A DNA stretch of 64,000 bases from Verrucomicrobiales bacterium (GTDB lineage Bacteria > Verrucomicrobiota > Verrucomicrobiia > Verrucomicrobiales > DEV007), in assembly GCA_002726915.1 (NCBI GenBank), contig PBSY01000087.1, forward strand, positions 1 to 64,000. The letters run 5' to 3'. Below the pieces are notes generated by a model. The model was not told the origin of the DNA. It saw nothing but the letters and a program-made list of their open reading frames with translations, and made no database searches. Made by a program: the position numbers and the translations under genes. Below are positions 1 through 64,000 of this stretch, piece after piece. Position 1 is the stretch's first letter. Every line of letters begins with the position of its first letter.

Positions 1-43
1 AAACTTGAAGCCATTCAGGCAGGAGCCATACAACTCGTCTAAC

Positions 44-1855
44 ATGCCGATCGCTTTCGCTAACCCGCTTGGATTCCTCGCCCTTCTTGGCGTTCCGGTA
101 ATTCTTCTCATTCACCTTCTGCAGCGACAGTCGCAGACTTTTCCCATCAGTACTCTTTTCATGCTAGACGCAATTGATCGGCAAAGTCTACAAGGGCGAA
201 AGCTTGACCGTCTTCGCAATTCTGTCCCGCTTTGGCTTCAGTTACTCTCTGTAATCATACTGACTTGGCTGCTTATTCAGCCGCGATGGACACAGGAAAA
301 CCGAGTCCAGCAAATCGTCATTGTAATCGATAGTTCTGCCTCGATGGAGGCTTTCAAGAACAGTGCGACTGAACAACTCAGAACAGAGCTCTCACGGATT
401 CCGGCCAACTTTACGAATGAGGTCTACACACTCATGGAATCACATGAACAGGGTGAGCGTCTTTACCGCGGCGAATCGGCAACAGAACTGGTGGAGAGTT
501 TGGCGAAGTGGGAGCCCAGCAACAGCGCCCACTCACCCGAAGTCGCCCTTCGAGTCGGCAGAAGCATCGCTGGAACTTACGGGACTCTTGTTTTTCTGAC
601 TGACCATATCAAAACACAACTACCCTTCGGAGCGAGCCTGCTCAGTGTCGGTGAGCCCATCTCGAACGTTGGCTTTGCTGGTTTGCGAGTCCAGTCAGCA
701 GGAGATGACGGAAATGATTTGAGCTGGCAGGCAACTGTAAGGAATTACTCTGAAGAGCCGCAAGCGCGAGAATGGTTTCTCTCCATAGGCCAGCAAAGAA
801 CAGAGCCCCGAAGCATCTCTCTGCAAGGCTACGAAACTCGCACGCTCTCCGGCAAGTTCCCAAAGGGCGCGGCGAGAGCAACACTGACCATGTCTCCGGA
901 CCGATTTACCCGGGATGATCGTCTCTTCATGGTGAGTCCAGAGCCCAAGACGGTTTTCATCGCCACCACTGTCGATCCCAGTGCGTCTGACATGGTCCGG
1001 ACGATCATCGGCAGCCTCGAAAATGCTCCGCTGATGCAACCCTCAGGGGATAGCGGATATAGCAGTCCGCCCGACCTTCTAATTGCAACTTACAACCCAC
1101 TGCAACCCCGCACTCTACCACCTGCCAGCATCGTACTTCTTGACCAGCAGTTCGCCCCAAAAGAGTTCTTCAAAGGACCGATTGTCGCAGCAAATCACAT
1201 CCTAGTGAAGGATCTCAACTGGCAGGGTCTGATTGCCAAGTCAACTGCCTCAATTCCGATGGCGGCGGAAGATGTCACTCTGTTGTGGCAGGGCGAGCGC
1301 CCCCTAGTCCTGCTCCGCCAAACGGCAAAATTGAACCAGCTAATTTTTAATTTTGATGTCGGTCAATCCAATGCTGAGCGCTTGCCAGCCCTCATTATTA
1401 TGATCGACCGCTTCGTAGATCAAATTCGTTCCAAAAAAGTAGCTCTCGAAAAGAGTAACTTAGAGCTTAACCAGCGGATCAAAATAGCAGTCAATATCGG
1501 CGAAGAAGCCGACGACATTGTGAGCAGTGTGATGGGAACGCAGCAGACTGTCCCCTGGAACCGCTCCAGCATGCTTCGTGCGCCACGAAATTCCGGATTC
1601 TTTTCGATCAGCCAAGGCGACACACCCCTCCTCGATGCTGCGGCCAACTTTGCCGATGCAAGAGAGGCTGATTTCTCAGGGGCCGCCCGCCAATCTGACC
1701 TCGATGCTATTCCGCGTAAAATCATCGAAAAGCAAACGGTGACTGATCCTCTCTGGCAGTCCTGGGCAATCGTGCTCCTGATCGTCCTGCTCGTTTGTTG
1801 GTACTTGCTAAATAAGCTTCCGGACACTTCAGTAACCTCACAACCCGCGAATTAA
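44..1855 (+). CDS. BatA-type membrane protein with von Willebrand A domain
   Basis: Membrane-anchored protein of the BatA/aerotolerance-regulator N-terminal family. The first 27 residues (MPIAFANPLGFLALLGVPVI...) are the BatA hydrophobic leader. A second membrane segment lies near residues 63-79. A vWA fold follows from about residue 88, with the metal-binding motif DSSAS. A single membrane helix closes the protein near its C-terminus (WAIVLLIVLLVCWYLL), so the bulk lies between membrane anchors. The ATG at 44 is preferred over an upstream in-frame start at 5 because the family begins with this motif. In other bacteria such genes sit with a MoxR ATPase and a DUF58 protein; those would lie before the window. 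The molecular function of the family is not settled; assembly or chaperone roles are proposed. Family call secure, function unknown. Confidence 0.8.
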   Translation: MPIAFANPLGFLALLGVPVILLIHLLQRQSQTFPISTLFMLDAIDRQSLQGRKLDRLRNSVPLWLQLLSVIILTWLLIQPRWTQENRVQQIVIVIDSSASMEAFKNSATEQLRTELSRIPANFTNEVYTLMESHEQGERLYRGESATELVESLAKWEPSNSAHSPEVALRVGRSIAGTYGTLVFLTDHIKTQLPFGASLLSVGEPISNVGFAGLRVQSAGDDGNDLSWQATVRNYSEEPQAREWFLSIGQQRTEPRSISLQGYETRTLSGKFPKGAARATLTMSPDRFTRDDRLFMVSPEPKTVFIATTVDPSASDMVRTIIGSLENAPLMQPSGDSGYSSPPDLLIATYNPLQPRTLPPASIVLLDQQFAPKEFFKGPIVAANHILVKDLNWQGLIAKSTASIPMAAEDVTLLWQGERPLVLLRQTAKLNQLIFNFDVGQSNAERLPALIIMIDRFVDQIRSKKVALEKSNLELNQRIKIAVNIGEEADDIVSSVMGTQQTVPWNRSSMLRAPRNSGFFSISQGDTPLLDAAANFADAREADFSGAARQSDLDAIPRKIIEKQTVTDPLWQSWAIVLLIVLLVCWYLLNKLPDTSVTSQPAN

Positions 1856-2219
1856 AGAGTTATAACCGCTTTCCTGCCACGGCACGTTCACTGGCTTAGT
1901 AGCCGCTCCATGCTCCTTTGAAAGGCTCCACTTCTTCGTTTCTGAAGAATATTACTTTCTTTTCCTAACGCACCGTGGAATCGAGCGATTAGCTATCTTT
2001 TCAGGATTTTAAAACTGGCAACACAGAGAAAGATTAGCGGTTCATTTAAAAACAAATCAAAGATAATTTCCCCTCTAAAACCTCACCGGCTTTCACGAAA
2101 TTTCCGCCTGAAATAAGACAAGCGAGCTTAGGCTTCCGACCCTGAATAGCTCAACTTCAAGTCGGTCAATCCGTTTGAGACTCTTGGGCCAAGCGACCAG
2201 TCCTATAAGGAATTCAACG
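1856..2219. other. Intergenic region, 364 bp, no gene seen
   Basis: This lies between the convergent vWA gene and mog. No frame carries a plausible protein and there is no tRNA-like fold. A weak AT-rich inverted repeat (TTCTTC at 1932-1937, GAAGAA at 1944-1949) followed by a T-rich stretch could serve as a poor terminator for the vWA gene. Nothing else stands out. Confidence 0.5.
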
Positions 2220-2708
2220 TCAACAGGACGTCGGAACTCCCTTAGCAAGCTTGACCGTATGGGGAATGGCGTCGGCTACAAATCCAAGGCATTCTACTGC
2301 CCCTGAGGGTTTACCAGGTAACGCGATAACGAGCGACGTATCGACAATGGCAGCAAGACTTCGCGAGAGGATTGCATTTGGTGTGATCGCAAGAGATTGC
2401 ATTCGCATCGACTCCCCAAAACCAGGAATCTCCAGACGCATGATGCCCCTAACCGCCTCAGGAGTTACGTCGCGATCAGCAATTCCTGTCCCCCCTGTGG
2501 TGAGAATCAGTCCACAACCCTGTGATGAGAATGCTCTGACCGTTCGTTGAATCTGCTCCAAGTCATCTGGAATGATAGCCTCAGCATCAACTGCCCATCC
2601 ACGAACCCCGCAAGCATCACGAAGGGCTGGCCCTCCGTGGTCCTCATATTCACCGGCGGAGGCTCGATCCGAAACGGTGATAATTCCTACCGTGATGGCT
2701 GAACTCAT
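2220..2708 (-). CDS. mog: Molybdopterin adenylyltransferase (MogA/MoaB family)
   Basis: Cytoplasmic enzyme of molybdenum cofactor synthesis that adenylylates molybdopterin before metal insertion. Visible family motifs are the N-terminal strand ITVGIITVSDRASAG, the nucleotide-binding TTGGTGIADRDVTPEA, and the C-terminal LPGKPSGAVECL. The length of 162 residues is normal for a single-domain MogA/MoaB. I chose the ATG at 2708 (MSSAITVGI) over a TTG at 2729 because family members start a few residues before the first strand. It lies directly downstream of the LysM lipoprotein gene on the same strand, probably in one transcript although the functions look unrelated. No other Moco genes are in the window. 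Whether it is MogA or MoaB cannot be separated by eye. Confidence 0.85.
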   Translation of the reverse strand: MSSAITVGIITVSDRASAGEYEDHGGPALRDACGVRGWAVDAEAIIPDDLEQIQRTVRAFSSQGCGLILTTGGTGIADRDVTPEAVRGIMRLEIPGFGESMRMQSLAITPNAILSRSLAAIVDTSLVIALPGKPSGAVECLGFVADAIPHTVKLAKGVPTSC

Positions 2709-2729
2709 GGAGGTTTGGGTATCGACCAA

Positions 2730-3320
2730 TCAAAAACTTGGCGTGGGGAACGCCCTCACCGGGGCAACCGGAACGGTCTGGCGAGGATAGGACGTCGAAG
2801 CAGGATCGACTGTCCTGCTAGGTTTGTCCGGCGCTGACGGAGCTTGCCCTAAAGGCGCAGAAGCGGGGGAACCGTTAGGGGTCATCGAAGTAGCGGGACC
2901 TTGACCATTCGTTATCGATACCCGAGGCGTTTTCTCCACCGGAACCTGAATCGGCTTACCCGCATAAATGAGGGTATCTGACATGGCGTTAGCAGACATG
3001 ATCCGACTGATACTACTGTTGTAACTACCGGCAATACTTGAGAGGGATTCTCCGGAGACGATCAAATGGGTAACAAGCTCTTCGTTAGCGCCAAGCTCAA
3101 AAGGAGCAGGAATAGCGGGGACAGGAAACGCTGCAGAAACATACTCGGATACCGGCGCAACGGCGACGCTGCCGTATCCTGCCGGACCGGTGGGATAACT
3201 TGCTGGCGGGGCTACTACCGCCTCGGCCACCTCTCCTCTCTTCTTACTAAGACAACCTGAGGAGAAAATGCCAGCTCCAAAAATTAACGTTAAACTGATA
3301 GACAATCGCCCGATAAACAT
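2730..3320 (-). CDS. LysM-domain lipoprotein
   Basis: Predicted lipoprotein with one LysM peptidoglycan-binding module. The ATG at 3320 gives a short basic start and hydrophobic core (MFIGRLSISLTLIFGAGIF) ending in SSGC, a somewhat loose lipobox. Before the LysM comes a Pro/Ala-rich linker. The LysM itself is near residues 84-130, with the signature HLIVSGESLSSIAGSYN and an ending of the IYAGKPIQVPV type. The tail is a low-complexity Pro/Ser/Ala linker of about 65 residues and has no catalytic domain, so this looks like a wall-binding or structural protein and not a hydrolase. A GTG at 3335 is the alternative start. The stop is followed immediately by the mog gene. Confidence 0.8.
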   Translation of the reverse strand: MFIGRLSISLTLIFGAGIFSSGCLSKKRGEVAEAVVAPPASYPTGPAGYGSVAVAPVSEYVSAAFPVPAIPAPFELGANEELVTHLIVSGESLSSIAGSYNSSISRIMSANAMSDTLIYAGKPIQVPVEKTPRVSITNGQGPATSMTPNGSPASAPLGQAPSAPDKPSRTVDPASTSYPRQTVPVAPVRAFPTPSF

Positions 3321-3352
3321 ACAATCCGATACCACCGCCCTGCCCTTCTAGA

Positions 3353-3382
3353 AAGTTAAATCAAAAAAAACCAAGTTAAATC
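3353..3382 (-). repeat. Two 10-bp direct repeats, 20-bp period, upstream of the LysM gene
   Basis: AAGTTAAATC occurs at 3353-3362 and exactly again at 3373-3382, separated by an A-rich decamer. It lies 33 bases upstream of the LysM start on the minus strand, where the repeat reads GATTTAACTT. The 20-bp period is close to two helical turns, so tandem binding of a regulator to one DNA face is possible. This is inference only. Confidence 0.5.
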
Positions 3383-3402
3383 CTCAAACTTCAGCCCCTT
3401 TG

Positions 3403-3426
3403 CTACTTTACTACTTTACTACTTTG
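3403..3426 (-). repeat. Three tandem 8-bp repeats just after sucB
   Basis: On the plus strand CTACTTTA occurs at 3403-3410 and 3411-3418, with an imperfect third copy at 3419-3426 (CTACTTTG). In the sense of the sucB transcript the array starts four bases after the stop codon and reads as AAAGTAG units with one spacer base. It may be slippage-derived; no terminator hairpin is associated with it. Confidence 0.7.
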
Positions 3427-3430
3427 GCGA

Positions 3431-4663
3431 TTAAGCCCCAACAAGCATCCGATCGGGATTCTCTAGGCAATCTTTCACTCGGACGAGGAATGTCACCGCT
3501 TCTTTCCCGTCGACGAGGCGGTGGTCATAGCTGAGGGCCAGATACATCATCGGGCGAATCACCACTTCGCCATTTAACGCGACGGGGCGCTGCTGAATGC
3601 TGTGCATCCCAAGAATACCAGACTGCGGGGGGTTTAGAATCGGCGTGCTTAGGAGAGAACCATAAATCCCACCGTTCGTCAGAGTGAACACCCCGCCTTG
3701 GAGGTCTGAGAGGTTGATGGTTCCCTCACGAGCCTTGGTGGCATAACCGATGATTGCCTGCTCGATCTCGCCAAATGACTTCTCATCACAGTCGCGAACC
3801 ACCGGAACTATCAGGCCCTTTTCAGTTCCGACGGCTACTCCGATATCGTAAAAATGATTTTCGACGATTTCATCACCTTCGATTTGGGCATTTATCGAAG
3901 GTACGGCCTTCAATGCGTCGACAACAGCCTTTATGAAAAAGGACATAAAACCCAACTTCACGCCGTGGCGAGCCACGAAGTCTTCTTGGACCCGCTTCCT
4001 CAAACCCATGATCGACGTCATATCGACCTCATTGAAGGTGGAAAGAATTGCAGCTTCCTGCTGGGCATTGACTAGATGAGTCGCAATCTTCCGACGGAGA
4101 GGGGTTATCTTCTTGCGGGTTTTACGCGCCTCCCCTTCGCTCCTGATTTTGGTTTGACCTTCTGACGACCTCGACACTGCTACTGAAGGCTCAACCTGGC
4201 TCGGTTTCGAAGTCACCTCCACCACATCCGCTTTTGTGATCTTCCCTCCAATTCCACTCCCTGAAATTGCAGTGAGGTCAATTCCTTCTTCAGCTGCTAT
4301 CTTACGGGCAATCGGTGTCACCTTCAGCTCATCGTCTGAATCTGTTTCTGACGCTGAGACAGGAGCCATAACTTCCTCCGCTGGAGCGCTTTCCTCAGCG
4401 GGCATTTCACCGTCAACGAAAGGAGCCTCCCCTTCCTCGATTAAAGCGACTACAGCCCCAATATCGAGTTCCTCCCCTTCGCCTGCACTGTGCCTTAGAA
4501 TTCCTGATTTATCAGTTTCAAGCTCTGTGGAGATTTTATCCGTCTCAATCGTTAGGATAACTTCACCAGAATTAACGTAATCACCGTCATTCTTGTGCCA
4601 AGTGCCAAGCGTTGCAGAAGTGATGGATTCACCAACGGAGGGAATCTTAATTTCGTGGGCCAT
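3431..4663 (-). CDS. sucB: Dihydrolipoyllysine succinyltransferase, E2 of 2-oxoglutarate dehydrogenase
   Basis: E2 core of the 2-oxoglutarate dehydrogenase complex; it transfers the succinyl group from lipoyllysine to CoA in the TCA cycle. Three parts are visible: an N-terminal lipoyl domain ([13 protein letters not shown]..., lipoylation lysine in ETDKIST), a peripheral-subunit-binding domain ([21 protein letters not shown]), and the catalytic acyltransferase domain ending with the active-site motif [12 protein letters not shown]. At 410 residues it has the usual length. The ATG at 4663 is chosen because the lipoyl domain begins there; 17 extra upstream residues have no family counterpart. 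It follows sucA with a 54-base gap, so the two are surely co-transcribed. The E3 gene (lpd) is not in the window. Confidence 0.95.
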
Positions 4664-4717
4664 TGTTCTAGTTCGCTGATGTAAAAAATTGGTGAAGACC
4701 GTATAATATCGCACTCA

Positions 4718-7501
4718 TCATACGTGAAACGCCTCTTTAACAAGCCGTTTCTGTTCCATTTTATGTACTGTCTTTGAGCCGGTTGAGGGGCTTGCTGATG
4801 CGTCGCGGCCTGCATAACGCACACGGTGATGAAGCAATTTCTGAAGTCTTGGTGCGATAAATGACCACGCCCCCATATTGAGCGGCTCCTCCTGACACCA
4901 AACCCACTTTGCTACGTTAGGGTAATTACTAGCAACTTCCCGAATTCCATCCCGATGGAACGGATATAGCTGTTCAATCCGAATAATTGCCGCGTTTCTA
5001 ATTTCGTTTTTCTTCCGGTATTCGATAAGGTCATAATAAACCTTACCGGTGCAAAAAATCAGGCGATTGATACGCTCTGGATCGCCGCGCTCTTGATCAT
5101 TATCGTCGATAACTTCCCGGAAGCAGGTACCTTCGGCGAAATCTTCTACCGGCGAAACACAATCTGGATAGGTTAGGAGACTCTTCGGCGTCGTGAGGAT
5201 CAGCGGCTTCCTAAAACCCCGCTTCATTTGGCGACGGAGGACATGGTAGTACTGTGCAGGCGTCGTTAGATTACACACCTGCATATTTTGTTCAGCCGAG
5301 AGTTGCAGGAATCGCTCAAGCCGAGCACTACTATGCTCCGGACCCTGCCCTTCATATCCGTGAGGCAAGAGCATCACGAGATGACACGGTCGTTGCCACT
5401 TGGATTCTGATGAGCTTATAAACTGATCAATTATCACTTGGGCTCCGTTCGAGAAATCTCCGAATTGGGCTTCCCAAAGAACAAGAGTATCGGTGGATAC
5501 AAGTGAGTAACCATACTCAAAACCAAGCACAGCAAATTCGGACAGATTACTATTGTAGACCCAGAGCTTTTGCTTTTGTCCTGCCTCTAAGTGGTTCAAT
5601 GGTGTGTAGCGCTCCCTTGTCTCCGGATCATAGAGCACCGCATGTCGCTGGCTAAACGTACCCCGTCGGCAATCTTGGCCTGACAAGCGCACGGCGAATC
5701 CCTCCTTAAGGAGAGAGCCAAAAGCGAGCGCCTCGCCAAAAGCCCAGTTAATTCCTTTCCCACTCTCGATCGCTGAACGCCGCGGGCCGAGGAACCGCTT
5801 CGCCAGTTTATCGTTCACCTGAATGCCTTCGGGTATTTCACTTAGCCTTAGGCCAATTTCACGTACCTCATCGGAAGGAATTCCGGTCACAACCGGATCG
5901 TGAGAATAGTCGGGCTGGGGCTCAATATTAGCCTCTGCCATTGAGTGTCCCTCACCCTTTTCCATCGCGGCTTCCAACTCTGCATGCTCGCTATCGAGTT
6001 TGGACTGGTAGGCATTCTCGAGTGCATTCACTTCCTCGTGGGTCAAATCTCCCTTCTCCACTAAGTCGCGCCGAAAAATCGCTAGCGGAGTATCATGTCG
6101 GCGGATATCACGATAGGTCTTCGGCAGAGTAAATGCCGGCTCGTCTCCCTCGTTGTGGCCGTGGCGCCGATAACAAACAATGTCTACCACAACATCGCGG
6201 CCAAAGGTCTGGCGGAATTCCAAGGCAAGTTCCGTGACGTAGAGAACATCCATAGGCGAATCTCCGTTCACATGGAAAACAGGAGCTTCAATGGTCTTGG
6301 CTACATCAGTACAATACACAGAGGAGCGCGCGTCTTTCGGGGTGGTGGTAAACCCAATCTGGTTGTTCACCACCAGATGTACTGTTCCCCCGGTTCGATA
6401 ACCAAGAAGCTGAGACAAATTGAGTGTCTCTGCTACGCTACCCTGCCCAGCAAAAGCGGCATCACCATGGATTAGAACTGGTAGGACGGCATCACGATCA
6501 ACAAAAGAATCCCTGAGATAATCATCTCTGGCCCGTTGACGGGCCCGTGCTTTGCCTTCAATGACTCCATTAACTGCCTCCAAGTGGCTAGGATTCGCCC
6601 CAAGGTGGATCTTTACGGGATGGCCATCCACCTCAAACTCGGCATCATAGCCGAGGTGATACTTCACATCTCCGTCGCCCGCCACAAGGTTCGGCACATA
6701 ATTCTCGGAGAACTCGTAGAGAATGACCGTGAGCGGCTTTTGAAGCAAATTAGCAAGAACGTTTAGGCGTCCACGGTGAGCCATTCCCATGACCATCTCA
6801 GAAACACCAAAATCCTGAAATCTTTGGACAAGGCCATTTAGGGCGACCATGAGGGCATCACCACCTTCAAGCGAAAAGCGTTTTTGACCCACATACTTTC
6901 GATGAAGGAAACGCTCAAAAAGCTCTGCCTGAGCCAACCATCCCAGTGCTGCTTTCTTTTTTTCAATCGGTGGCTCCGGTTGCTCAAGTCGAGCCTCGAC
7001 TCGGTCCCTAATCCAGTCACGCACGTCCGGCGTCTGCATGTGCATGTACTCAAACCCGATCGTGCTGCAGTATGTTTGATTGAGCCGTTCAATCATGTCG
7101 CGCAGTTTCATGCGGCGACCACCTTCGTAAAATTGCGTGGCAACGTCCTCGTCAAGATGCTGTGGCAGGAAACCTAACTCAGCGAGGCTTAAGAGTGGCT
7201 GGCTGGGGGACTCCTCTTCGAGCGGATCTAACCAGGCAGCAGTGTGTCCTAAAGACCGATACTGATAAACCATCGACACGACTCGAGCACGCGTAGCGAG
7301 ATCAAGACCTCCTATTTGTTCATCACCTGGTTCGCTACGTGTCGTCCCCTCCCCAGCCCGCTGTGGCTGGGTCATACCCAACTCGAATCCTTCGAAAAAC
7401 ATGGCCCAATTGTCGTCGACCGACTCGGGGTCCTGCTTCCATTCGGCGTATTTTTGGTCGATCAAATCGACATTCGCACGGGCGGAAATGGCGTGGCTCA
7501 T
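4718..7501 (-). CDS. sucA: 2-oxoglutarate dehydrogenase E1 component
   Basis: Thiamine-diphosphate-dependent decarboxylase that feeds succinyl groups to SucB. The N-terminus has the short E2-interacting helix typical of OdhA/SucA (QKYAEWKQDPESVDDNWAMF). The ThDP site is recognisable at GDAAFAGQGSVAETLNLSQL and in VVNNQIGFTT. The C-terminal transketolase-like region includes LVLWEAQFGDFSNGAQVIID and CQEEPLNMGAW. At 927 residues it is full length. The ATG at 7501 agrees with the family start. No Shine-Dalgarno-like sequence precedes it, in keeping with the generally weak ribosome-binding signals here. It is the first gene of a sucA-sucB unit, with a 283-base non-coding stretch upstream that should hold its promoter. 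Confidence 0.97.
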   Translation of the reverse strand: MSHAISARANVDLIDQKYAEWKQDPESVDDNWAMFFEGFELGMTQPQRAGEGTTRSEPGDEQIGGLDLATRARVVSMVYQYRSLGHTAAWLDPLEEESPSQPLLSLAELGFLPQHLDEDVATQFYEGGRRMKLRDMIERLNQTYCSTIGFEYMHMQTPDVRDWIRDRVEARLEQPEPPIEKKKAALGWLAQAELFERFLHRKYVGQKRFSLEGGDALMVALNGLVQRFQDFGVSEMVMGMAHRGRLNVLANLLQKPLTVILYEFSENYVPNLVAGDGDVKYHLGYDAEFEVDGHPVKIHLGANPSHLEAVNGVIEGKARARQRARDDYLRDSFVDRDAVLPVLIHGDAAFAGQGSVAETLNLSQLLGYRTGGTVHLVVNNQIGFTTTPKDARSSVYCTDVAKTIEAPVFHVNGDSPMDVLYVTELALEFRQTFGRDVVVDIVCYRRHGHNEGDEPAFTLPKTYRDIRRHDTPLAIFRRDLVEKGDLTHEEVNALENAYQSKLDSEHAELEAAMEKGEGHSMAEANIEPQPDYSHDPVVTGIPSDEVREIGLRLSEIPEGIQVNDKLAKRFLGPRRSAIESGKGINWAFGEALAFGSLLKEGFAVRLSGQDCRRGTFSQRHAVLYDPETRERYTPLNHLEAGQKQKLWVYNSNLSEFAVLGFEYGYSLVSTDTLVLWEAQFGDFSNGAQVIIDQFISSSESKWQRPCHLVMLLPHGYEGQGPEHSSARLERFLQLSAEQNMQVCNLTTPAQYYHVLRRQMKRGFRKPLILTTPKSLLTYPDCVSPVEDFAEGTCFREVIDDNDQERGDPERINRLIFCTGKVYYDLIEYRKKNEIRNAAIIRIEQLYPFHRDGIREVASNYPNVAKWVWCQEEPLNMGAWSFIAPRLQKLLHHRVRYAGRDASASPSTGSKTVHKMEQKRLVKEAFHV

Positions 7502-7784
7502 GGGAAGGCTTTTATGACTGAAACAAAGTTTCGGTAAACTGGAGTCGTAATCCGAAACTGGCTAGGGAAAATTCGCTTCTAGGTCGGATATTTCTGAAAC
7601 TTTCGGATGTGGCAGTCCCTGCGCCTTGGCGCATAGCCATGGCTCCTCATTTTATCTCTGCACAGTTGAGGCTTTTCAGCGGATTAAACAGACACATTGC
7701 TAACGACGATTCATTTGATTGGTTGTGCATCTGGAAAGAGTATCAATTATCTCGCTTCTGGGCGCATACCAAACGAAACCGTTG

Positions 7785-8666
7785 TCAAAGGCCCTCCTTG
7801 AGCCGACAAGCCCGTATCGTATTCGCCATTAGCATGGCAATTGTCATACGGCCAACACCGCCAGGGACTGGGGTGATGGCTTCGCATTTGTCCTTCACTG
7901 CATCAAAATCGACATCTCCAACTAAGCGCGAACCTCGGGGTGCCGTCGGATCTGCGATCCGGTTAATCCCGACATCAACCACTACCGCGCCCTCTTTGAC
8001 ATGATCGGGGCCGATAAAGTGAGGAATCCCAATCGCTGCAACGAGGATGTCAGCTTCACGGGTTACCGCCTTGAGATCCTTGGTTCGCGAATGCGCGATC
8101 GTAACGGTCGCGTTACCACCCTCGCCTTTCCCCATCATCAAAAGAGCCAGACTCTTACCAACCAGCAGACTGCGTCCAACAATCACCACATTAGCACCAC
8201 TGGTTTCAATGCCACTCTCAACTAGCATGCGCTGACAGCCCGAAGGAGTGCAGGGTGCGAAACCGGTTGGGTCATCCATCGCCAACTTTCCGAGATTCAC
8301 TGGGTGAAGACCATCAACGTCCTTAGCCGGGTCGATTCTGAGAATCACAGCGTCCTCATCAAGATGATTGGGAAGTGGGAGCTGAACCAAAATACCGTGG
8401 ATCGTTTCATCTGCATTCAGATCCAAAATCACCTGATGTAAGTCCTCCTGCTTGGTTTCGGCAGGAAGCTCTATTTTCACGGAATGCATCCCTAACTCCT
8501 GGCATTTTTTTTCTTTAGAACCAACATAAGCTCTGGATGCTGGATCCTCCCCAACGAGGACTACAGCTAGTCCGGGTAGAAACCCTGCAGCTTTCAGCTC
8601 TTCGAATGATTCGAGACATTCTCCATAGACGGTCTCAGCGATCGATTTCCCTTCAATCAGTTTCAT
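7785..8666 (-). CDS. folD: Bifunctional methylenetetrahydrofolate dehydrogenase/cyclohydrolase
   Basis: Cytoplasmic one-carbon enzyme that interconverts 5,10-methylene-, methenyl- and 10-formyl-tetrahydrofolate with NADP. The family's diagnostic elements are all present: the YVGSKEKKC segment with catalytic Tyr and Lys, the folate-binding [24 protein letters not shown], the Rossmann segment [18 protein letters not shown], and the C-terminal [15 protein letters not shown]. The length of 293 residues is normal. Its first 14 bases overlap the end of the acyltransferase gene upstream, so translation is probably coupled although the enzymes act in unrelated pathways. Confidence 0.97.
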
Positions 8667-9327
8667 GGGACGGATTCAATATGTTTTCAACTCTTTGGCG
8701 TTCCTTCTCGAAGTCTTCTTCAGAAAGTTTAGACGGCACTTCAACAAGCGGTTCGAAATAGATATCTACGGTGCTGAATGGTTTCGGCAAACGGAATTGA
8801 TCCCAACTTTTGAATTTCCAATAAGAGCTGTATTCAATACGTATCGGAAGAATCTTTGCATCTGTTAGCTGTGCTAACTTGATAGCACCCGGACCACAAC
8901 GGTAACGGGGGCCCCGCGGCCCGTCGGGAACGATCAGAATATCGGAGCCACGCTTAATCCAATTCTTCAACTCAACCAGAGCTGCCGCACCGCGGCGGGA
9001 AGAGGACCCTCTCACTGCATCAACACCAAAATGACCAGCCGTCGCGGCGATAATTTCGCCATCCTTGCTCGGGCTGGTGAGCGTTGCCCCCTGACGAAAA
9101 GGCAGGTATTTCCTGTAAGCGACCAGTATCGAAAAGACTCGGTTATGCCAAAGTGTCCAGATCATTGGATGATCCGGCGGGCTATTCGCGACCCCTGCCA
9201 GATCGTGAAGCCGCCATCGATAAGTCACGGAAAAAAACCTGACCAGACTAGCTACATTCCATCCAATGAGCCGCCCCTTAAACGAAAGCCTCACTTTCTT
9301 CTCCCTTGTCTGCCCAGACTCAGCCAT
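8653..9327 (-). CDS. DUF374-family lysophospholipid acyltransferase-like protein
   Basis: Member of the DUF374 branch of the lysophospholipid acyltransferase superfamily, in which some members acylate lipid A or related envelope lipids. Visible motifs are LWHNR (in place of the classical HxxxxD box), the SPSKDGE and [11 protein letters not shown] blocks, and [15 protein letters not shown], which is the family signature. The 224 residues are one domain with no strong transmembrane segment; a peripheral inner-membrane location is likely. The start codon overlaps the xylB stop as TAATG, and the 3' end overlaps folD, so the three genes form one tight unit. The true acyl acceptor cannot be told from sequence. 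Confidence 0.85.
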
Positions 9328-10811
9328 TACAGCATTCCGGCATCCCTGAGCGCGGTGGTGAGTTGAACTTGTCGATCAAGTTTCTCTTGATAAATCCCCG
9401 CAGCCTCCGAATTGGGCTCGCATCGGGTTGATTCATCCAGAACAACAAACCGGCTACAGAGTTCTTCGTAAGAACCTTTTCCATCAGCATGTGCTACCTG
9501 AATGGCCGCACCTAAACCTGCCCCTTCCACGGTGGCGAGCCCAACTACGGGAACGTCGAATACATCTGCGGCGATTTGACGCCAGATCGCAGATTTGGAA
9601 CCACCTCCCGTTAATCGGATCTCTCCCGGGTTCAGTCCTAGTTCATCGAAACGGCGCAAGCCATAAGCAAGGCCAAGTGTCGCTCCCTCCATCGCTGCTC
9701 GAGCGATGTGAGCCGGAGATACAGATGTCCCTCCCAAGCCATGAATAACGCCAGTTCCATTGGGCAGATTCGGCGTTCGTTCTCCGTTGAGATAGGGAAG
9801 GAAATTAACTCCGTCCGCTCCCGCAGGTATCGAAGCAACTTGCTTTTCCAGCTCATCATGATCCCATCCAAACCACTCGCGAACCTGCTCAGTCGCCACG
9901 GTAACATTCATAGTACACACCAAAGGCAACCACCGGTCAGTGCTGTCGCAGAAGGCGGCGATTTCTCCGTTAGGGTCAATAATCGGTTTATCGGCACATC
10001 CGTAAAGAGTACCCGACGTACCAAAGCTAGCGGTGATCGTACCGTCGGCAATGTTTCCCGTGCCAATGGCTCCCATCATGTTATCTCCCCCTCCAGCACT
10101 GACAATTACATCGGAGCTGAGCCCCCATTTGCTGGCCAACTCTGGCAGTAAAGCTCCATGAGCGGCATGGGAGGAACCAAGCTCCGGCAACATATCATTG
10201 ACACGACTGTCCACAAAATTGATCAGGTCTTGTTCCCATTCTTTTGTCCGAATATTTAGAATGCCCATGCCCGAGGCATCGCCATACTCCATTCGCTTGA
10301 CGCCCGTGAGAGCTAAATTGATGTAATCGTGCGGGAGAAGAATAGTGGCCACACGTGAAAAATTTTCGGGTTCATTCTGCTTCAACCAGAGCAACTTGGG
10401 AATGGTGTAGCCCGGCAGCATGGCATTTCCAGCTTTAGCGATGAGGCCCTCCATGCCTCCAAACTCTGCTGCAAACTGTTCGCACTGATCGACCGTGGAG
10501 GTATCACACCATAGCTTGGCGGGGCGAATCACCTCATCGCTAGAATCGAGGACTACCAAACCATGCTGTTGGCCACTAACGCCAATACCACGCACTCTTT
10601 CTTTGCGATTCCCTAGTTGTTCTAGACAGCTTACTACCGTTGCTTTTACCGCATCAATCCAATCGGATGGATTCTGTTCAAGATGCCCAGCCGGTAAACC
10701 GCTGATTAGTTGATAGGGTTGGCTCGCCTCGGCAACGATTTCTCCAGATTCAAAATCAAGTACGACAGATTTTGTACTCTGTGTGCCACTGTCTATTCCA
10801 ATATAGAGCAT
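9327..10811 (-). CDS. xylB: Xylulokinase (FGGY family)
   Basis: Phosphorylates D-xylulose to xylulose 5-phosphate for entry to the pentose phosphate pathway. FGGY-family features: N-terminal phosphate-binding loop YIGIDSGTQSTKSVVLD, substrate-contacting segment GVSGQQHGLVVLD, and in the C-terminal domain SFGTSGTLYG, FLPYLNGERTPNLP and the ATP-binding RLTGGGSKSAIWRQI. The 494 residues match XylB. It is the first gene of a unit with the acyltransferase and folD and ends in a TAATG overlap. No xylA or xylose transporter is nearby, so substrate assignment rests on motif similarity; another ketopentose is possible. Confidence 0.88.
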   Translation of the reverse strand: MLYIGIDSGTQSTKSVVLDFESGEIVAEASQPYQLISGLPAGHLEQNPSDWIDAVKATVVSCLEQLGNRKERVRGIGVSGQQHGLVVLDSSDEVIRPAKLWCDTSTVDQCEQFAAEFGGMEGLIAKAGNAMLPGYTIPKLLWLKQNEPENFSRVATILLPHDYINLALTGVKRMEYGDASGMGILNIRTKEWEQDLINFVDSRVNDMLPELGSSHAAHGALLPELASKWGLSSDVIVSAGGGDNMMGAIGTGNIADGTITASFGTSGTLYGCADKPIIDPNGEIAAFCDSTDRWLPLVCTMNVTVATEQVREWFGWDHDELEKQVASIPAGADGVNFLPYLNGERTPNLPNGTGVIHGLGGTSVSPAHIARAAMEGATLGLAYGLRRFDELGLNPGEIRLTGGGSKSAIWRQIAADVFDVPVVGLATVEGAGLGAAIQVAHADGKGSYEELCSRFVVLDESTRCEPNSEAAGIYQEKLDRQVQLTTALRDAGML

Positions 10812-10965
10812 GAGCTACCGCTACTGGTGTTTCGCAACTGGATCAAGCCTCTAAACATGGATTCCCCCCTCCACATCTCGAACTGACAAAACCTTATCAG
10901 AGACGAACTTCGAAAAGCGTGAGGAAATAGACTCCTAATCCGCACATTTTCGATTGGCGCAGGCT

Positions 10966-11646
10966 TTACCCTTTCGGTAGAAGCCCCTCTTTTAACGCCT
11001 TAGCCACTGCTCCTGTCATCGTATTAACATGCAACTTGGAGTAGATACCACGGATGTGCTTATCGACGGTGTGAAAACTAAGATCGAGTTGGTCAGCGAT
11101 TTCTTTCTTGGTCAGGCCTTCGACCATCTGCTCAAGAACCTCCTTCTCGCGCTCAGTCAGTCCGTAATCACGGCTTTGTGGTGCCAAATCGCTAAACATG
11201 TCTAGAACCCGACGAGCAATCAGTGCATTAATAGGGGCACCGCCAGCCAGAATTTCGCGAATCGCATCCGGAATTTCACCCATACTCGAAGTTTTCAGCA
11301 AATAGCCGGAAGCACCGGCGCAAATAGCATTAAAAACCTTCTCATTGTCATCAAAGACCGAGAAGACGAGAATTTCGATCTGGGGGAGAGCCGTTTTAAT
11401 TCGTCGAATCCCTTCGATACCACTCATCCCCGGCAGCCCAATATCAAAAAGCATCAAGTCTGGGCGCTCTCCAGCAACCAAAGCCTCTATTGCTTCCTCG
11501 CACCTCTCGAACTGATGGACACATTTCATGTCCTTCTGGCGATCTAGAACCCGAGCGACGGTGCGTCGGAGCGTTTCGTTATCTTCCACCACCCAAACTT
11601 TGGTAGGCGACTTCGGGGTGTCTTCGGTTTCGGTTTCCTCGCTCAT
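10966..11646 (-). CDS. NarL/FixJ-type response regulator
   Basis: Two-domain transcriptional regulator. The receiver domain starts at TKVWVVEDNETLRRTVARVL, has its phosphoacceptor aspartate in LMLFDIGLPGMSG and the conserved lysine in GYLLKTSS. The C-terminal LuxR-type helix-turn-helix is LTEREKEVLEQMVEGLTKKE followed by IADQLDLSFHTVDKHI. I chose the ATG at 11646 (MSEETETED); a TTG at 11697 would add 17 residues. It sits directly downstream of the histidine kinase gene (64 bases), its obvious cognate partner. The regulated genes are not indicated by the sequence. Confidence 0.93.
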   Translation of the reverse strand: MSEETETEDTPKSPTKVWVVEDNETLRRTVARVLDRQKDMKCVHQFERCEEAIEALVAGERPDLMLFDIGLPGMSGIEGIRRIKTALPQIEILVFSVFDDNEKVFNAICAGASGYLLKTSSMGEIPDAIREILAGGAPINALIARRVLDMFSDLAPQSRDYGLTEREKEVLEQMVEGLTKKEIADQLDLSFHTVDKHIRGIYSKLHVNTMTGAVAKALKEGLLPKG

Positions 11647-11710
11647 GATGACAGTGGTAGTGGTTACCTTGGAAGGTTTGTTGCGTTTTGCATCCAAATT
11701 TTTGCCATGA

Positions 11711-13804
11711 TTAAGGCATAGGAACCGTGAGATTGATTCGCGTTCCTTCTCTGAGAGCGCTACGGACCTTCAAATTTGCTCCAATTGCCTGAGCCCGCAT
11801 TCGAAGATTTCGGAGGCCGTTACCTTCGCGGAACTCCTGATCAAGGTTATTAAACCCCCTCCCATTGTCCTCAATTAACATTTCGAGACGGTTCCGGCGG
11901 CAATCGATCAGAATCAACACGTTATTCGCCTCGGCATGACGAACGATATTGTTAAGAACCTCCTTATAGATTAGGAACAAGTCTCTCTTAAATTCGAGAG
12001 GTAAGCGCATATCAGTGCTATCACCACGCACTTCAAGCGAGTATTCGTGGGCCCGAAGCAACTTTGAAGCAGTTTCACGAAATCGAGTCAACATCTGCTG
12101 CCAGGTTTCCTCGCCGGGGCGAATCAACCAGACAATATCACGCATCGATTCGATCGTCTTGTCTGCGGTAAACTTGATCTCAGTCAACTCTTCGACAACG
12201 AGTTCGGGCTCATCGGTTTCGGTCTTACCGAGTTCCGCGAGAAGCGCAATACTGCTGAGGTTGCTACCGATATCGTCGTGGAGGTCGCTTGCAATCCGCT
12301 GGCGGAGGTCCTCGAGGTCCTTTCGTCGTCTCACCCGACCGCGTGAGAGAGCAATCAAGACAAAGCCGAGGATACCGGCGACCCCGCTGCCAACGACAGT
12401 CACACCTCGAGTGACTGTTCGATCCACGAGGTTAAGACGCCTTGATTCAAGTTCCCACCAGCGACGGGCTAAGCTACTTCGCTTGCTGATACTGGACAAC
12501 CACGTCTCACTCGAAACTAAATTACGACGACTACCGAAGCCATCGACAAGGAACTGGGGCGCCCACAGTTCCGAATTTTCCTGATGCATCGCAGAAACCG
12601 TCTTTCCCAGGGCCACATTTTCACTGCCCGAAAAAATGATTAATTCGGCGAGATTAAACGCAATATTACCGCCCTTCGCCGGCCCCTTCACTGCGATCCT
12701 TACGTATCGTCCGAAGGCATCACTAGATGTCAGGATAAGAGGATTTTCTCCGATCATACTGATCCGTGAAGGATTGAACCTCCCGAGAGTTTCAGCTTCT
12801 CTCATGTCGGGCGAACTGGATACCTGAATTTCCATTGGATAGGGAAACCGAACCGTGGGATCGGGAACCGCATCAAGAGAATCGGCCAAGATGATTTGCA
12901 CCTCGTCAATTTTCATTTCCTCGCCGAGGTCCACCTGAACCCAACTGTCTTCTACCGGCTTCTTTGATTTGGCTTTAAACCCTAAAGCCGGGCTGGCCTC
13001 CAATCCGAGAGGAATGCCAAGTGTCGTGATTCCATCGCAGAGAAAGCGGGGCGACCACTGATTCCCTCGATCTTCACTGTCGAGAGCCTCTACCAATTTG
13101 CCTACCGCTAGATTCCTTCCCCGTTTCAGGATCATTGCTTCGCTGAGCGCAAAGACCTGTCGCTTCGATTCCTGATCACGCCACATAGCAGTGGCCGTGA
13201 TCCGAATATAACGACCGGTGAAGCCCGCCGGGACTTCGCGAAAAAAGGGCCATCGCTGAACAGCATTAGGGTCGTCAGCCCGACTCTCGACCATTGTCTC
13301 ATAATTTCGAAACTCGTTCTCGTTCGATATATCGACTCGGAAATTCCTAGGGAACCCATAGCCAAAGACCCGACTCCCATCGATCTCGGCTGTCACAGGA
13401 AACAGGGCGATTGCATCCGGTGATACCGGCTCACCCATATCAATCTGAATCCATTTTGGTCGCTTTTTTAGTGAACCCGAATGGTAGCCAAAATCACTCA
13501 CCCGTTGAGTCTCGCGTGCTGCGGTTGGAAGCGCTTCCAGTTGCTCAATAATTCCTCTTTGAGCTTCCTCCAAATCACGCAGATCTCGGTTAAAAAGGCG
13601 GGCCATTCGGTCGGCACTCGTCTGGCGGGGGTTTACAACTGGATCAGATAGATCAGAGGGTAGGATTTCCGGCAAATCTCGCGCCGAGCCACTCTGTCCA
13701 TCCTCCTCCGGAAAAGGAGAAAGCTGGGCATACGCCACGCCACTGAAAGCAAACGCTACAGTGAATGCCGTGATCCTTAGTATTGTGGCTACAAATGCTT
13801 TCAA
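11711..13804 (-). CDS. Sensor histidine kinase (HisKA_3) with two discoidin-like sensory domains
   Basis: Membrane sensor kinase with an unusual extracytoplasmic part. Residues 1-26 form a signal peptide with an AYA cleavage site. Residues about 100-230 and 232-395 each look like an F5/8 type C (discoidin, galactose-binding) fold, with the typical WIQIDMGEPVSPDAIALFPV and WVQVDLGEEMKIDEVQIILA strands. A third partial unit follows (NVALGKTVSAMH...WAPQFLVDG). The transmembrane helix is near 466-487. The NarX-like dimerisation region carries the phosphoacceptor histidine H509 in IASDLHDDIGSNLSSIALLA. The HATPase domain ends in EDNGRGF and GNGLRNLRMRAQAIGA. The start is TTG at 13804; an in-frame stop lies a few codons upstream and no ATG precedes the signal peptide. 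The partner response regulator follows. Sugar or polysaccharide sensing is a guess from the fold. Confidence 0.88.
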   Translation of the reverse strand: MKAFVATILRITAFTVAFAFSGVAYAQLSPFPEEDGQSGSARDLPEILPSDLSDPVVNPRQTSADRMARLFNRDLRDLEEAQRGIIEQLEALPTAARETQRVSDFGYHSGSLKKRPKWIQIDMGEPVSPDAIALFPVTAEIDGSRVFGYGFPRNFRVDISNENEFRNYETMVESRADDPNAVQRWPFFREVPAGFTGRYIRITATAMWRDQESKRQVFALSEAMILKRGRNLAVGKLVEALDSEDRGNQWSPRFLCDGITTLGIPLGLEASPALGFKAKSKKPVEDSWVQVDLGEEMKIDEVQIILADSLDAVPDPTVRFPYPMEIQVSSSPDMREAETLGRFNPSRISMIGENPLILTSSDAFGRYVRIAVKGPAKGGNIAFNLAELIIFSGSENVALGKTVSAMHQENSELWAPQFLVDGFGSRRNLVSSETWLSSISKRSSLARRWWELESRRLNLVDRTVTRGVTVVGSGVAGILGFVLIALSRGRVRRRKDLEDLRQRIASDLHDDIGSNLSSIALLAELGKTETDEPELVVEELTEIKFTADKTIESMRDIVWLIRPGEETWQQMLTRFRETASKLLRAHEYSLEVRGDSTDMRLPLEFKRDLFLIYKEVLNNIVRHAEANNVLILIDCRRNRLEMLIEDNGRGFNNLDQEFREGNGLRNLRMRAQAIGANLKVRSALREGTRINLTVPMP

Positions 13805-13942
13805 TGGTGATGACTATCTTCCTTCAATGAAGACTGTTCCAAGGGTCAGTTCCAGATATTTAACGACGAAAATAAATAGTCTTTAAAATGCCTCAAGCCC
13901 TCCCGCGACAGCTTTTTGGCCCAATTAGGTGAAGAAGCTGCA

Positions 13943-13969
13943 TTGACGCTCTACTTGGTTTTTTATACG
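13943..13969 (+). promoter_or_regulatory. Weak candidate promoter for the small membrane protein
   Basis: TTGACG (13943-13948) and TATACG (13964-13969) resemble sigma-70 -35 and -10 boxes, but the spacer is only 15 bases. It lies about 75 bases before the ATG at 14047. Offered as a weak candidate only. Confidence 0.25.
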
Positions 13970-14046
13970 CTTGCATCTGTTCATGGAGGAGGTTCAAAAA
14001 ACTTCCCCTTTAAAGTTAACAAATTAATATCTATCTCACACATATA

Positions 14047-14319
14047 ATGACCGCTATTGGAGGAATTCTTACCGCAGTTGGGGGCATCGGCTCACTCGTC
14101 ATATGGATCATGGCAATCGTAAAAGCATTTAAAGCAAAAGACACCGTTTGGGGTGTGCTTTCCATCTTCTTGCCGATCTGTGCTTTAATTTGGCTTTTCA
14201 TGAAGAAGCAAACGAAGCTAGCTGTCTACTGGATTGTTGCCATAGTGCTTTATATCATTGGCTTTGTCCTAGCGGCTGGAGGCGCCGTCGCAGCAAACCC
14301 CGATTTGCTCATCCAGTAG
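14047..14319 (+). CDS. Small hydrophobic membrane protein, 90 residues
   Basis: No function recognised. The 90 residues contain three predicted membrane helices: GGILTAVGGIGSLVIWIMAI, a central VWGVLSIFLPICALIWLF, and YWIVAIVLYIIGFVLAAGG. They are separated by short Lys-rich loops (KAFKAKDT, MKKQTK). The layout resembles small uncharacterised multi-helix inner-membrane proteins of many bacteria. It is a single-gene unit, divergent from the kinase gene and ended by a strong terminator 30 bases past its stop, which supports it being a real, separately expressed gene. Confidence 0.7.
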   Translation: MTAIGGILTAVGGIGSLVIWIMAIVKAFKAKDTVWGVLSIFLPICALIWLFMKKQTKLAVYWIVAIVLYIIGFVLAAGGAVAANPDLLIQ

Positions 14320-14348
14320 CCCGTTTCCGCAATTTAGCTAAATTTTAT

Positions 14349-14380
14349 AAGCGGCTCTTCTTAGGGAGAGCCGCTTTTTT
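14349..14380 (+). terminator. Rho-independent terminator
   Basis: A nine-base-pair stem (AGCGGCTCT at 14350-14358 with AGAGCCGCT at 14367-14375), an eight-base loop, and a T run at 14375-14380. It ends the small membrane protein gene. The A/T-rich flank on the other side may let it also work for ribF, whose stop is at 14410 on the opposite strand. Confidence 0.9.
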
Positions 14381-14409
14381 CTTACCAGTATCTACCCGCG
14401 AGCCTTAGC

Positions 14410-15339
14410 TCAAAGGATCCGCTTTGCGTCCCCAACATCCCTCCCAATCTGCTCCTTAAGGGCGTCAACTCCTTCGAATTTCTGCTCAGGACGGATATAC
14501 TGAACAAACTCAACCTCCATCTCTTCTCCATAGATTTCGTAATCGAGATCAAACAGGTGGACTTCGAGAAGGCGCTTAATTTCGCCACCTTTGACTGTGG
14601 GTCGATATCCCAGATTCGCGACACCATCCCACGAATCACCAGCACCCCTTGCACGAACGGCATAGACACCGGTGGGCGGTAACTGCTCGTGATTGACCGT
14701 GAAATTTGCGGTCGGGAAGCCGATCGTCCGACCCAGTTTCTGACCTTCAATAACCGTTCCGAATACCGTGTAGCTCCGGCCAATCAGGGCACTGGCGATG
14801 GAGAAATCTCCAGCTCCAACTGCTTCCCTGATGCGAGTGCTGCTGACTCGCATTCCTCTCGCCTCGACTGTCCTCACTCCGGTGACACTAAATGAAAGCT
14901 CGTCTCCCAGTTTTTTTAGCAGAGCTATATCGCCGGAGCGCCCCTTTCCAAACTGCCACTGCTCACCAACGCAGATTCTTGAAATACCACCATGGGCATA
15001 CTTGATCAACGCTCTGATAAACTCCTCGCCAGTCTGCTCTGAAAATTCACGGTTGAAGCTGATAAACAGTGCCGAATCAACCTTCATAAATCGATCAAGA
15101 ATGGAAAGCTTGTGAGCCGAGGCCGTCAGCAAACGGGGTGCATTCTGTGGAGATAACACCTGCACCGGATGGGGATCGAACGTGACGACTACACTGGTGC
15201 CTCCAATTGAAGCAGCTGAATCCTTGGCCGCCTGGATCACGGCTTGGTGACCCAAATGAACCCCGTCAAAAACGCCAATTGCGAGATGCAGAGGCCCGGG
15301 GAGGCGCTCTAAATCAGCGATGTCATACAGCACTTCCAT
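14410..15339 (-). CDS. ribF: Bifunctional riboflavin kinase/FAD synthetase
   Basis: Makes FMN from riboflavin and FAD from FMN in the cytoplasm. The N-terminal adenylyltransferase domain shows AIGVFDGVHLGHQAVIQAA and TFDPHPVQVLSPQNAPRLLT. The C-terminal flavokinase domain has KLGRTIGFPTANF and GVYAVRARG followed by GVANLGYRPTV. Its 309 residues are the usual length, and the ATG at 15339 fits the family. It lies 32 bases after truB on the same strand, the common truB-ribF order seen in many bacteria. Convergent with the small membrane protein gene and its terminator. Confidence 0.96.
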   Translation of the reverse strand: MEVLYDIADLERLPGPLHLAIGVFDGVHLGHQAVIQAAKDSAASIGGTSVVVTFDPHPVQVLSPQNAPRLLTASAHKLSILDRFMKVDSALFISFNREFSEQTGEEFIRALIKYAHGGISRICVGEQWQFGKGRSGDIALLKKLGDELSFSVTGVRTVEARGMRVSSTRIREAVGAGDFSIASALIGRSYTVFGTVIEGQKLGRTIGFPTANFTVNHEQLPPTGVYAVRARGAGDSWDGVANLGYRPTVKGGEIKRLLEVHLFDLDYEIYGEEMEVEFVQYIRPEQKFEGVDALKEQIGRDVGDAKRIL

Positions 15340-15371
15340 GAAGAAGATTTAGCCGCCAACTTCAGTTCGCG

Positions 15372-16091
15372 TCAAGCCCCCCGAAGCCTTGAAACCTCCG
15401 GAAGAGAGAGCATTTTAGAAATTACGTCGCTACGGTCACCGTGCTTCAACTCCTCGAATGTAAGCGAACGCTCGAGGTCAAATTTACCCGAGCGGGTCCG
15501 CCTCAACCCCTTCAAAAAGGCTCCACAGCCTAACTCTTGGCCAATATCATGCGCATATGTCCTGACATAAAAGCCCTTGCTGCATTTCACACTAAAATCA
15601 ATCGAGGGCAGATCTATGCCATCAATCCGGGAACTGTAGACGTGGACAAAGCGGGGGTCACGTTTCACCTCTTTACCCTGCCTTGCCAACTTGTAGAGGG
15701 GCACGCCATCCTTCTTGATGGCGGAAACCATGGGAGGAGTCTGGTAAAAGTCGCCCCTGAATTTGTCAAACGCCTCCTTGATCTGCTCTGCGGCAAAGTC
15801 AGCTACCTCAGATTCGGTTTCTACTTCACCCTCGGCATCTTGGGTGTTCGTCGTCTTACCCAGTTCCATTGTTCCCATGTATTCCTTGTCTTCAGACATT
15901 AAGAGATCTTGAATCTTTGTGGCCTTGCCTATGACAAGGATCAGCAACCCGGTTGCCATGGGATCGAGGGTGCCACAATGCCCGATTTTTTTCGTATTCA
16001 GAGTTCGACGAGCAACGGCAACGACATCGTGAGATGTCATGTCCTGCCCCTTGTCGACAAGAAGAACTCCGTCAATGGACTCAACGTTCAT
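15372..16091 (-). CDS. truB: tRNA pseudouridine-55 synthase
   Basis: Converts uridine 55 in the T-loop of tRNAs to pseudouridine. The N-terminus shows the TruB signature GVLLVDKGQDMTSHDVV, and the catalytic aspartate lies in GHCGTLDPMATGLLIL. Later family segments are PPMVSAIKKDGVPLYKLARQ and FYVRTYAHDIGQELGCGAFL. At 239 residues it is the short form without a full C-terminal PUA extension. It precedes ribF in a probable two-gene unit. The usual neighbours infB and rbfA are not in this window. Confidence 0.95.
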   Translation of the reverse strand: MNVESIDGVLLVDKGQDMTSHDVVAVARRTLNTKKIGHCGTLDPMATGLLILVIGKATKIQDLLMSEDKEYMGTMELGKTTNTQDAEGEVETESEVADFAAEQIKEAFDKFRGDFYQTPPMVSAIKKDGVPLYKLARQGKEVKRDPRFVHVYSSRIDGIDLPSIDFSVKCSKGFYVRTYAHDIGQELGCGAFLKGLRRTRSGKFDLERSLTFEELKHGDRSDVISKMLSLPEVSRLRGA

Positions 16092-16183
16092 AATCAGTGG
16101 TCCGGCGCCAGCTTAGCGCGACCGGAAGCGCGAAGAATATCCTTGCCCAGCCAAATTGAAACCCGAAATTTCTGTTTCTTAAC

Positions 16184-17533
16184 TTACCGCAACTCGACCA
16201 GGGGCTGATTCGCGGAAGGCTCGGCAGGCTCTTTGCCCGAAACATCGTAGCAGATCAACCGAGATCCCATCTCGTTTTGGTTGATAAAGAGACGTCCATT
16301 ACTAATCGCGGGGGGAGCCCAGGTTTCAGGCGCGTAAAACAAACGCGCTTTTGACAGGATCTGAAAACCCGACGCATCTAGCCGCATATGCAAAAGAGCG
16401 CCGTTCTCGCTGAGACATAGAAAATTTCCATCCACGTGAATCAAATGGGCGTGTCCGAGGCTGATGGGAATATCCCGACCCTTCCACGGAACAGTAGTTT
16501 GATAAAAAGCCTCATTCCATAAAGCGCGGCCGGTCGCGACATCGAAAGCAACCATCAAGCCACCGTTTCCACCGAAACCATAGACGACGCCGTCGTGATA
16601 GATCGGTGTCTGAAACTGGCAACCAAACTCAGGAGAAGTCCATATCATTCTCGCCTTGAAATCTGGTCCATACTCCAACATCACCCCACCCTTTCCGTAG
16701 TCTTCGGTTAGAAAAACGCGGTTAGGCCCACAAGGAACTGCAGTGGCTGCATTGACGCTGGCAAAATTGTCAGAGCGCCACGAAAAGGCATCGTTAATTT
16801 CACCTGAGTCCGGACTGATGCAAAGCAAGCCCCCATGGGGGGGCTTCACCATCCCGCCGGCAAAAACGAAAAGGCGATCCTGCCCGTTGACCTCACCAAT
16901 CACGGGGGAAGCATAGCTGCCGTTCCACTTGTGATTAGCGGTCCAGATCAGTTCACCGTCCCGCTTGTTTAAAGCGACGACACAAGCTTCGTTGGCCCCA
17001 ACGTGGACGATTAGCTTTTCATGATAGACAAGGGGGCATGATCCGTAACCGAAAAAGAGGGGTGATGGACCGAATTCCACAGGAATATCTTTACTCCAAA
17101 CTACTTCCCCGGTCTCAAGCTTGAAACAGATCAAATCACCATCGTTTCCAAGCGTGTAGACGAGCTTGGTTTCCGGGTCAATGACCGGGCTCGAGCGAGG
17201 CGTGTCGACAATCCCGTAGCTCTGAGCAACATCCACTGCGTAAGAGTAATTCCATTTGATCTTACCAGTCACCGCATCAACGCATCGAATTTCCTCTTCT
17301 TGATCGACTTGGTGAATAAAGACCAGCCTATCATCCACAATCACCGGTCCAGAGTGGCCCTTCCCTCTCTCGCTCTCCCATAGAATTGGGGGCCCCGATT
17401 CGTCGAAACCGAAATTAAGACCGGTTTCGCTGCTGTGCAGATCCAAACTCGGTCCGAGAAAGTGAGGCCAATCTTCACTTACTACGGGAGAGGTAACAGC
17501 CATCAAAATGACCAATGGGAAGAAACGAAACAT
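16184..17533 (-). CDS. Secreted PQQ-like beta-propeller repeat protein
   Basis: Predicted periplasmic WD-like/PQQ_2 propeller related in fold to BamB and quinoprotein dehydrogenases, here probably without an enzyme function. The ATG at 17533 opens a clear signal peptide (MFRFFPLVILMAVTSPVVS) followed by EDWPHFLGPSLDLHSSE, a start common to the many planctomycete and verrucomicrobial PQQ-repeat proteins. Repeats such as GKIKWNYSYAVD, GEVVWSKDIPVE, GELIWTANHKWNG and GRALWNEAFYQ mark successive blades. An upstream TTG at 17572 adds 13 residues before the signal peptide and is less likely. It stands alone between truB and the divergent SDR gene. No cofactor-ligand or catalytic motif was recognised. 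Confidence 0.85.
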   Translation of the reverse strand: MFRFFPLVILMAVTSPVVSEDWPHFLGPSLDLHSSETGLNFGFDESGPPILWESERGKGHSGPVIVDDRLVFIHQVDQEEEIRCVDAVTGKIKWNYSYAVDVAQSYGIVDTPRSSPVIDPETKLVYTLGNDGDLICFKLETGEVVWSKDIPVEFGPSPLFFGYGSCPLVYHEKLIVHVGANEACVVALNKRDGELIWTANHKWNGSYASPVIGEVNGQDRLFVFAGGMVKPPHGGLLCISPDSGEINDAFSWRSDNFASVNAATAVPCGPNRVFLTEDYGKGGVMLEYGPDFKARMIWTSPEFGCQFQTPIYHDGVVYGFGGNGGLMVAFDVATGRALWNEAFYQTTVPWKGRDIPISLGHAHLIHVDGNFLCLSENGALLHMRLDASGFQILSKARLFYAPETWAPPAISNGRLFINQNEMGSRLICYDVSGKEPAEPSANQPLVELR

Positions 17534-17613
17534 AATTACTAAGATAGGCCAGAACCCGAAAATCGAATGCATTTTTCTTGGAAAATACCCCGCGATCCGG
17601 CCACCTTACGCCT

Positions 17614-18369
17614 ATGAGTCAGTCTCCTCTATCCGGCAAAAAAGCCCTCGTCACCGGGGCCTCCAGCGGTATCGGCCGATCTATTGTTCGGGCCCTTGCC
17701 AAAAAACAGGTATCCGTTGCACTCATGGCACGACGAAAGGATCGCCTCGAGGCCGTCTCCGAAGAAGTCCGCAAAAGCGGAGGCGAAGCCCATGTATTTG
17801 TGGTCGATCTCTCTGACCCGGTAGCAACCGCTTCGGCGGTCAGCGAGGCCGCTGAAGCATTGGGAAATATCGATATTTTAGTGAATGCTGCCGGGGTTGC
17901 GGTGCAGGCGAGCCTATCAGACGGCGACTACGAAGATTGGAATACTATGGTCAATATCAACGTGCTAGGCCTTGCTAACGTCTCCCGCCTCACCCTAAAA
18001 CACTTTCCTAAAACCGGCGGGCATATCCTTAATTTGAGTAGTATGTCGGGTCATCGAGTACCGGGAAAAGGCGGATTCTACGCCGCAACAAAGTTTGCAG
18101 TCCGCGCAATGACAGAGGGCTTAAGGCAGGAGCTTCGCGCCTCAGGCAATCTTACCCGCGTGAGCAGCATCTCCCCTGGCTTCGTGGATACGGAGTTGTT
18201 AGACCTCTACTTCAATGATTCTGATGATAGGAGCAGTAAGTATGACCGTATCGGTTACCCGCTGCTTCAGCCCGAAGAAATCGCCGAACTAGTCATCCAC
18301 CAGTTAACGATGCCCGCAACCGCTGAAGTGACTGATATACTCGTTCGCCCAACCGCCCAGACGACTTGA
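17614..18369 (+). CDS. Short-chain dehydrogenase/reductase
   Basis: Classical SDR, an NAD(P)-dependent oxidoreductase. Visible are the cofactor-binding TGASSGIGRSIVRAL, an ARRKDRL segment favouring NADP, the structural NAAG, the catalytic serine in ILNLSSMSGHRV, and the YxxxK pair in FYAATKFAVRAM, followed by SISPGFVDTELL. The ATG at 17614 (MSQSPLSGKKALVTG) is preferred to a TTG at 17578. Its stop abuts the stop of the methyltransferase gene on the other strand with no bases between them. The substrate is not indicated; sequences of this type are often annotated as general 3-hydroxy or sugar alcohol dehydrogenases. Confidence 0.9.
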   Translation: MSQSPLSGKKALVTGASSGIGRSIVRALAKKQVSVALMARRKDRLEAVSEEVRKSGGEAHVFVVDLSDPVATASAVSEAAEALGNIDILVNAAGVAVQASLSDGDYEDWNTMVNINVLGLANVSRLTLKHFPKTGGHILNLSSMSGHRVPGKGGFYAATKFAVRAMTEGLRQELRASGNLTRVSSISPGFVDTELLDLYFNDSDDRSSKYDRIGYPLLQPEEIAELVIHQLTMPATAEVTDILVRPTAQTT

Positions 18370-19155
18370 TTAGAGTTTCAGAGCGTGCGTTGCCGCGAAC
18401 ATAGGAAACCAACCCTCCAGTCGGGTGCTCTCAGCGTCCCAACTGTCCTCGTAGAAGCCCGTTATTGCTAATCCTGCTCCACATTGCCCTCCGAGCTGTG
18501 TTTCCCAGCTATGGCTGTATTCCAAACTCAACTGAGCCTCCAGCATTTCGGAGAGTGATCGATGATCAGCATGTTCCAAATCGGAGTAGGGAAGCCGATA
18601 CTTCACCACCAAATCTCCAGTTGCCTCCAACACTTCATGATCGAACAGGAAAAAGGCAGGGTTCATGAAGCCACAAAGTAGATGTCCCCCTTTTTTCAAG
18701 ACTCGAGAGGACTCTTTCCAGATCGGGTCCAGTGATTCGGCAAAAACATTGGAGACCGGATTGAAAATCAGGTCGAACTCATCACTGTCGAGTTCGCCCA
18801 TGTCAGCCATATCACCTTGGATTGCTCGAACATCAAACCCATGTCGCTCACAAATTTCTGCATCCTTAGCCAGTTGAACATCCGATGCGTCATATGAGGT
18901 CACCTCAGCTCCGGCAGCGGCAAAAATCGGAACCTGTTGCCCACCCCCGCAGGCTAAAGCGAGAATCTTGATCCCCGTCAGGTCAGGATATTGTGGGAAC
19001 CAGTTGGTTGGAACCGACTTATTTGGAGTCAGAATAACGTTCCAGTCCCCTGATTTTGCTTTTTCAAAAACCTCATCCGCATAGGGAGTGCTCCAGCGGC
19101 ACCCCTCTTTCGACTGCAAATTCCAAGCATTGCGATTGTATTCAACGATGTTCAT
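18370..19155 (-). CDS. Class I SAM-dependent methyltransferase
   Basis: Cytoplasmic methyltransferase of the Methyltransf_11/25 type. Motif I is ILALACGGGQQVPIFAAAG, followed by an acidic strand end (VTSYDAS) that should hold SAM, then GDMADMGELDSDEFDLIFNP and the post-motif SSRVLKKGGHLLCGF. Its length of 261 residues and N-terminal EYNRNAWN resemble members that act on small molecules. The substrate is unknown. It lies upstream of no obvious partner on its strand; the AttH-like gene ends up being 12 bases upstream of its start, so the two may share a transcript. Confidence 0.87.
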   Translation of the reverse strand: MNIVEYNRNAWNLQSKEGCRWSTPYADEVFEKAKSGDWNVILTPNKSVPTNWFPQYPDLTGIKILALACGGGQQVPIFAAAGAEVTSYDASDVQLAKDAEICERHGFDVRAIQGDMADMGELDSDEFDLIFNPVSNVFAESLDPIWKESSRVLKKGGHLLCGFMNPAFFLFDHEVLEATGDLVVKYRLPYSDLEHADHRSLSEMLEAQLSLEYSHSWETQLGGQCGAGLAITGFYEDSWDAESTRLEGWFPMFAATHALKL

Positions 19156-19167
19156 GCCTAGACAGCT

Positions 19168-20265
19168 TTACCTCAGCTTCTCGGCGATGTCGTCGGCATA
19201 TCCAGTCATTTCGAGAAATGCTTTTCCTACCACTTCGCCTTGATCGAGGTCCAAAATATCACAAGCGCCCTCCCAGTAGGTCACCCCTCCCGCTCCGGCA
19301 GCCATTTCCTGTTCAGACATTGTCGGAATTAACTTGAAACGGCGTCTTTCGCCAGTCGCCGGGTCCATTGGGTGGATCTCGGGTGAGGTGGGATAGGTCG
19401 CTCCGGTGTCCGGGCTGATCCAGGCACCGTCTTGAATCCAGTCGTAGTCACGAAGAGTCTGGTGCGTCAGATTTCCTTCCCCATCTACCCAGACCAGCTT
19501 CGAGTAGGAAGAATAGCCGCCATCCTCAGTCCTTAGGACATACCCCATTATCTCGCGACCATCGTTGAATTGAAGACAGGCCCAATTCCAACCGGTCTGG
19601 CTTCGATCCAACTGGCTACTCGAGATCTCGTGATCCATCCATCCACTTCCGGTGACCGAAAACTCATCCCCATTAATTCTCAACCGTCCCGAAACCATCA
19701 ACCTAGGAAAGGTAATGTAATAGCTTGCAGCCGTCCCCTCGGGGCCTTTTCTGGAGATACCGTCTTCGCCAAAAATCACTGGCCCTTTAGTTGGCTTCAT
19801 CTCAAGCTCAAATCCCGCATCAGCCCCCACTCCCCCTATTAGACGCAGCACCTCGCTGTCACGCTTTAGGGTCCAGTTTCCGTTTCTCATATCGAGGTCT
19901 TCGTCAGAAGAAAAAGCATCCCACCCATCACGGTTAAGTCTTTCTTCATGAAGAAAACTGCCATTGTCAGGATCACTGATCCCCATGTGGGTCATAAAGA
20001 TTTGATCAGACCGAAACGATCCTGATTCCAGATTTCCAGGCCTTTGACCCAACCTGAAGAAAGTCGCCTGAAACCCGAATCGTCGCTCCTTCCCCTCAAG
20101 ATGACCTGTGACATACCACCACTCAATTTTGAAGTCCGCATGGCTGCCATGATCTCTCGGGAAGGTTAATCTCGTCGTTGCATCAGGAACTGACCACTCC
20201 CGAGCGTAGCCCAATCCGTTCAGCTCCAGCAACCCAATCAATCCTACTATCCAAGTCTTTATCAT
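19168..20265 (-). CDS. AttH/CrtC-type secreted lipocalin-like protein
   Basis: Predicted exported protein of the lipocalin-like family that includes Agrobacterium AttH and the carotenoid hydratase CrtC. A signal peptide (MIKTWIVGLIGLLELNGLGYA) is followed by the family signature FPRDHGSHADFKIEWWYVTG, then FGFQATFFRLG, IFMTHMGISD, SGWMDHEISSSQLD and GWNWACLQFNDGREIMGY. Its ATG overlaps the permease stop as TAATG, so it belongs to the ABC transporter operon. In Att-type loci the AttH protein accompanies an ATPase and FtsX-like permeases, suggesting a periplasmic hydrolase or lipid-binding partner. The chemistry of the family is not established for AttH. Confidence 0.85.
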   Translation of the reverse strand: MIKTWIVGLIGLLELNGLGYAREWSVPDATTRLTFPRDHGSHADFKIEWWYVTGHLEGKERRFGFQATFFRLGQRPGNLESGSFRSDQIFMTHMGISDPDNGSFLHEERLNRDGWDAFSSDEDLDMRNGNWTLKRDSEVLRLIGGVGADAGFELEMKPTKGPVIFGEDGISRKGPEGTAASYYITFPRLMVSGRLRINGDEFSVTGSGWMDHEISSSQLDRSQTGWNWACLQFNDGREIMGYVLRTEDGGYSSYSKLVWVDGEGNLTHQTLRDYDWIQDGAWISPDTGATYPTSPEIHPMDPATGERRRFKLIPTMSEQEMAAGAGGVTYWEGACDILDLDQGEVVGKAFLEMTGYADDIAEKLR

Positions 20266-22892
20266 TAATCCTCCCGATCTGACTTCACCTCCGCATTACG
20301 ATACCCTACCAAATAGGCCACTGCCGCGGCGGTCACAAGTGTGATCAACGCAAGCACTCCAAACATAGTCCAGGGAACTCGATAAGTCAGAGTCCAACCA
20401 AAGCTCTGTGGATTAATCACTTCGATCAAAACCCATCCAAGAGCAAAACTGATCAGAAATCCGCCAATAAGACCAACGACAGCAATCCCCAAGCCTTCCA
20501 ACATAGCACCGCTTGCGATTTCTTTACGCGTTGATCCCAGTGACTTCAGAGTGATGAGCTCTTCCTTGCGCTCGATTAACAAACCTGCTAAGGCCAAGCC
20601 AAGTCCTGACACTGCGATAAGAACAGCAATCCCTTCCAGAGCGTAAGTCACGGCGAAGGTCTGGTGAAAGATTCGCAATGAATCCTCTCTTAGCCGTCTA
20701 TTCGTCTGCACTTTGAGCGAAGGAAAAGTCGATCGAATAGTTTTGGCCAGTTCTTCGGGATCTGAACCGGCTTCGAGGTAGAGAGCCATATTTGTGATCG
20801 AATCATCAGAAAACCAGTCCCTTGTAAAATTGCGATGAACCACCAGCATGCCTGCCTCGTTGCCATAGTCGGCATAGAGACCTGTGATGCTTAGCGACTT
20901 TGGTCCGGCGGGGGTCGGCAACGTCAGCGAATCCCCTTTTGTGACAGCGAATCGGCGACTAAATGACTCGCTGATCCAGGCCGGAGTTTTGTCATCAAAC
21001 AGCTTCAGTAAATTTTTTTCACTCGTATCTCTGGGAGCGTCCAGCCATACCATCTGAAGGGTCCGATCTAGATCGTCGCTATAATCCGATGCCCCGAGGA
21101 CTGTGTCTTTTCCGTCGAGAGTGAATCGATATTGCCTCAGCACATCAACTCCACTAACTCCCGGCATCTTTTCAATACGCTGCCAGGTATCAAAGGCGAG
21201 GCTCGATCGGTTGTCTACCGACGAGTTACCTCCCCCCGAAACATAGAGGTCAGCCTTCAGGATCTGTTGAATCCACGCCGTCAATGTACTCTCAAAACTG
21301 GCCACTAGGATACCCATCGCAGCGGACATTCCAATCGCCACCGCCAAGCCGGCCGCAGTCAAGAGATGTCGTCCTGCCGGCCTCGCTAATTGGCTTGCGG
21401 CATAGCGACTCCGTGCTTCTCGACGACCCCCTATTTGGCGCATCGCTCTCGAAACTGGGCGAAAAAAGACACCGATTAAAATACTACCGCCAACCACCAT
21501 AAAAACCGCAGCCATATATCCCCCAATGGGCACCGCCGGCCCGCTCTTAATTACCCAAGGGGGAATCAAGGAACTTGCCAAACCAGCAAGGATCACGGCG
21601 ATACCGAGCCAACGCTGCCTGAGAAGGAGCAACCCACCTCCAGGGGCACCCCGTCTCATCATTTGAGCCGGAGGCGTCAGAGCAGCATCTCGCGCCGGAA
21701 TCAATACTGCAACAAGACTCGCAAGAACACCGAACCCCATCGAGAAAAGTATTTCACCTAGCTCGAGACGAATAGCATTCGACGTCGTTTCGTAATAAAG
21801 CGTATTCACCGTCCGCCCAATCGCACCAACCATTCCCTGCGCGAGTCCAAAACCAATAACTACTCCGAGAACGCTTCCCATCATTCCAATGGCCAACCCC
21901 TCAACGACCCACGATTTTCGAATCTCAAGCGGCGTCACTCCCAAGGAGCGCAACACCGCCATTTCCGCCCGCCGCTTAATCACGGCAGCCTCCATCGCCT
22001 GCATGATCAAATAGGTCCCGACGAGAAGAGCCAATCCGGATAGAATCGTTAAATTAAGGCGAAACGCCGCGCTCATCTGTGTCACGGATTCCTTCCGTTG
22101 TTCTGGAGTCTCTAACAACCAGCCATTCTCCTCCGCGATCGCATCAAGGATCTCGGAAGCGTCAAACTCAACTTCGGTGCGGAATGCTCCCTCAGGAAAT
22201 CGGACTTCGATACGACTCACTCCTGACATATCAGTCAATTGCTGCAGCGATGGCAAATCAACGAGAACAAGGTTTTCCGGGATAGATGGAAGATTCGGGT
22301 TTTCCGCAAGAATACCCCCCATCTCAACGGTCACCTCTCTGTCTCCGAACAGAAGAGTCAATTCGTCCCCGGCAGAAATCCCCCTCGACTGAGAGAAAGC
22401 ATCGCCACTAAAGACAAGAGTATCGGTATTCAGGAAAGTCGGGCCGACGGCTTCGCGCTGAGCATTTGACTGAGGCCCCGAAATACCTCCAGCGTAATTC
22501 ACAGCATTCTGCATAGCTACGAGATCAAGCCCTATGACCCTGACGAGGCGCTCGTCATCCCCAGCAATAACACCTGTGGTCTCGACCACAGGAAACAACC
22601 CAACCGGCAAGGAGCCCAACCTATGTCTTAAATCCCGAAGCGAACGATTCGGGATCAAACCCGCCGAAGGACGGAGCTGAAAGTCACTCTCACCGGAAAC
22701 CGACTCTGTGAACATGCCGAACCCAGAGACTGCCGCCTTGTTTGCTAATCGGATTGACAAAAAAACAGCAACACCCAAGGCGATGATCAGAAGCAGAACG
22801 ATTGTCAGCTTCCACTCGCGCAGCCAATGTCGCCATACAATGTGAGACCAAAGCCAACTGGTCGCGTCAACTGTTTCCGTCGCGGCAGGCAT
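20265..22892 (-). CDS. FtsX-like ABC transporter permease, duplicated form
   Basis: Large inner-membrane permease of the MacB/LolE class. An N-terminal helix (LTIVLLLIIALGVAVFLSIRL) precedes a periplasmic domain. A first FtsX core follows from about residue 278 (FRLNLTILSGLALLVGTYLIMQ and later helices). A second periplasmic part starts after the helix near SAAMGILVASF, and a second FtsX core lies at the C-terminus (AVLIAVSGLGLALAGLLIER and three more helices). The 875 residues fit the fused two-half permeases of the AttF/AttG kind. It is preceded by the ATPase gene (6 bases) and followed by the AttH-like gene. Role inferred: extrusion of a lipid or lipoprotein-like substrate using the partner ATPase. 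Confidence 0.9.
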   Translation of the reverse strand: MPAATETVDATSWLWSHIVWRHWLREWKLTIVLLLIIALGVAVFLSIRLANKAAVSGFGMFTESVSGESDFQLRPSAGLIPNRSLRDLRHRLGSLPVGLFPVVETTGVIAGDDERLVRVIGLDLVAMQNAVNYAGGISGPQSNAQREAVGPTFLNTDTLVFSGDAFSQSRGISAGDELTLLFGDREVTVEMGGILAENPNLPSIPENLVLVDLPSLQQLTDMSGVSRIEVRFPEGAFRTEVEFDASEILDAIAEENGWLLETPEQRKESVTQMSAAFRLNLTILSGLALLVGTYLIMQAMEAAVIKRRAEMAVLRSLGVTPLEIRKSWVVEGLAIGMMGSVLGVVIGFGLAQGMVGAIGRTVNTLYYETTSNAIRLELGEILFSMGFGVLASLVAVLIPARDAALTPPAQMMRRGAPGGGLLLLRQRWLGIAVILAGLASSLIPPWVIKSGPAVPIGGYMAAVFMVVGGSILIGVFFRPVSRAMRQIGGRREARSRYAASQLARPAGRHLLTAAGLAVAIGMSAAMGILVASFESTLTAWIQQILKADLYVSGGGNSSVDNRSSLAFDTWQRIEKMPGVSGVDVLRQYRFTLDGKDTVLGASDYSDDLDRTLQMVWLDAPRDTSEKNLLKLFDDKTPAWISESFSRRFAVTKGDSLTLPTPAGPKSLSITGLYADYGNEAGMLVVHRNFTRDWFSDDSITNMALYLEAGSDPEELAKTIRSTFPSLKVQTNRRLREDSLRIFHQTFAVTYALEGIAVLIAVSGLGLALAGLLIERKEELITLKSLGSTRKEIASGAMLEGLGIAVVGLIGGFLISFALGWVLIEVINPQSFGWTLTYRVPWTMFGVLALITLVTAAAVAYLVGYRNAEVKSDRED

Positions 22893-22898
22893 CTCAGT

Positions 22899-23573
22899 TC
22901 AAACCGCAATATCCTCCTCCAGAAGCCGTCCATCCCGCATTTCGACCACTCGGCTACAAATTCTCGTGACTTCGCGACTGTGTGTCACCATCAGCATAGC
23001 GGTTTCGTGGCGGTCGCTGAGGGTCTCCAACAAATCGAGAATCGCTTCACCTGTTTTGGAGTCCAGGTTACCGGTGGGTTCATCAGCGAGGATCATTCGG
23101 GGACGAATGCTTAACGCACGGGCAATCGCAACCCGCTGCATTTCACCACCACTCAACTCATGGGGATAGGCTTCCGATCGCGATTCGACCCCCACCTCCT
23201 TGATGAGTTTTTCGACACGCTCGAGTCGTTCGGTTGCTTCGACGCCCCTTAAATGAAGGGGGAATTCAATATTTTCGCGAACTGAGAGCGTGGGAAGTAG
23301 ATGAAAAAACTGAAAAACAGTGCTAACCGTCTTACGTCGCAAGTGACAGAGCCCGTCTTCATCGAGCGCACCCAAATCGACCTGACCTACCTGTATTGAC
23401 CCGCCATCAGGCCGATCGATACCTCCAATGCAGTTCAGGAGGGTGCTCTTTCCTGAGCCAGATGGCCCCATCAGTGCGACCCTTTCACCGCAATCCAAAG
23501 TCAGCGACACCTCCTTAAGAATAGGGACAGAGCCGTATGATTTTGTAAGCCTCGATACTTGCAGCGCCTTCAT
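22899..23573 (-). CDS. ABC transporter ATP-binding protein (LolD/AttE-like)
   Basis: ATPase that powers the neighbouring FtsX-like permease. All motor motifs are intact: Walker A GPSGSGKST, Q-loop VFQFFHLLPTL, signature LSGGEMQRVAIARAL, Walker B MILADEPTGNLDSKTG, and a switch histidine in MVTHSREVTR. The length of 224 residues is typical of LolD/MacB-type ATPases. It is the first gene of the ATPase-permease-AttH operon and is transcribed divergently from the E2 gene with a 92-base shared upstream region. Confidence 0.93.
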   Translation of the reverse strand: MKALQVSRLTKSYGSVPILKEVSLTLDCGERVALMGPSGSGKSTLLNCIGGIDRPDGGSIQVGQVDLGALDEDGLCHLRRKTVSTVFQFFHLLPTLSVRENIEFPLHLRGVEATERLERVEKLIKEVGVESRSEAYPHELSGGEMQRVAIARALSIRPRMILADEPTGNLDSKTGEAILDLLETLSDRHETAMLMVTHSREVTRICSRVVEMRDGRLLEEDIAV

Positions 23574-23665
23574 TTTTCTTCACCGTATGTAGAATACGTT
23601 GGCCACTGAAGGCTGGAACATCCTTTAACACCAGAATCGTCGACCCCAACCCTTCCAAAACACTC

Positions 23666-24907
23666 ATGCCCCATTTTCCAATCCAGATGCCGCAACTCGG
23701 CGAGTCTATGGCCGAGGCCACTGTCCAGCAGGTATTGTTTTCGGCCGGTGACGAAGTTACCGCCGATCAGGACCTTTTTGAAGTCGAGACTGACAAGGCG
23801 ATGATGGAGGTCACGACGCCCTGCAGCGGCACAATTATCGATGTGGTGGCTGAGATTGGTCAAAGCTATGCCGTAGGCTCTATCCTAGCCCACATCGAAG
23901 CAACCGAAGAAGAGGCGACCAAGGCCGGCCTGATCAAGCCCGGCGATAACGGAACACTCACCCCCAGCAGCGATAAGAACACAGACGAAGAAACCTCTGA
24001 GAACCTCCACTTCAAAATTGATGAAGACGACGTTATCATCCAAGATGAGCCTCCTTCGGTGAAGCCTACCGTCGACAGTGGACTGCCTGTCCCCGTTCGT
24101 TCCTCCGTCTACCTGAGCCCTAGGATGCGTCACCGCATGGATGAACTAGGCCTTAATGCCGCCGACCTAGCCGGCCTTCCCGGCAGTGGTGCCGGCGGAC
24201 GCGTCACTGTAGAGGACTTTGAAAAGTTCATCAGCGAGCTCGAGGAACACAAAATGACCGATGCGTCGCCGATGAGAATTGCAGTTGCTGATTCAATGAG
24301 ACGCAGTTGGACGCGGCCCCTCGCTACAGTAACTGTTCCCGTCATCATGGACTCGGTACTAGCGCACCGGAAGTCTTTGACCGAAAAGCCCGGTGTCACT
24401 CTCTATGCCATTCGTGCCCTCGCGATCGCAATATCGGAAAATACAGCGGTTGCCGGACGACTGATTGGGAATCGAATTGTTCACCCAAACGCTATCGATA
24501 TTGGTTTTGCAGTGGAAGTGGAAGATGGGGTCCTTGTTCCAGTCATCCGCGACGTGGATGAAAAGACCCTCTCGGACATGCAAGAATCGTACGAAGAACT
24601 CGTGAAAAGGGGTCAGGAACGACGCCTGCCTCCGGAAGCTACTGGAACAGGTATTGCCACAGTGACAAACGTCGGGCCGTTCGGCATCACCGACGCTACC
24701 CCAATTCCACTGCCGGAACAGAATCTGGTGCTAGGTCTCATGGCAGGACGCGCGACTCCGCTCTGGGATAAGGAAAAAGAAGTCTTTATTCCAAAACTTG
24801 AGAGCAAGTTCATCCTCAGCTTCGACCACCGAATTCTGGATGGTGGAGCGGCCGGCCGCCTTCTTCAACGGGTGGGCAAACTACTTCAGGAACCGGAAAA
24901 GTTATAA
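23666..24907 (+). CDS. Lipoyl-bearing 2-oxo acid dehydrogenase E2 acyltransferase
   Basis: E2 component of a pyruvate- or branched-chain-type dehydrogenase complex. The N-terminal lipoyl domain (PIQMPQLGESM...) has its modified lysine in ETDKAMMEV. The subunit-binding domain is YLSPRMRHRMDELGLNAADL. The catalytic domain ends with SFDHRILDGGAAGRLLQ, in which the active-site His and Asp are kept. At 413 residues it is complete. No E1 or E3 gene is near, so it must combine with subunits encoded elsewhere. It differs clearly from SucB in this window (whose lipoyl site is ETDKIST). Pyruvate dehydrogenase E2 is the likeliest role but this cannot be decided by eye. Confidence 0.88.
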   Translation: MPHFPIQMPQLGESMAEATVQQVLFSAGDEVTADQDLFEVETDKAMMEVTTPCSGTIIDVVAEIGQSYAVGSILAHIEATEEEATKAGLIKPGDNGTLTPSSDKNTDEETSENLHFKIDEDDVIIQDEPPSVKPTVDSGLPVPVRSSVYLSPRMRHRMDELGLNAADLAGLPGSGAGGRVTVEDFEKFISELEEHKMTDASPMRIAVADSMRRSWTRPLATVTVPVIMDSVLAHRKSLTEKPGVTLYAIRALAIAISENTAVAGRLIGNRIVHPNAIDIGFAVEVEDGVLVPVIRDVDEKTLSDMQESYEELVKRGQERRLPPEATGTGIATVTNVGPFGITDATPIPLPEQNLVLGLMAGRATPLWDKEKEVFIPKLESKFILSFDHRILDGGAAGRLLQRVGKLLQEPEKL

Positions 24908-25021
24908 TATAACTTCGAAACTAGTGAGCAACGAGTCTGGACAGCGGCTACTGGTTAACGCTTACGACCCGGCGAGATAGCCATCTCGTCCTAGGGCCGA
25001 ATAAATCCCCCGCGATCCAAA

Positions 25022-25990
25022 CTATCTCTCCTCCGATTTAGGAGTAGCTTCACCCTTTTCGGCGGCCATAGGCTCTTTCCCTGAACGTTCCATCACCCAA
25101 ACAATCGCACACCCTAAAGCCATAACCCCAATCGCCAACCCGGTGCCGACAGAAAGATCTGGCAAGAACCACTCGTAGCCGATTGCTTTATCTTTGGCTT
25201 TACCGGCTACGTTAAAGGTTTGTACGATCTCCCCTTTCCAAGGCCAAATACTAAGGAGCGAGCCCGCCACAAACCCCGTCAGAAGAGCGACTGCCTGATC
25301 GTGGTATCGACGAAATATCCACGCAAGAAGACGACTGAGGGCCACTACCCCAATCACCGCTCCAATGCCAACCGGAATGAGGACGGCCATGGCGTCGAGG
25401 TCACCACCAGTCAACTGTGAGACCGAATCAATCACAATGAGTTGGTAATTTCCCATCAGGAGCAGAACAAAGGAGCCCGAAAGGCCTGGGATTACCATAC
25501 TGGCCATGGCGACCACGCCACAAATCAGCAAATACCAAAACGACTCGTTTTGCGAAGCGGGCTTCATCAATGCAACCGTCACCGCAATCGCAGCACCTAC
25601 CAAACAGCATACAAGAGGGCTGGCAGACCAGCGCTTTACTTGCCTGCCCACGAAGAAGATTGATGCAAAAATTAGGCCAAAAAAGAATGCCCAGACATAA
25701 ATCGCGTGACTCTCGAAAAGATACTCTAAGACCTTTGCCAGAGTTAAAATACTGACAAGTACGCCACCTCCCAAACAGGAAAGAAACCAGAAATCCACTT
25801 TTTCTGCAAATAAGCGGAACTGTCCTTTTAGCAGCAACTTAACAGCGGCAACGTCGAAGTTATTGATCGCATTAATGAGCCGTTCATAAATGCCAGTAAT
25901 GAAAGCCACCGTTCCACCGGATACCCCGGGAATCACATTGGCAGCTCCCATAGCAGCTCCTTTCAGGAAAACAACGATCGGTCGTTTCAT
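25022..25990 (-). CDS. DUF368 membrane protein (polyprenyl-phosphate transporter family)
   Basis: Multi-pass membrane protein of the DUF368 family; members have been reported as undecaprenyl-phosphate translocases (PopT) that recycle the cell-wall lipid carrier. The N-terminal signature is intact: KGAAMGAANVIPGVSGGTVAFITGIYERLI. A second, inverted-repeat-like motif appears in the middle, MASMVIPGLSGSFVLLLMGNY. About eight to nine hydrophobic segments are visible, and the C-terminus is short, charged and probably cytoplasmic. The ATG at 25990 is used; a TTG two codons upstream is less likely. Its neighbour def is 15 bases upstream on the same strand. Convergent with the E2 gene. Confidence 0.88.
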   Translation of the reverse strand: MKRPIVVFLKGAAMGAANVIPGVSGGTVAFITGIYERLINAINNFDVAAVKLLLKGQFRLFAEKVDFWFLSCLGGGVLVSILTLAKVLEYLFESHAIYVWAFFFGLIFASIFFVGRQVKRWSASPLVCCLVGAAIAVTVALMKPASQNESFWYLLICGVVAMASMVIPGLSGSFVLLLMGNYQLIVIDSVSQLTGGDLDAMAVLIPVGIGAVIGVVALSRLLAWIFRRYHDQAVALLTGFVAGSLLSIWPWKGEIVQTFNVAGKAKDKAIGYEWFLPDLSVGTGLAIGVMALGCAIVWVMERSGKEPMAAEKGEATPKSEER

Positions 25991-26005
25991 AACCAATAAT
26001 TCTAC

Positions 26006-26560
26006 TCAACCTTTGAAGGCGGCCTGCATCTCTTTGAGTATTCGCTTACTCGCCATTTTCTTAGCGCTGGACATGCGATCAATGAAAAGCTTGCCCAAGA
26101 GGTGATCCGTTTCATGCTGAATAGCCCGTGCCAAGAGCCCATCAGTTTCAATAACCAGTTTCTCGCCATCCAGAGTAGTGACCTTTGCTTTCACCTCGAA
26201 CGGACGCGTGATATCCCCTTGTAGGTCGGGGAATGAAAGGCAACCTTCTACCTCAGTGTCCTTTCTTCCGATAAGCTCCAGCTCTGGATTAATGAAGATC
26301 AGTGGACTAATCTCTTCGAGGGTCTTGTTCTCTCCGTTCACCCGAAGATAGCTAATGCACTCGGGATTGTAGGAAACGTCAACAATTGCCAACTGGATCG
26401 CTTCACCAACCTGCTGGGCGGCTAATCCAACCCCATTAGCATCATACATTGTCTCCAGCATATTCGAGGAAAGATCACGAATCTCTTCGGTCACCTCGTT
26501 CACAGGAGCCCCAACTTTCCGCAGAACCGGATCGGGATAAAAAACTATCTTTAGAATCAT
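26006..26560 (-). CDS. def: Peptide deformylase
   Basis: Removes the formyl group from the N-terminal methionine of new proteins. The three metal-site motifs are present: GVGLAAQQVG (residues 43-52), EGCLSFP with ligand Cys107, and QHETDHL with ligands His149 and His153 and catalytic Glu150. The middle motif is the EGCLS form and the protein is 184 residues, normal for the family. A short Lys-rich C-terminal helix extends past the catalytic core. fmt, its frequent partner, is not adjacent; instead the gene is followed by the DUF368 transporter. Confidence 0.96.
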   Translation of the reverse strand: MILKIVFYPDPVLRKVGAPVNEVTEEIRDLSSNMLETMYDANGVGLAAQQVGEAIQLAIVDVSYNPECISYLRVNGENKTLEEISPLIFINPELELIGRKDTEVEGCLSFPDLQGDITRPFEVKAKVTTLDGEKLVIETDGLLARAIQHETDHLLGKLFIDRMSSAKKMASKRILKEMQAAFKG

Positions 26561-26614
26561 TGGGAAAAACTACCGGTCTATCTTAGCTCATCTTTCAGCC
26601 CGACAATAAAAAAC

Positions 26615-27028
26615 TCAATTATCGAGTAAAATGCGCAACGGTAGCTCACCGATCTCCAAACCCGCCTTAGTCACTGCGTCCCAGACTTCCACCATCAGAC
26701 CGAGCGGCGCGCCTTCGTCTGCTTTCAGTTCCAACCCGGCATCGTTAGTTTCACTGAATCTAAGCAAAGCCAGCGGGAGAGAGTCCATCTCGATGACCTC
26801 GTTACCGAGAGACACTTCACCATCTTTGCTTAAGGATAAGGCTACTCTCTGAGTCTCGTCACCCTCTGCTGCCATCTCCGAAGCCTTTGGCAAATTAACC
26901 TTAACCAACGACTCACGTTTTTTGAAGGTTGTTGTTACGATGAAGAAGATCAATAAAATCGCGAGGATATCAATCAAAGTAATGATCGGCACCGTCGGCT
27001 TGGCTCTCTTTTTTTGGTAGATATTCAC
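26615..27028 (-). CDS. exbD: ExbD/TolR-family biopolymer transport protein
   Basis: Proton-channel subunit of an Exb/Tol motor. The single N-terminal helix (PTVPIITLIDILAILLIFFI) carries the conserved proton-carrying aspartate Asp20, followed by a periplasmic domain of about 100 residues that matches the ExbD fold in length. The start is GTG at 27028, overlapping the ExbB stop by four bases (GTGA), which indicates coupled translation. It is the last gene of a TonB-like/ExbB/ExbD operon. TolR is the alternative label; the companion gene makes a TonB-type role more likely. Confidence 0.9.
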   Translation of the reverse strand: MNIYQKKRAKPTVPIITLIDILAILLIFFIVTTTFKKRESLVKVNLPKASEMAAEGDETQRVALSLSKDGEVSLGNEVIEMDSLPLALLRFSETNDAGLELKADEGAPLGLMVEVWDAVTKAGLEIGELPLRILLDN

Positions 27029-27795
27029 GACAGAGAATCCCCCTCTCCCGCTTCGCGACCTGACTGCTCGATCGCTTCGACAAGCGATTTATCTGGAGAT
27101 CTCATCGCATCCCTTGCATGCGCAGATTCGACCTCATAAATCGCAGGGCCTCCGTGCTTGTAAAACTCCGTTAGGAGTTGCCCCGCGATCACCTCAAACC
27201 GTGCCGCAACTCGCTCGAGGCGACGGGTAAAGAAGGAATGAAGAATCACCGTAATCACCGCCACAACAAGACCGGCAATCGTCGTATTAAGTGCCACTGA
27301 AATCCCAGCTGCGATCTGGGATGGATCTGTAACGTCACCACCAGACGATCCTAAGGTGGCAAAAACACTAACGAGACCACTGACCGTCCCTAATAATCCG
27401 AGCAACGGAGCGATGGTAATCACTACCTCGAGAACCCCCATCCCTTTTTCGAGAGTCACCATCTGCTCCTTTGCGGTAGCTTCGACCGCCTCGCTCGCTG
27501 AATCGCGCGATTCAAAGTCCGGTGACAGAGCCACCCTGCCGATTCTGCCTATAGGACTCTCGCTGGCACGAAGCGCAGCCAACAAATGAGACGCCTGCCC
27601 TTCATCAAAAATCCGATCACAGCGGTAAAGGTCATTTCGGAGATTGACAGGAATCACGGAAGACCACTTCAGAGTAAGCGCCCGATGAATACTCACGGCA
27701 ATTCCAAGGAACGAACATGCCGCGATAAACGCCATGAAAATACCTCCTGATATCAAAAAATTCCAAACCTGTTCGTTTGCACTCGGTTCAAGCAT
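27025..27795 (-). CDS. exbB: ExbB/TolQ/MotA-family proton channel protein
   Basis: Multi-pass subunit of the proton-driven Exb/Tol motor. The first helix is FLISGGIFMAFIAACSFLGI. The conserved MotA_TolQ_ExbB block follows with GVLEVVITIAPLLGLLGTVS and GISVALNTTIAGLVVAVITV, which hold the pore-lining helices and the conserved Thr. At 256 residues it is of ordinary size. It begins nine bases after the TonB-like gene and ends in the GTGA overlap with exbD. Confidence 0.92.
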   Translation of the reverse strand: MLEPSANEQVWNFLISGGIFMAFIAACSFLGIAVSIHRALTLKWSSVIPVNLRNDLYRCDRIFDEGQASHLLAALRASESPIGRIGRVALSPDFESRDSASEAVEATAKEQMVTLEKGMGVLEVVITIAPLLGLLGTVSGLVSVFATLGSSGGDVTDPSQIAAGISVALNTTIAGLVVAVITVILHSFFTRRLERVAARFEVIAGQLLTEFYKHGGPAIYEVESAHARDAMRSPDKSLVEAIEQSGREAGEGDSLS

Positions 27796-27804
27796 AATAA
27801 TCTC

Positions 27805-29121
27805 TTAGTAAATAATAAAATCGTAATCGAGGTCCAGTCCACCAACACCAAGAATGTCGGAAACTTCTTTTGGCATGGACGGTATCTCTGCATCCATTAC
27901 CGCCTTAAGGGAGAACTCTACCATGAGCGTATTCGCCTCGTTCTTGAGGACGCGAAGATTGTGAACCTTACCGTATTTGTCGACCCGCATCTCTAGCTTC
28001 AGAACCCCCCAAGTCACGTTGCCCTTGTTCCTTCCTAGATAGCGATACCACATTTTTCCAATCGCATCATGGACTTGTTTTTTGTAGCTACCAATCGGAG
28101 TCCCCTCAGCATCAACAGCATTTTCGCCGGCATTACTGACGGTGCCATTCAAACGACTCTGGATCGTTTCGCGAGCATACCCTTCAACGAAAATACCCGC
28201 ATCAGCGACAGCGACCATATCCTGCATTTCCTTCTTTTCCGTTTCCAACTCGGTCCCCGACTCTCCCTCGTTTCCCACTTTGCCTGACGCCATAACCCTT
28301 TCCTGCTCAGGATCAACCTCAGAGCCAACTTCAGCTTTTTCATCGCTGGCAGATGCAAATTGATCTTCACCTTGCTCAACCATCTTCCAGACCCGGGTGT
28401 TTGGATCACCATTCCGATCGGAGAATGTATTACGCATTGCTTCTTTGGTCTTATCCGACTCAGCGGCAGAGCCATCCGGTCGGAAACTACGATCCGCAAT
28501 CGCCTCTCCAGGCACCTCTTTGGCGCCCTCGACATTGTCTGCATCCTCTCCGCCACGCGACTTCGGATTGGGGAGATTCTCGCCTTCGACATCTGCCTTG
28601 AATCCCGCTTTCCTCGGCAAAGTGACTGTGGGCTGATTAGACGATGCCTTCGAAGGATTCCCCCCTTTTAAAGCTATCTGGCTGGTTTCGCCATCAGTAT
28701 ATTCCCGCGTCTCCAACTCAAAAATGTCAAACCGATCTTCCCCCCGAAGAGTCGGACCATCTCGCTGAGGCAGGCTCGTGTCCGGAGCCAATTCACTTGC
28801 CTTTGAAGTATTTCGATCTGATTCAAAAACTGCTCCTTCCGGAGCTTCCACCTCAGGTTGGTTGTTGTCGGTCCCAACGTAAGGCCGAGGCAGATTCAAA
28901 TTCGTTTCTGATTCTGGCTCCGGCTCCTCGATCTTGAGACGCTCCATCAACTCACTCATGTCTATGACAACCTCGCTGGGCTCCTTTTCTTTGTCGGGTG
29001 ACTTAAAGCCGGCGGAACCCAAATCACTGGACGCCAGTAGCACGAACACGACCGCGAAGATGAGCACGTGAGCGATCAGTGCCCCGGAGACGCTGGCAAA
29101 AAATTTCTGCTGCTCTGACAT
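27805..29121 (-). CDS. TonB/TolA-like energy transducer
   Basis: Predicted inner-membrane protein spanning the periplasm and driven by the ExbB/ExbD pair encoded next. An N-terminal membrane anchor (SGALIAHVLIFAVVFVLLAS) is preceded by a short cytoplasmic tail, as in TonB. The middle 270 residues are very acidic and rich in Glu, Asp, Ser and Gly, not the Pro-Lys spacer usual for TonB. The C-terminal 90 residues (KKQVHDAIGKMWYRYLGRNK ... LKLEMRVDKYGKVHNLRVLK) match the TonB/TolA C-terminal fold: an AIxxxW-like start and a GxVxxLRVLK strand. It is the first gene of the three-gene operon. No TonB-dependent receptor is in the window, so its outer-membrane client is unknown. Confidence 0.8.
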   Translation of the reverse strand: MSEQQKFFASVSGALIAHVLIFAVVFVLLASSDLGSAGFKSPDKEKEPSEVVIDMSELMERLKIEEPEPESETNLNLPRPYVGTDNNQPEVEAPEGAVFESDRNTSKASELAPDTSLPQRDGPTLRGEDRFDIFELETREYTDGETSQIALKGGNPSKASSNQPTVTLPRKAGFKADVEGENLPNPKSRGGEDADNVEGAKEVPGEAIADRSFRPDGSAAESDKTKEAMRNTFSDRNGDPNTRVWKMVEQGEDQFASASDEKAEVGSEVDPEQERVMASGKVGNEGESGTELETEKKEMQDMVAVADAGIFVEGYARETIQSRLNGTVSNAGENAVDAEGTPIGSYKKQVHDAIGKMWYRYLGRNKGNVTWGVLKLEMRVDKYGKVHNLRVLKNEANTLMVEFSLKAVMDAEIPSMPKEVSDILGVGGLDLDYDFIIY

Positions 29122-29137
29122 GCCTGCTGCCCGTCAA

Positions 29138-29980
29138 TTAAAGCGTTTTTCGCGCGAAATGAAAGAGGTATTGCTGAGCGTAGCCGGCATTCCTACCGAA
29201 GTATTTTGAGGACCACGCCTGCAATTGCCTCCCCTTTAATCGCTTTCTGTAATGGTCTCTTAGAATCCTCTCGATCCACACATCAATCGGAAAAGCGCCC
29301 CATCGCCCCGCGCCAAAGAGAAGCGCACAATTGGCCACTTTCTCTCCGACCCCATGCAGGCGAATCAACTCGTTTCGTGCTTCCGACTCGCAAAGCTCAT
29401 GCTCAACTGCTTCAAGGTCGATTTCTCCTGATGCCAGCGCATTTGCCGCGAGATCGAGAGACTTCGCGCGGTATCCGAGTGCACATTCCCTTAATTGATC
29501 TTCACCTACCTCCGCTAGTGCCGATGTAGACGGATATGCATAAAAAGGCAGGCCATTTAACTGATAACGAGTTCCATACAACTTTCTAATTTTAAGCGAT
29601 ATTGCCCTTATATGGGCAACTTGCTTTAAAGAAGAGGTGATAAAAGTCGCAAGGCACTCCCAAAGTGGTTGCCGCACTATGCGAATGCCAGGGCAATAAT
29701 CAATGGCCCTAGCTAAAACTTCGTCGTCCTTCGGGAAGGTGTCATGGATTGCTTTAACATCCTGATCCAATCCGAAATATCGAGCAATTGCCCTGAGATC
29801 GGGCCCGCTCATCCATACCTCTCCGTCATTCTTCTGTGCAATCCAAGACGGTGGCGAATCTCCAATGCAACCCGCATGCCCTTCGACTCCATTCAACTCC
29901 AGAGGCTCCCAATGAAATAATTGCCCAGATTTCAGGGTATCTGAGAGAGAAAAAGGGTGTTCTAAACGATATGATTCCAT
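29138..29980 (-). CDS. ogg: 8-oxoguanine DNA glycosylase/lyase, OGG1 type
   Basis: Base-excision repair enzyme that removes 8-oxoguanine. It has the OGG N-terminal domain (FSLSDTLKSGQLFHWEPL) and the helix-hairpin-helix-GPD core. The catalytic lysine is Lys214 in LHGVGEKVANCALLFGAGRW and the catalytic aspartate is Asp233 in FPIDVWIERIL. At 280 residues it fits bacterial OGG1-like enzymes. The gene is 16 bases upstream of the TonB-like gene and downstream of rex on the same strand. The symbol is a family label; a bifunctional glycosylase/AP-lyase activity is expected from the lysine. Confidence 0.9.
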   Translation of the reverse strand: MESYRLEHPFSLSDTLKSGQLFHWEPLELNGVEGHAGCIGDSPPSWIAQKNDGEVWMSGPDLRAIARYFGLDQDVKAIHDTFPKDDEVLARAIDYCPGIRIVRQPLWECLATFITSSLKQVAHIRAISLKIRKLYGTRYQLNGLPFYAYPSTSALAEVGEDQLRECALGYRAKSLDLAANALASGEIDLEAVEHELCESEARNELIRLHGVGEKVANCALLFGAGRWGAFPIDVWIERILRDHYRKRLKGRQLQAWSSKYFGRNAGYAQQYLFHFARKTL

Positions 29981-30035
29981 CCCAGATGCCGGCCTTTTTA
30001 GGGGATTGATAACAAAATATATGCCTCGAGCACCC

Positions 30036-30662
30036 CTAGTTTACGAAGAAACCGAGACTTCCAAGCTCCGCAGCCAGATCAACATGATTCACAACAACCG
30101 CCTCAGGCACATTCAGGACTGCTGGAGAAAAGTTTAGAATGGCTTGAATGCCCGATTCAACGAGAATGTTGGTTACCTCTTGCCCCGCGGCCTCAGGCAC
30201 CGCAACAATACCAACGCGCACCGCGTGTTCGGCCACGTAGTTTCCTAACGAAGAAACGTGGTGAACGGGAACTCCCCTCTCCTCGATTGGCCCCTTCACA
30301 TTTGCTGGCTCCGCATCGAAAGCAGCGATAATTTCAAAACCCTCCTTACGGAATCCGCCATAGCGGATCAAGGCAGCTCCGAGATTACCCACGCCAATAA
30401 GCACAACGGGCTGGAGCATCGAGAGCCCCATCACCCCAGAAATAGCCGCAGAAAGGGTCTCCACGCTGTAACCCAAGCCTCGAGTTCCAAACTGCCCGAC
30501 ATAACCCAAGTCTTTGCGCAGTTGGGTGGATTTTACACCTGCCGCGCTAGCTAAATCATCCGAAGAGACCGTATCAACGCTCTGCTCGAGGAACTTCTGG
30601 AGACAGCGTTGGTATAAAGAAAGCCGGTAAACCGTCCGCTTAGGTATGTCGATCTTTTCCAC
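30036..30662 (-). CDS. rex: Redox-sensing transcriptional repressor Rex
   Basis: Dimeric repressor that senses the NADH/NAD ratio. The N-terminal winged helix is visible in IPKRTVYRLSLYQRCLQKFL and in SDDLASAAGVKSTQLRKDLG with YVGQFGTRGLGYSV. The Rossmann domain has PVVLIGVGNLGAALIRYGGF and IIAAFDAEP. A C-terminal helix (VVNHVDLAAELGSLGFFV) swaps between subunits in known Rex structures. The start is a GTG at 30662; it places the N-terminus exactly as in family members. No Rex operator of the TTGTG-N6-CACAA type was seen near the gene, so its targets are probably elsewhere. Confidence 0.96.
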   Translation of the reverse strand: MEKIDIPKRTVYRLSLYQRCLQKFLEQSVDTVSSDDLASAAGVKSTQLRKDLGYVGQFGTRGLGYSVETLSAAISGVMGLSMLQPVVLIGVGNLGAALIRYGGFRKEGFEIIAAFDAEPANVKGPIEERGVPVHHVSSLGNYVAEHAVRVGIVAVPEAAGQEVTNILVESGIQAILNFSPAVLNVPEAVVVNHVDLAAELGSLGFFVN

Positions 30663-30802
30663 AAGTTAAGGATGAATAGTGAATGATATGCCCAAATGAC
30701 CTTGAAGTCACCGTCTTTATGACGCGCGAAGAGACCGATCAATTAAAAGAACCTTCGCAATTCATCGCTTTTTCAGTCAGGGGCCCAGCATGATTACTGA
30801 GC

Positions 30803-31759
30803 CTAGATATCTCGATCTTCCAGTTCCCCATTTGCCAAAACCCCACCCATCACAACCATCCGCTTGAGCGTGGACTTCGGTGCCACCTCCGATCCATCCC
30901 ACAAAATACTCTCAACGACTTTGGCTCCCTCTCCGATGGTCACCCCACTGCCAACCACCGAAAGATCGTCAATCTCTGCGCCGGTCGCGATCCTAGCTGT
31001 CTTCGCAATTCGCCTGAGCGCTCCATCCGCCGCGTATCGGGGAAAACTCTGGTGCGGCATTTTCAACGCGTTCAAGTAAGACTCACGCTCTCCGAGATCA
31101 GTCCACAACCCCTCATCCACAAGGATCCCTCCGATTTTCTCGCCCTGTCGAATCGCCTCAAGGAAACAAAGAACCACTGATTCGATCCTTCCGGAATGGA
31201 TAAAGTCGAGGAAGCGAGGCGATATAAAATAAATACCAGTGAATTGGTATCGTCTCTGCCAATCTGGCCTCAGTTGGCCTCGCAGGTCAACCACCTCTCC
31301 AGTGCCCTCATCAAATCCTACCCGCAACTCGTCACCTTCTGAGCGGAGAAGAAGAGTGACCAGATTATCTGAACCACAATGAGCTTCCCAAGCGTCGCGC
31401 AAAGGGAGGTCGGTCAAAATATCTCCATTGTAGATCACTGAAGGCACGTCAGCCGGTAGCCAATCCCGAATATTGTCAATTCCTCCTGCAGTATCGAGTA
31501 GAGTAGGCTCATGCCGAAAGCTGAGATTAACTCCGGAATAACGGCCTTTTGGAAAAGCAATATCGTAGGCTTCAGCACAATGATGGGTGTTTATCATGAA
31601 CTCTTTCACTTCGAGTTCAGAAATAAGGTGGTCCAATCCGAAGGATATGAGAGGACGATTCCAGACCGGCACCAAGGGCTTCGGCAGCGATTCCGTAAGC
31701 GGCCTCAACCGAGTGCCTAAGCCAGCTCCGAGAATAAACGCCTGGGGTGCGGTTGACAT
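30803..31759 (-). CDS. Sugar-1-phosphate nucleotidyltransferase
   Basis: NTP transferase that joins a sugar 1-phosphate to an NTP. The nucleotide-binding signature is AFILGAGLGTRLRPLT followed by LPKPLVPVWNRPLI, and the acidic metal-binding segment is VIYNGDILTD. The C-terminal 70 residues hold short hexapeptide-like repeats (IDDLSVVGSGVTIGEGAKVV), a small left-handed beta-helix as in GDP-mannose or GlcNAc-type enzymes. The ATG at 31759 is preferred over a TTG 33 bases upstream. Base and sugar specificity are not fixed by these motifs; mannose-1-phosphate guanylyltransferase or a MurU-like enzyme are the best alternatives. Confidence 0.85.
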   Translation of the reverse strand: MSTAPQAFILGAGLGTRLRPLTESLPKPLVPVWNRPLISFGLDHLISELEVKEFMINTHHCAEAYDIAFPKGRYSGVNLSFRHEPTLLDTAGGIDNIRDWLPADVPSVIYNGDILTDLPLRDAWEAHCGSDNLVTLLLRSEGDELRVGFDEGTGEVVDLRGQLRPDWQRRYQFTGIYFISPRFLDFIHSGRIESVVLCFLEAIRQGEKIGGILVDEGLWTDLGERESYLNALKMPHQSFPRYAADGALRRIAKTARIATGAEIDDLSVVGSGVTIGEGAKVVESILWDGSEVAPKSTLKRMVVMGGVLANGELEDRDI

Positions 31760-31908
31760 GAGGCCGCTAAGTTCCCCGCTTTTTCCATCCAATCAACCCC
31801 GATTGATCGACCGTATTTCCACAACTCTTCCAACTCAACCGTATTTCGGTGACGTTCACACGCCTATTAGAAGTTTGCAGGCAAACATAATCTGTTTCAC
31901 CTTGTTCC

Positions 31909-32790
31909 ATGGCTTACATCATCAACGGAGAACACATCGGAGACCAAGTCATCGAAGATGAGTTCGAGTCGATCAAGGATCACTACGAGAGCATCGGGGA
32001 AGCGGTGTGCTGCGATCGAGATGAGGAAATTCGGAACCTCTCACACGAAAACGTAATTAACCGAACCCTCCTTGAACAAAAGTCGATATCCAAATACGGC
32101 GAGGCCGAAGAAGCCGCAGTCGAGAAACGCTTCGAAGAGATGATCACCGAGCATGGAGGTGAGCAGAACTTTTACGATAATACCGGATTCAACCCGGGCG
32201 ATGTGTCTCTTATTAGGAGAAAACTGAAAAGTCGCTTGATGATCGATCGACTACTCGAAGACGAATTAGGAAAAGAAACCCCGGCCACAGACGAAGAGCT
32301 CAATAAATTCTATCAAGAGAATATCGAGAACTACATGTCGGAAGAAGAGGTTCGCGTTAGCCAAATTTTCATTGAGCCGGCAAGTCAAGAGGCAGCGAAA
32401 GAGGCGTTCATCGCACTCCGGGCTGTTCGCCAAGAACTCCTCCAAGGAAAAGACTTTGACGAAGCCGCACGCGAACACGGGTCAGATGGGGACCGTGACA
32501 TTGATCTGGGCTTCATGAAGCAGGGCGAAACTATGCCCGAAGTAGAAGCGATTACCTTCTCTATGAACATTGACGAAATCAGCCCCATCGTAGCGACACA
32601 CTATGGGTTTCATCTCTTCAAGGTCACCGGCCGCAAAGAACCCGAACCTGTTCCTTCCGAAGAAATCGAGGGTCTTTCGGAGCGGTATGTTGCTGAGCAA
32701 AAAGCTAAGGCAATCGACGACTACATCAAGCACCTCAGGGAAAACGGGTCAGTCGAGGAGGTTGCAGAGTCAGCTACCGAAGAAGACTAG
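31909..32790 (+). CDS. PpiC-type peptidyl-prolyl isomerase without a signal peptide
   Basis: Parvulin-type foldase. A SurA/PrsA-like helical N-terminal part spans about residues 1-125. The rotamase core is near residues 130-245, with EVRVSQIFIEPASQEAAKEA, an AREHGSDGDRDIDLGFMKQG loop and the closing PIVATHYGFHLFKVTGRKEP. The C-terminal helix completes the chaperone-like module. It is highly acidic. Unlike most relatives it starts directly with MAYIINGEHIGD and has no visible signal peptide or membrane anchor, so it may act in the cytoplasm. It stands alone, divergent from the nucleotidyltransferase gene. Confidence 0.85.
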   Translation: MAYIINGEHIGDQVIEDEFESIKDHYESIGEAVCCDRDEEIRNLSHENVINRTLLEQKSISKYGEAEEAAVEKRFEEMITEHGGEQNFYDNTGFNPGDVSLIRRKLKSRLMIDRLLEDELGKETPATDEELNKFYQENIENYMSEEEVRVSQIFIEPASQEAAKEAFIALRAVRQELLQGKDFDEAAREHGSDGDRDIDLGFMKQGETMPEVEAITFSMNIDEISPIVATHYGFHLFKVTGRKEPEPVPSEEIEGLSERYVAEQKAKAIDDYIKHLRENGSVEEVAESATEED

Positions 32791-32906
32791 GGCCCAGCGA
32801 CTTTTGCGATGGAAGCGAAAATCGCCCCGCTCTCATAAAATTTTTTCTGTTATATCAAAGCACCACAGGCCTTTTCGAACACTAGCTACATCATCAAAGA
32901 CTCGGC

Positions 32907-33221
32907 CTAGGCGCCCGGCAGGCCAACTCTGGTATCTCTGCCCAGAATGTTATACTGGCCGGCCTCTTTTACCTTGATACAAGGAGCGCTCGCCTCCACC
33001 CAAGACGCGAAATGTTCGCTCTCTTTATGCTCTAAGAATGCTTCTCGGCTCGCGTAGATTTCATAGATGGCAAATCGAGAGTCGTCATCTATGTGACGCG
33101 ACCATTCCCAAGTTAAACAACCTGGTTCTTTGCGACTGTGCCCCGCATTTCCTTCGAGGGCCTCAATTAGCGCTCCCTCTTTTCCAGAGACAGCTTCGAT
33201 CGTGACAACAACAGCAAACAT
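32907..33221 (-). CDS. ABM-domain protein (putative quinol monooxygenase, YgiN-like)
   Basis: Small dimeric ferredoxin-like protein of the antibiotic biosynthesis monooxygenase family. The single domain runs MFAVVVTIEAVSGKEGALIE, EPGCLTWEWSRHIDDDSRFA, and IYEIYASREAFLEHKESEHF, the usual YgiN layout, in 104 residues. Members act on quinols, haem or unknown substrates and the sequence does not choose. It lies downstream of ybaB on the same strand with a 109-base gap. A six-bp inverted repeat (CCTATC at 33243-33248, GATAGG at 33257-33262) sits upstream of its ATG. Confidence 0.82.
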   Translation of the reverse strand: MFAVVVTIEAVSGKEGALIEALEGNAGHSRKEPGCLTWEWSRHIDDDSRFAIYEIYASREAFLEHKESEHFASWVEASAPCIKVKEAGQYNILGRDTRVGLPGA

Positions 33222-33330
33222 AAGAAGACGCTCCGGAGTTTTCCTATCAAGACAAGGATAGGTTTGTGTCCACTCAACAAAAAGAAAAATACTGAAGATT
33301 GCTTCCGAAAAAATAAATTGGGTATCAAGG

Positions 33331-33645
33331 TCAAAACCCGAGGCCCGGAGGCAAGCCCATTCCCGCTGTCAGCTTGCTCATCTCAGCCTGCCCCTCAGCC
33401 TTTCCCTGCTCGATCGCTTGCTTCACGCCGGTGAGCACTAAGTCTTCGAGCATCTCAACATCGTCCGGATCAATCACGGCAGGATCAATCTTGATGGAAA
33501 CCACATCCCCCGCACCATTCGCAACCACAGTCACTTTTCCCCCACCGACACTTGACTCGAATTCTTTGTCAGCAAGTTCAGCCTGCATTTCGCCCATTTT
33601 TTTCTGCATCTGCTGGGCCTGTTTCATCATCTTTGCGATGTTCAT
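33331..33645 (-). CDS. ybaB: YbaB/EbfC nucleoid-associated protein
   Basis: Small DNA-binding protein of the nucleoid. The family pattern is clear: a helical start MNIAKMMKQAQQMQKKMGEM, the central VTVVANGAGDVVSIKIDP, a short turn IDPDDVEMLEDLVLTGVKQA, and a Gly/Met-rich tail. At 104 residues it is normal length. It follows dnaX by 16 bases, the classical dnaX-ybaB order. The recR gene that usually completes this trio is not next to it. Confidence 0.95.
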   Translation of the reverse strand: MNIAKMMKQAQQMQKKMGEMQAELADKEFESSVGGGKVTVVANGAGDVVSIKIDPAVIDPDDVEMLEDLVLTGVKQAIEQGKAEGQAEMSKLTAGMGLPPGLGF

Positions 33646-33661
33646 AAGTCGTTTTTACAAT

Positions 33662-35455
33662 CTAGGATTTAATGACCCGAGCTTCGAAAGCAGAGAGCGC
33701 CTTCTGGATCAAGGGGTCGTCTTTAAAGTTGTTTGAAGGATCCGCCGAAGCCGATGTGGCTGAAACTTCTTCCGAAGACGGCGATTCCGCCCGGGTTTCT
33801 GGCGACCCCTCTTCTTCTTCAACCAAAGGTTCCGCTACCTGCAAGTCATCCCGTACCTCGATGCTCAGTTTAAGGCTATCACCTGAAACCTTGTTGAGGC
33901 ACTCCTCGATTTCCTTTTCGTAGCGGCTCAGAGAATCTCTGAAAAACGCCTGCGCTCTAGCAAAGCCGATTACGAATTCGGAGCCCTCATGCCTCACGAA
34001 CTGAGCAGCGCTCAACCAAGTGTCAAAAAGCGGCTTCTCCTCAATAAGGGCGGCTCTCGAAGCATTCCACAGTGACGCTCCTTCAAGATGCTGACCTGCC
34101 ACTACAGAATCCATGTCCGAGGGGGTAGTATCGGGGTCATCACTGATCTCCTCAGATAGAGGTGTAGTGGTAGTTTGAGGTTTCACTGAAGGCTCAAGAC
34201 TCGTAACGGCGGGAGGGGCTTCGGTAACCGAATGTTGCGCCTGCGCCGGCGTCTGGGAACGCTCAGAAGAAACTGGCGCTGCACCGGCGGGAAGATCCCC
34301 GGCTACGCTCGCCGCAGAAGAAATAAGAGAAATGACGTCATCGATTGAAGACTCCTCCATCGCCTGAATCGATTTGATAACACCGATCTCTAAATGAAGT
34401 TTTTTGTTCGGAGCCCACTTCATGCGAGCGTCAGTTTCAGCAAGCAAATCAATCATTTTAAGTAGCCGCTGAGTGTCGACTATCTCTGCCTGCTTAGTGA
34501 CAGATTCGCGAATCTCGACCGACATCTCACCAGTGCCCCCGCCCGGGTCAACTTTGCTCACAAGCACGCCACGAAAATGACCGATCAAATCTCCCAGCAA
34601 TTTGGAAACATCTTTGCCACTTTCACTATTAGTATGAATTGTTTCCAGCGCTCCGGAACTATTGCAACTGAGGATCTGACCCGCTAGTTCTGAGATCGCC
34701 TCGCCCGAATTGAATCCAAAAATTTCGAGGACATTAGCTTCTTCGATCTTAGCACCGCAAAAAGCCACCAGTTGGTCCAGCATAGACTGAGCGTCCCGCA
34801 TACCACCTTCGGCACCCTTAGCGATCGCGAAGGCGGCCGCATCAGAAATTTCAATGTTTTCTTCGGTCGCTATGAATTTTAGGTGCTCAGCGATAATGCC
34901 AGTCGGAATCCGGCGCAGATCGAAACGCTGGCAACGACTAATGATCGTTGGCAGAATTTTCTGTGGCTCAGTGGTTGCAAAGATAAACTTCACGTGAGGC
35001 GGAGGCTCCTCGAGTGTCTTTAGCAACGCATTGAACGCTGCCGTTGTGAGCATGTGGACTTCGTCAATGTAGTAAATTTTGAATTGGCCTGAGCTAGGAG
35101 CAAATTTAACGGTGTCGCGAAGTTCGCGAACTTGTTCCACCCCGTTATTGGAGGCTCCATCGATCTCCAATACGTCGAGACTGTTCCCCGCGGCGATCTC
35201 TAGACAAACCGGATCATCAGGATCAAATTCAGCACTCGGCCCTTCAGGGCAGTTCAATGCTTTTGCAAGAATCCTCGCCGTCGACGTCTTACCGGTTCCC
35301 CTCGGCCCCACGAAAAGATAAGCATGGGCAAGACGGTCCTGCGCAATAGCATTCCGTAATGTCTGGACCACATGATCCTGGCCCAGCACATCCTCGAAAG
35401 TGCGGGGGCGGTATTTCCTGGCAAAAACCTGATAAGTGCTGCTCACGACCTCCAC
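33662..35455 (-). CDS. dnaX: DNA polymerase III subunits gamma/tau
   Basis: Clamp-loader ATPase. The AAA core shows VFARKYRPRTFEDVLGQDHV, Walker A GPRGTGKTS, the DEVH box in IYYIDEVHMLTTAAFNALLK, and sensor FIFATTEPQKILPTIISRCQ. The usual four-cysteine zinc module is reduced: ALNC and PVCLEIA keep only two of the cysteines. The C-terminal half after about residue 370 is low-complexity and then a short tau-like domain. At 597 residues it is tau-length; no frameshift slippery site was searched for successfully. The start is GTG at 35455. It is followed by ybaB. Confidence 0.95.
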   Translation of the reverse strand: MEVVSSTYQVFARKYRPRTFEDVLGQDHVVQTLRNAIAQDRLAHAYLFVGPRGTGKTSTARILAKALNCPEGPSAEFDPDDPVCLEIAAGNSLDVLEIDGASNNGVEQVRELRDTVKFAPSSGQFKIYYIDEVHMLTTAAFNALLKTLEEPPPHVKFIFATTEPQKILPTIISRCQRFDLRRIPTGIIAEHLKFIATEENIEISDAAAFAIAKGAEGGMRDAQSMLDQLVAFCGAKIEEANVLEIFGFNSGEAISELAGQILSCNSSGALETIHTNSESGKDVSKLLGDLIGHFRGVLVSKVDPGGGTGEMSVEIRESVTKQAEIVDTQRLLKMIDLLAETDARMKWAPNKKLHLEIGVIKSIQAMEESSIDDVISLISSAASVAGDLPAGAAPVSSERSQTPAQAQHSVTEAPPAVTSLEPSVKPQTTTTPLSEEISDDPDTTPSDMDSVVAGQHLEGASLWNASRAALIEEKPLFDTWLSAAQFVRHEGSEFVIGFARAQAFFRDSLSRYEKEIEECLNKVSGDSLKLSIEVRDDLQVAEPLVEEEEGSPETRAESPSSEEVSATSASADPSNNFKDDPLIQKALSAFEARVIKS

Positions 35456-35516
35456 TGTAGATAAGATTCACAGAAGGAAAATGAAGAATCGAAGAAATTT
35501 GCACCTTGCTCCGAGA

Positions 35517-36950
35517 TCAACATTCAGACGTCGAAGCCTCCTTCAGCGATTTGAATCGCCTCAGCGTCTCTTCTCGTTCGCGTCCATGATCCACCATTGG
35601 CGGCGGATAATCGGGCGCGACGGAACAACCGGGTGCAGGTGCTTTCGCGAGAGCCTTGGGGTCCTCCGCAGCTAGCTCGGGAACCCACTTCTTCACATAG
35701 ACTCCCTTTGGATCATATCGGCTCGTCTGGGTCCAGGGATTTTGAATCCGAAAGTAGGGCGCCGCATCAGCTCCCGTTCCGGCGGACCACTGCCAACCAC
35801 CGTTATTTGAGGCAATTTCTCCATCGAGAAGATGTTGCAGAAAGAACGCCTCGCCTAGTCTCCAATCGAGATGCAAATCCTTCGTTAGAAACATAGCTGT
35901 AATCATCCTCACTCGATTGTGCATAAAACCAGTTTCCACCAACTGCCGCATACCTGCGTCGACGATGGGAAAACCAGTACGCCCCTCTTGCCACTTGGCA
36001 AGTCTGTCATCCTCATCAGGGTCGCTCCACTCGAGCCCCCGCCAGCTAGGATTTAGTTCAAGATCAAGAACCTCAGGATAGTGATGCAGAATCGACATAA
36101 AAAACTCACGCCAAGCCAACTGTCGCTGAAACTCACCAAAAGACTCTCGCTCGGAGCGCTCTTTTGTTTCCGATCTAGCTTTTCCAACTCGATGATAGAG
36201 TTCTCTGACGGAAATAGTACCCCACCTCAAGTCGGCACCGAGACGTGAAGAGGCATCTTCTGCCGGAAAGTTACGATGCTCGAGATAGGCGCCAAGAGGT
36301 TCCGAAACAGCATTCTTCATTCGATCCCTCCCGGCTTTCTCGCCCGGAATCAGGGCGAGAGGACCTACCTGTTTAAGGCCCCAAGTCTCAACGGTCGGGC
36401 ACGGGTCAGACGGCAAATCGATCTTCGCGACCAACTGTTTCACGCTTCCTCCTACAATCGGTTTAGCAACTTCGTCCCAACGCCGGAAGTACGGGGTAAA
36501 AACCCGGTAGGGAGTCCCGCTCCCAGTAAGAACCTCATCCCCGCTATGCATGACTACATCCTGGTAAGGGCGAAACGTAACATTCAACTCCCGACACAGA
36601 CTCTCCAGCTGCCTCTCGACCTGACGACCGTGCGGATCAGGATCAAGATTTAGAAAAATCGCTTCGGCACCGCTTTCTTCAATCAAGCCGGCAATAACTT
36701 TGAGAGCATCTCCACGGCGGAAAATGAGCTTCCCACCGACGTGCTTCACGTTGCCAGCCAGCGAATTGAGACATCCTGCTAGGAAAGCCTGCCGCTTTGG
36801 GCCTGTCCAGCTATGACCACCACTCCAGTCACTCACGACATAGAGCGGAATTATCTCTTCAGAATCAGCCGAGGCAGCCAACAGTGCAGTATTGTCTGTC
36901 AGGCGTAAATCGCGCCGGAACCAATGTATTACCCTTTTGAACTCAGGCAT
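35517..36950 (-). CDS. phr: Deoxyribodipyrimidine photolyase, class I
   Basis: Light-driven DNA repair flavoprotein that splits cyclobutane pyrimidine dimers. The N-terminal antenna-binding domain starts VIHWFRRDLRLTDNTALLAA. The FAD-binding C-terminal domain has FPIVDAGMRQLVETGFMHNR, VRMITAMFLTKDLHLDWRLG and the signature NNGGWQWSAGTGADAAPYFR followed by IQNPWTQTSRYDP. The 477 residues fit the CPD-photolyase class. The ATG at 36950 is chosen over a GTG at 36974. It lies 36 bases after the GT2 gene and 61 bases before dnaX. Confidence 0.95.
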   Translation of the reverse strand: MPEFKRVIHWFRRDLRLTDNTALLAASADSEEIIPLYVVSDWSGGHSWTGPKRQAFLAGCLNSLAGNVKHVGGKLIFRRGDALKVIAGLIEESGAEAIFLNLDPDPHGRQVERQLESLCRELNVTFRPYQDVVMHSGDEVLTGSGTPYRVFTPYFRRWDEVAKPIVGGSVKQLVAKIDLPSDPCPTVETWGLKQVGPLALIPGEKAGRDRMKNAVSEPLGAYLEHRNFPAEDASSRLGADLRWGTISVRELYHRVGKARSETKERSERESFGEFQRQLAWREFFMSILHHYPEVLDLELNPSWRGLEWSDPDEDDRLAKWQEGRTGFPIVDAGMRQLVETGFMHNRVRMITAMFLTKDLHLDWRLGEAFFLQHLLDGEIASNNGGWQWSAGTGADAAPYFRIQNPWTQTSRYDPKGVYVKKWVPELAAEDPKALAKAPAPGCSVAPDYPPPMVDHGREREETLRRFKSLKEASTSEC

Positions 36951-36986
36951 GATGAGGAGATACGTATCTCGCACCAGCTACGGTTG

Positions 36987-37907
36987 TTACCCGCTCGACA
37001 CTTCGCGCCACAAGGTTGCCACGACAGAATCGATAGCGCTGTCAGCTTCTTCAAGCTTCAATGCCAGAACACACCTGTAGATATCGGAGCGATGATCCAT
37101 CCCCCGCTTGGCTGCACCCTGCATAAGAATCCTTGCCTTCTGCCTCACCTTTTTGATGACCAATGCCCTCTGCCCTTTGGTCAAATGGCCACCTATCAGT
37201 AATTCCAAGAGGGCTATCACTCGATACCGATCCATCGCCAGAACGAGCGAGGAAAGCTGGTCTCCATGACCAGCATGCTTTTCAACCCTTGGTCTCCCTG
37301 GAACGAGGCCCACCATTTCCGACTTGGTGACCCTAAGCCACAACTGATAGTCTTCGCAGACTCGGTAGCGGGAATCAAAACCGCCCGCCTCTTCCCAAAG
37401 GCCCCGGCTCATAGCAACACATGAGGGACCTATGGAGCATCGCTCACAGGAATCCGCAAATAAATCTCCTCCGCTGGGTTCCCAGTGACGGGGTTTCCTA
37501 AGCTCCCTTCCACCTCGAACCCAGCTTTCTCTCACTTGGGAAATACGAAATTCTGGATTATCTGCATGCCACTCAGCTTGGTCTATCAGTTTCCTTGGAT
37601 GCCAAATATCATCCGAATCAAGAAAAGTTACCCACTGACTCACGCCAAGAGAAACGCCAAGGTTCCGCGCAGCCGCCGGCCCCTGATTCACTTCCAGACG
37701 CTCCCAAACGCAGCCATGTCTCTCCGCCCAGCTCCGAACCGAACTTAGGTCTTTCGTCGACGCATCATCGACGACAACAAGCCGTTGAGCAGGCAGCTCC
37801 TGTTCTAAGACGGACTGGATTGCCCTCCTCAGCAAGTCGATCCGATTGTGCGCCGGAATGATCACGTCGAAATCCATAGAAGAATCAATGAGGGATTCAC
37901 TTTGCAT
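36987..37907 (-). CDS. Family 2 glycosyltransferase
   Basis: GT-A fold glycosyltransferase. The GT2 pattern appears as FDVIIPAHNRIDLLRRAIQS, LVVVDDASTKDLSSVR, GPAAARNLGVSLG, and the metal-binding DxD in WVTFLDSDDIWHP. It is soluble apart from weak hydrophobic stretches and 306 residues long. The ATG at 37907 is used; a second ATG at 37877 (MDFDVIIPAHN) is equally plausible. Donor and acceptor are unknown. It is an isolated glycosyltransferase next to photolyase, not part of a visible polysaccharide cluster, though a nucleotidyltransferase gene lies 5 kb away. Confidence 0.85.
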   Translation of the reverse strand: MQSESLIDSSMDFDVIIPAHNRIDLLRRAIQSVLEQELPAQRLVVVDDASTKDLSSVRSWAERHGCVWERLEVNQGPAAARNLGVSLGVSQWVTFLDSDDIWHPRKLIDQAEWHADNPEFRISQVRESWVRGGRELRKPRHWEPSGGDLFADSCERCSIGPSCVAMSRGLWEEAGGFDSRYRVCEDYQLWLRVTKSEMVGLVPGRPRVEKHAGHGDQLSSLVLAMDRYRVIALLELLIGGHLTKGQRALVIKKVRQKARILMQGAAKRGMDHRSDIYRCVLALKLEEADSAIDSVVATLWREVSSG

Positions 37908-37944
37908 CCTCCCCTTTTTCCCTTATCTGATATTGCCCGAGTTC

Positions 37945-38577
37945 ATGAGCGATTCCAGCAACGATTCCTCTAATTCTCCCGAAGAGAAGAAGGACAGCCA
38001 GATACCAGAAGGAGCCAAATCTCCACCACCTCCCGATCCGGATCTCCTTGATACTTCGACGCTTGGCCCCACCTATTCAAAGAACCAAGACGGCAAGCGG
38101 TCTGGAACAGGGCGAAATCATCCCACCGATCCCTACGATCCGATTAAAAAAAAGACCGGCTGCGGAGGCTTTTGCGGTTGCCTCGCTGGATTAGGCATAA
38201 TTCTCGGTGCTGTTTTAATCACTCTCCTTGTGGTCATCAGTTGCTTCGGTCCGGGAAAATATGCAGTTGCAGGCTACAAAGTGGTGATTTTAGGGAAAGC
38301 AGAGAGCACCATTACGGTGCCCCCCGAAGAAGCTATCTGGTACATTGGACAGGATATTATTTACTCGGTGCCCGAAACGAGGTTTCCTGTCGCCATCTCA
38401 GCAGCCGAAATTACGATAGGCGGGGAATTTTATCAGGACGTTAGCCTCACCGCTAAACAGGTTAACGGCAAATCCACTGCCCGCTTTAATCGCGATCTGG
38501 AAGTCTTCGCCAATCGATTTACTGATGAGGGCATTACTCTGAGAGGTGAACTCACCGGTCGCGTCATTGAACCTTAA
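37945..38577 (+). CDS. Hypothetical single-pass membrane protein
   Basis: No family recognised. The ATG at 37945 starts an acidic, Ser/Pro/Asp-rich stretch of about 75 residues that looks disordered. A Cys/Gly-rich GCGGFCGCLAGLG leads into a membrane helix (IILGAVLITLLVVISCF). The outer part of about 110 residues is mostly beta-strand-like (AISAAEITIGGEFYQDVSLT). An upstream in-frame start at 37846 lies inside the oppositely oriented GT2 gene and is rejected. The OsmC gene follows by 17 bases and is probably co-transcribed. Confidence 0.7.
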   Translation: MSDSSNDSSNSPEEKKDSQIPEGAKSPPPPDPDLLDTSTLGPTYSKNQDGKRSGTGRNHPTDPYDPIKKKTGCGGFCGCLAGLGIILGAVLITLLVVISCFGPGKYAVAGYKVVILGKAESTITVPPEEAIWYIGQDIIYSVPETRFPVAISAAEITIGGEFYQDVSLTAKQVNGKSTARFNRDLEVFANRFTDEGITLRGELTGRVIEP

Positions 38578-38594
38578 ATCCTAAGAATTTAGTT

Positions 38595-39005
38595 ATGGTC
38601 GAAATTAATGCTATCTACGAAGGAACGCTGCGCTGTTCCGCCACTCATGCTCCCTCCGGCAGCGTGATCGAAACCGATGCTCCAGTCGATAACCACGGAC
38701 TAGGCGAACGCTATTCCCCCACCGATCTGGTTGCAACGGCGCTTGGCACCTGCATGATGACGATCATGGGAATCTATGCGCAGCGCCATGAACTCGATCT
38801 CACTGGCACCGAAGTCCGTGTGGAAAAACAGATGACTCCGCAACCTCCTAGACGCATCGCAAGTCTGACGACCTATGTGAAGGTGCCTCTAGCAGAGAAT
38901 CACCCAAAACGTGGCGCTATCGAAAAAGCAGGCATAACCTGCCCAGTGCACTTGAGCCTGCACCCTGAAGTGGAGAAGAACGTAGTTTTTGAATGGGGGA
39001 ATTAA
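38595..39005 (+). CDS. OsmC-family protein
   Basis: Small thiol peroxidase-type protein that reduces organic hydroperoxides in relatives OsmC/Ohr. Both catalytic cysteines are present: Cys53 in TALGTCMMTIMGI and Cys116 in KAGITCPVHLSLHPEV. The start IYEGTLRCSATHAPSG and the NHGLGERYSPTDLVATAL segment match the OsmC-like branch. At 136 residues it is complete. It lies 17 bases after the hypothetical membrane gene and ends four bases before the oppositely oriented DUF1501 gene. Confidence 0.92.
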   Translation: MVEINAIYEGTLRCSATHAPSGSVIETDAPVDNHGLGERYSPTDLVATALGTCMMTIMGIYAQRHELDLTGTEVRVEKQMTPQPPRRIASLTTYVKVPLAENHPKRGAIEKAGITCPVHLSLHPEVEKNVVFEWGN

Positions 39006-39009
39006 AACC

Positions 39010-40470
39010 CTACGCGATAATCTCGCGAATGGGCCCAGCTCCTTCGACGCCAACTAACTTGTTGTCGAGTCCACCAAAGAAGTAACTCAAGCCATTAGGG
39101 TCGAGTCCCATCAGGGTCAAGATTGTCGAATGGAGATGCTTCACCTCATAACGATTTTCTGCGGCCATAGAGCCTAACTCGTCGGTTTGTCCGACCGAGA
39201 CACCTCCTTTGATACCTCCTCCCGCCATCCACATAGTGAAACCATAACTGTTGTGGTCACGGCCGGTTCCCTTCGCATACTCTGCCGTAGGCTGGCGACC
39301 AAATTCACCTCCCCATACAACGAGAGTATCTTCCAGCATGCCGCGCCGCTTAAGATCTTTCAGGAGGCCGGCAATCGGTTTGTCCGTTGCTCCGGCATGA
39401 TGATTATGGTTCTTCTCAAGATCGCCGTGAGCATCCCAGTTGTTATCATTGTGAGCTCCTCCCGAATAGAGCTGGATGAAACGAACTCCTCGCTCGACGA
39501 GGCGTCGAGAGAGAAGGCATTTCTTACCAAAGCCAGCCGTCTGAGGGTTATCCATGCCATAAAGCGACTGAGTCTCTTCAGATTCCTCTTCCAAGTCAAT
39601 CGCCTCTGGAGCAGTCGATTGCATGCGATAGGCCAACTCGTAACTCGAGATGCGAGCTGACAGATTGGAATTATCGTAGCGCGAGGAGTAGTGCTCAGAG
39701 TTTAACTGATTGAGCGAGTCGATAATGCGACGCTGCTCACCCTCTCCCATTCCCCCGGAGTGCTTTAAGTTAAGAATCGGGTCGCCATGCGACCGAAAGA
39801 CTGTTCCCTGATAGCTTGCAGGCATGAAGCCAGACGTCCAGTTCTTGGCGCCGGAAATAGGGCCTCCACTCTCGTCCAGCATGACGACATAACCGGGCAA
39901 GTTCTCATTGACCGAGCCGAGACCATAATTCACCCAGGATCCAAGCGAGGGGCGTCCGCTGATGAGGGATCCACTGTTCATCATGAGAAGTGCCGATCCA
40001 TGAATCGGCGAGTCAGCCGTCATCGAGTGGATAAATGCGATGTCATCAACGCAGCTTCCAACGTGAGGAAAGAGATCGGAAACATGTTTCCCGCACTCAC
40101 CATATTGCTTAAATTTCCATTTAGGCTCAACGATCCGGCCCTCATTTTTCTTCCCCCCTCGGCCGAACGTTTTTACAGCAATCGTCTTACCGTCCATACC
40201 CACCATGGACGGCTTGTAATCGAAGGTATCGATGTGGCTCGGCCCTCCATACATAAAAAGGAAAATCACGCTTTTTGCCTTGCCCAGCATCATTGGCGCT
40301 TGGGGAGCAAGAGGATTTTGGGAAGCCATGGCCCCCTGTGCCGAATTAAAAAAACCCTCCTGACCGAGAAGCCCGGTCAGTGCCAGCGCGGGAAAACCAG
40401 CACCAACGTTATGAAGAAATTCTCGTCGGTTAACGTTTCCACAAAAATTTCCCTTGGATCTCTTTTTCAT
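39010..40470 (-). CDS. DUF1501 sulfatase-fold protein with Tat signal
   Basis: Exported protein of the DUF1501 family, alkaline-phosphatase-fold proteins abundant in Planctomycetes and Verrucomicrobia. A twin-arginine signal is visible in NRREFLHNVGAGFPALALTG. Family signatures follow: SVIFLFMYGGPSHIDTFDYK, DDIAFIHSMTADSPIHGSAL, GLGSVNENLPGYVVML, and near the end VVWGGEFGRQPTAEYAKGTG with RDHNSYGFTMW. At 486 residues it is full length. It follows the DUF1553 gene by three bases, the standard pairing of these families. The biochemical role of the pair is not established. Confidence 0.92.
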   Translation of the reverse strand: MKKRSKGNFCGNVNRREFLHNVGAGFPALALTGLLGQEGFFNSAQGAMASQNPLAPQAPMMLGKAKSVIFLFMYGGPSHIDTFDYKPSMVGMDGKTIAVKTFGRGGKKNEGRIVEPKWKFKQYGECGKHVSDLFPHVGSCVDDIAFIHSMTADSPIHGSALLMMNSGSLISGRPSLGSWVNYGLGSVNENLPGYVVMLDESGGPISGAKNWTSGFMPASYQGTVFRSHGDPILNLKHSGGMGEGEQRRIIDSLNQLNSEHYSSRYDNSNLSARISSYELAYRMQSTAPEAIDLEEESEETQSLYGMDNPQTAGFGKKCLLSRRLVERGVRFIQLYSGGAHNDNNWDAHGDLEKNHNHHAGATDKPIAGLLKDLKRRGMLEDTLVVWGGEFGRQPTAEYAKGTGRDHNSYGFTMWMAGGGIKGGVSVGQTDELGSMAAENRYEVKHLHSTILTLMGLDPNGLSYFFGGLDNKLVGVEGAGPIREIIA

Positions 40471-40473
40471 ATC

Positions 40474-43464
40474 TCAGTCCAGATAAACAAATTCATTCAA
40501 GTTCAGCGCGAGTAGGGCGACGCGATCAAGAGCATCTCTATCAGAAAGATTAGCGTCGGTTTTCAAATCGTTATAAAGCCCAATCAACTCCTCGATCTCT
40601 CCAGCTTCAGCATTCCGCTGAAGCACTAGCGAGAGCCCGTAGGCAATCTGATCATCCAGGCTTCCTCCTCGCTCGCGAAGACGATCAGCAAAACGCACCG
40701 CATTCTCATTCACGAACTCAGAGTTTAACATGGTCAGGGCCTGAGTAGGCACTGTCGTGGCGAAGCGCACCGCACACGGCGCATCCGTGTCTGCCTGATC
40801 GAAGTCAGCCAACATCTGGTGTCGTAGACTTCGCTTCACGTGGACATAAATGGACCGACGATAATTATCATTCTCATCGGCTGATACCGGCCATCCCTTT
40901 CCCGGTCTCGAAGCGGTTGCCAAGACTTCCGCTGGAAGAGGTGGTGTCACCCAATGGCCGTGAGCCTTGAGGTTTAGTTTGCCTGACATCGCCAATATCG
41001 AATCACGCAATTCCTCTGCCGTAAGGCGTCTCATAGAAAATCTCCAGTGATTGTGGTTCTGAGGGTCAGCGGCAAGATTGGCACTGTCCGGTTCGGAGGA
41101 GAGGCGGTAAGTGCGACTATTTAGAATGAGACGATGAAGATCTTTGATACTCCATTCACCCGCAATGAATTCCGCCGCGAGCCAGTCTAACAATTCCGGA
41201 TGGGTGGGCTTTTCTCCCAAAGTTCCAAAATCAGAACTACTCGTAACAATCCCCCGACCGAAGTGATGCTGCCAGATGCGGTTGACCATTACCCGCGAGG
41301 TTAACGCTTTGCCTTCGCTGGTCATCCACCGAGCTAGGGCTAGGCGCCGGCCCGAAGATTGGTAATCGCGATAATTGACGCGTTTGGACAGGAGTGGACC
41401 CGGATCAGAATTCTCACTTCCAAGGACAGCAGGAACCCCGGGCGCGACTTCATCGCCCAGAGCATGAGCGCTGCCGCGCAGGTGGACATGCATCGCCCCG
41501 GGCGTGGCTTTTTCGGTCACAACGTTGAGAGGAACTCCTGATTTCTGCTGCCTAAGACCGTTGATCGCAGCGACCGTTTTTTCATACTCGCCGACAAGAT
41601 CTCGACCTCCTGCGTCAGCTACTGTCGCCTTCATTTTCTTTCCTGCTCCGCCGCTTAAGAGACTTTCGATCGATGAAAAAGAAGCCTTGGAACGCAGGGC
41701 AAGGTCGACATACTGGTTACCGCCGGTTTGGCGGCAGTGCACGGCGATCACGTTTTTCCCAGTTTGAAGCAGATCGAGTGCCGTCTTTGAGAGAGAGATG
41801 ATCTGGTAATCATTCATTATCGCTTGTCCTTTCGCCTCGTAGACAAGCGCTCCATTCAGGTAAACCTCGGCATCTTCGTCGTGATAAATTTCAAGCACGA
41901 GGGACTCAGGCAGATTCTTCAAACCAAAGTTGGCGCGCATCCAGATATCCGGGGTATCCCACTTTGATTTAATGTGGGAATTAGGCGAGCTACCCGCACC
42001 GAAACCTCCGTAACCTTTAAACCAAGATTTATTGAGAAAGCCTACCTCTTTCCAATCATCAGTGGGTGTAGAAGTCGTATAAAACCACTGGGCCGACTTC
42101 CCTCTAGCATCGTCGATAAATGTCGTCACCTTTTCCCCCTCTTGGACTCTCACAACACCCTTGTCGCTGAGAACTGTTACAATATTCTCCTTCAGACTTT
42201 CGCGTTCAGCGTTGAGCTCTTTTAACTTTTCGCTCCGTTGTTTTTCGAAAGCAGCCTTCTCCTCTGGTGGCGCCCAGTGCACGATTGTTCCGGGCGTTTG
42301 GTAATGGGTTACCCCGGAGAAATTGGCCATAAAGGAGTAGAAATCCTTCTGGGAAATCGGGTCGGCCTTATGATCGTGACAACGGGCGCAATTCAAAGTC
42401 ATCGCCATGAACGCTTCGCTCGTCACTAACACATTGTCTGCGAGAACATCATAGACATGCTGACGCCGATCAGCAGGCTCATCGTCCCACTGCATCAAGC
42501 GGTGATATCCTGTCGCGGCCATCGACTCCATTGTCGGATTTTCGATTTCATCACCGGCAAGCTGCTCTGTCAAAAAAACGTCGTAGGGCTTATTCTGATT
42601 GAATGCATCAATCACATAATCGCGATATCGCCAAATGTGAGGCTTTGGATTGTCGCGCTCAAAACCGTTGGACTCTGCGTAACGAACTACGTCGAGCCAG
42701 TGTCGCGCCCATCTTTCTCCATACTGCGGACGGGAAAGTAAATCATCCACGAGTTCCCGGTAAGCGCGGTCCGGATCCAAACGGGAAGCAAGGATGAATG
42801 CACTGACTTCCTCAGGCTTCGGTGGAAGACCAAGCAAATCGTAGAACAAACGCCGAACAAGCACGCCGGGGCCAGCTAAAGCGTTCGGACTCAATCCGTC
42901 TTCATCCAACTGGGCCCTGATAAAAGCGTCGACTCCATTGCCACTCCATTCGGGGTCACTCACCTCAGGGATGCCCCCCCTCAGCAGCGGGCGATATGCC
43001 CACCACTCGCGATTTTCATCCGAAAGTGTAAAGCCACGTTTCACCTCGCTTTCTTTGCCGTCAATTTCCAGAGAGGGGTCATAGGGCACCCCCATCTCAA
43101 CCCACTGCCTCAGCACAGCAATCTCCTCGTCCGGCAACTTTGCCTTCGGCGGCATTTCGTGCTCAGCATCTTTATAACTGAGCATCTCAAGCACCAGACT
43201 CTCCAATGGGCTTTCGGCATTGTATCCGGGGCCATAGTCTCCTCCCCTTAGAAGCCCTTCCCGGTTGGTTATCCGGAAATGCCCCTTAATGCGATCTTCC
43301 CCGCCATGGCAGCTGAAGCAATGTTCCTCCAGAATCGAAAAGACTTTCTCGGCATAGAACTTCTCCCCTTCCTCTCCGTGAGCAGAAGAAAAGAAAAGCA
43401 GGGTCGCGCCAAACGCGAGGGTCCAATAGGTTCGGAGTGTGTTATTGGGGAACGTGGGGTTCAT
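40474..43464 (-). CDS. Planctomycete-type cytochrome c protein with DUF1549 and DUF1553 domains
   Basis: Large exported protein typical of Planctomycetes/Verrucomicrobia. The ATG at 43464 gives a signal peptide (MNPTFPNNTLRTYWTLAFGA...). A PSCyt1 haem site, CFSCH, lies near residue 50, and a second haem-type motif, CARCH, appears in the DUF1549 part (LNCARCHDHKADPISQKDFY). The DUF1549 region starts after GNGVDAFIRAQL. The DUF1553 region begins near RRLALARWMTSEGKALTSRV and includes MVNRIWQHHFGRGIV. Between them sits an inserted domain (LEIYHDEDAEVYLNGALVYE) that resembles a galactose-binding fold. An upstream TTG at 43524 is less likely. It is followed by the DUF1501 gene. Confidence 0.92.
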   Translation of the reverse strand: MNPTFPNNTLRTYWTLAFGATLLFFSSAHGEEGEKFYAEKVFSILEEHCFSCHGGEDRIKGHFRITNREGLLRGGDYGPGYNAESPLESLVLEMLSYKDAEHEMPPKAKLPDEEIAVLRQWVEMGVPYDPSLEIDGKESEVKRGFTLSDENREWWAYRPLLRGGIPEVSDPEWSGNGVDAFIRAQLDEDGLSPNALAGPGVLVRRLFYDLLGLPPKPEEVSAFILASRLDPDRAYRELVDDLLSRPQYGERWARHWLDVVRYAESNGFERDNPKPHIWRYRDYVIDAFNQNKPYDVFLTEQLAGDEIENPTMESMAATGYHRLMQWDDEPADRRQHVYDVLADNVLVTSEAFMAMTLNCARCHDHKADPISQKDFYSFMANFSGVTHYQTPGTIVHWAPPEEKAAFEKQRSEKLKELNAERESLKENIVTVLSDKGVVRVQEGEKVTTFIDDARGKSAQWFYTTSTPTDDWKEVGFLNKSWFKGYGGFGAGSSPNSHIKSKWDTPDIWMRANFGLKNLPESLVLEIYHDEDAEVYLNGALVYEAKGQAIMNDYQIISLSKTALDLLQTGKNVIAVHCRQTGGNQYVDLALRSKASFSSIESLLSGGAGKKMKATVADAGGRDLVGEYEKTVAAINGLRQQKSGVPLNVVTEKATPGAMHVHLRGSAHALGDEVAPGVPAVLGSENSDPGPLLSKRVNYRDYQSSGRRLALARWMTSEGKALTSRVMVNRIWQHHFGRGIVTSSSDFGTLGEKPTHPELLDWLAAEFIAGEWSIKDLHRLILNSRTYRLSSEPDSANLAADPQNHNHWRFSMRRLTAEELRDSILAMSGKLNLKAHGHWVTPPLPAEVLATASRPGKGWPVSADENDNYRRSIYVHVKRSLRHQMLADFDQADTDAPCAVRFATTVPTQALTMLNSEFVNENAVRFADRLRERGGSLDDQIAYGLSLVLQRNAEAGEIEELIGLYNDLKTDANLSDRDALDRVALLALNLNEFVYLD

Positions 43465-43963
43465 CGCAACTGATGTCAGGTTGCCAAAATTTTCGAACAC
43501 ATACAAATAAAGATTACGATGCAAACTTGCTTAACAGCGTGGTGATAATTGTAAAAATTGATCTCAAGACGGCCATTTTCACATTACAGGGGCATGCATG
43601 GGTTATCTCATAAGTTTTTGCCGCCACAAGATTAGCCATTTTTTTTCAGTTTTATTATCGGAGCGCAAATGGCAATAGCATAAATGGTCGAGCGCGTAAC
43701 AGTGGGAAGTCCCGATTCATCCCGACGCATCAAAGGCTACCTAAACTTCTGAGCTTGTATTGGCAGCTTTCGTTACAATCTTGTAATTATGCGACAAATA
43801 AAACCGTTCGGAGAACACGCAATAACGTCGACGGGGCTATTCTAGCAGCCATGTGAGCTGAACCTCCAGCTTTAGTTGCAAAAAACTTGCATTAAGCGCT
43901 TGCGCCATCGCTAGAAACGCAACAGTATTGAGTGCTCTTTTATTTACGACAACAAAACCCTAC
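43465..43963. other. Intergenic region, about 500 bp, between divergent genes
   Basis: This holds the promoters of the DUF1553 gene and the His-rich outer-membrane protein. It is AT-richer than its surroundings and no frame shows a convincing protein. A perfect short dyad lies at 43773-43786. ACTTGC-type words occur at 43525 and 43885, close to sequences upstream of merC. A 22-codon frame from 43684 was considered and judged not convincing. Confidence 0.6.
43773..43786 (+). promoter_or_regulatory. Short perfect inverted repeat, candidate operator
   Basis: TTACAA-TC-TTGTAA, a perfect 6-2-6 dyad about 180 bases before the His-rich gene. It vaguely recalls Fur/Zur-family AT-rich operators but fits none of their consensus boxes, so no regulator is proposed with confidence. 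Confidence 0.3.
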
Positions 43964-45250
43964 ATGAAACGCACACTATTGCTTCCACCCCTCGTGGCCA
44001 TCTTCTCACTTTACTGCCCTAGTTTTACTCAGGCAGAGGATTCGCACGAAGGTCACGACCATACCGGACACGACCATGATTCTCACAGTCCGGTGGAGAT
44101 TACCCCCGACGATCATGCCGGACATGGACACGACAATTCTGACGCTCTTGTCTTGAATGATGCCGCTCCCGGCTTTGTTAGTGCCAATCTCTTTGTGCTC
44201 GGTACTGCAGGAGCTTTCGAATCAGGCAGTAGCGCCGGAGAATTTGCCACCTCTGAGCATGACCCACAAGATGATGCCGTCTTTCAAGGCTTCGACATGC
44301 ACGTTGGATTACATTTCAATGAAGCCGTCAATGCCGAAGTCTCCGGTTTTGGACATCAGGGGGAAAGCGAATGGGAGGCAAACTTGGAAGTCGCCAAACT
44401 CGAAGTCATTCTAAACGACAACCTCACCCTCACGGCAGGCCAGTTTTTCGCCACTCTCGGCGATCAAAACCCGAAACATCTGCATACATGGGATTTCGTA
44501 AACAGCAACCTTGCCGCTAGTCGCATGATAAACGAGGCGGAACTCATTACGCAAGGCGCTGAACTGGGCTTCAGGCCAAATGGCAACACGGGTATGTTGT
44601 TCACTTTCGGGGCCGGCCAAGCCAAGACTCATGTTCACGAAGAAGAAGAGGAGGAAGACGGTGATGGAGACAAGGATCATTTCCATGCCGATGAAGGCGG
44701 CATCGAAGGTAACCTGATATCCCTTGACCTTGACATTCCTGTCTCGGCTGACAATGACTTCATCGTCTCAGGTTCTTTCGCTATCGGCGAAAACGGTTTC
44801 GGCCGCAATTCTGTAATCTACGGGGTTGGCGCACGCAAAATATTCAACGGCTGCTTCGAAGACGGACATTGCGACAGCCACCGCCTCGGTAGCGGAGTTC
44901 TTCTGCTGAGTGGGGAATTTATCGGCCGTCAGGTGAACGGTAATTTTGAAGAAAGTGGAGCACTCGCTGACTTTACCGAGCAAGGAATTTCTGCTTCCGC
45001 TCACTACGGCCTTTCGGACGACCTAACGCTGGCCATGCGCTACGATTGGGTTTCTGATGTTGAGATCGCTGAAATTGCCAGCCGTCACCGTTTCTCAACT
45101 GCAGCGACGACCCACTTCGGTCCGAATGATATGTTGCGGGCTCGTGTGCAGTATGACTACAACCAAAGCGACGACCTCACCAGCGAGCACGTTGCTTGGC
45201 TGCAGTTCATGGTTTACCTTGGCACGGGTCATCACGGCCACGCTCACTAA
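43964..45250 (+). CDS. His-rich outer-membrane porin-like protein, possibly metal-related
   Basis: Predicted outer-membrane beta-barrel-type protein. The ATG at 43964 starts a signal peptide (MKRTLLLPPLVAIFSLYCPS...) followed by a His/Asp-rich mature N-terminus (HEGHDHTGHDHDSHSP and DDHAGHGHD). The body is made of alternating strands like NAEVSGFGHQ, LEVILNDNLTLTAGQFFATL and LMARYDWV-type segments, and it ends with an aromatic residue-poor GHHGHAH tail. An internal acidic His loop (HVHEEEEEEDGDGDKDHFHA) adds more metal ligands. His-rich leaders of this kind are common in zinc-related outer-membrane proteins; zinc binding is an inference. The stop abuts the dnaE2 stop on the other strand. Confidence 0.7.
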   Translation: MKRTLLLPPLVAIFSLYCPSFTQAEDSHEGHDHTGHDHDSHSPVEITPDDHAGHGHDNSDALVLNDAAPGFVSANLFVLGTAGAFESGSSAGEFATSEHDPQDDAVFQGFDMHVGLHFNEAVNAEVSGFGHQGESEWEANLEVAKLEVILNDNLTLTAGQFFATLGDQNPKHLHTWDFVNSNLAASRMINEAELITQGAELGFRPNGNTGMLFTFGAGQAKTHVHEEEEEEDGDGDKDHFHADEGGIEGNLISLDLDIPVSADNDFIVSGSFAIGENGFGRNSVIYGVGARKIFNGCFEDGHCDSHRLGSGVLLLSGEFIGRQVNGNFEESGALADFTEQGISASAHYGLSDDLTLAMRYDWVSDVEIAEIASRHRFSTAATTHFGPNDMLRARVQYDYNQSDDLTSEHVAWLQFMVYLGTGHHGHAH

Positions 45251-48200
45251 TCAGTGAAAATCGTGTGACGCCCCGGCCGGCAGCGACCGGGTCGTCGAGA
45301 GCGGTTCGATCCGCTCCGCCATCAGGTGCGTCACACCTTCGCCCTGCTGAATCGTTCCCGAGATCAGCAGAAACGCCTCCGTAGTAATGGTGAGGCGAAA
45401 CTCTTCGAAACGGTCCGCGTAGACAATATTGTTCGACAGCCCTGTTTCGTCCTCAAGCGTGATAAATACCACGCCTTTCGCCGTTCCCGGGCGCTGCCGA
45501 CAAATCACCGCCCCTGCCGTCGAAGCTCGCGCTCCGTCAGGCTGCTGATTCATCAACATTGCCGGCAGAATCGACTTGGGCAACGAAGCGCGAATCAGAG
45601 CCATGGGATGACGCCCTGACGTTAATCCCATCCCTGAATAATCCGCCTGGACCCTTTCGTTATAGGACATTTCCGGCAAAGGGGATTCTGCTACCTTGGC
45701 AGACTCCTGGCACGCGCCTACGCTCCCAAAGCCTGCACTGGCAAACAGGTCACCCTGCTCCAACTTTGCTTCCTCTACCCGCCAGATCGCCTGGCGCCGT
45801 GTCTTTGCCAGTGCATTCAAGGCTCCCACCGACGCCAGCTGACTTAACTGCCGACGATCAAACCCTGTCCGCTGACGGAAATCCTCCAGCGACCGAAAAG
45901 GCAACCGCTCACGAGCCTGCAGCATTCGCTCCGTCACTGCCTCCTTGAGTCCCTTAACGGTCAACAAGCCTAGCCGAATCGTCGTATCATCCAGGATTTC
46001 ACAACACCAGCCTGATCGCATCACACAGGGCGGTTCGAACTTCAGCCCCCGCCGCTTTCCTTCCTGCACCAGTGTCGCCGGGGAATAAAATCCCATCGGC
46101 TGGTTATTGAGCAATCCCGTGTAGAATTCAGCCGCACGGTGCACCTTCAGGTAACTGCTCGCATAGGCGAGGATTCCAAAGCTGATCGCGTGTGACTCCG
46201 GAAATCCATAAAGGGCGAAGGAACCAATCGCTTGGACAATCTGTTCGGTCGTTCTCTCCGCGACTCCACGCTGCTCCAGCGCGGCCCGCAGCTTGTTTTC
46301 AACCCGCTGCATGCGCTCATGAGAACGATGAAACCCCATCGCCCGGCGCAACTCCTCGGCTTCGCTGCCCGAGAAATCAGCCATCACCATCGCCATCTTC
46401 AAGACCTGCTCTTGGAACATGGGAATTCCCAGAGTGCGCTCCAGGGTTGGCTTCAGTTTTTCGTGGATGTAATCGATGGGCTGCCGCCCGTCACGTCGCT
46501 CCAGGTAAGGATGGGCCAGGCCACCGGCGATCGGTCCGGGGCGGACAATTGCCACCTCAACCACCACGTCGTAAAAGCAGCGCGGCTTCATTCGCCTGAG
46601 CGTGTTCATCTGAGCCCGACTTTCAATCTGGAAGACCCCGATCGTATCGGCCGAACACATCAAGTCATAAGTGGCTTCGTCATCTGTCGGCAACTGCGCC
46701 AGATCCACCGAGCGCCCCCGCCTCTCAGACAGTGTCAGGGTCTCCTGCAACACGGCCATCATTCCGAGCCCTAACAGGTCCACCTTAATAATCCCCATGT
46801 CTTCGCAGTCATTTTTATCCCACTGCGCCACAGTGCGATCAGGCATGCTGGCATTCTCCAACGGCATCACCGCATCCAGTTCGCCCTGACTGATGATCAT
46901 TCCGCCCGAGTGCTGCCCCAGATGTCGGGGCAGTCCGTAAATCTGGGCATAGAGTTCGGCCAAAGCACGCGACCTTGGATGATCGGCTCCAATGCCGGAC
47001 TGCTCGACTTGATTTTCAAAACTCAGGGTCTGCTTGTAATCTCCGCTGGCATAAAGGTCCGAAAAACGACTCAGCATCTCCTCAGGAAACTCCAGGACTT
47101 TGCCAATCTCCCGCACCGCGCTGCGACCCCGATAGGTAATAACGTTAGCCGTCATCGCGGCTCCACAACGTCCGTAGCGCCGGTATACCTCTTGGATAAC
47201 CTTCTCACGCTGATTCCCACTGGGGAGATCCAGATCAATATCAGGCCAGGATTTGCGTCCTTCACTGAGAAACCGCTCAAACAAGAGCCGACTGCCAATC
47301 GGATCCACCGGCGTGATTCCGAGACTGTAACACACCGCGCTGTTGGCAGCACTTCCCCGCCCCTGCACCATGATACCATTCTCCCGGCAATACTGGATCA
47401 GGCTCCAGACAATCAAAAAATAACCACTGAAGCCTAGTTTAACGATAAGATTTAGCTCCCGCTGAATCTGCTTCTTGATCTGACGCGTTGGCTTGCCGTA
47501 GCGCTCCCGAACCCCACGCCACGCTAGTTCTGATAAGTAAGTGTCCATCGAATGTCCAGGGGGCACCGAATATTGAGGGAATTCGTAGCCCAATTTCTCG
47601 AGCGAAAAGTCCAATTGCTCAAACAGTCGTTTCGAATTAGTCACCGCTTCAGGAAGGTCATGAAAAAGCTGTGTCATCATCGCACCAGCCTTGATATGGC
47701 GCTCCGAATTCACGGCCAGTTCGCGGCCGGCTGTATCGAGTGTCGAGTGAAGCCTCAGGCAGGTGAACACATCTTGAACCTGACGGTTTTTCGGCATAGC
47801 GTAACAGGGTCCATTGGTCGCTAGCAAAGGTAGCCCATACGCTGCGGCTAGATCACGCTTTGCTCTCACCTTTGCCTCTTCTCCACGAATGGCATGTCGC
47901 TGCACCTCAACCCAGAGTCGCTGCTCAGGCACATAACGCTTCAACTGCTTCAGAGCCCGCTCCATCTCACCGGGCCCACCCCGCTTCCAGGCTACGTCCA
48001 GTGGGCCTTCATCGTCTCCGGTCAACACCGCCACATCATCGACCACTTCCTCCAGTTCCGACCACGCCAGTAAACACTCCCCTTTGGGAGAGCGCAGCTG
48101 TGCGCGGCTAATAAGACGAGAGACGCCCCGATAGCCGCGCCGATTCCGAATCAATAAGGGTAAGACAGCGCCGTTAGTCATGCTCAATTCAGTTCCTACA

Positions 48201-48388
48201 ACGGCACGAAATCCGTTCTCCAGTGAGCGTTGATGAAACCTAACGGATCCATAAAATCCATCCCGATCGCAGAGAGCTACCCCCGGAAGTTCCAGTTGTC
48301 CGGCACGATCCGCCATGACTTCCGGCTGCGAAGCCCCACGCAAAAAGCTGAAAGCACTGCGAGCATGAAGCTCAATGTAATCACTCAT
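45251..48388 (-). CDS. dnaE2: Error-prone DNA polymerase III alpha (DnaE2/ImuC)
   Basis: Translesion polymerase that works with ImuA and ImuB. The N-terminal PHP domain begins YIELHARSAFSFLRGASQPE. The polymerase acidic site is in WPDIDLDLPSGNQREKVI, and later blocks are VAIVRPGPIAGGLAHPYLER, GIPMFQEQVLKMAMVMADFS and FGFPESHAISFGILAYASSY-like segments. The OB-fold near the C-terminus contains GVVFITLEDETGLSNNIVYA. At 1045 residues it is DnaE2-sized and lacks a beta-clamp-rich tail. The ATG at 48388 overlaps the imuB stop by eight bases, so translation is coupled. Last gene of the SOS cassette. Confidence 0.95.
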   Translation of the reverse strand: MSDYIELHARSAFSFLRGASQPEVMADRAGQLELPGVALCDRDGFYGSVRFHQRSLENGFRAVVGTELSMTNGAVLPLLIRNRRGYRGVSRLISRAQLRSPKGECLLAWSELEEVVDDVAVLTGDDEGPLDVAWKRGGPGEMERALKQLKRYVPEQRLWVEVQRHAIRGEEAKVRAKRDLAAAYGLPLLATNGPCYAMPKNRQVQDVFTCLRLHSTLDTAGRELAVNSERHIKAGAMMTQLFHDLPEAVTNSKRLFEQLDFSLEKLGYEFPQYSVPPGHSMDTYLSELAWRGVRERYGKPTRQIKKQIQRELNLIVKLGFSGYFLIVWSLIQYCRENGIMVQGRGSAANSAVCYSLGITPVDPIGSRLLFERFLSEGRKSWPDIDLDLPSGNQREKVIQEVYRRYGRCGAAMTANVITYRGRSAVREIGKVLEFPEEMLSRFSDLYASGDYKQTLSFENQVEQSGIGADHPRSRALAELYAQIYGLPRHLGQHSGGMIISQGELDAVMPLENASMPDRTVAQWDKNDCEDMGIIKVDLLGLGMMAVLQETLTLSERRGRSVDLAQLPTDDEATYDLMCSADTIGVFQIESRAQMNTLRRMKPRCFYDVVVEVAIVRPGPIAGGLAHPYLERRDGRQPIDYIHEKLKPTLERTLGIPMFQEQVLKMAMVMADFSGSEAEELRRAMGFHRSHERMQRVENKLRAALEQRGVAERTTEQIVQAIGSFALYGFPESHAISFGILAYASSYLKVHRAAEFYTGLLNNQPMGFYSPATLVQEGKRRGLKFEPPCVMRSGWCCEILDDTTIRLGLLTVKGLKEAVTERMLQARERLPFRSLEDFRQRTGFDRRQLSQLASVGALNALAKTRRQAIWRVEEAKLEQGDLFASAGFGSVGACQESAKVAESPLPEMSYNERVQADYSGMGLTSGRHPMALIRASLPKSILPAMLMNQQPDGARASTAGAVICRQRPGTAKGVVFITLEDETGLSNNIVYADRFEEFRLTITTEAFLLISGTIQQGEGVTHLMAERIEPLSTTRSLPAGASHDFH

Positions 48389-49892
48389 AATAACCCTCAA
48401 CTTCCCACTCTCCCCGACACTCCACCAAACGAAATAGCCCCTGCTTCATGATCTCCACATCCCATTCCGACCGCATCCATTCACGGTCACGATGCCACCA
48501 ATCCCCTTCACTGCGCCAAGGTCCTGAAGCGTTAACAATAATACCGGAAACCTTGGGAGAATGAATCTGCAACGGCCTCTCTCCCTGTAGCATGACTCGC
48601 GCCTGAGTCATAGCTGCATAGCGACGCAGAACTAGCCCGATCGCTGGCGGCCCGCTAGGCTCTCTAACTTCATCGATCTCGTTTGGTAACGGTACCAGCT
48701 GAAATGCACCCGGAAGATGAGAATCGACAGGCCGGATTGCCCCCACACGATCCGTCCCAACAAGACGACGCAGACGTTTCATAGTGTCCTCGAACTGGAA
48801 TCGATTCCGCAGCCCAGCACCAAACAGTTGCCGCTGTGATGCCACGGGATCCGATGGCTCAAACCGCAGGCAAACCGCTTCGACTGGCGCTTTCATCTCC
48901 AGCGTCTCGAGGTGACTGCTGACGAGTCGAAATAGCACCATTTTATCGAGCAAAGGTTCTGGTAGCGACAGGCGCTTCGCGTAACGTCCCCCATCGACAT
49001 AGGAAATAAGTAGGTGCACTGCGATCACCGCGCGCCCGGTCTGCTCAACCCGGACTGAGAGCCCTTTAATGAACCGATTTAACACAAAAAGCAGGGATTC
49101 ACGGTCACAAACCTCATAATCAAAGTCATGATGCTCTTCAAAGAGCTGCTCCAGCCTGGCCAGCTTCAACGGTCGTCGCAACCGTCCCGTTAATCGCAGC
49201 CACAACTTGATTCCCTCTTCGCCAAGACGTGAAGCCACTGCCTCTCGTTGCAGTCTCGCGAAAGCCCCGAGAGTTTCAATACCCCAGAGCCGAAGCCGCT
49301 CATTCAAATCCTCTCCCGTCTCGGCCACCATTAGAGGCAGTCCATCCAGCAATTCCATGTGATTGTCTCGATGGAGATGCCAGAGCGAACCGCCCTGTTG
49401 CCAGGCAGCCAAAGCTGCAATCCTCGCCAATGATGGAGTTTCCCCGACGCCAACCGCCACTTCAAATCCAAGATCGTAAAGCCGCCCCCGAATGCGGCGG
49501 CCACTTTCCAGCCAAGCTTCTTCCACCTGGGTCGACAAGTCGAGTGTCAGCAGACCCGGTTCGGTCTCTTCAATCCCCGGCACCCAGCCAAGGGCCGTTT
49601 CCAGTAGACGACTTCCGGCAGCCAACTCGCCGGAAGCCGACGGCCGCTCCACTCGCAAAGCTGAACAGCGAGCCAGAGCTTGCACTGTCTTCATCGCCAC
49701 GTCGACGCCCTCACGTGCTGCGGCGACATTGCGAGCCAGAACGATCGACTGTCGCTGCCGCTCATCGACGAGGGCCACCGGTTCCTCACTCCAATTTACC
49801 CGTCTAACCACGGACTGAAGCCGAAAATCCGGACACCAGATCACGGCATAACCCGACACATTACCATCAACTGCTTCGTCTATTCGATGCAT
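48381..49892 (-). CDS. imuB: ImuB, catalytically inactive Y-family polymerase
   Basis: Y-family DNA polymerase relative that acts as an adaptor for DnaE2 on the beta clamp. Where active Y polymerases have an acidic DxD at the start, this protein has VIWCPDFRLQSVVRRVNWSE, and the second catalytic motif reads GLLTLDLSTQ, so the metal-binding set looks lost, as expected for ImuB. The palm/finger region (ALVDERQRQSIVLARNVAAA) and helix-hairpin-helix part (LWGIETLGAFARLQREAVAS) are recognisable. At 503 residues it is full length. It follows imuA by 28 bases and overlaps dnaE2 by eight. Confidence 0.92.
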   Translation of the reverse strand: MHRIDEAVDGNVSGYAVIWCPDFRLQSVVRRVNWSEEPVALVDERQRQSIVLARNVAAAREGVDVAMKTVQALARCSALRVERPSASGELAAGSRLLETALGWVPGIEETEPGLLTLDLSTQVEEAWLESGRRIRGRLYDLGFEVAVGVGETPSLARIAALAAWQQGGSLWHLHRDNHMELLDGLPLMVAETGEDLNERLRLWGIETLGAFARLQREAVASRLGEEGIKLWLRLTGRLRRPLKLARLEQLFEEHHDFDYEVCDRESLLFVLNRFIKGLSVRVEQTGRAVIAVHLLISYVDGGRYAKRLSLPEPLLDKMVLFRLVSSHLETLEMKAPVEAVCLRFEPSDPVASQRQLFGAGLRNRFQFEDTMKRLRRLVGTDRVGAIRPVDSHLPGAFQLVPLPNEIDEVREPSGPPAIGLVLRRYAAMTQARVMLQGERPLQIHSPKVSGIIVNASGPWRSEGDWWHRDREWMRSEWDVEIMKQGLFRLVECRGEWEVEGYYE

Positions 49893-49920
49893 CTACGCTT
49901 GTCGTTTCCAACCTCTAACC

Positions 49921-50667
49921 CTAGCTAACCGCCAAGATTTCGCCGCGATAATCCTCCCGATGACGGCGCTCACGTTCCGGCGCAACCACCTGCGATCGCT
50001 GAAAACGCACCGAAGCCTTCAACACCTCACGCTCCTCTTCGAGACTTTCCCACGAAAGACGTTGTTTTAATTCCAGACGCTGCTTTGCCACTGCCGTCAC
50101 CGCCTGACGCGCAAAAAGTAGCGCCACCGATTCACGCTGTCTTAACTGTCCAAGAACGCGATACCACTGGTTCGTCTTGACCGAACGCCAATCCGACGGC
50201 TCACTGTCACGAAGATCGATCAGAAAAAGAAAGAAGTTCTCATCCCGCGAAACCACATCCAAAGCTTCAATCGCTTCCTTAGCCGATCCACAGCCTACCC
50301 AGAGCAAGGTCTCCAGATCATCGGCAGAAAACCCTTCCATGGAAAACCCCTGCCCTACGTCCAGAAACATGACGTAACGTCGTTCCTGCCTCGCCTGGGC
50401 CAAGAGTTGCGCCATGACAAGGCCACTACCCGTCGATACCTCGGGCGCGATTAACTCGGTGAGTTGTCCTTGCGCCCAACCGCCACCGAGTAAAGCGTCC
50501 CAGTCCTCTCGGCCGGACGACCAGCGGCTTTCGCGTCTTTGCTGTTCGTCCAATAATTCGGCACCTGATGTAATTTTCTGCCCCAGTTCCTCTCCCAGTT
50601 GTTGACGGAGAGACTGAAGCGCAACGATCTTGTCCACCGCAACTTTTTTACTATTTTGCATCCGCAT
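49921..50667 (-). CDS. imuA: ImuA, RecA-like SOS mutagenesis protein
   Basis: RecA-fold protein of the damage-inducible mutasome. The family start VALQSLRQQLGEELGQK leads into RWSSGREDWDALLGGGWAQG with QLTELIAPEVSTGSGLVMAQ, a degenerate P-loop region, then YVMFLDVGQGFSMEGFS. The C-terminus is a helical basic tail. At 248 residues it is of normal ImuA size. Two ATGs (50667 and 50661) are available; the downstream one leaves a more usual leader after the LexA box, which ends only two bases upstream of 50667. First gene of imuA-imuB-dnaE2. Confidence 0.9.
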   Translation of the reverse strand: MRMQNSKKVAVDKIVALQSLRQQLGEELGQKITSGAELLDEQQRRESRWSSGREDWDALLGGGWAQGQLTELIAPEVSTGSGLVMAQLLAQARQERRYVMFLDVGQGFSMEGFSADDLETLLWVGCGSAKEAIEALDVVSRDENFFLFLIDLRDSEPSDWRSVKTNQWYRVLGQLRQRESVALLFARQAVTAVAKQRLELKQRLSWESLEEEREVLKASVRFQRSQVVAPERERRHREDYRGEILAVS

Positions 50668-50668
50668 T

Positions 50669-50696
50669 CAAATACTGTTCATTTAAACAGTATTTG
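50669..50696 (-). promoter_or_regulatory. LexA (SOS) box in the imuA promoter
   Basis: The core TACTGTTCATTTAAACAGTA at 50673-50692 is an SOS box of CTGT-N8-ACAG form, inside a 28-bp dyad with 11-bp matching arms. The same site contains TGTTC-N4-AAACA, one base off the TGTTC-N4-GAACA motif reported for Verrucomicrobia LexA. On the minus strand TTGCAG, a 17-base spacer and TACTGT can form a promoter whose -10 lies inside the box, so LexA would block RNA polymerase. It ends two bases before the imuA ATG. Confidence 0.87.
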
Positions 50697-50758
50697 AAGA
50701 TTCCTCATCCTGCAAGGACGAAGGTACCATTTCCTCAGCAGAACTTACAACTGCGTGA

Positions 50759-50962
50759 CAACCCGCCTCGAAATCATCTCGCCTCGCGCCCAATACCCCA
50801 ATTTTCATCACCCTTTATGGCTACGGCTCTAAGAATCTCTATGAGATGGAAGCCGCGATTAGCGCAGACAGTGGAATCGTTAAATTTGATTCAACTTTCA
50901 AACTTATTCCTCATCCAAAATTGATTGCCCGGAATCCGTTGGCTGACCTACGAAAGCTCTAA
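50759..50962 (+). pseudogene. Possible gene remnant, C-terminal piece of an unknown protein
   Basis: A 67-codon frame runs from just after a TGA to a TAA with no usable start until an ATG at 50846. Its translation is protein-like (SRLAPNTPIFITLYGYGSKN, then LYEMEAAISADSGIVKFDST and FKLIPHPKLIARNPLADLRK). I recognise no family. It may be the 3' end of a decayed gene, or a 38-residue small gene from 50846. A chance open frame is possible. Confidence 0.3.
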
Positions 50963-51048
50963 GGTCTCACAGAGTCTAACCGCAAAAGGCCAAGCGTTTA
51001 TTTGCGCGCAAGACTTGAAATATAGTTTAACGCAAGTACCATGCATTT

Positions 51049-51684
51049 ATGGTAGCGTCCTCAATCATTGATACTCAACCAAAGCTAAAAAAAATCAATG
51101 CCGACCGCATTGGTGTGGTGGCCTCCACTCTTTGTGCCATTCACTGTGCCGTCACCCCTCCACTCCTCCTTCTCCTTCCTGCCTTTGGAGAAGTCTGGGC
51201 TCACCCAGCCACCCACTGGGGGATGGCCCTCTTAGTCGTCCCTATTGCTATCGCGATGATAATCTCAGGCTATCGCCAGCACCGCCGCAAGTGGATCGTC
51301 GCCGTCGGATCATTGGGGGTATCACTCGTTTTGATTGGAGCCGCTCTGCCCTACCTTCAGAGTTCTGAGACAATAATGGCGGCAGCGGTCACCCCAACTC
51401 CTGCCTCTTTGGAGAGCGAAGCATCACTTCTAACTTCGGAAGGCGAATCTAGCCTTGTTTCAGCAGAAGATAACTCCATGCCTGCTGAATCCGGACACGA
51501 CGAATCCTGCGCTACCGATGCTTGCTGCCCCTCTTTTACAACCGATGCTGATGGAAATACGAAATTGAAGTTCCCGGCATCCAGTATCGTCACTACTCTC
51601 GGCGGCGTCGCACTGATTATCACGCATGTGGGTAATTTGTGTGGCTGCGCCTCCTGTCGCCGAAGAAGAGACGAAGAGAGCTGA
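51049..51684 (+). CDS. MerC-domain membrane protein with Cys/His-rich loop
   Basis: MerC-like inner-membrane protein; MerC moves mercury in mer operons, but most chromosomal homologues have no known substrate. The family Cys pair is present at Cys29 and Cys33 in STLCAIHCAVTPPLLLLLP. The first three helices are visible (near 25-45, 58-73 and 84-101), and a fourth near 178-195. Between helices three and four lies an unusual insert of about 75 residues with a metal-ligand cluster GHDESCATDACC, and the C-terminus adds GNLCGCASCRRRR. The extra Cys/His ligands suggest a role with a soft metal such as zinc or mercury. No merR, merA or zur gene is near. It sits between two fragments of apparent gene debris. 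Confidence 0.78.
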   Translation: MVASSIIDTQPKLKKINADRIGVVASTLCAIHCAVTPPLLLLLPAFGEVWAHPATHWGMALLVVPIAIAMIISGYRQHRRKWIVAVGSLGVSLVLIGAALPYLQSSETIMAAAVTPTPASLESEASLLTSEGESSLVSAEDNSMPAESGHDESCATDACCPSFTTDADGNTKLKFPASSIVTTLGGVALIITHVGNLCGCASCRRRRDEES

Positions 51685-51697
51685 CTGCTGATACTGA

Positions 51698-51877
51698 GAT
51701 CGTCCTTCGCAAGGCACGATTATTGGAGAAAGGTCCAAGCCTCTCCTCATCGCGCATGCAGGGAATCCTCCCAGTTCCCTGATCTACGCGGGGCCTGCTC
51801 CGGACGCTAGTCAATTGAGTCAGTTGATCTGTGAACACTTTGGAGGCGAAGCCAAAGCGCTACTCGTAGGAAGGTGA
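51698..51877 (+). pseudogene. Possible gene remnant downstream of the MerC gene
   Basis: A 59-codon frame runs from after a TGA at 51697 to a TGA at 51877 with no start codon. Its translation looks like folded protein (IIGERSKPLLIAHAGNPPSS, then LIYAGPAPDASQLSQLICEH and FGGEAKALLVGR). No family recognised. It could be the C-terminal end of a gene whose front was lost, or a chance frame. It also contains a 7-bp inverted repeat (CAGGGAA at 51759-51765, TTCCCTG at 51775-51781). Confidence 0.27.
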
Positions 51878-51915
51878 CAGTTTATCCGTTTATCTGCCAG
51901 GCCTGCAACGCTCAG

Positions 51916-52659
51916 TTAACGATACTCTTTACGGTAATACAGAGGCGTCATTCCCATATGCTTGCGGAACTGGCGTGAAAATGCCGCCTGATCGTAAAAT
52001 CCCAGATTAGTCGCGATGTCCGAAATTGATTTCCGGCTCCGACGTAGGTCATCGCAGGCCGCATGCACCCGCATTTTGATAATGTATTGCTGGGGCGGCA
52101 TCTTGAGATGCTCCTTAAATTTTCTTTCGAACTGTCGTACTGATAGCTCACACATTTCAGCAAGACTGGGAATTGGGATCTCGCGGTTGAAATTAGCCCC
52201 AATGTGATTCAAAGCAGCCGAAATATCAGAATCCGCGGGCAGCAAATCACGCTGCTTATCGAGGTTCTGAATAGTCCCCATCACACCAATCACTTCACCA
52301 TCTCGGGCAAATACAGGAATCTTATTGGTTAGGAACCAGGCAGGGATACCATGTCGACTGATGAATATTTCTACAATTTCCAGCAGCGGTTCGCCCGTCT
52401 CAGCAATCTTAATGTCATCGGCACGAAACTTCTCCGCGAGACTGTGGGGCAAAAGGTCAAAATCGGTCGCTCCCCAAAACTTATTTTCATCCTCATAACC
52501 ATATAGGTCAAGCAGGGCCCGGTTAGCGGCGAGCAAACGACCCTCTTGATCTTTGGCAAAAAACAGAACGCCAGGGAGATGATTAAAGAGGAGCTGGAAG
52601 GCCTGATCTGGAAGGACTCGCTCTAAAAACTCTTTTCTCAGTTCAACTCCGCTGCGCAT
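51916..52659 (-). CDS. AraC-family regulator with N-terminal PAS domain
   Basis: Transcriptional regulator joining a PAS sensor to a C-terminal AraC DNA-binding domain. The PAS part spans about residues 18-130 (HLPGVLFFAKDQEGRLLAAN, then PAWFLTNKIPVFARDGEVIG). The two helix-turn-helix units are IPIPSLAEMCELSVRQFERK and SISDIATNLGFYDQAAFSRQ, ending FRKHMGMTPLYYRKEYR. The ATG at 52659 is used because the upstream TTG at 52740 adds residues with no family match. It faces the coiled-coil gene across a 97-base intergenic stretch. Ligand and targets are unknown; PAS-AraC proteins of this shape are common in Verrucomicrobia and Planctomycetes. Confidence 0.9.
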   Translation of the reverse strand: MRSGVELRKEFLERVLPDQAFQLLFNHLPGVLFFAKDQEGRLLAANRALLDLYGYEDENKFWGATDFDLLPHSLAEKFRADDIKIAETGEPLLEIVEIFISRHGIPAWFLTNKIPVFARDGEVIGVMGTIQNLDKQRDLLPADSDISAALNHIGANFNREIPIPSLAEMCELSVRQFERKFKEHLKMPPQQYIIKMRVHAACDDLRRSRKSISDIATNLGFYDQAAFSRQFRKHMGMTPLYYRKEYR

Positions 52660-52756
52660 ATTGATGAAAGAACTCCGCGAAAATCGGCGTAGAGCAAGGT
52701 ACGAAATTAGTTTACTAGGTAGAAATTTAACAAAACACAATTATTGTAAGTGCATC

Positions 52757-53674
52757 ATGAGCGGAGAATACCAGACAGAAGACACCGCAGAAGACTACGA
52801 TTACGGGCGCGCCGGAAACGGGAAAACAGTTTTACTGATCCTGCTGGCAGTCCTCCTCGTTGCCGCCGCCGTAGCAGCGGTATCCATGGGTAAGCGATGG
52901 AGTAGCGAGCAAGCCAAAACACTATCGCTGCAACAGCAGATGGAATCCGTCACCAATCGCATGAGCGAGGTTGAAGGCAGAAACGCCGAGTTATCGGGTC
53001 TCCTAGCAGATAAGCAGGCCGAAAATGACCGACTCAAGGACGAGTGGTCCACGCAGGTAGGAACCCTGAAACAACAGCACAAAGATCAACTCCAGAGTAC
53101 CTACGCTCAAATGAACGATATCGTTTACGACAGTCGGAAGACGCTCACCTACATTGGAGATATTGAAGATCGACTTAAATCGGGCCAGGAACTGGACGAA
53201 GTTGAAGCAGCTAAATTGCAGAGCGTCGTGAATGGACTTCTTGTTCTCCACGAGCAGTACAAAAAGCCGCTGAACGAATTTCGCGAACTGAGCCGTTACT
53301 TTGGGCAGCAACTCGCTGCGCTTCCGGAAGGCGCACTCGACCCTAAGGACACAACATCGCTGGGCAAACGTCTTTTTAAGAACCGCGAGTTCCAAAATGA
53401 ACGACAACAATTCTTTGAAAGTCAGGGGCGCCGCATTGCCTTGGTAGAGGTACAGGAGGTTTACACCACAGCTTATTCGAGCGCCCAATACAAGATGAGC
53501 AGCATCTCGCTGAACATTAATGAGTATCTAACTGAACTCGACTCAGTGATTCAATCCAACCAAAAGAGTGCGTCAGAATTAACTTCTTTCTTCGACAAGT
53601 CCCGAGAGATCCTTCAAATTCATGAGAAGATTATGAACATCGAGCCTCCAAAAATTGAGGAAGTTCGGCCCTAA
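52757..53674 (+). CDS. Hypothetical membrane-anchored coiled-coil protein
   Basis: No family recognised. An acidic N-terminus (MSGEYQTEDTAEDYDYGRAG) is followed by one membrane helix (TVLLILLAVLLVAAAVAAVS). Then comes a long helical, Gln/Glu-rich region with heptad character (LSLQQQMESVTNRMSEVEGR, LSGLLADKQAENDRLKDEWS), which should form a coiled coil, and a compact helical C-terminal part. The orientation suggests a short cytoplasmic tail and a large outer domain. The ATG at 52757 replaces an in-frame start at 52661 that would add 32 residues without purpose. It is ended by a strong terminator at 53729. A structural or scaffold role is only a guess. Confidence 0.72.
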   Translation: MSGEYQTEDTAEDYDYGRAGNGKTVLLILLAVLLVAAAVAAVSMGKRWSSEQAKTLSLQQQMESVTNRMSEVEGRNAELSGLLADKQAENDRLKDEWSTQVGTLKQQHKDQLQSTYAQMNDIVYDSRKTLTYIGDIEDRLKSGQELDEVEAAKLQSVVNGLLVLHEQYKKPLNEFRELSRYFGQQLAALPEGALDPKDTTSLGKRLFKNREFQNERQQFFESQGRRIALVEVQEVYTTAYSSAQYKMSSISLNINEYLTELDSVIQSNQKSASELTSFFDKSREILQIHEKIMNIEPPKIEEVRP

Positions 53675-53728
53675 TAAATCAAATACACAAAGCTAAAGAA
53701 GGGATTACATCCCATGAACTGTCTAAAA

Positions 53729-53755
53729 AGAGGCCACTTCGGTGGCCTTTTTTTG
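53729..53755 (+). terminator. Rho-independent terminator after the coiled-coil gene
   Basis: AGGCCAC (53731-53737), a TTCG tetraloop, and GTGGCCT (53742-53748), followed by a run of T residues. The stable seven-bp stem with a TTCG loop ends the coiled-coil gene 55 bases after its stop and isolates the efflux operon that follows. Confidence 0.92.
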
Positions 53756-53786
53756 TTTCTAGCCGTAATGACTGGTTGAAGAATTA

Positions 53787-53811
53787 AAACAAACGTTTAA
53801 AACATTTGTTT
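53787..53811 (+). promoter_or_regulatory. Palindromic operator, probable TetR-domain binding site
   Basis: An imperfect inverted repeat with arms AAACAAACG (53787-53795) and CATTTGTTT (53803-53811) around a 7-base centre; eight of nine arm positions match. It lies 30 bases before the ATG of the TetR-channel fusion gene. TetR-family repressors commonly bind such dyads of this length next to their own genes; PsrA-like members favour GAAAC/GTTTC-type arms, of which these are reminiscent. It should repress the whole efflux operon. Confidence 0.7.
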
Positions 53812-53841
53812 CGACCTGCCAAGCTCGCTCTCTTTTCATTG

Positions 53842-55950
53842 ATGAGAAAAGACTCAAAGGAAACAAAAAACCGAATTCTCGACACCGCTGAGTCGCTCTT
53901 CTCAGATCATGGGTTTCGTGTTGTTTCGCTCCGTCGCATTACCCAAGAAGCAGAAGTTAACATCGCTTCGGTGAACTACCACTTCGGCTCAAAAGATGCG
54001 CTCATTTCCGAGGTTTTCACCCGAGTCGTCGCGCCCATCAACCGCGAGCGTCTTACACTTTTGGGCCAGTCCGAATCGACACACGGTTCTTCTCCAGTTC
54101 CTTTGGAAGAAATCCTAGAGGCGTTACACCGCCCCGTGGTAAACCAATTGAAGCAGTCCGGCCTCAACGAATCCGTTTACCTAAAACTGGCAGGACGCTG
54201 CTTGGCAGAATCGGGCGCTACTTTCTCCGACAAACTTGCCAAATTATTCGAAGAAATGCTAAACCGCTTCATGTCGGCCACGTGCAAGTCTCTGCCCCAC
54301 CTTGACGAGGAGGACATCTTCTGGCGCATGCACTTTTCTTTCGGCGCCCTTGTGACTGCCTTGACAGACTCGGAACGTGTCGCCGTCTTTTCCCAAGGAC
54401 GCATTCAATCCCCTGATCCCGAAGAGACGCTGCAACGCCTCATCGATTTCACCGCCGCCGGGCTCCGTGCCGATTCCCATACCGAAAAGCACCAGCCAAA
54501 AGCCGCAAAAATTGGAGCTGCATTAACGTCACTTATTATAGCTACAGGGCTCAGCAGCTGCAACGCAACATCACCTCCGAATGCGGCATCTTTAGCCACA
54601 GTCCAGGCTCCCGCTCACTGGGTCGCCGACAAAAGCAGTCACTCACCAAAAATGGCCGACCAATACTGGATTAGTCATTTTAGCGATCCCAGCCTTCGAT
54701 CCTTCGTCGGCTCGGTTTTGGAAAACAACAAGGACCTGAAAACGGCCCAGTCACGCATCGAAATCGCAGCAGCGAGTGCTCGCCTTGTTGGAGCTCAGCG
54801 CCATCCTCAGCTAAGCAGCACCTTTAACAGCCGACGAAACAAACAAACTTTTATTGGCTTCCCCATATCTGGCGCTGGAACGAATCCTGTCTTTAGCTAC
54901 TTCAATCAATTTGGCGCCGGTCTCAATCTTTCCTGGGAAGTGGATCTCTGGGGCCGCATCAAGGCAGCCCAGCAGGCAGCTATTGCTGAATTTGAAGCCT
55001 CTGAGTTCGACCGAGCTACCGCTGAACTTTCATTAACCGGGCAAGCAGTCAAAGCCTGGTTAGCTCTCGCGGAAGCGCACGAACAGGTCGCCCTGACCCA
55101 GCTCACGATCCGTAAATTTTCAGAAACAGAAGACCTATTGAGGGGGCGCTTTGAACGCGGCCTTGAAGAAAATGGCCGCAGCTTCGCATCCGAACTCCTC
55201 TTAGCCCAAGCCGACGTGGCGAGAGCGAGAGAAAATCTGAGTGTTGGACTGGAACGAGCTGAGAGAACAGCGCGCCAACTCGAATTATTGGCAGGGCGAT
55301 ATCCGGCAGGACAAGCTGGTGCTGCGGCAAAGCTGCCGGATTTCCCGGGAAGCATCCCCACCGGCCTACCAGCCTCGCTTCTTGATCGACGTCCTGACCT
55401 GGCTGTCGCGGAGCGCCAAATCGCAGCTGCCGACGAGCGCTTACTTGAAGCCAAACGCGCGCTGCTGCCCACCATCAGTCTGACGGGCAGCTATGGCAGC
55501 GCCAGCGATGATATCACCGACATTCTCAGCAGTAACTTCGGCGCCTGGAGCATCGCTGCCGGTGCTGCCCAGCCTATCCTCCAAGGCGGCCGACTTCGCG
55601 CCAACATTGCTAGGCGCGCGGCCGAGGTTGATCTCGCTGTTTCAAACTTTGAACAGGCCGCGCTTGTTGCCTTTTCTGAGGTGGAGAACGCCCTCTCAAC
55701 GGAAAAGCATTTAAAGAACCGGACTGACTTTCTTGCCGAATCCAGCCGTATGGCGACTCAGGCTTACAATCGTGCTCTCGAAGAGTTTGAAAATGGAACC
55801 GGTAATGTCCTGACTGTCCTCAGTGCTCAACAACAGGCTTTCGCTACCAACTCACAACTTCTAAGCCTGCGACGCTTGGCCCTTGATAACCGTGTCGAAC
55901 TCCATCTGGCCCTCGGAGGCAGTTTTCAACCTCACCCAAACTCAGATTGA
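53842..55950 (+). CDS. Fusion of a TetR-type repressor and an outer-membrane efflux lipoprotein
   Basis: One uninterrupted frame of 702 residues joins two proteins that are normally separate. Residues 1-210 are a TetR/PsrA-like repressor: the helix-turn-helix ends in NIASVNYHFGSKDALISEVF and the ligand domain has DIFWRMHFSFGALVTALTDS and LIDFTAAGLRA. Then a basic segment and hydrophobic core (PKAAKIGAALTSLIIATGLS) end at Cys240 in SSC, a lipoprotein signal. Residues 250-702 are a full NodT/OprM-like channel subunit: DQYWISHFSDPSLRSFV, LNLSWEVDLWGRIKAAQQAA, and LLDRRPDLAVAERQIAAADE, twice-repeated helices and strands. No ATG, GTG or TTG occurs close before the signal, so separate translation is not obvious. 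An upstream TTG at 53806 would lie in the operator. First gene of the operon. Confidence 0.88.
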   Translation: MRKDSKETKNRILDTAESLFSDHGFRVVSLRRITQEAEVNIASVNYHFGSKDALISEVFTRVVAPINRERLTLLGQSESTHGSSPVPLEEILEALHRPVVNQLKQSGLNESVYLKLAGRCLAESGATFSDKLAKLFEEMLNRFMSATCKSLPHLDEEDIFWRMHFSFGALVTALTDSERVAVFSQGRIQSPDPEETLQRLIDFTAAGLRADSHTEKHQPKAAKIGAALTSLIIATGLSSCNATSPPNAASLATVQAPAHWVADKSSHSPKMADQYWISHFSDPSLRSFVGSVLENNKDLKTAQSRIEIAAASARLVGAQRHPQLSSTFNSRRNKQTFIGFPISGAGTNPVFSYFNQFGAGLNLSWEVDLWGRIKAAQQAAIAEFEASEFDRATAELSLTGQAVKAWLALAEAHEQVALTQLTIRKFSETEDLLRGRFERGLEENGRSFASELLLAQADVARARENLSVGLERAERTARQLELLAGRYPAGQAGAAAKLPDFPGSIPTGLPASLLDRRPDLAVAERQIAAADERLLEAKRALLPTISLTGSYGSASDDITDILSSNFGAWSIAAGAAQPILQGGRLRANIARRAAEVDLAVSNFEQAALVAFSEVENALSTEKHLKNRTDFLAESSRMATQAYNRALEEFENGTGNVLTVLSAQQQAFATNSQLLSLRRLALDNRVELHLALGGSFQPHPNSD

Positions 55951-55967
55951 AACAAAGACAACTGAAG

Positions 55968-57173
55968 ATGAAGAAGCTTTTCAAGATACTGATCGGAATT
56001 GGAGTGCTCGCCGGTGGGTTCGCAATCTCGGGTCTCCTGTGGATCACCCGACCCGTTCCTGATAAAGTGGAACAGACCAAGGCCTTGATGGCGGTCGATT
56101 ACATTAGAGCAGATCTCAAGACAGTTTCCTTCGAGATCCCATCGCAAGGCATCATTGAAGCCCATCGACGAAGCCAACTAGCTGCTGAAGTTCCCGGGAA
56201 GGTTGTCTACGTTGACCCCCTGTTTGAAGTCGGTCAGATCGTCCCAGCAAACCACACCTTAATTCGACTCGACGATACAGATTTCGAAGCCGCAATTGCC
56301 CAAGCTGAAGCGACCTTAGCCGAGACTGAATCAGCGCTTCATAGCGAGGAAGCTCGGCAAGAACAGGCTCGACGAGACTGGGAACGTGATCCTGTCCCGA
56401 ATAAAGATTTTAAAAAAGCACCACCACTTGTCCAACGACTCCCGCAGCTGAAAAGTGCCATGGCACGTGTCAAGTCGGCTACCAAAGCGCTAGAAAAAGC
56501 ACAACAGGACAAGGCTCGCACGAACATCACGGTTCCCTTCAATTGCATTATTGCTTCAAAAGATACCGAACTCGGCAGCTATGTAGTGCCGGGCTCTAGG
56601 GTGACGGAAGTCTTCGAAAGTGGTCCCTACGAGGTACGTCTACCCATATCCATCGATGAACTGAATCACTTAAAATTGAGCGAGGATGGAGATCCAACAG
56701 GGATCGTCAGACTTAATGCAACCGTGGGTTCCAAGGAGTTGAACTGGGAGGCTGAAATAATTCGTAATGAGGGAGAAATTGATCGGCAGACTCGTTCGCT
56801 TTACCTCGTTGTCCCAGTCGAAAATACCCGGGGTGCCAGAGCCCGCCCGGGTCTGTTCGTGAACGCATCGGTCTCCGGAAAACCCTACGAGGATGTTGCC
56901 GCCATCCCCTTCCAGGCCTTTACCAACTTAAATCAGATAGTTGTGATTAAAAAAGAGGACGGCCAAGACAAGCTCTACCCACGTGACGTCGATATACTCT
57001 ATCGAAAGGGAAACACCGTTTTTGTCGAAGGCGGCCTCAACCATGGGGACCGCGTCTGCGTCACTGAGGTCCCGGACCTCGTCTCCGGTCTCCCCGTCAA
57101 GGTCACCCCCCTTTCTGCTGAGAAGACTTCAGAGGAATTAACTGACAATACCGCAGCCACCAATCAACCGTGA
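55968..57173 (+). CDS. RND efflux periplasmic adaptor (membrane fusion protein)
   Basis: HlyD/AcrA-like adaptor that joins the RND pump to the outer-membrane channel. The membrane anchor is KILIGIGVLAGGFAISGLLW. The lipoyl/barrel start is SRRSQ-like: AHRRSQLAAEVPGKVVYVDP with LFEVGQIVPANHTLIRLDDT. A helical hairpin follows (AIAQAEATLAETESALHSEE), then the beta-barrel (GSYVVPGSRVTEVFESGPYE). The ATG at 55968 is chosen; a TTG at 55947 overlaps the preceding stop and would add seven residues. It ends with a four-base GTGA overlap with the RND gene. Confidence 0.92.
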   Translation: MKKLFKILIGIGVLAGGFAISGLLWITRPVPDKVEQTKALMAVDYIRADLKTVSFEIPSQGIIEAHRRSQLAAEVPGKVVYVDPLFEVGQIVPANHTLIRLDDTDFEAAIAQAEATLAETESALHSEEARQEQARRDWERDPVPNKDFKKAPPLVQRLPQLKSAMARVKSATKALEKAQQDKARTNITVPFNCIIASKDTELGSYVVPGSRVTEVFESGPYEVRLPISIDELNHLKLSEDGDPTGIVRLNATVGSKELNWEAEIIRNEGEIDRQTRSLYLVVPVENTRGARARPGLFVNASVSGKPYEDVAAIPFQAFTNLNQIVVIKKEDGQDKLYPRDVDILYRKGNTVFVEGGLNHGDRVCVTEVPDLVSGLPVKVTPLSAEKTSEELTDNTAATNQP

Positions 57174-60100
57174 ACGAACTTCATAAAGATTCAGGTGTCA
57201 TCCACTGGTTCAGCCGCAACCATGTTGCAGCGAACTTTCTCATGGCATTAATTGTGGTGATCGGAGTCGGAACCTGGCCAGAAATCAAAAAAGAAATCTT
57301 TCCCGAAGTTTCGATTGATGCTGTATCGATTTCGGTGCCCTATCCCAACGCGACCCCCGACGAGGTCGAAAAGGGCATTATCGTTCCGATCGAGGAAACG
57401 ATCCAGGATGTCGATGGCATTGATGTGATCCGTTCGGTAGCGAGCCAAGGTTACGGCAACGTCACTGCCGAAGTAGCGACTGGCTACAATGTGCGCAGCA
57501 TAATGGATGACATCAAAACACGGATCGATGCCATCCAGAACATGGCAGAAGAAGCCGAAGAACCAGTGCTCCATGAAATTCTAATCAAAGCACAGGTGAT
57601 GAGTATTGCCGTATCGGCCGAAACCGATGAGGCCACCCTTCGCACTATCGCCGAAAGGGTTCGTACCGACCTGCTCAATTATCGTGGTGCCAAACAACAA
57701 GTCACTCAGGCATCCCTTACCGGGGTTCGGGACTACGAAATCTCAATTGAGATTCCCGAGCAAAGGCTGCGCGAATATGGCATCAGCATGGACGTTATCG
57801 CCATGGCCGTGAGGAAAGCCTCCCTCGACCTTCCAGGAGGATCTCTACGCACAGACGGTGGTGAAGTTCTGCTGCGCGCAAATGCCCGCAAATATACGGC
57901 CTCCGAATTCGCCCCAATTCCTGTCATCACACGCGCAGACGGCTCCACTGTGACTCTTGGCGAAATTGCTACCATACGCGACGGCTTTGAAGAAGATCCG
58001 ATCAATACGCGGTTTGACAACGCACCTGCTGTATTGATCAACGTCTATCGCGTGGGTGACGAAGACACACTCAAAATCGCTGAAACAGTGAGATCATTCA
58101 TCGATAGCTACTCCAAGACAAAACTCCCTGCCGGTGTCGGATTAGAAATCTGGAAAGATGATTCCAGCTACCTAGATGGTCGACTTAGGCTACTCGCCAA
58201 AAATGGATTAGTCGGACTTCTGCTTGTTATCCTCGTGTTGGCCCTGTTTTTGCGTCCCAGTCTCGCCCTTCTTGTTGCTATCGGCATTCCGGTCTCATTT
58301 GCCGGAGCTATCGCCCTGATGCCTTGGACCGGGATTTCGATCAACATGATATCACTGTTCGCCTTTATTCTCGTCCTCGGCATCGTGGTGGATGATGCGA
58401 TTATCGTCGGTGAAAATGTTTACAGTCGAATGCGGAAAGGTGAACACCCGAGGGAAGCCGCTCCCCGTGGAACCCGTGAAGTTGGAATCGTCGTGGTTTT
58501 CGGCATCCTAACGACAGCAATGGCTTTTACCCCCATGCTCGGACTGAGCGGCGTTAGCGGCAAAATCTGGCCTAACATTCCGCTTATTGTTATACCCACT
58601 CTCCTTTTCTCACTGTTCCAGTCAAAACTTATTCTTCCCTCCCACCTCGCCTGCCTCAAGCCTGCAAGCGAACAGAAAGCCCCGGGACCTATCCTTCGAT
58701 TTCAGCAAATCTTCTCTCGTGGTCTCGAAAACTTCGTTGACCGTTATTACAGGCCGGTCCTTGCCGTCTGCCTCAAGAATCGTTACCTCGTTCTGGCAAC
58801 ATTCATCTCCCTTTTCGTTGTCACTGTTGGCACCATCAGGTCTGGTCACATCAAATTCATCTTTTTCCCCGAAGTCGAGACCGATGTAATCAACGCAAAG
58901 CTCAAGATGGCTGAGGGAGTTTCCTTTCAGAAGACCGCCGATGCCATTAGCCTAATCGAAGAAAAAGGGCTCCAACTCAATAAAGAGTTCCCGGTGCAAT
59001 CAGGTCAGCCAATTGTTAAACACATGCTGGCTAGCACAGGGAGCCAGCCTCTCGTCGAGGGGATGGGCAACGTGAATTCATCGCCTAATGGAACGAATAT
59101 CGGGGAAGTTACAATCGAGCTTATTGGAGCTGTAGAACGCAAAGGCATTGAGGGGGTTGATATCGTCTCTCGCTGGCGTGAGCTGGTTGGTGATATCTCC
59201 GGAGCTACTGAACTGATTTTCGCTACAGAATCAGCAGCTGGCGGCAATGCAATCGACCTCGAGATTATCGGTGACAATATTGATGAGCTGCGAGAAGCCA
59301 CTCATCTAGCCAAAAAAGCCCTCGCCAGCTATGACGGAGTGATCGACCTCGCGGACTCTGACGTTGAAGGCAAACGCGAATTACAGCTCGAACTGCTCCC
59401 GACGGGTAGGATAATCGGTCTCCGCCTTGAAGATATCGCCCGACAAGTAAGGCAGGGATTTTATGGAGACCAAATTCAACGCCTCCAGCGAGGCAAAGAC
59501 GAAGTGAAAGTTTTTGTTCGCTACCCAAGAACGGAGCGCACCTCAATAGCGGACCTCGAGAACATAAAAATTCGTCTCGGTGATGGATCAGAAGTTCCGT
59601 TCACAGAGGTCGCCAGGGCCCGCTTCGGCAGGGCCGATGCCACTATTCAGCGTACAGACCAGCGGCGCGCAATACGCATCACCGCCGACGTCGATAAGGC
59701 GCAGGGAGCAAACGCTACTGAAATCGTGCGCGAATTAACCTCCGGCAATGAAGCGCACTCTTACATGAAGGTTTGGGGTAACAATATCAGAAACTGGTTT
59801 CGTGAACGTCGCGGCATGGAGCAAGTAGCACTCCCGGAAATAAAAAAAGGCGCCCTGACGCTGCTTGAAGAAAACTTCGCGGGGGTCAATTACAGCTTTG
59901 AAGGCGAACAGAAAGACCAAGCCCAATCCATCAGCGAAATGGGTAGTAAAGCAGTCCTTGCACTCCTCGGGATGTATGTGCTCATGGCAATCCCGCTACG
60001 CTCCTACATTCAGCCTATGATTGTTATGTGCGTGATTCCTTTTGGCCTCGTCGGAGCGGTCGTGGGACACCTTTTGCTCGGCTTCAACTTCTCCATCATG

Positions 60101-60499
60101 AGCATGTGCGGTATCGTCGCTCTAGCCGGCGTCGTGGTAAATGACTCCCTTGTTCTGGTCGACTACGTAAATCGGAAGCGAACTGCGGGCCTATCCCTGC
60201 ACGATGCAGCATGGGAAGCCGGCGCAGCGCGATTCCGCCCGATTCTTCTCACTTCTCTCACTACCTTCGCCGGACTGACTCCAATGCTCCTCGAAACCGA
60301 CGTTCAGGCCCTGTTTCTCGTTCCAATGGCGGTTTCTCTGAGCTTCGGAATCCTGTTTGCCACGTTGATCACGCTGATTCTCGTTCCCGCAGTTTACCTC
60401 ACGCTTGAGGATGCCAGAATTGCACGCAAACGCCACCAGCAAAGAAAAGCTTCCCGAAAAAATAAAGCGATCTCCTCAGTTGTGGAAGCATCACATTAG
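57170..60499 (+). CDS. RND-type efflux transporter, HAE1 family
   Basis: Inner-membrane proton-driven pump of 1109 residues with two repeats of the AcrB plan. The first helix is HVAANFLMALIVVIGVGTWP. The proton-relay aspartates are Asp408 and Asp409 in GIVVDDAIIVGENVYSRMRK. In the second half VALAGVVVNDSLVLVDYVNR lies where AcrB has its key Lys; here that site is a Val, as in a subgroup of HAE1 pumps. Periplasmic loops such as PNATPDEVEKGIIVPIEETI and YGISMDVIAMAVRKASLDLP are intact. The GTG start overlaps the adaptor stop. Substrate unknown. The SulP gene begins 48 bases after the stop. Confidence 0.95.
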   Translation: MNELHKDSGVIHWFSRNHVAANFLMALIVVIGVGTWPEIKKEIFPEVSIDAVSISVPYPNATPDEVEKGIIVPIEETIQDVDGIDVIRSVASQGYGNVTAEVATGYNVRSIMDDIKTRIDAIQNMAEEAEEPVLHEILIKAQVMSIAVSAETDEATLRTIAERVRTDLLNYRGAKQQVTQASLTGVRDYEISIEIPEQRLREYGISMDVIAMAVRKASLDLPGGSLRTDGGEVLLRANARKYTASEFAPIPVITRADGSTVTLGEIATIRDGFEEDPINTRFDNAPAVLINVYRVGDEDTLKIAETVRSFIDSYSKTKLPAGVGLEIWKDDSSYLDGRLRLLAKNGLVGLLLVILVLALFLRPSLALLVAIGIPVSFAGAIALMPWTGISINMISLFAFILVLGIVVDDAIIVGENVYSRMRKGEHPREAAPRGTREVGIVVVFGILTTAMAFTPMLGLSGVSGKIWPNIPLIVIPTLLFSLFQSKLILPSHLACLKPASEQKAPGPILRFQQIFSRGLENFVDRYYRPVLAVCLKNRYLVLATFISLFVVTVGTIRSGHIKFIFFPEVETDVINAKLKMAEGVSFQKTADAISLIEEKGLQLNKEFPVQSGQPIVKHMLASTGSQPLVEGMGNVNSSPNGTNIGEVTIELIGAVERKGIEGVDIVSRWRELVGDISGATELIFATESAAGGNAIDLEIIGDNIDELREATHLAKKALASYDGVIDLADSDVEGKRELQLELLPTGRIIGLRLEDIARQVRQGFYGDQIQRLQRGKDEVKVFVRYPRTERTSIADLENIKIRLGDGSEVPFTEVARARFGRADATIQRTDQRRAIRITADVDKAQGANATEIVRELTSGNEAHSYMKVWGNNIRNWFRERRGMEQVALPEIKKGALTLLEENFAGVNYSFEGEQKDQAQSISEMGSKAVLALLGMYVLMAIPLRSYIQPMIVMCVIPFGLVGAVVGHLLLGFNFSIMSMCGIVALAGVVVNDSLVLVDYVNRKRTAGLSLHDAAWEAGAARFRPILLTSLTTFAGLTPMLLETDVQALFLVPMAVSLSFGILFATLITLILVPAVYLTLEDARIARKRHQQRKASRKNKAISSVVEASH

Positions 60500-60547
60500 A
60501 CGTTGTCATCTTACTCGACCGGTTGTCTATTGAGTTAAGCATACCCC

Positions 60548-62377
60548 ATGACGAGACGCGTTCGCTGGCTATTTCGAAGACTCGGGCAACAGGTTAGAGG
60601 GTTCATTTCCAAGAACTCCATCGATCCGCTCCCCATACGGCAGGGTTTCGTTGGTTACAATCTATCGAAGCTCCGTTACGACGCGACAGCGGGCCTGAAT
60701 GTGGCACTACTCGCCTTCCCGCAGGGTATGGCTTACGCCGTTATCGCCGATCTTCCGATTCAATACGGTATCGTATCTGGTGCCGTTGCCGCCATCATTG
60801 CTCCTCTCTTCGCTGGTTCAAGACACACCATCCTCGGGCCGACTAACGCCACAGCCTTTATGCTGTTCTCCAGTTTCGCTGCCTTCTCTGCCAAGGACCA
60901 AATCTTCTATCTCCCCATGCTAGTACTCATGGTGGGTATTCTTCTAGTCGTGGGGGCCCTCTTCCGCGTTGCGGAGCTCGTCCAGTATGTGAGTCGCTCC
61001 GTCGTGGTAGGCTATATCACCGGAGCCGCCATCCTAATCATCGCCAACCAACTTCGGCACGTCATGGGGGTTGAATTAACTCCTTTGGATTCCACAGGCC
61101 CGAAAACCTTTTTCACAATTCTCCAAGGAACCATTGCCGAGGCAGGACATACCCAATGGCAAACACTTGCCCTGGGTGTGGCTACTTTCATCTTCTGGTT
61201 CTTTTTGTCCCGAAAATTCAAAAAGCTGCCTGTGTTCGCTATCACCTTGCTTGTGATGTCGGGAGCCTACTTTCTTCTCGAGAAATTCGCGGGATGGCAA
61301 GTGTCTACCTTCGATTCGTTCACTATTTCAGACCTCGCCCCAAACCTGCCAGAGATCAGCTCTCGGGGCTTTTTCTCCGACCTCAGCCGATTGACTGGAC
61401 TCGCGTTTTCCATTGCTTTTCTTGCATCACTTGAGAATTCCGTGATGTCGAAAACTCTAGCGAGCCGAGCGGGTGATCGTCCTGACGTGAATCAGGACAT
61501 GCTCAGCGTTGGCATTGCCAATCTGGTAGCAGCTTTTACAGGCGGCATGCCTGCCTCTGGTTCCCTGACACGTTCTGCCTTAAATTTTGCGAGCGGCGCG
61601 ATCTCCCGTCTCTCAAGTATATTCAGCGGCCTCCTCTGCGTGGTTGGTCTGCTCTTACTCGGTGACTATATGCACCTTGTCCCGAAAAGCTGTCTCGCTG
61701 CATTGGTTATCGGAATTGCTGCTTCGGTAATCAATCTTCCTCATCTCAGAATTTCGCTCTACGCCACCCCCTCCGATGCTGCAGTATTGATCACCACGTT
61801 TGTCGCAGCACTTATTCTTCCTCTCAACATCGCCATCTTTCTCGGCGTTGGCATCTCGGTGATGCTCTACCTTCATGCAGCCAGCCACCCCAACCTCATC
61901 GAATACGAGTTTTCTGAAAAAGGGGAATTGCGTGAAGCTGGGGAAAAGCGGGCTCGCCCCACGCCTGCCATATCTATCGTCCACGTAGAAGGCGACTTGT
62001 TTTTTGGCGCGTCCGAACTTTTCCGTAACCAAATCCAAAAAACTTCGTTGGACCCCGATCTCCGGGTCATCATTCTGCGCCTCAAGAATGCACGTCACCT
62101 CGATGCCACCAGCGTCGTTGCACTTGAAGAACTCGTTCAGTTTCTCAGAGCCCACGAACGCCATGTCATTATAAGCGGGGCATCCAAGGAGGTCTACCGC
62201 GTCCTGAAAAACTCTGGTAGTCTTGAGGTAATCGGGAAAGAGAACGTAAAGCTGAACAACCCTCAGAACCCCAATCTTTCAACCCGAAACGCCCTTAAGA
62301 GGGCACAAGAGTTACTCGGTAGCACAGAAGCTGACATTCGGATCTTCCACGATCCGACCCTGGATCAAAGGAAGTGA
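60548..62377 (+). CDS. SulP-family anion transporter with STAS domain
   Basis: Membrane transporter of the SLC26/SulP family with sulfate, bicarbonate or dicarboxylate as possible substrates. The membrane part has the family start YDATAGLNVALLAFPQGMAY, the GPTNATAFMLFSSFAAF segment, and the second-half ASLENSVMSKTLASRAGDR with ANLVAAFTGGMPASGSLTRS. About ten to twelve helices are visible to residue 440. The cytoplasmic STAS domain is near residues 475-565 (AISIVHVEGDLFFGASELFR ... LDATSVVALEELVQFLRAHE). At 609 residues it is normal length. It follows the RND operon by 48 bases and may be its last gene, though an internal promoter is possible. Confidence 0.92.
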   Translation: MTRRVRWLFRRLGQQVRGFISKNSIDPLPIRQGFVGYNLSKLRYDATAGLNVALLAFPQGMAYAVIADLPIQYGIVSGAVAAIIAPLFAGSRHTILGPTNATAFMLFSSFAAFSAKDQIFYLPMLVLMVGILLVVGALFRVAELVQYVSRSVVVGYITGAAILIIANQLRHVMGVELTPLDSTGPKTFFTILQGTIAEAGHTQWQTLALGVATFIFWFFLSRKFKKLPVFAITLLVMSGAYFLLEKFAGWQVSTFDSFTISDLAPNLPEISSRGFFSDLSRLTGLAFSIAFLASLENSVMSKTLASRAGDRPDVNQDMLSVGIANLVAAFTGGMPASGSLTRSALNFASGAISRLSSIFSGLLCVVGLLLLGDYMHLVPKSCLAALVIGIAASVINLPHLRISLYATPSDAAVLITTFVAALILPLNIAIFLGVGISVMLYLHAASHPNLIEYEFSEKGELREAGEKRARPTPAISIVHVEGDLFFGASELFRNQIQKTSLDPDLRVIILRLKNARHLDATSVVALEELVQFLRAHERHVIISGASKEVYRVLKNSGSLEVIGKENVKLNNPQNPNLSTRNALKRAQELLGSTEADIRIFHDPTLDQRK

Positions 62378-62561
62378 GTCCACCTGAGCTTTGCCCGAAT
62401 TTTGCAACTTGCTTAGCTGTTTCAATTACCGCTTAGCCTGGGTCAGGGTATCAGCAGTATTGTCCGCTGAGTTGGAGACGTCGGTATCGAGGGCAGTCTA
62501 CGAAGTCACAAGATCAACATAATTACTTTGCTATCGCGGCGAAAGGATACCTAAAACCTGC

Positions 62562-63803
62562 TTAACTTACGCCCACGGCTGACTCTCCCGCAATGCGAGC
62601 AGTGGTCCATGCCGCCTGAAAGTTAAACCCGCCTGTCACCCCATCGACATCGATTACTTCACCAGCAAAGAAGAGGCCAGGATGAATCCGACTTTCCATC
62701 GTCTTGAAATTCACCTCCTTGAGGTCTACTCCCCCGGCCGTTACAAACTCCTCCTTATTCATGCTTTTACCGTCGACCTTAAAACGGCACGCCAAAAGGT
62801 TCCGAACTAGAGCATGGCGCCCCGCCTTCGAAAGATTGGCCCAAATAGTTTCTTCACCGATTTCGGCATGATCAACAAGCCTCTGCCAGAGCCGTCCAGG
62901 TATAGGCAGGTCGCTCACACCAGATCGCACCCTCTTCTTAGGCGACTCATCTCTTGAGTTGGCAAGAACCTCAAGTAATTGAGGCTCATTCATTGCGCAC
63001 CAGTTAATGATCACCTCAAACTGGTAGTCGAGTTCCGCCAGTTCACGGGCTCCTTGTGCTGAGAGCTTGAGAACAGTCGGACCACTGAGGCCCCAGTGAG
63101 TGATGAGGCATGCCCCCTCGGTTTTTATTTTGATGGCAGGTATCGAAGCGGAAGCGTGGGGAACTGAGATTCCAGACAGATCTTCGAGACGGGAATCGTT
63201 GATTTTGAAAGTGAACAGAGAAGGAGCTGCTGCAACCAATGTATGTCCGAGATCACCAGCGAGCTTCACGCCCGCGTTATTTCTGGTCCCCCCAGTAGCC
63301 AACAAAACAGCTCGACTTTGAAACTGCTTCCCACTTTTCAGTTCAATCTTCCAATTCCCCTCAACATATTCCAACCCTTCCACTTCCGCTTTCAAGCGTG
63401 TCTCTACTCCGCTTGTTTCTGCCGCTCTCTCAAGGCAATTGATAATTGTCCTCGAATCATCCGTGACTGGGAACATTCGTCCGTCAGACTCGGTTTTCAA
63501 TTTCACCCCTCGATCAGTGAACCACTCGGCGGTATCGGCAGCATCCCAGCGATGAAAGGGGCCGATGAGGCTTTTCCCACCTCGAGGATAGTAGCGAACC
63601 AGCTCACCCGGTTCAAAGCAAGCATGAGTTACATTACATCTTCCACCACCGGAGATCTTCACTTTTGTAAGCACTTCACCGGTCTTTTCGAGAATCAAAA
63701 CCCGGGACCATGGTGCCCCCTCCGCCGCAGAAATAGCTCCGAAATAGCCGGCAGCTCCTCCTCCAATCACAATCAAATCGTAGATTTCGTCTTCGGGCAT
63801 CAT
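62562..63803 (-). CDS. HI0933-family FAD-dependent oxidoreductase
   Basis: Flavoprotein of the HI0933/YhiN family (also related to BaiN). The N-terminal FAD-binding motif is IVIGGGAAGYFGAISAAEG, the family block VLTKVKISGGGRCNVTHACF follows, and the closing FAD contact is FFAGEVIDVDGVTGGFNFQA with AAWTTARIAG. The insert domain GLSGPTVLKLSAQGARELAE is as in relatives. At 413 residues it is full length. Two adjacent ATG codons start it. Convergent with SulP; the 184-base gap between them holds nothing recognisable. Substrate unknown; some relatives reduce bile acid or aromatic double bonds. Confidence 0.92.
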   Translation of the reverse strand: MMPEDEIYDLIVIGGGAAGYFGAISAAEGAPWSRVLILEKTGEVLTKVKISGGGRCNVTHACFEPGELVRYYPRGGKSLIGPFHRWDAADTAEWFTDRGVKLKTESDGRMFPVTDDSRTIINCLERAAETSGVETRLKAEVEGLEYVEGNWKIELKSGKQFQSRAVLLATGGTRNNAGVKLAGDLGHTLVAAAPSLFTFKINDSRLEDLSGISVPHASASIPAIKIKTEGACLITHWGLSGPTVLKLSAQGARELAELDYQFEVIINWCAMNEPQLLEVLANSRDESPKKRVRSGVSDLPIPGRLWQRLVDHAEIGEETIWANLSKAGRHALVRNLLACRFKVDGKSMNKEEFVTAGGVDLKEVNFKTMESRIHPGLFFAGEVIDVDGVTGGFNFQAAWTTARIAGESAVGVS

Positions 63804-64000
63804 AGAAGGTTGCTTATCCAGTCATTAAAGATCACTTTTTCAACCAAACAGACAACGCGAATAGCCACCGGGCTACCGCATCGTTGCCGGCGCATTTATC
63901 TTGGATCGAGATTCGGGGCGCTCAGCAGCCTTTTCTGAGCCGGCGTAAGTGACTACCGGTAAAATATCTGCACAAAAACCGAACCAGACGATGGAACACA

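Follow-up and report, generated by a model that had tools for sequence, protein, structure and literature searches.

Can a transcriptional repressor and an outer-membrane efflux channel be one protein, and if so, how would each half reach the place where it works? Transcription factors and outer-membrane proteins are normally separate polypeptides, since a membrane lies between the compartments in which they act. The question is raised by a gene at positions 53842-55950 of contig PBSY01000087.1 from a Verrucomicrobiales bacterium, of which a stretch of 64,000 nucleotides (hereafter the window) was analysed. The features described below lie on the forward strand unless stated otherwise.

Anatomy of the fused gene and its operon

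The gene occupies a single uninterrupted frame from a TTG at 53806 to the TGA at 55948-55950. Translation likely starts at the ATG at 53842, giving 702 residues, because the TTG at 53806 sits within the putative operator described below and the nearest relative uses the same ATG. Residues 6-212 form a PsrA-type TetR repressor with a TetR_N helix-turn-helix domain (residues 12-58, 53875-54015; 49.7 bits against a Pfam gathering cutoff of 24) and a TetR_C_30 ligand and dimerisation domain (residues 93-207, 54118-54462; 91.1 bits, cutoff 26.3). The best solved relative of this half, both by sequence (4.4e-30) and by fold (TM score 0.84 by target), is Pseudomonas aeruginosa PsrA (PA3006, PDB 2fbq). 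The curated cutoff of the PsrA equivalog NF053516 was missed (140.9 bits over residues 5-210, cutoff 300). Residues 241-702 (54562-55947) correspond to a mature outer-membrane factor of the NodT/OprM type: the Pfam OEP domain scored 142.6 bits (cutoff 22), the NCBIfam profile outer_NodT (TIGR01845) matched residues 233-693 with 273.8 bits (cutoff 210.05) and was covered from 6 to 459 of its 460 positions, that is, at full length, phmmer matched OprM at 8.6e-46, and Foldseek matched the AlphaFold monomer model of the channel half to OprN/OprM. In the AlphaFold model of the whole protein (mean pLDDT 72.6) the TetR fold and the channel helices appear as two separate domains with an unordered junction, residues 214-245 being of low confidence. 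The preliminary description had proposed a complete TetR repressor fused in frame to a complete channel through a lipobox cysteine at residue 240, and both its coordinates and this anatomy were borne out.

The same description had placed the fusion at the head of an RND efflux operon, and adaptor and permease indeed follow in tight series and in the same direction. The periplasmic adaptor (membrane-fusion protein; RND_mfp, TIGR01730 above cutoff; HlyD_3) occupies 55968-57173, its frame opening at a TTG at 55947 and its likely start being the ATG at 55968. The RND permease at 57170-60499 is recognised by Pfam (ACR_tran, 520 bits) and falls below all NCBIfam subfamily cutoffs; its best RND subfamily score was 440 of 1250 bits, far under the cutoff. 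Channel, adaptor and permease are thus contiguous, as expected of a tripartite RND operon, and no second channel gene is present in it.

Several neighbouring genes were recorded as well. A SulP-type permease with a STAS domain (60548-62377) begins 48 nt beyond the RND permease, runs in the same direction and may be co-transcribed with it. Upstream, at 52756-53674, lies a gene for a membrane-anchored, coiled-coil-like protein without a Pfam match, paired with a divergent gene for an AraC-type regulator with a PAS domain on the reverse strand (51916-52740). Both keep their position in the fused relatives L004 and L005, and the coiled-coil gene does so also in the TetR-less relatives L033-L036; it may belong to the efflux system. 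A promoter scan detected no sigma-70-type promoter for the fused gene.

Fused, split and TetR-less relatives

Homologues were surveyed in 75 genomes of the window's family and 387 of its order. In 28 genomes of the order, the window included, one frame was open from TetR into the channel without a stop; 24 belong to the window's family (genera g1, g8, g9 and g10) and 4 to family f4. The fused relatives are 38-90% identical to the window protein, and their metagenome-assembled contigs include DCQY01000078, JARGNG010000004 and CAJXQE010000083. A stop codon restored between the two parts, or close relatives that are always split, would have refuted the fusion. Neither was observed: the nearest relatives have no stop at the junction, and within the window's genus the locus is either fused or TetR-less, split forms being confined to other genera. 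That an error of sequencing or assembly joined two genes would be conceivable for a fragmented draft (102 contigs), all the more as just this kind of fusion would result if one base were wrong where two genes overlap as ATGA. However, 28 genomes from several genera have no stop at the junction, and the linkers, themselves divergent, always differ in length by multiples of three; an error or chance joining is thereby excluded.

When the TetR half alone was used as query against 388 genomes of the phylum, only one long frame besides that of the window was detected (G093). No fusion was found among plasmids: a search of a plasmid collection gave 4421 records, in none of which a single place covered 80% of the query. 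A Burkholderia stagnalis match reaching back to residue 161 turned out to be an ordinary channel of 472 amino acids and was dismissed.

In the split relatives TetR and channel are separate, adjacent genes, with TetR directly before the channel. The start codon of the channel and the stop codon of TetR share bases, as ATGA or GTGA, in 8 of the 15 split loci. The distance from TetR residue 210 to the lipobox Cys has a median of 90 nt in split and 93 nt in fused loci, and in several ATGA loci it is 89 nt, i.e. 2 modulo 3, one short of a multiple of three. Given the ATGA overlap often seen in unfused relatives, a shift by one base would suffice to fuse the two genes. We infer that such a change at the overlap removed the TetR stop and joined the frames, leaving the old channel start superfluous. 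In four split loci (L040, L061, L063 and L064) one or two stop codons are all that separates TetR from a channel in the same frame; these loci may be intermediates on the way to fusion or fused genes that have split again.

Nine genomes of the window's genus (L031-L037, L039 and L044) carry the channel gene without a TetR part before it. The same upstream neighbour is retained in four of the nine, so that the TetR part has been deleted and is not merely cut off by a contig end. A whole-genome search with the TetR half found no PsrA-like TetR elsewhere in eight of these genomes, and in the ninth (G015) only a weak match in the range of the helix-turn-helix. The TetR-less channel genes open, at the corresponding position, with a lipoprotein signal of the usual kind, so the signal can act alone at an N-terminus. 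In the tree of the channel half the TetR-less rows nest within the fused rows at about four places, and forcing them into one clade cost 165 log-likelihood units (AU p = 2.5e-46). The trees therefore favour about four losses of the TetR half inside the fused clade; the fused state appears ancestral in the window's clade, and the efflux operon of the TetR-less genomes appears to have become, several times, constitutive or otherwise controlled.

The fused rows themselves fall into clade A, with the window's genera g1, g8 and g10, and clade B, with f4 and genus g9, split forms lying between them. Holding A and B together was rejected by the channel tree (AU p = 1.5e-6), and the TetR tree separates them too; a single origin of all fusions is thus disfavoured. 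Two fusion events are the simplest reading favoured by the trees. Horizontal transfer of the operon, which could also scatter the trait, is not excluded.

The putative operator and the internal lipoprotein signal

Upstream of the fused gene, 31-55 nt before its start codon, lies a putative operator of two adjoining PsrA-type boxes, AAACAAACGTTT-A-AAACATTTGTTT (53787-53811; full sequence AAACAAACGTTTAAAACATTTGTTT), with the pattern AAACN4GTTT-N-AAACN4GTTT. In Pseudomonas the PsrA box is G/CAAAC(N2-4)GTTTG/C, and two boxes are reported for the PsrA-like Smlt2053 (PMC10304680, PMC13104628). The window operator keeps the AAAC-N4-GTTT core, the flanking G/C varying. It occurs as a single exact copy both in the 3.5-Mb assembly and in the window, where 0.24 occurrences with up to three mismatches would be expected. 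Of the fused loci 25 of 26 have the tandem operator, of the split loci 11 of 15, and of the TetR-less loci none of 18, as scored against first-order Markov shuffles. The pattern was derived from the window and the other loci tested come from separate genomes; two of the TetR-less loci repeat others in longer form (L066 repeats L034, and L067 repeats L033). The fused homologue L030 (G016) lacks the tandem operator and has one box right at the start codon. This homologue is divergent (44% identity), has a very long branch and a mature channel that starts differently, and has possibly changed its function.

Since the operator accompanies fused and split loci and is absent from TetR-less ones, DNA binding by the repressor half has very probably been retained, an inference made without binding data. 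That the TetR half is a non-functional relic, serving merely as a leader for the channel, might be suggested by the roughly four lineages that lost it and retained the channel. Yet both halves are under purifying selection, which is at least as strong on the TetR half as on the channel (dN/dS between the window and its nearest relative 0.07 for TetR, 0.06 for the helix-turn-helix, 0.13 for the channel half), and the operator is kept where TetR is kept and gone where TetR is gone. On these two grounds the relic was rejected as very improbable.

The two halves are joined by a linker of residues 213-240 (54478-54561), in which a basic n-region and a hydrophobic core are followed by the lipobox LSSC (residues 237-240), with a predicted signal peptidase II cut before Cys240. 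It was identified without a trained signal-peptide predictor and lies internally, not at the N-terminus. The segment before Cys240 is the most hydrophobic 17-residue stretch of the entire protein. Not one of the 26 fused proteins lacks the lipobox Cys, and in each of them the segment before it is the most hydrophobic one, usually preceded by basic residues. The linker is 5-41% identical in eight of the nine pairs that were compared, against 57-92% for the flanking halves. Signal peptides are known to drift freely in sequence and to keep their hydrophobic character; a drifting linker with a constant hydrophobic segment and a fixed Cys is the pattern of a signal peptide.

Two other ways of accommodating the halves have to be set against cleavage at this signal. 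They might be made separately, with a cryptic or non-canonical internal start, or cytoplasmic cleavage in the linker, yielding a free channel precursor and the open frame reflecting a tight translational overlap; split forms often do begin the channel at the TetR stop through the ATGA overlap, and in 6 of the 26 fused genes an ATG, GTG or TTG accompanied by a purine-rich stretch lies 15-45 codons ahead of the Cys. Possible internal starts thus exist in some fused homologues, but no start position is conserved among the fused genes. The window gene has no in-frame ATG, GTG or TTG between residue 200 and Cys240, the next one following 31 codons past the Cys, and the same interval is likewise empty in L012, L017 and L060; without a common start codon before Cys240, an exportable channel can hardly be made separately from the window gene. 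A hidden ribosome site would moreover suggest reduced synonymous divergence in the linker, which between the window and L009 is not reduced (dS 0.57 against 0.44-0.51 elsewhere, over 19 codons only) and so counts against an internal start. A separate internal start was accordingly set aside, and separate synthesis as a whole remains conceivable but improbable. The fusion might, on the other hand, stay uncut as a transmembrane regulator resembling ToxR/CadC, the channel half serving as a periplasmic sensor or pump-docking domain and cleavage being rare or regulated. The topology is alike in outline, with a DNA-binding N-terminus, one hydrophobic segment and an exported C-terminal domain. An invariant lipobox Cys (26/26) would not be expected of a plain anchor, however; the channel half is complete, constrained and of the OprM type in an operon that has no other channel gene, and it is only the channel that TetR-less relatives retain. 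We regard an uncut regulator as highly unlikely.

Proposed mechanism and comparison with known systems

The reading that we consider probable is a single precursor that the internal signal directs to export and that signal peptidase II cleaves into repressor and channel at a ratio of 1:1, the processing being inferred. This precursor would unite the operon's autorepressor with its outer-membrane channel. Its PsrA-like TetR domain would fold in the cytoplasm, dimerise and bind the two operator boxes 31-55 nt ahead of the start codon, and would keep the entire fusion-adaptor-permease operon repressed until a hydrophobic ligand frees it. A fatty acid or another hydrophobic molecule is suggested as this ligand by analogy with PsrA only. 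The internal signal would take the C-terminal half to Sec, Lgt would lipidate Cys240 and signal peptidase II would cleave before it; the channel would then mature and move to the outer membrane, and the TetR half would stay behind facing the cytoplasm, unattached or anchored in the inner membrane by what is left of the signal peptide. With one repressor left per channel subunit, negative feedback would be built in. The preliminary description had regarded the copy numbers of regulator and channel as locked together. The suggestion is compatible with the fusion and holds for the stoichiometry of synthesis; steady-state levels depend on processing and turnover.

The cleaved precursor is proposed without protein, RNA or cleavage data, and some points count against it. 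Repressors are usually present at far lower copy than channels. Synthesis of both at 1:1 is therefore the main weak point and requires a TetR half that is weak, tethered or short-lived. A folded domain of 210 residues ahead of a signal sequence is unusual for Sec and likewise speaks against the proposal, as do the TetR-less relatives, which show the repressor to be dispensable, the missing tandem operator of L030, the lack of a sigma-70-type promoter and the possible internal starts of some homologues. In a more speculative version, which we think unlikely though still worth entertaining, the cut TetR half would stay tethered to the inner membrane, sense pump substrates or fatty acids of the lipid phase, and report on channel export, each exported channel subunit or each failure of maturation altering the form of the repressor. 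If true, this would define a class of self-regulating lipoprotein precursors.

As the fusion is conserved, selected and apparently arose twice, every expression of the gene confronts the cell with a topology problem, and lipoprotein processing is the simplest step that would separate the halves. If the cleaved precursor is real, a regulator is delivered in a fixed ratio to the part that it controls, and this repressor may possibly sense the export of the channel or ligands dissolved in the membrane. With fused, split and TetR-less loci all occurring in a single order, the group provides a natural experiment on the fusion of regulators to, and their loss from, efflux operons.

The preliminary description knew of no described example of this architecture, and our literature search likewise found no published transcription factor forming the N-terminal part of an outer-membrane lipoprotein. 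The portion available to us of a review of outer-membrane protein fusions (PMC4827864) named no regulator fusion. The sequence searches for the fusion covered Verrucomicrobiota genomes and plasmids; annotated protein records with the TetR and channel layout may well exist, perhaps in other phyla too.

Among known systems, PsrA-type repressors (P. aeruginosa PsrA and Stenotrophomonas maltophilia Smlt2053) share the TetR_N and TetR_C_30 domains, include the relative closest in solved fold and sequence, and have a boxed operator motif upstream of their own operon, with two boxes as in Smlt2053; autorepression, as in these proteins, is likely by analogy. The window TetR differs in being the N-terminal half of a larger exported protein, in scoring under the NCBIfam PsrA equivalog cutoff and in heading an efflux operon instead of a beta-oxidation operon. 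With the NodT/OprM factors (TIGR01845, OMF family) the fused protein has in common the complete channel domain, the lipobox Cys and the location in an RND operon, but its signal is internal, behind 210 TetR residues, and theirs is N-terminal. AcrR/MtrR-like RND operons also place channel, adaptor and permease under a local TetR; in the fused gene, however, repressor and channel are one polypeptide. The layout of ToxR/CadC is similar in that a single hydrophobic segment separates a DNA-binding N-terminus in the cytoplasm from an exported domain. In the fused protein, however, the DNA-binding domain is a TetR instead of a winged helix-turn-helix, the hydrophobic segment resembles a cleavable lipoprotein signal and the exported part is a complete channel. 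Both protein families and the operon type are known; it is the fused architecture that was not met with in the literature searched.
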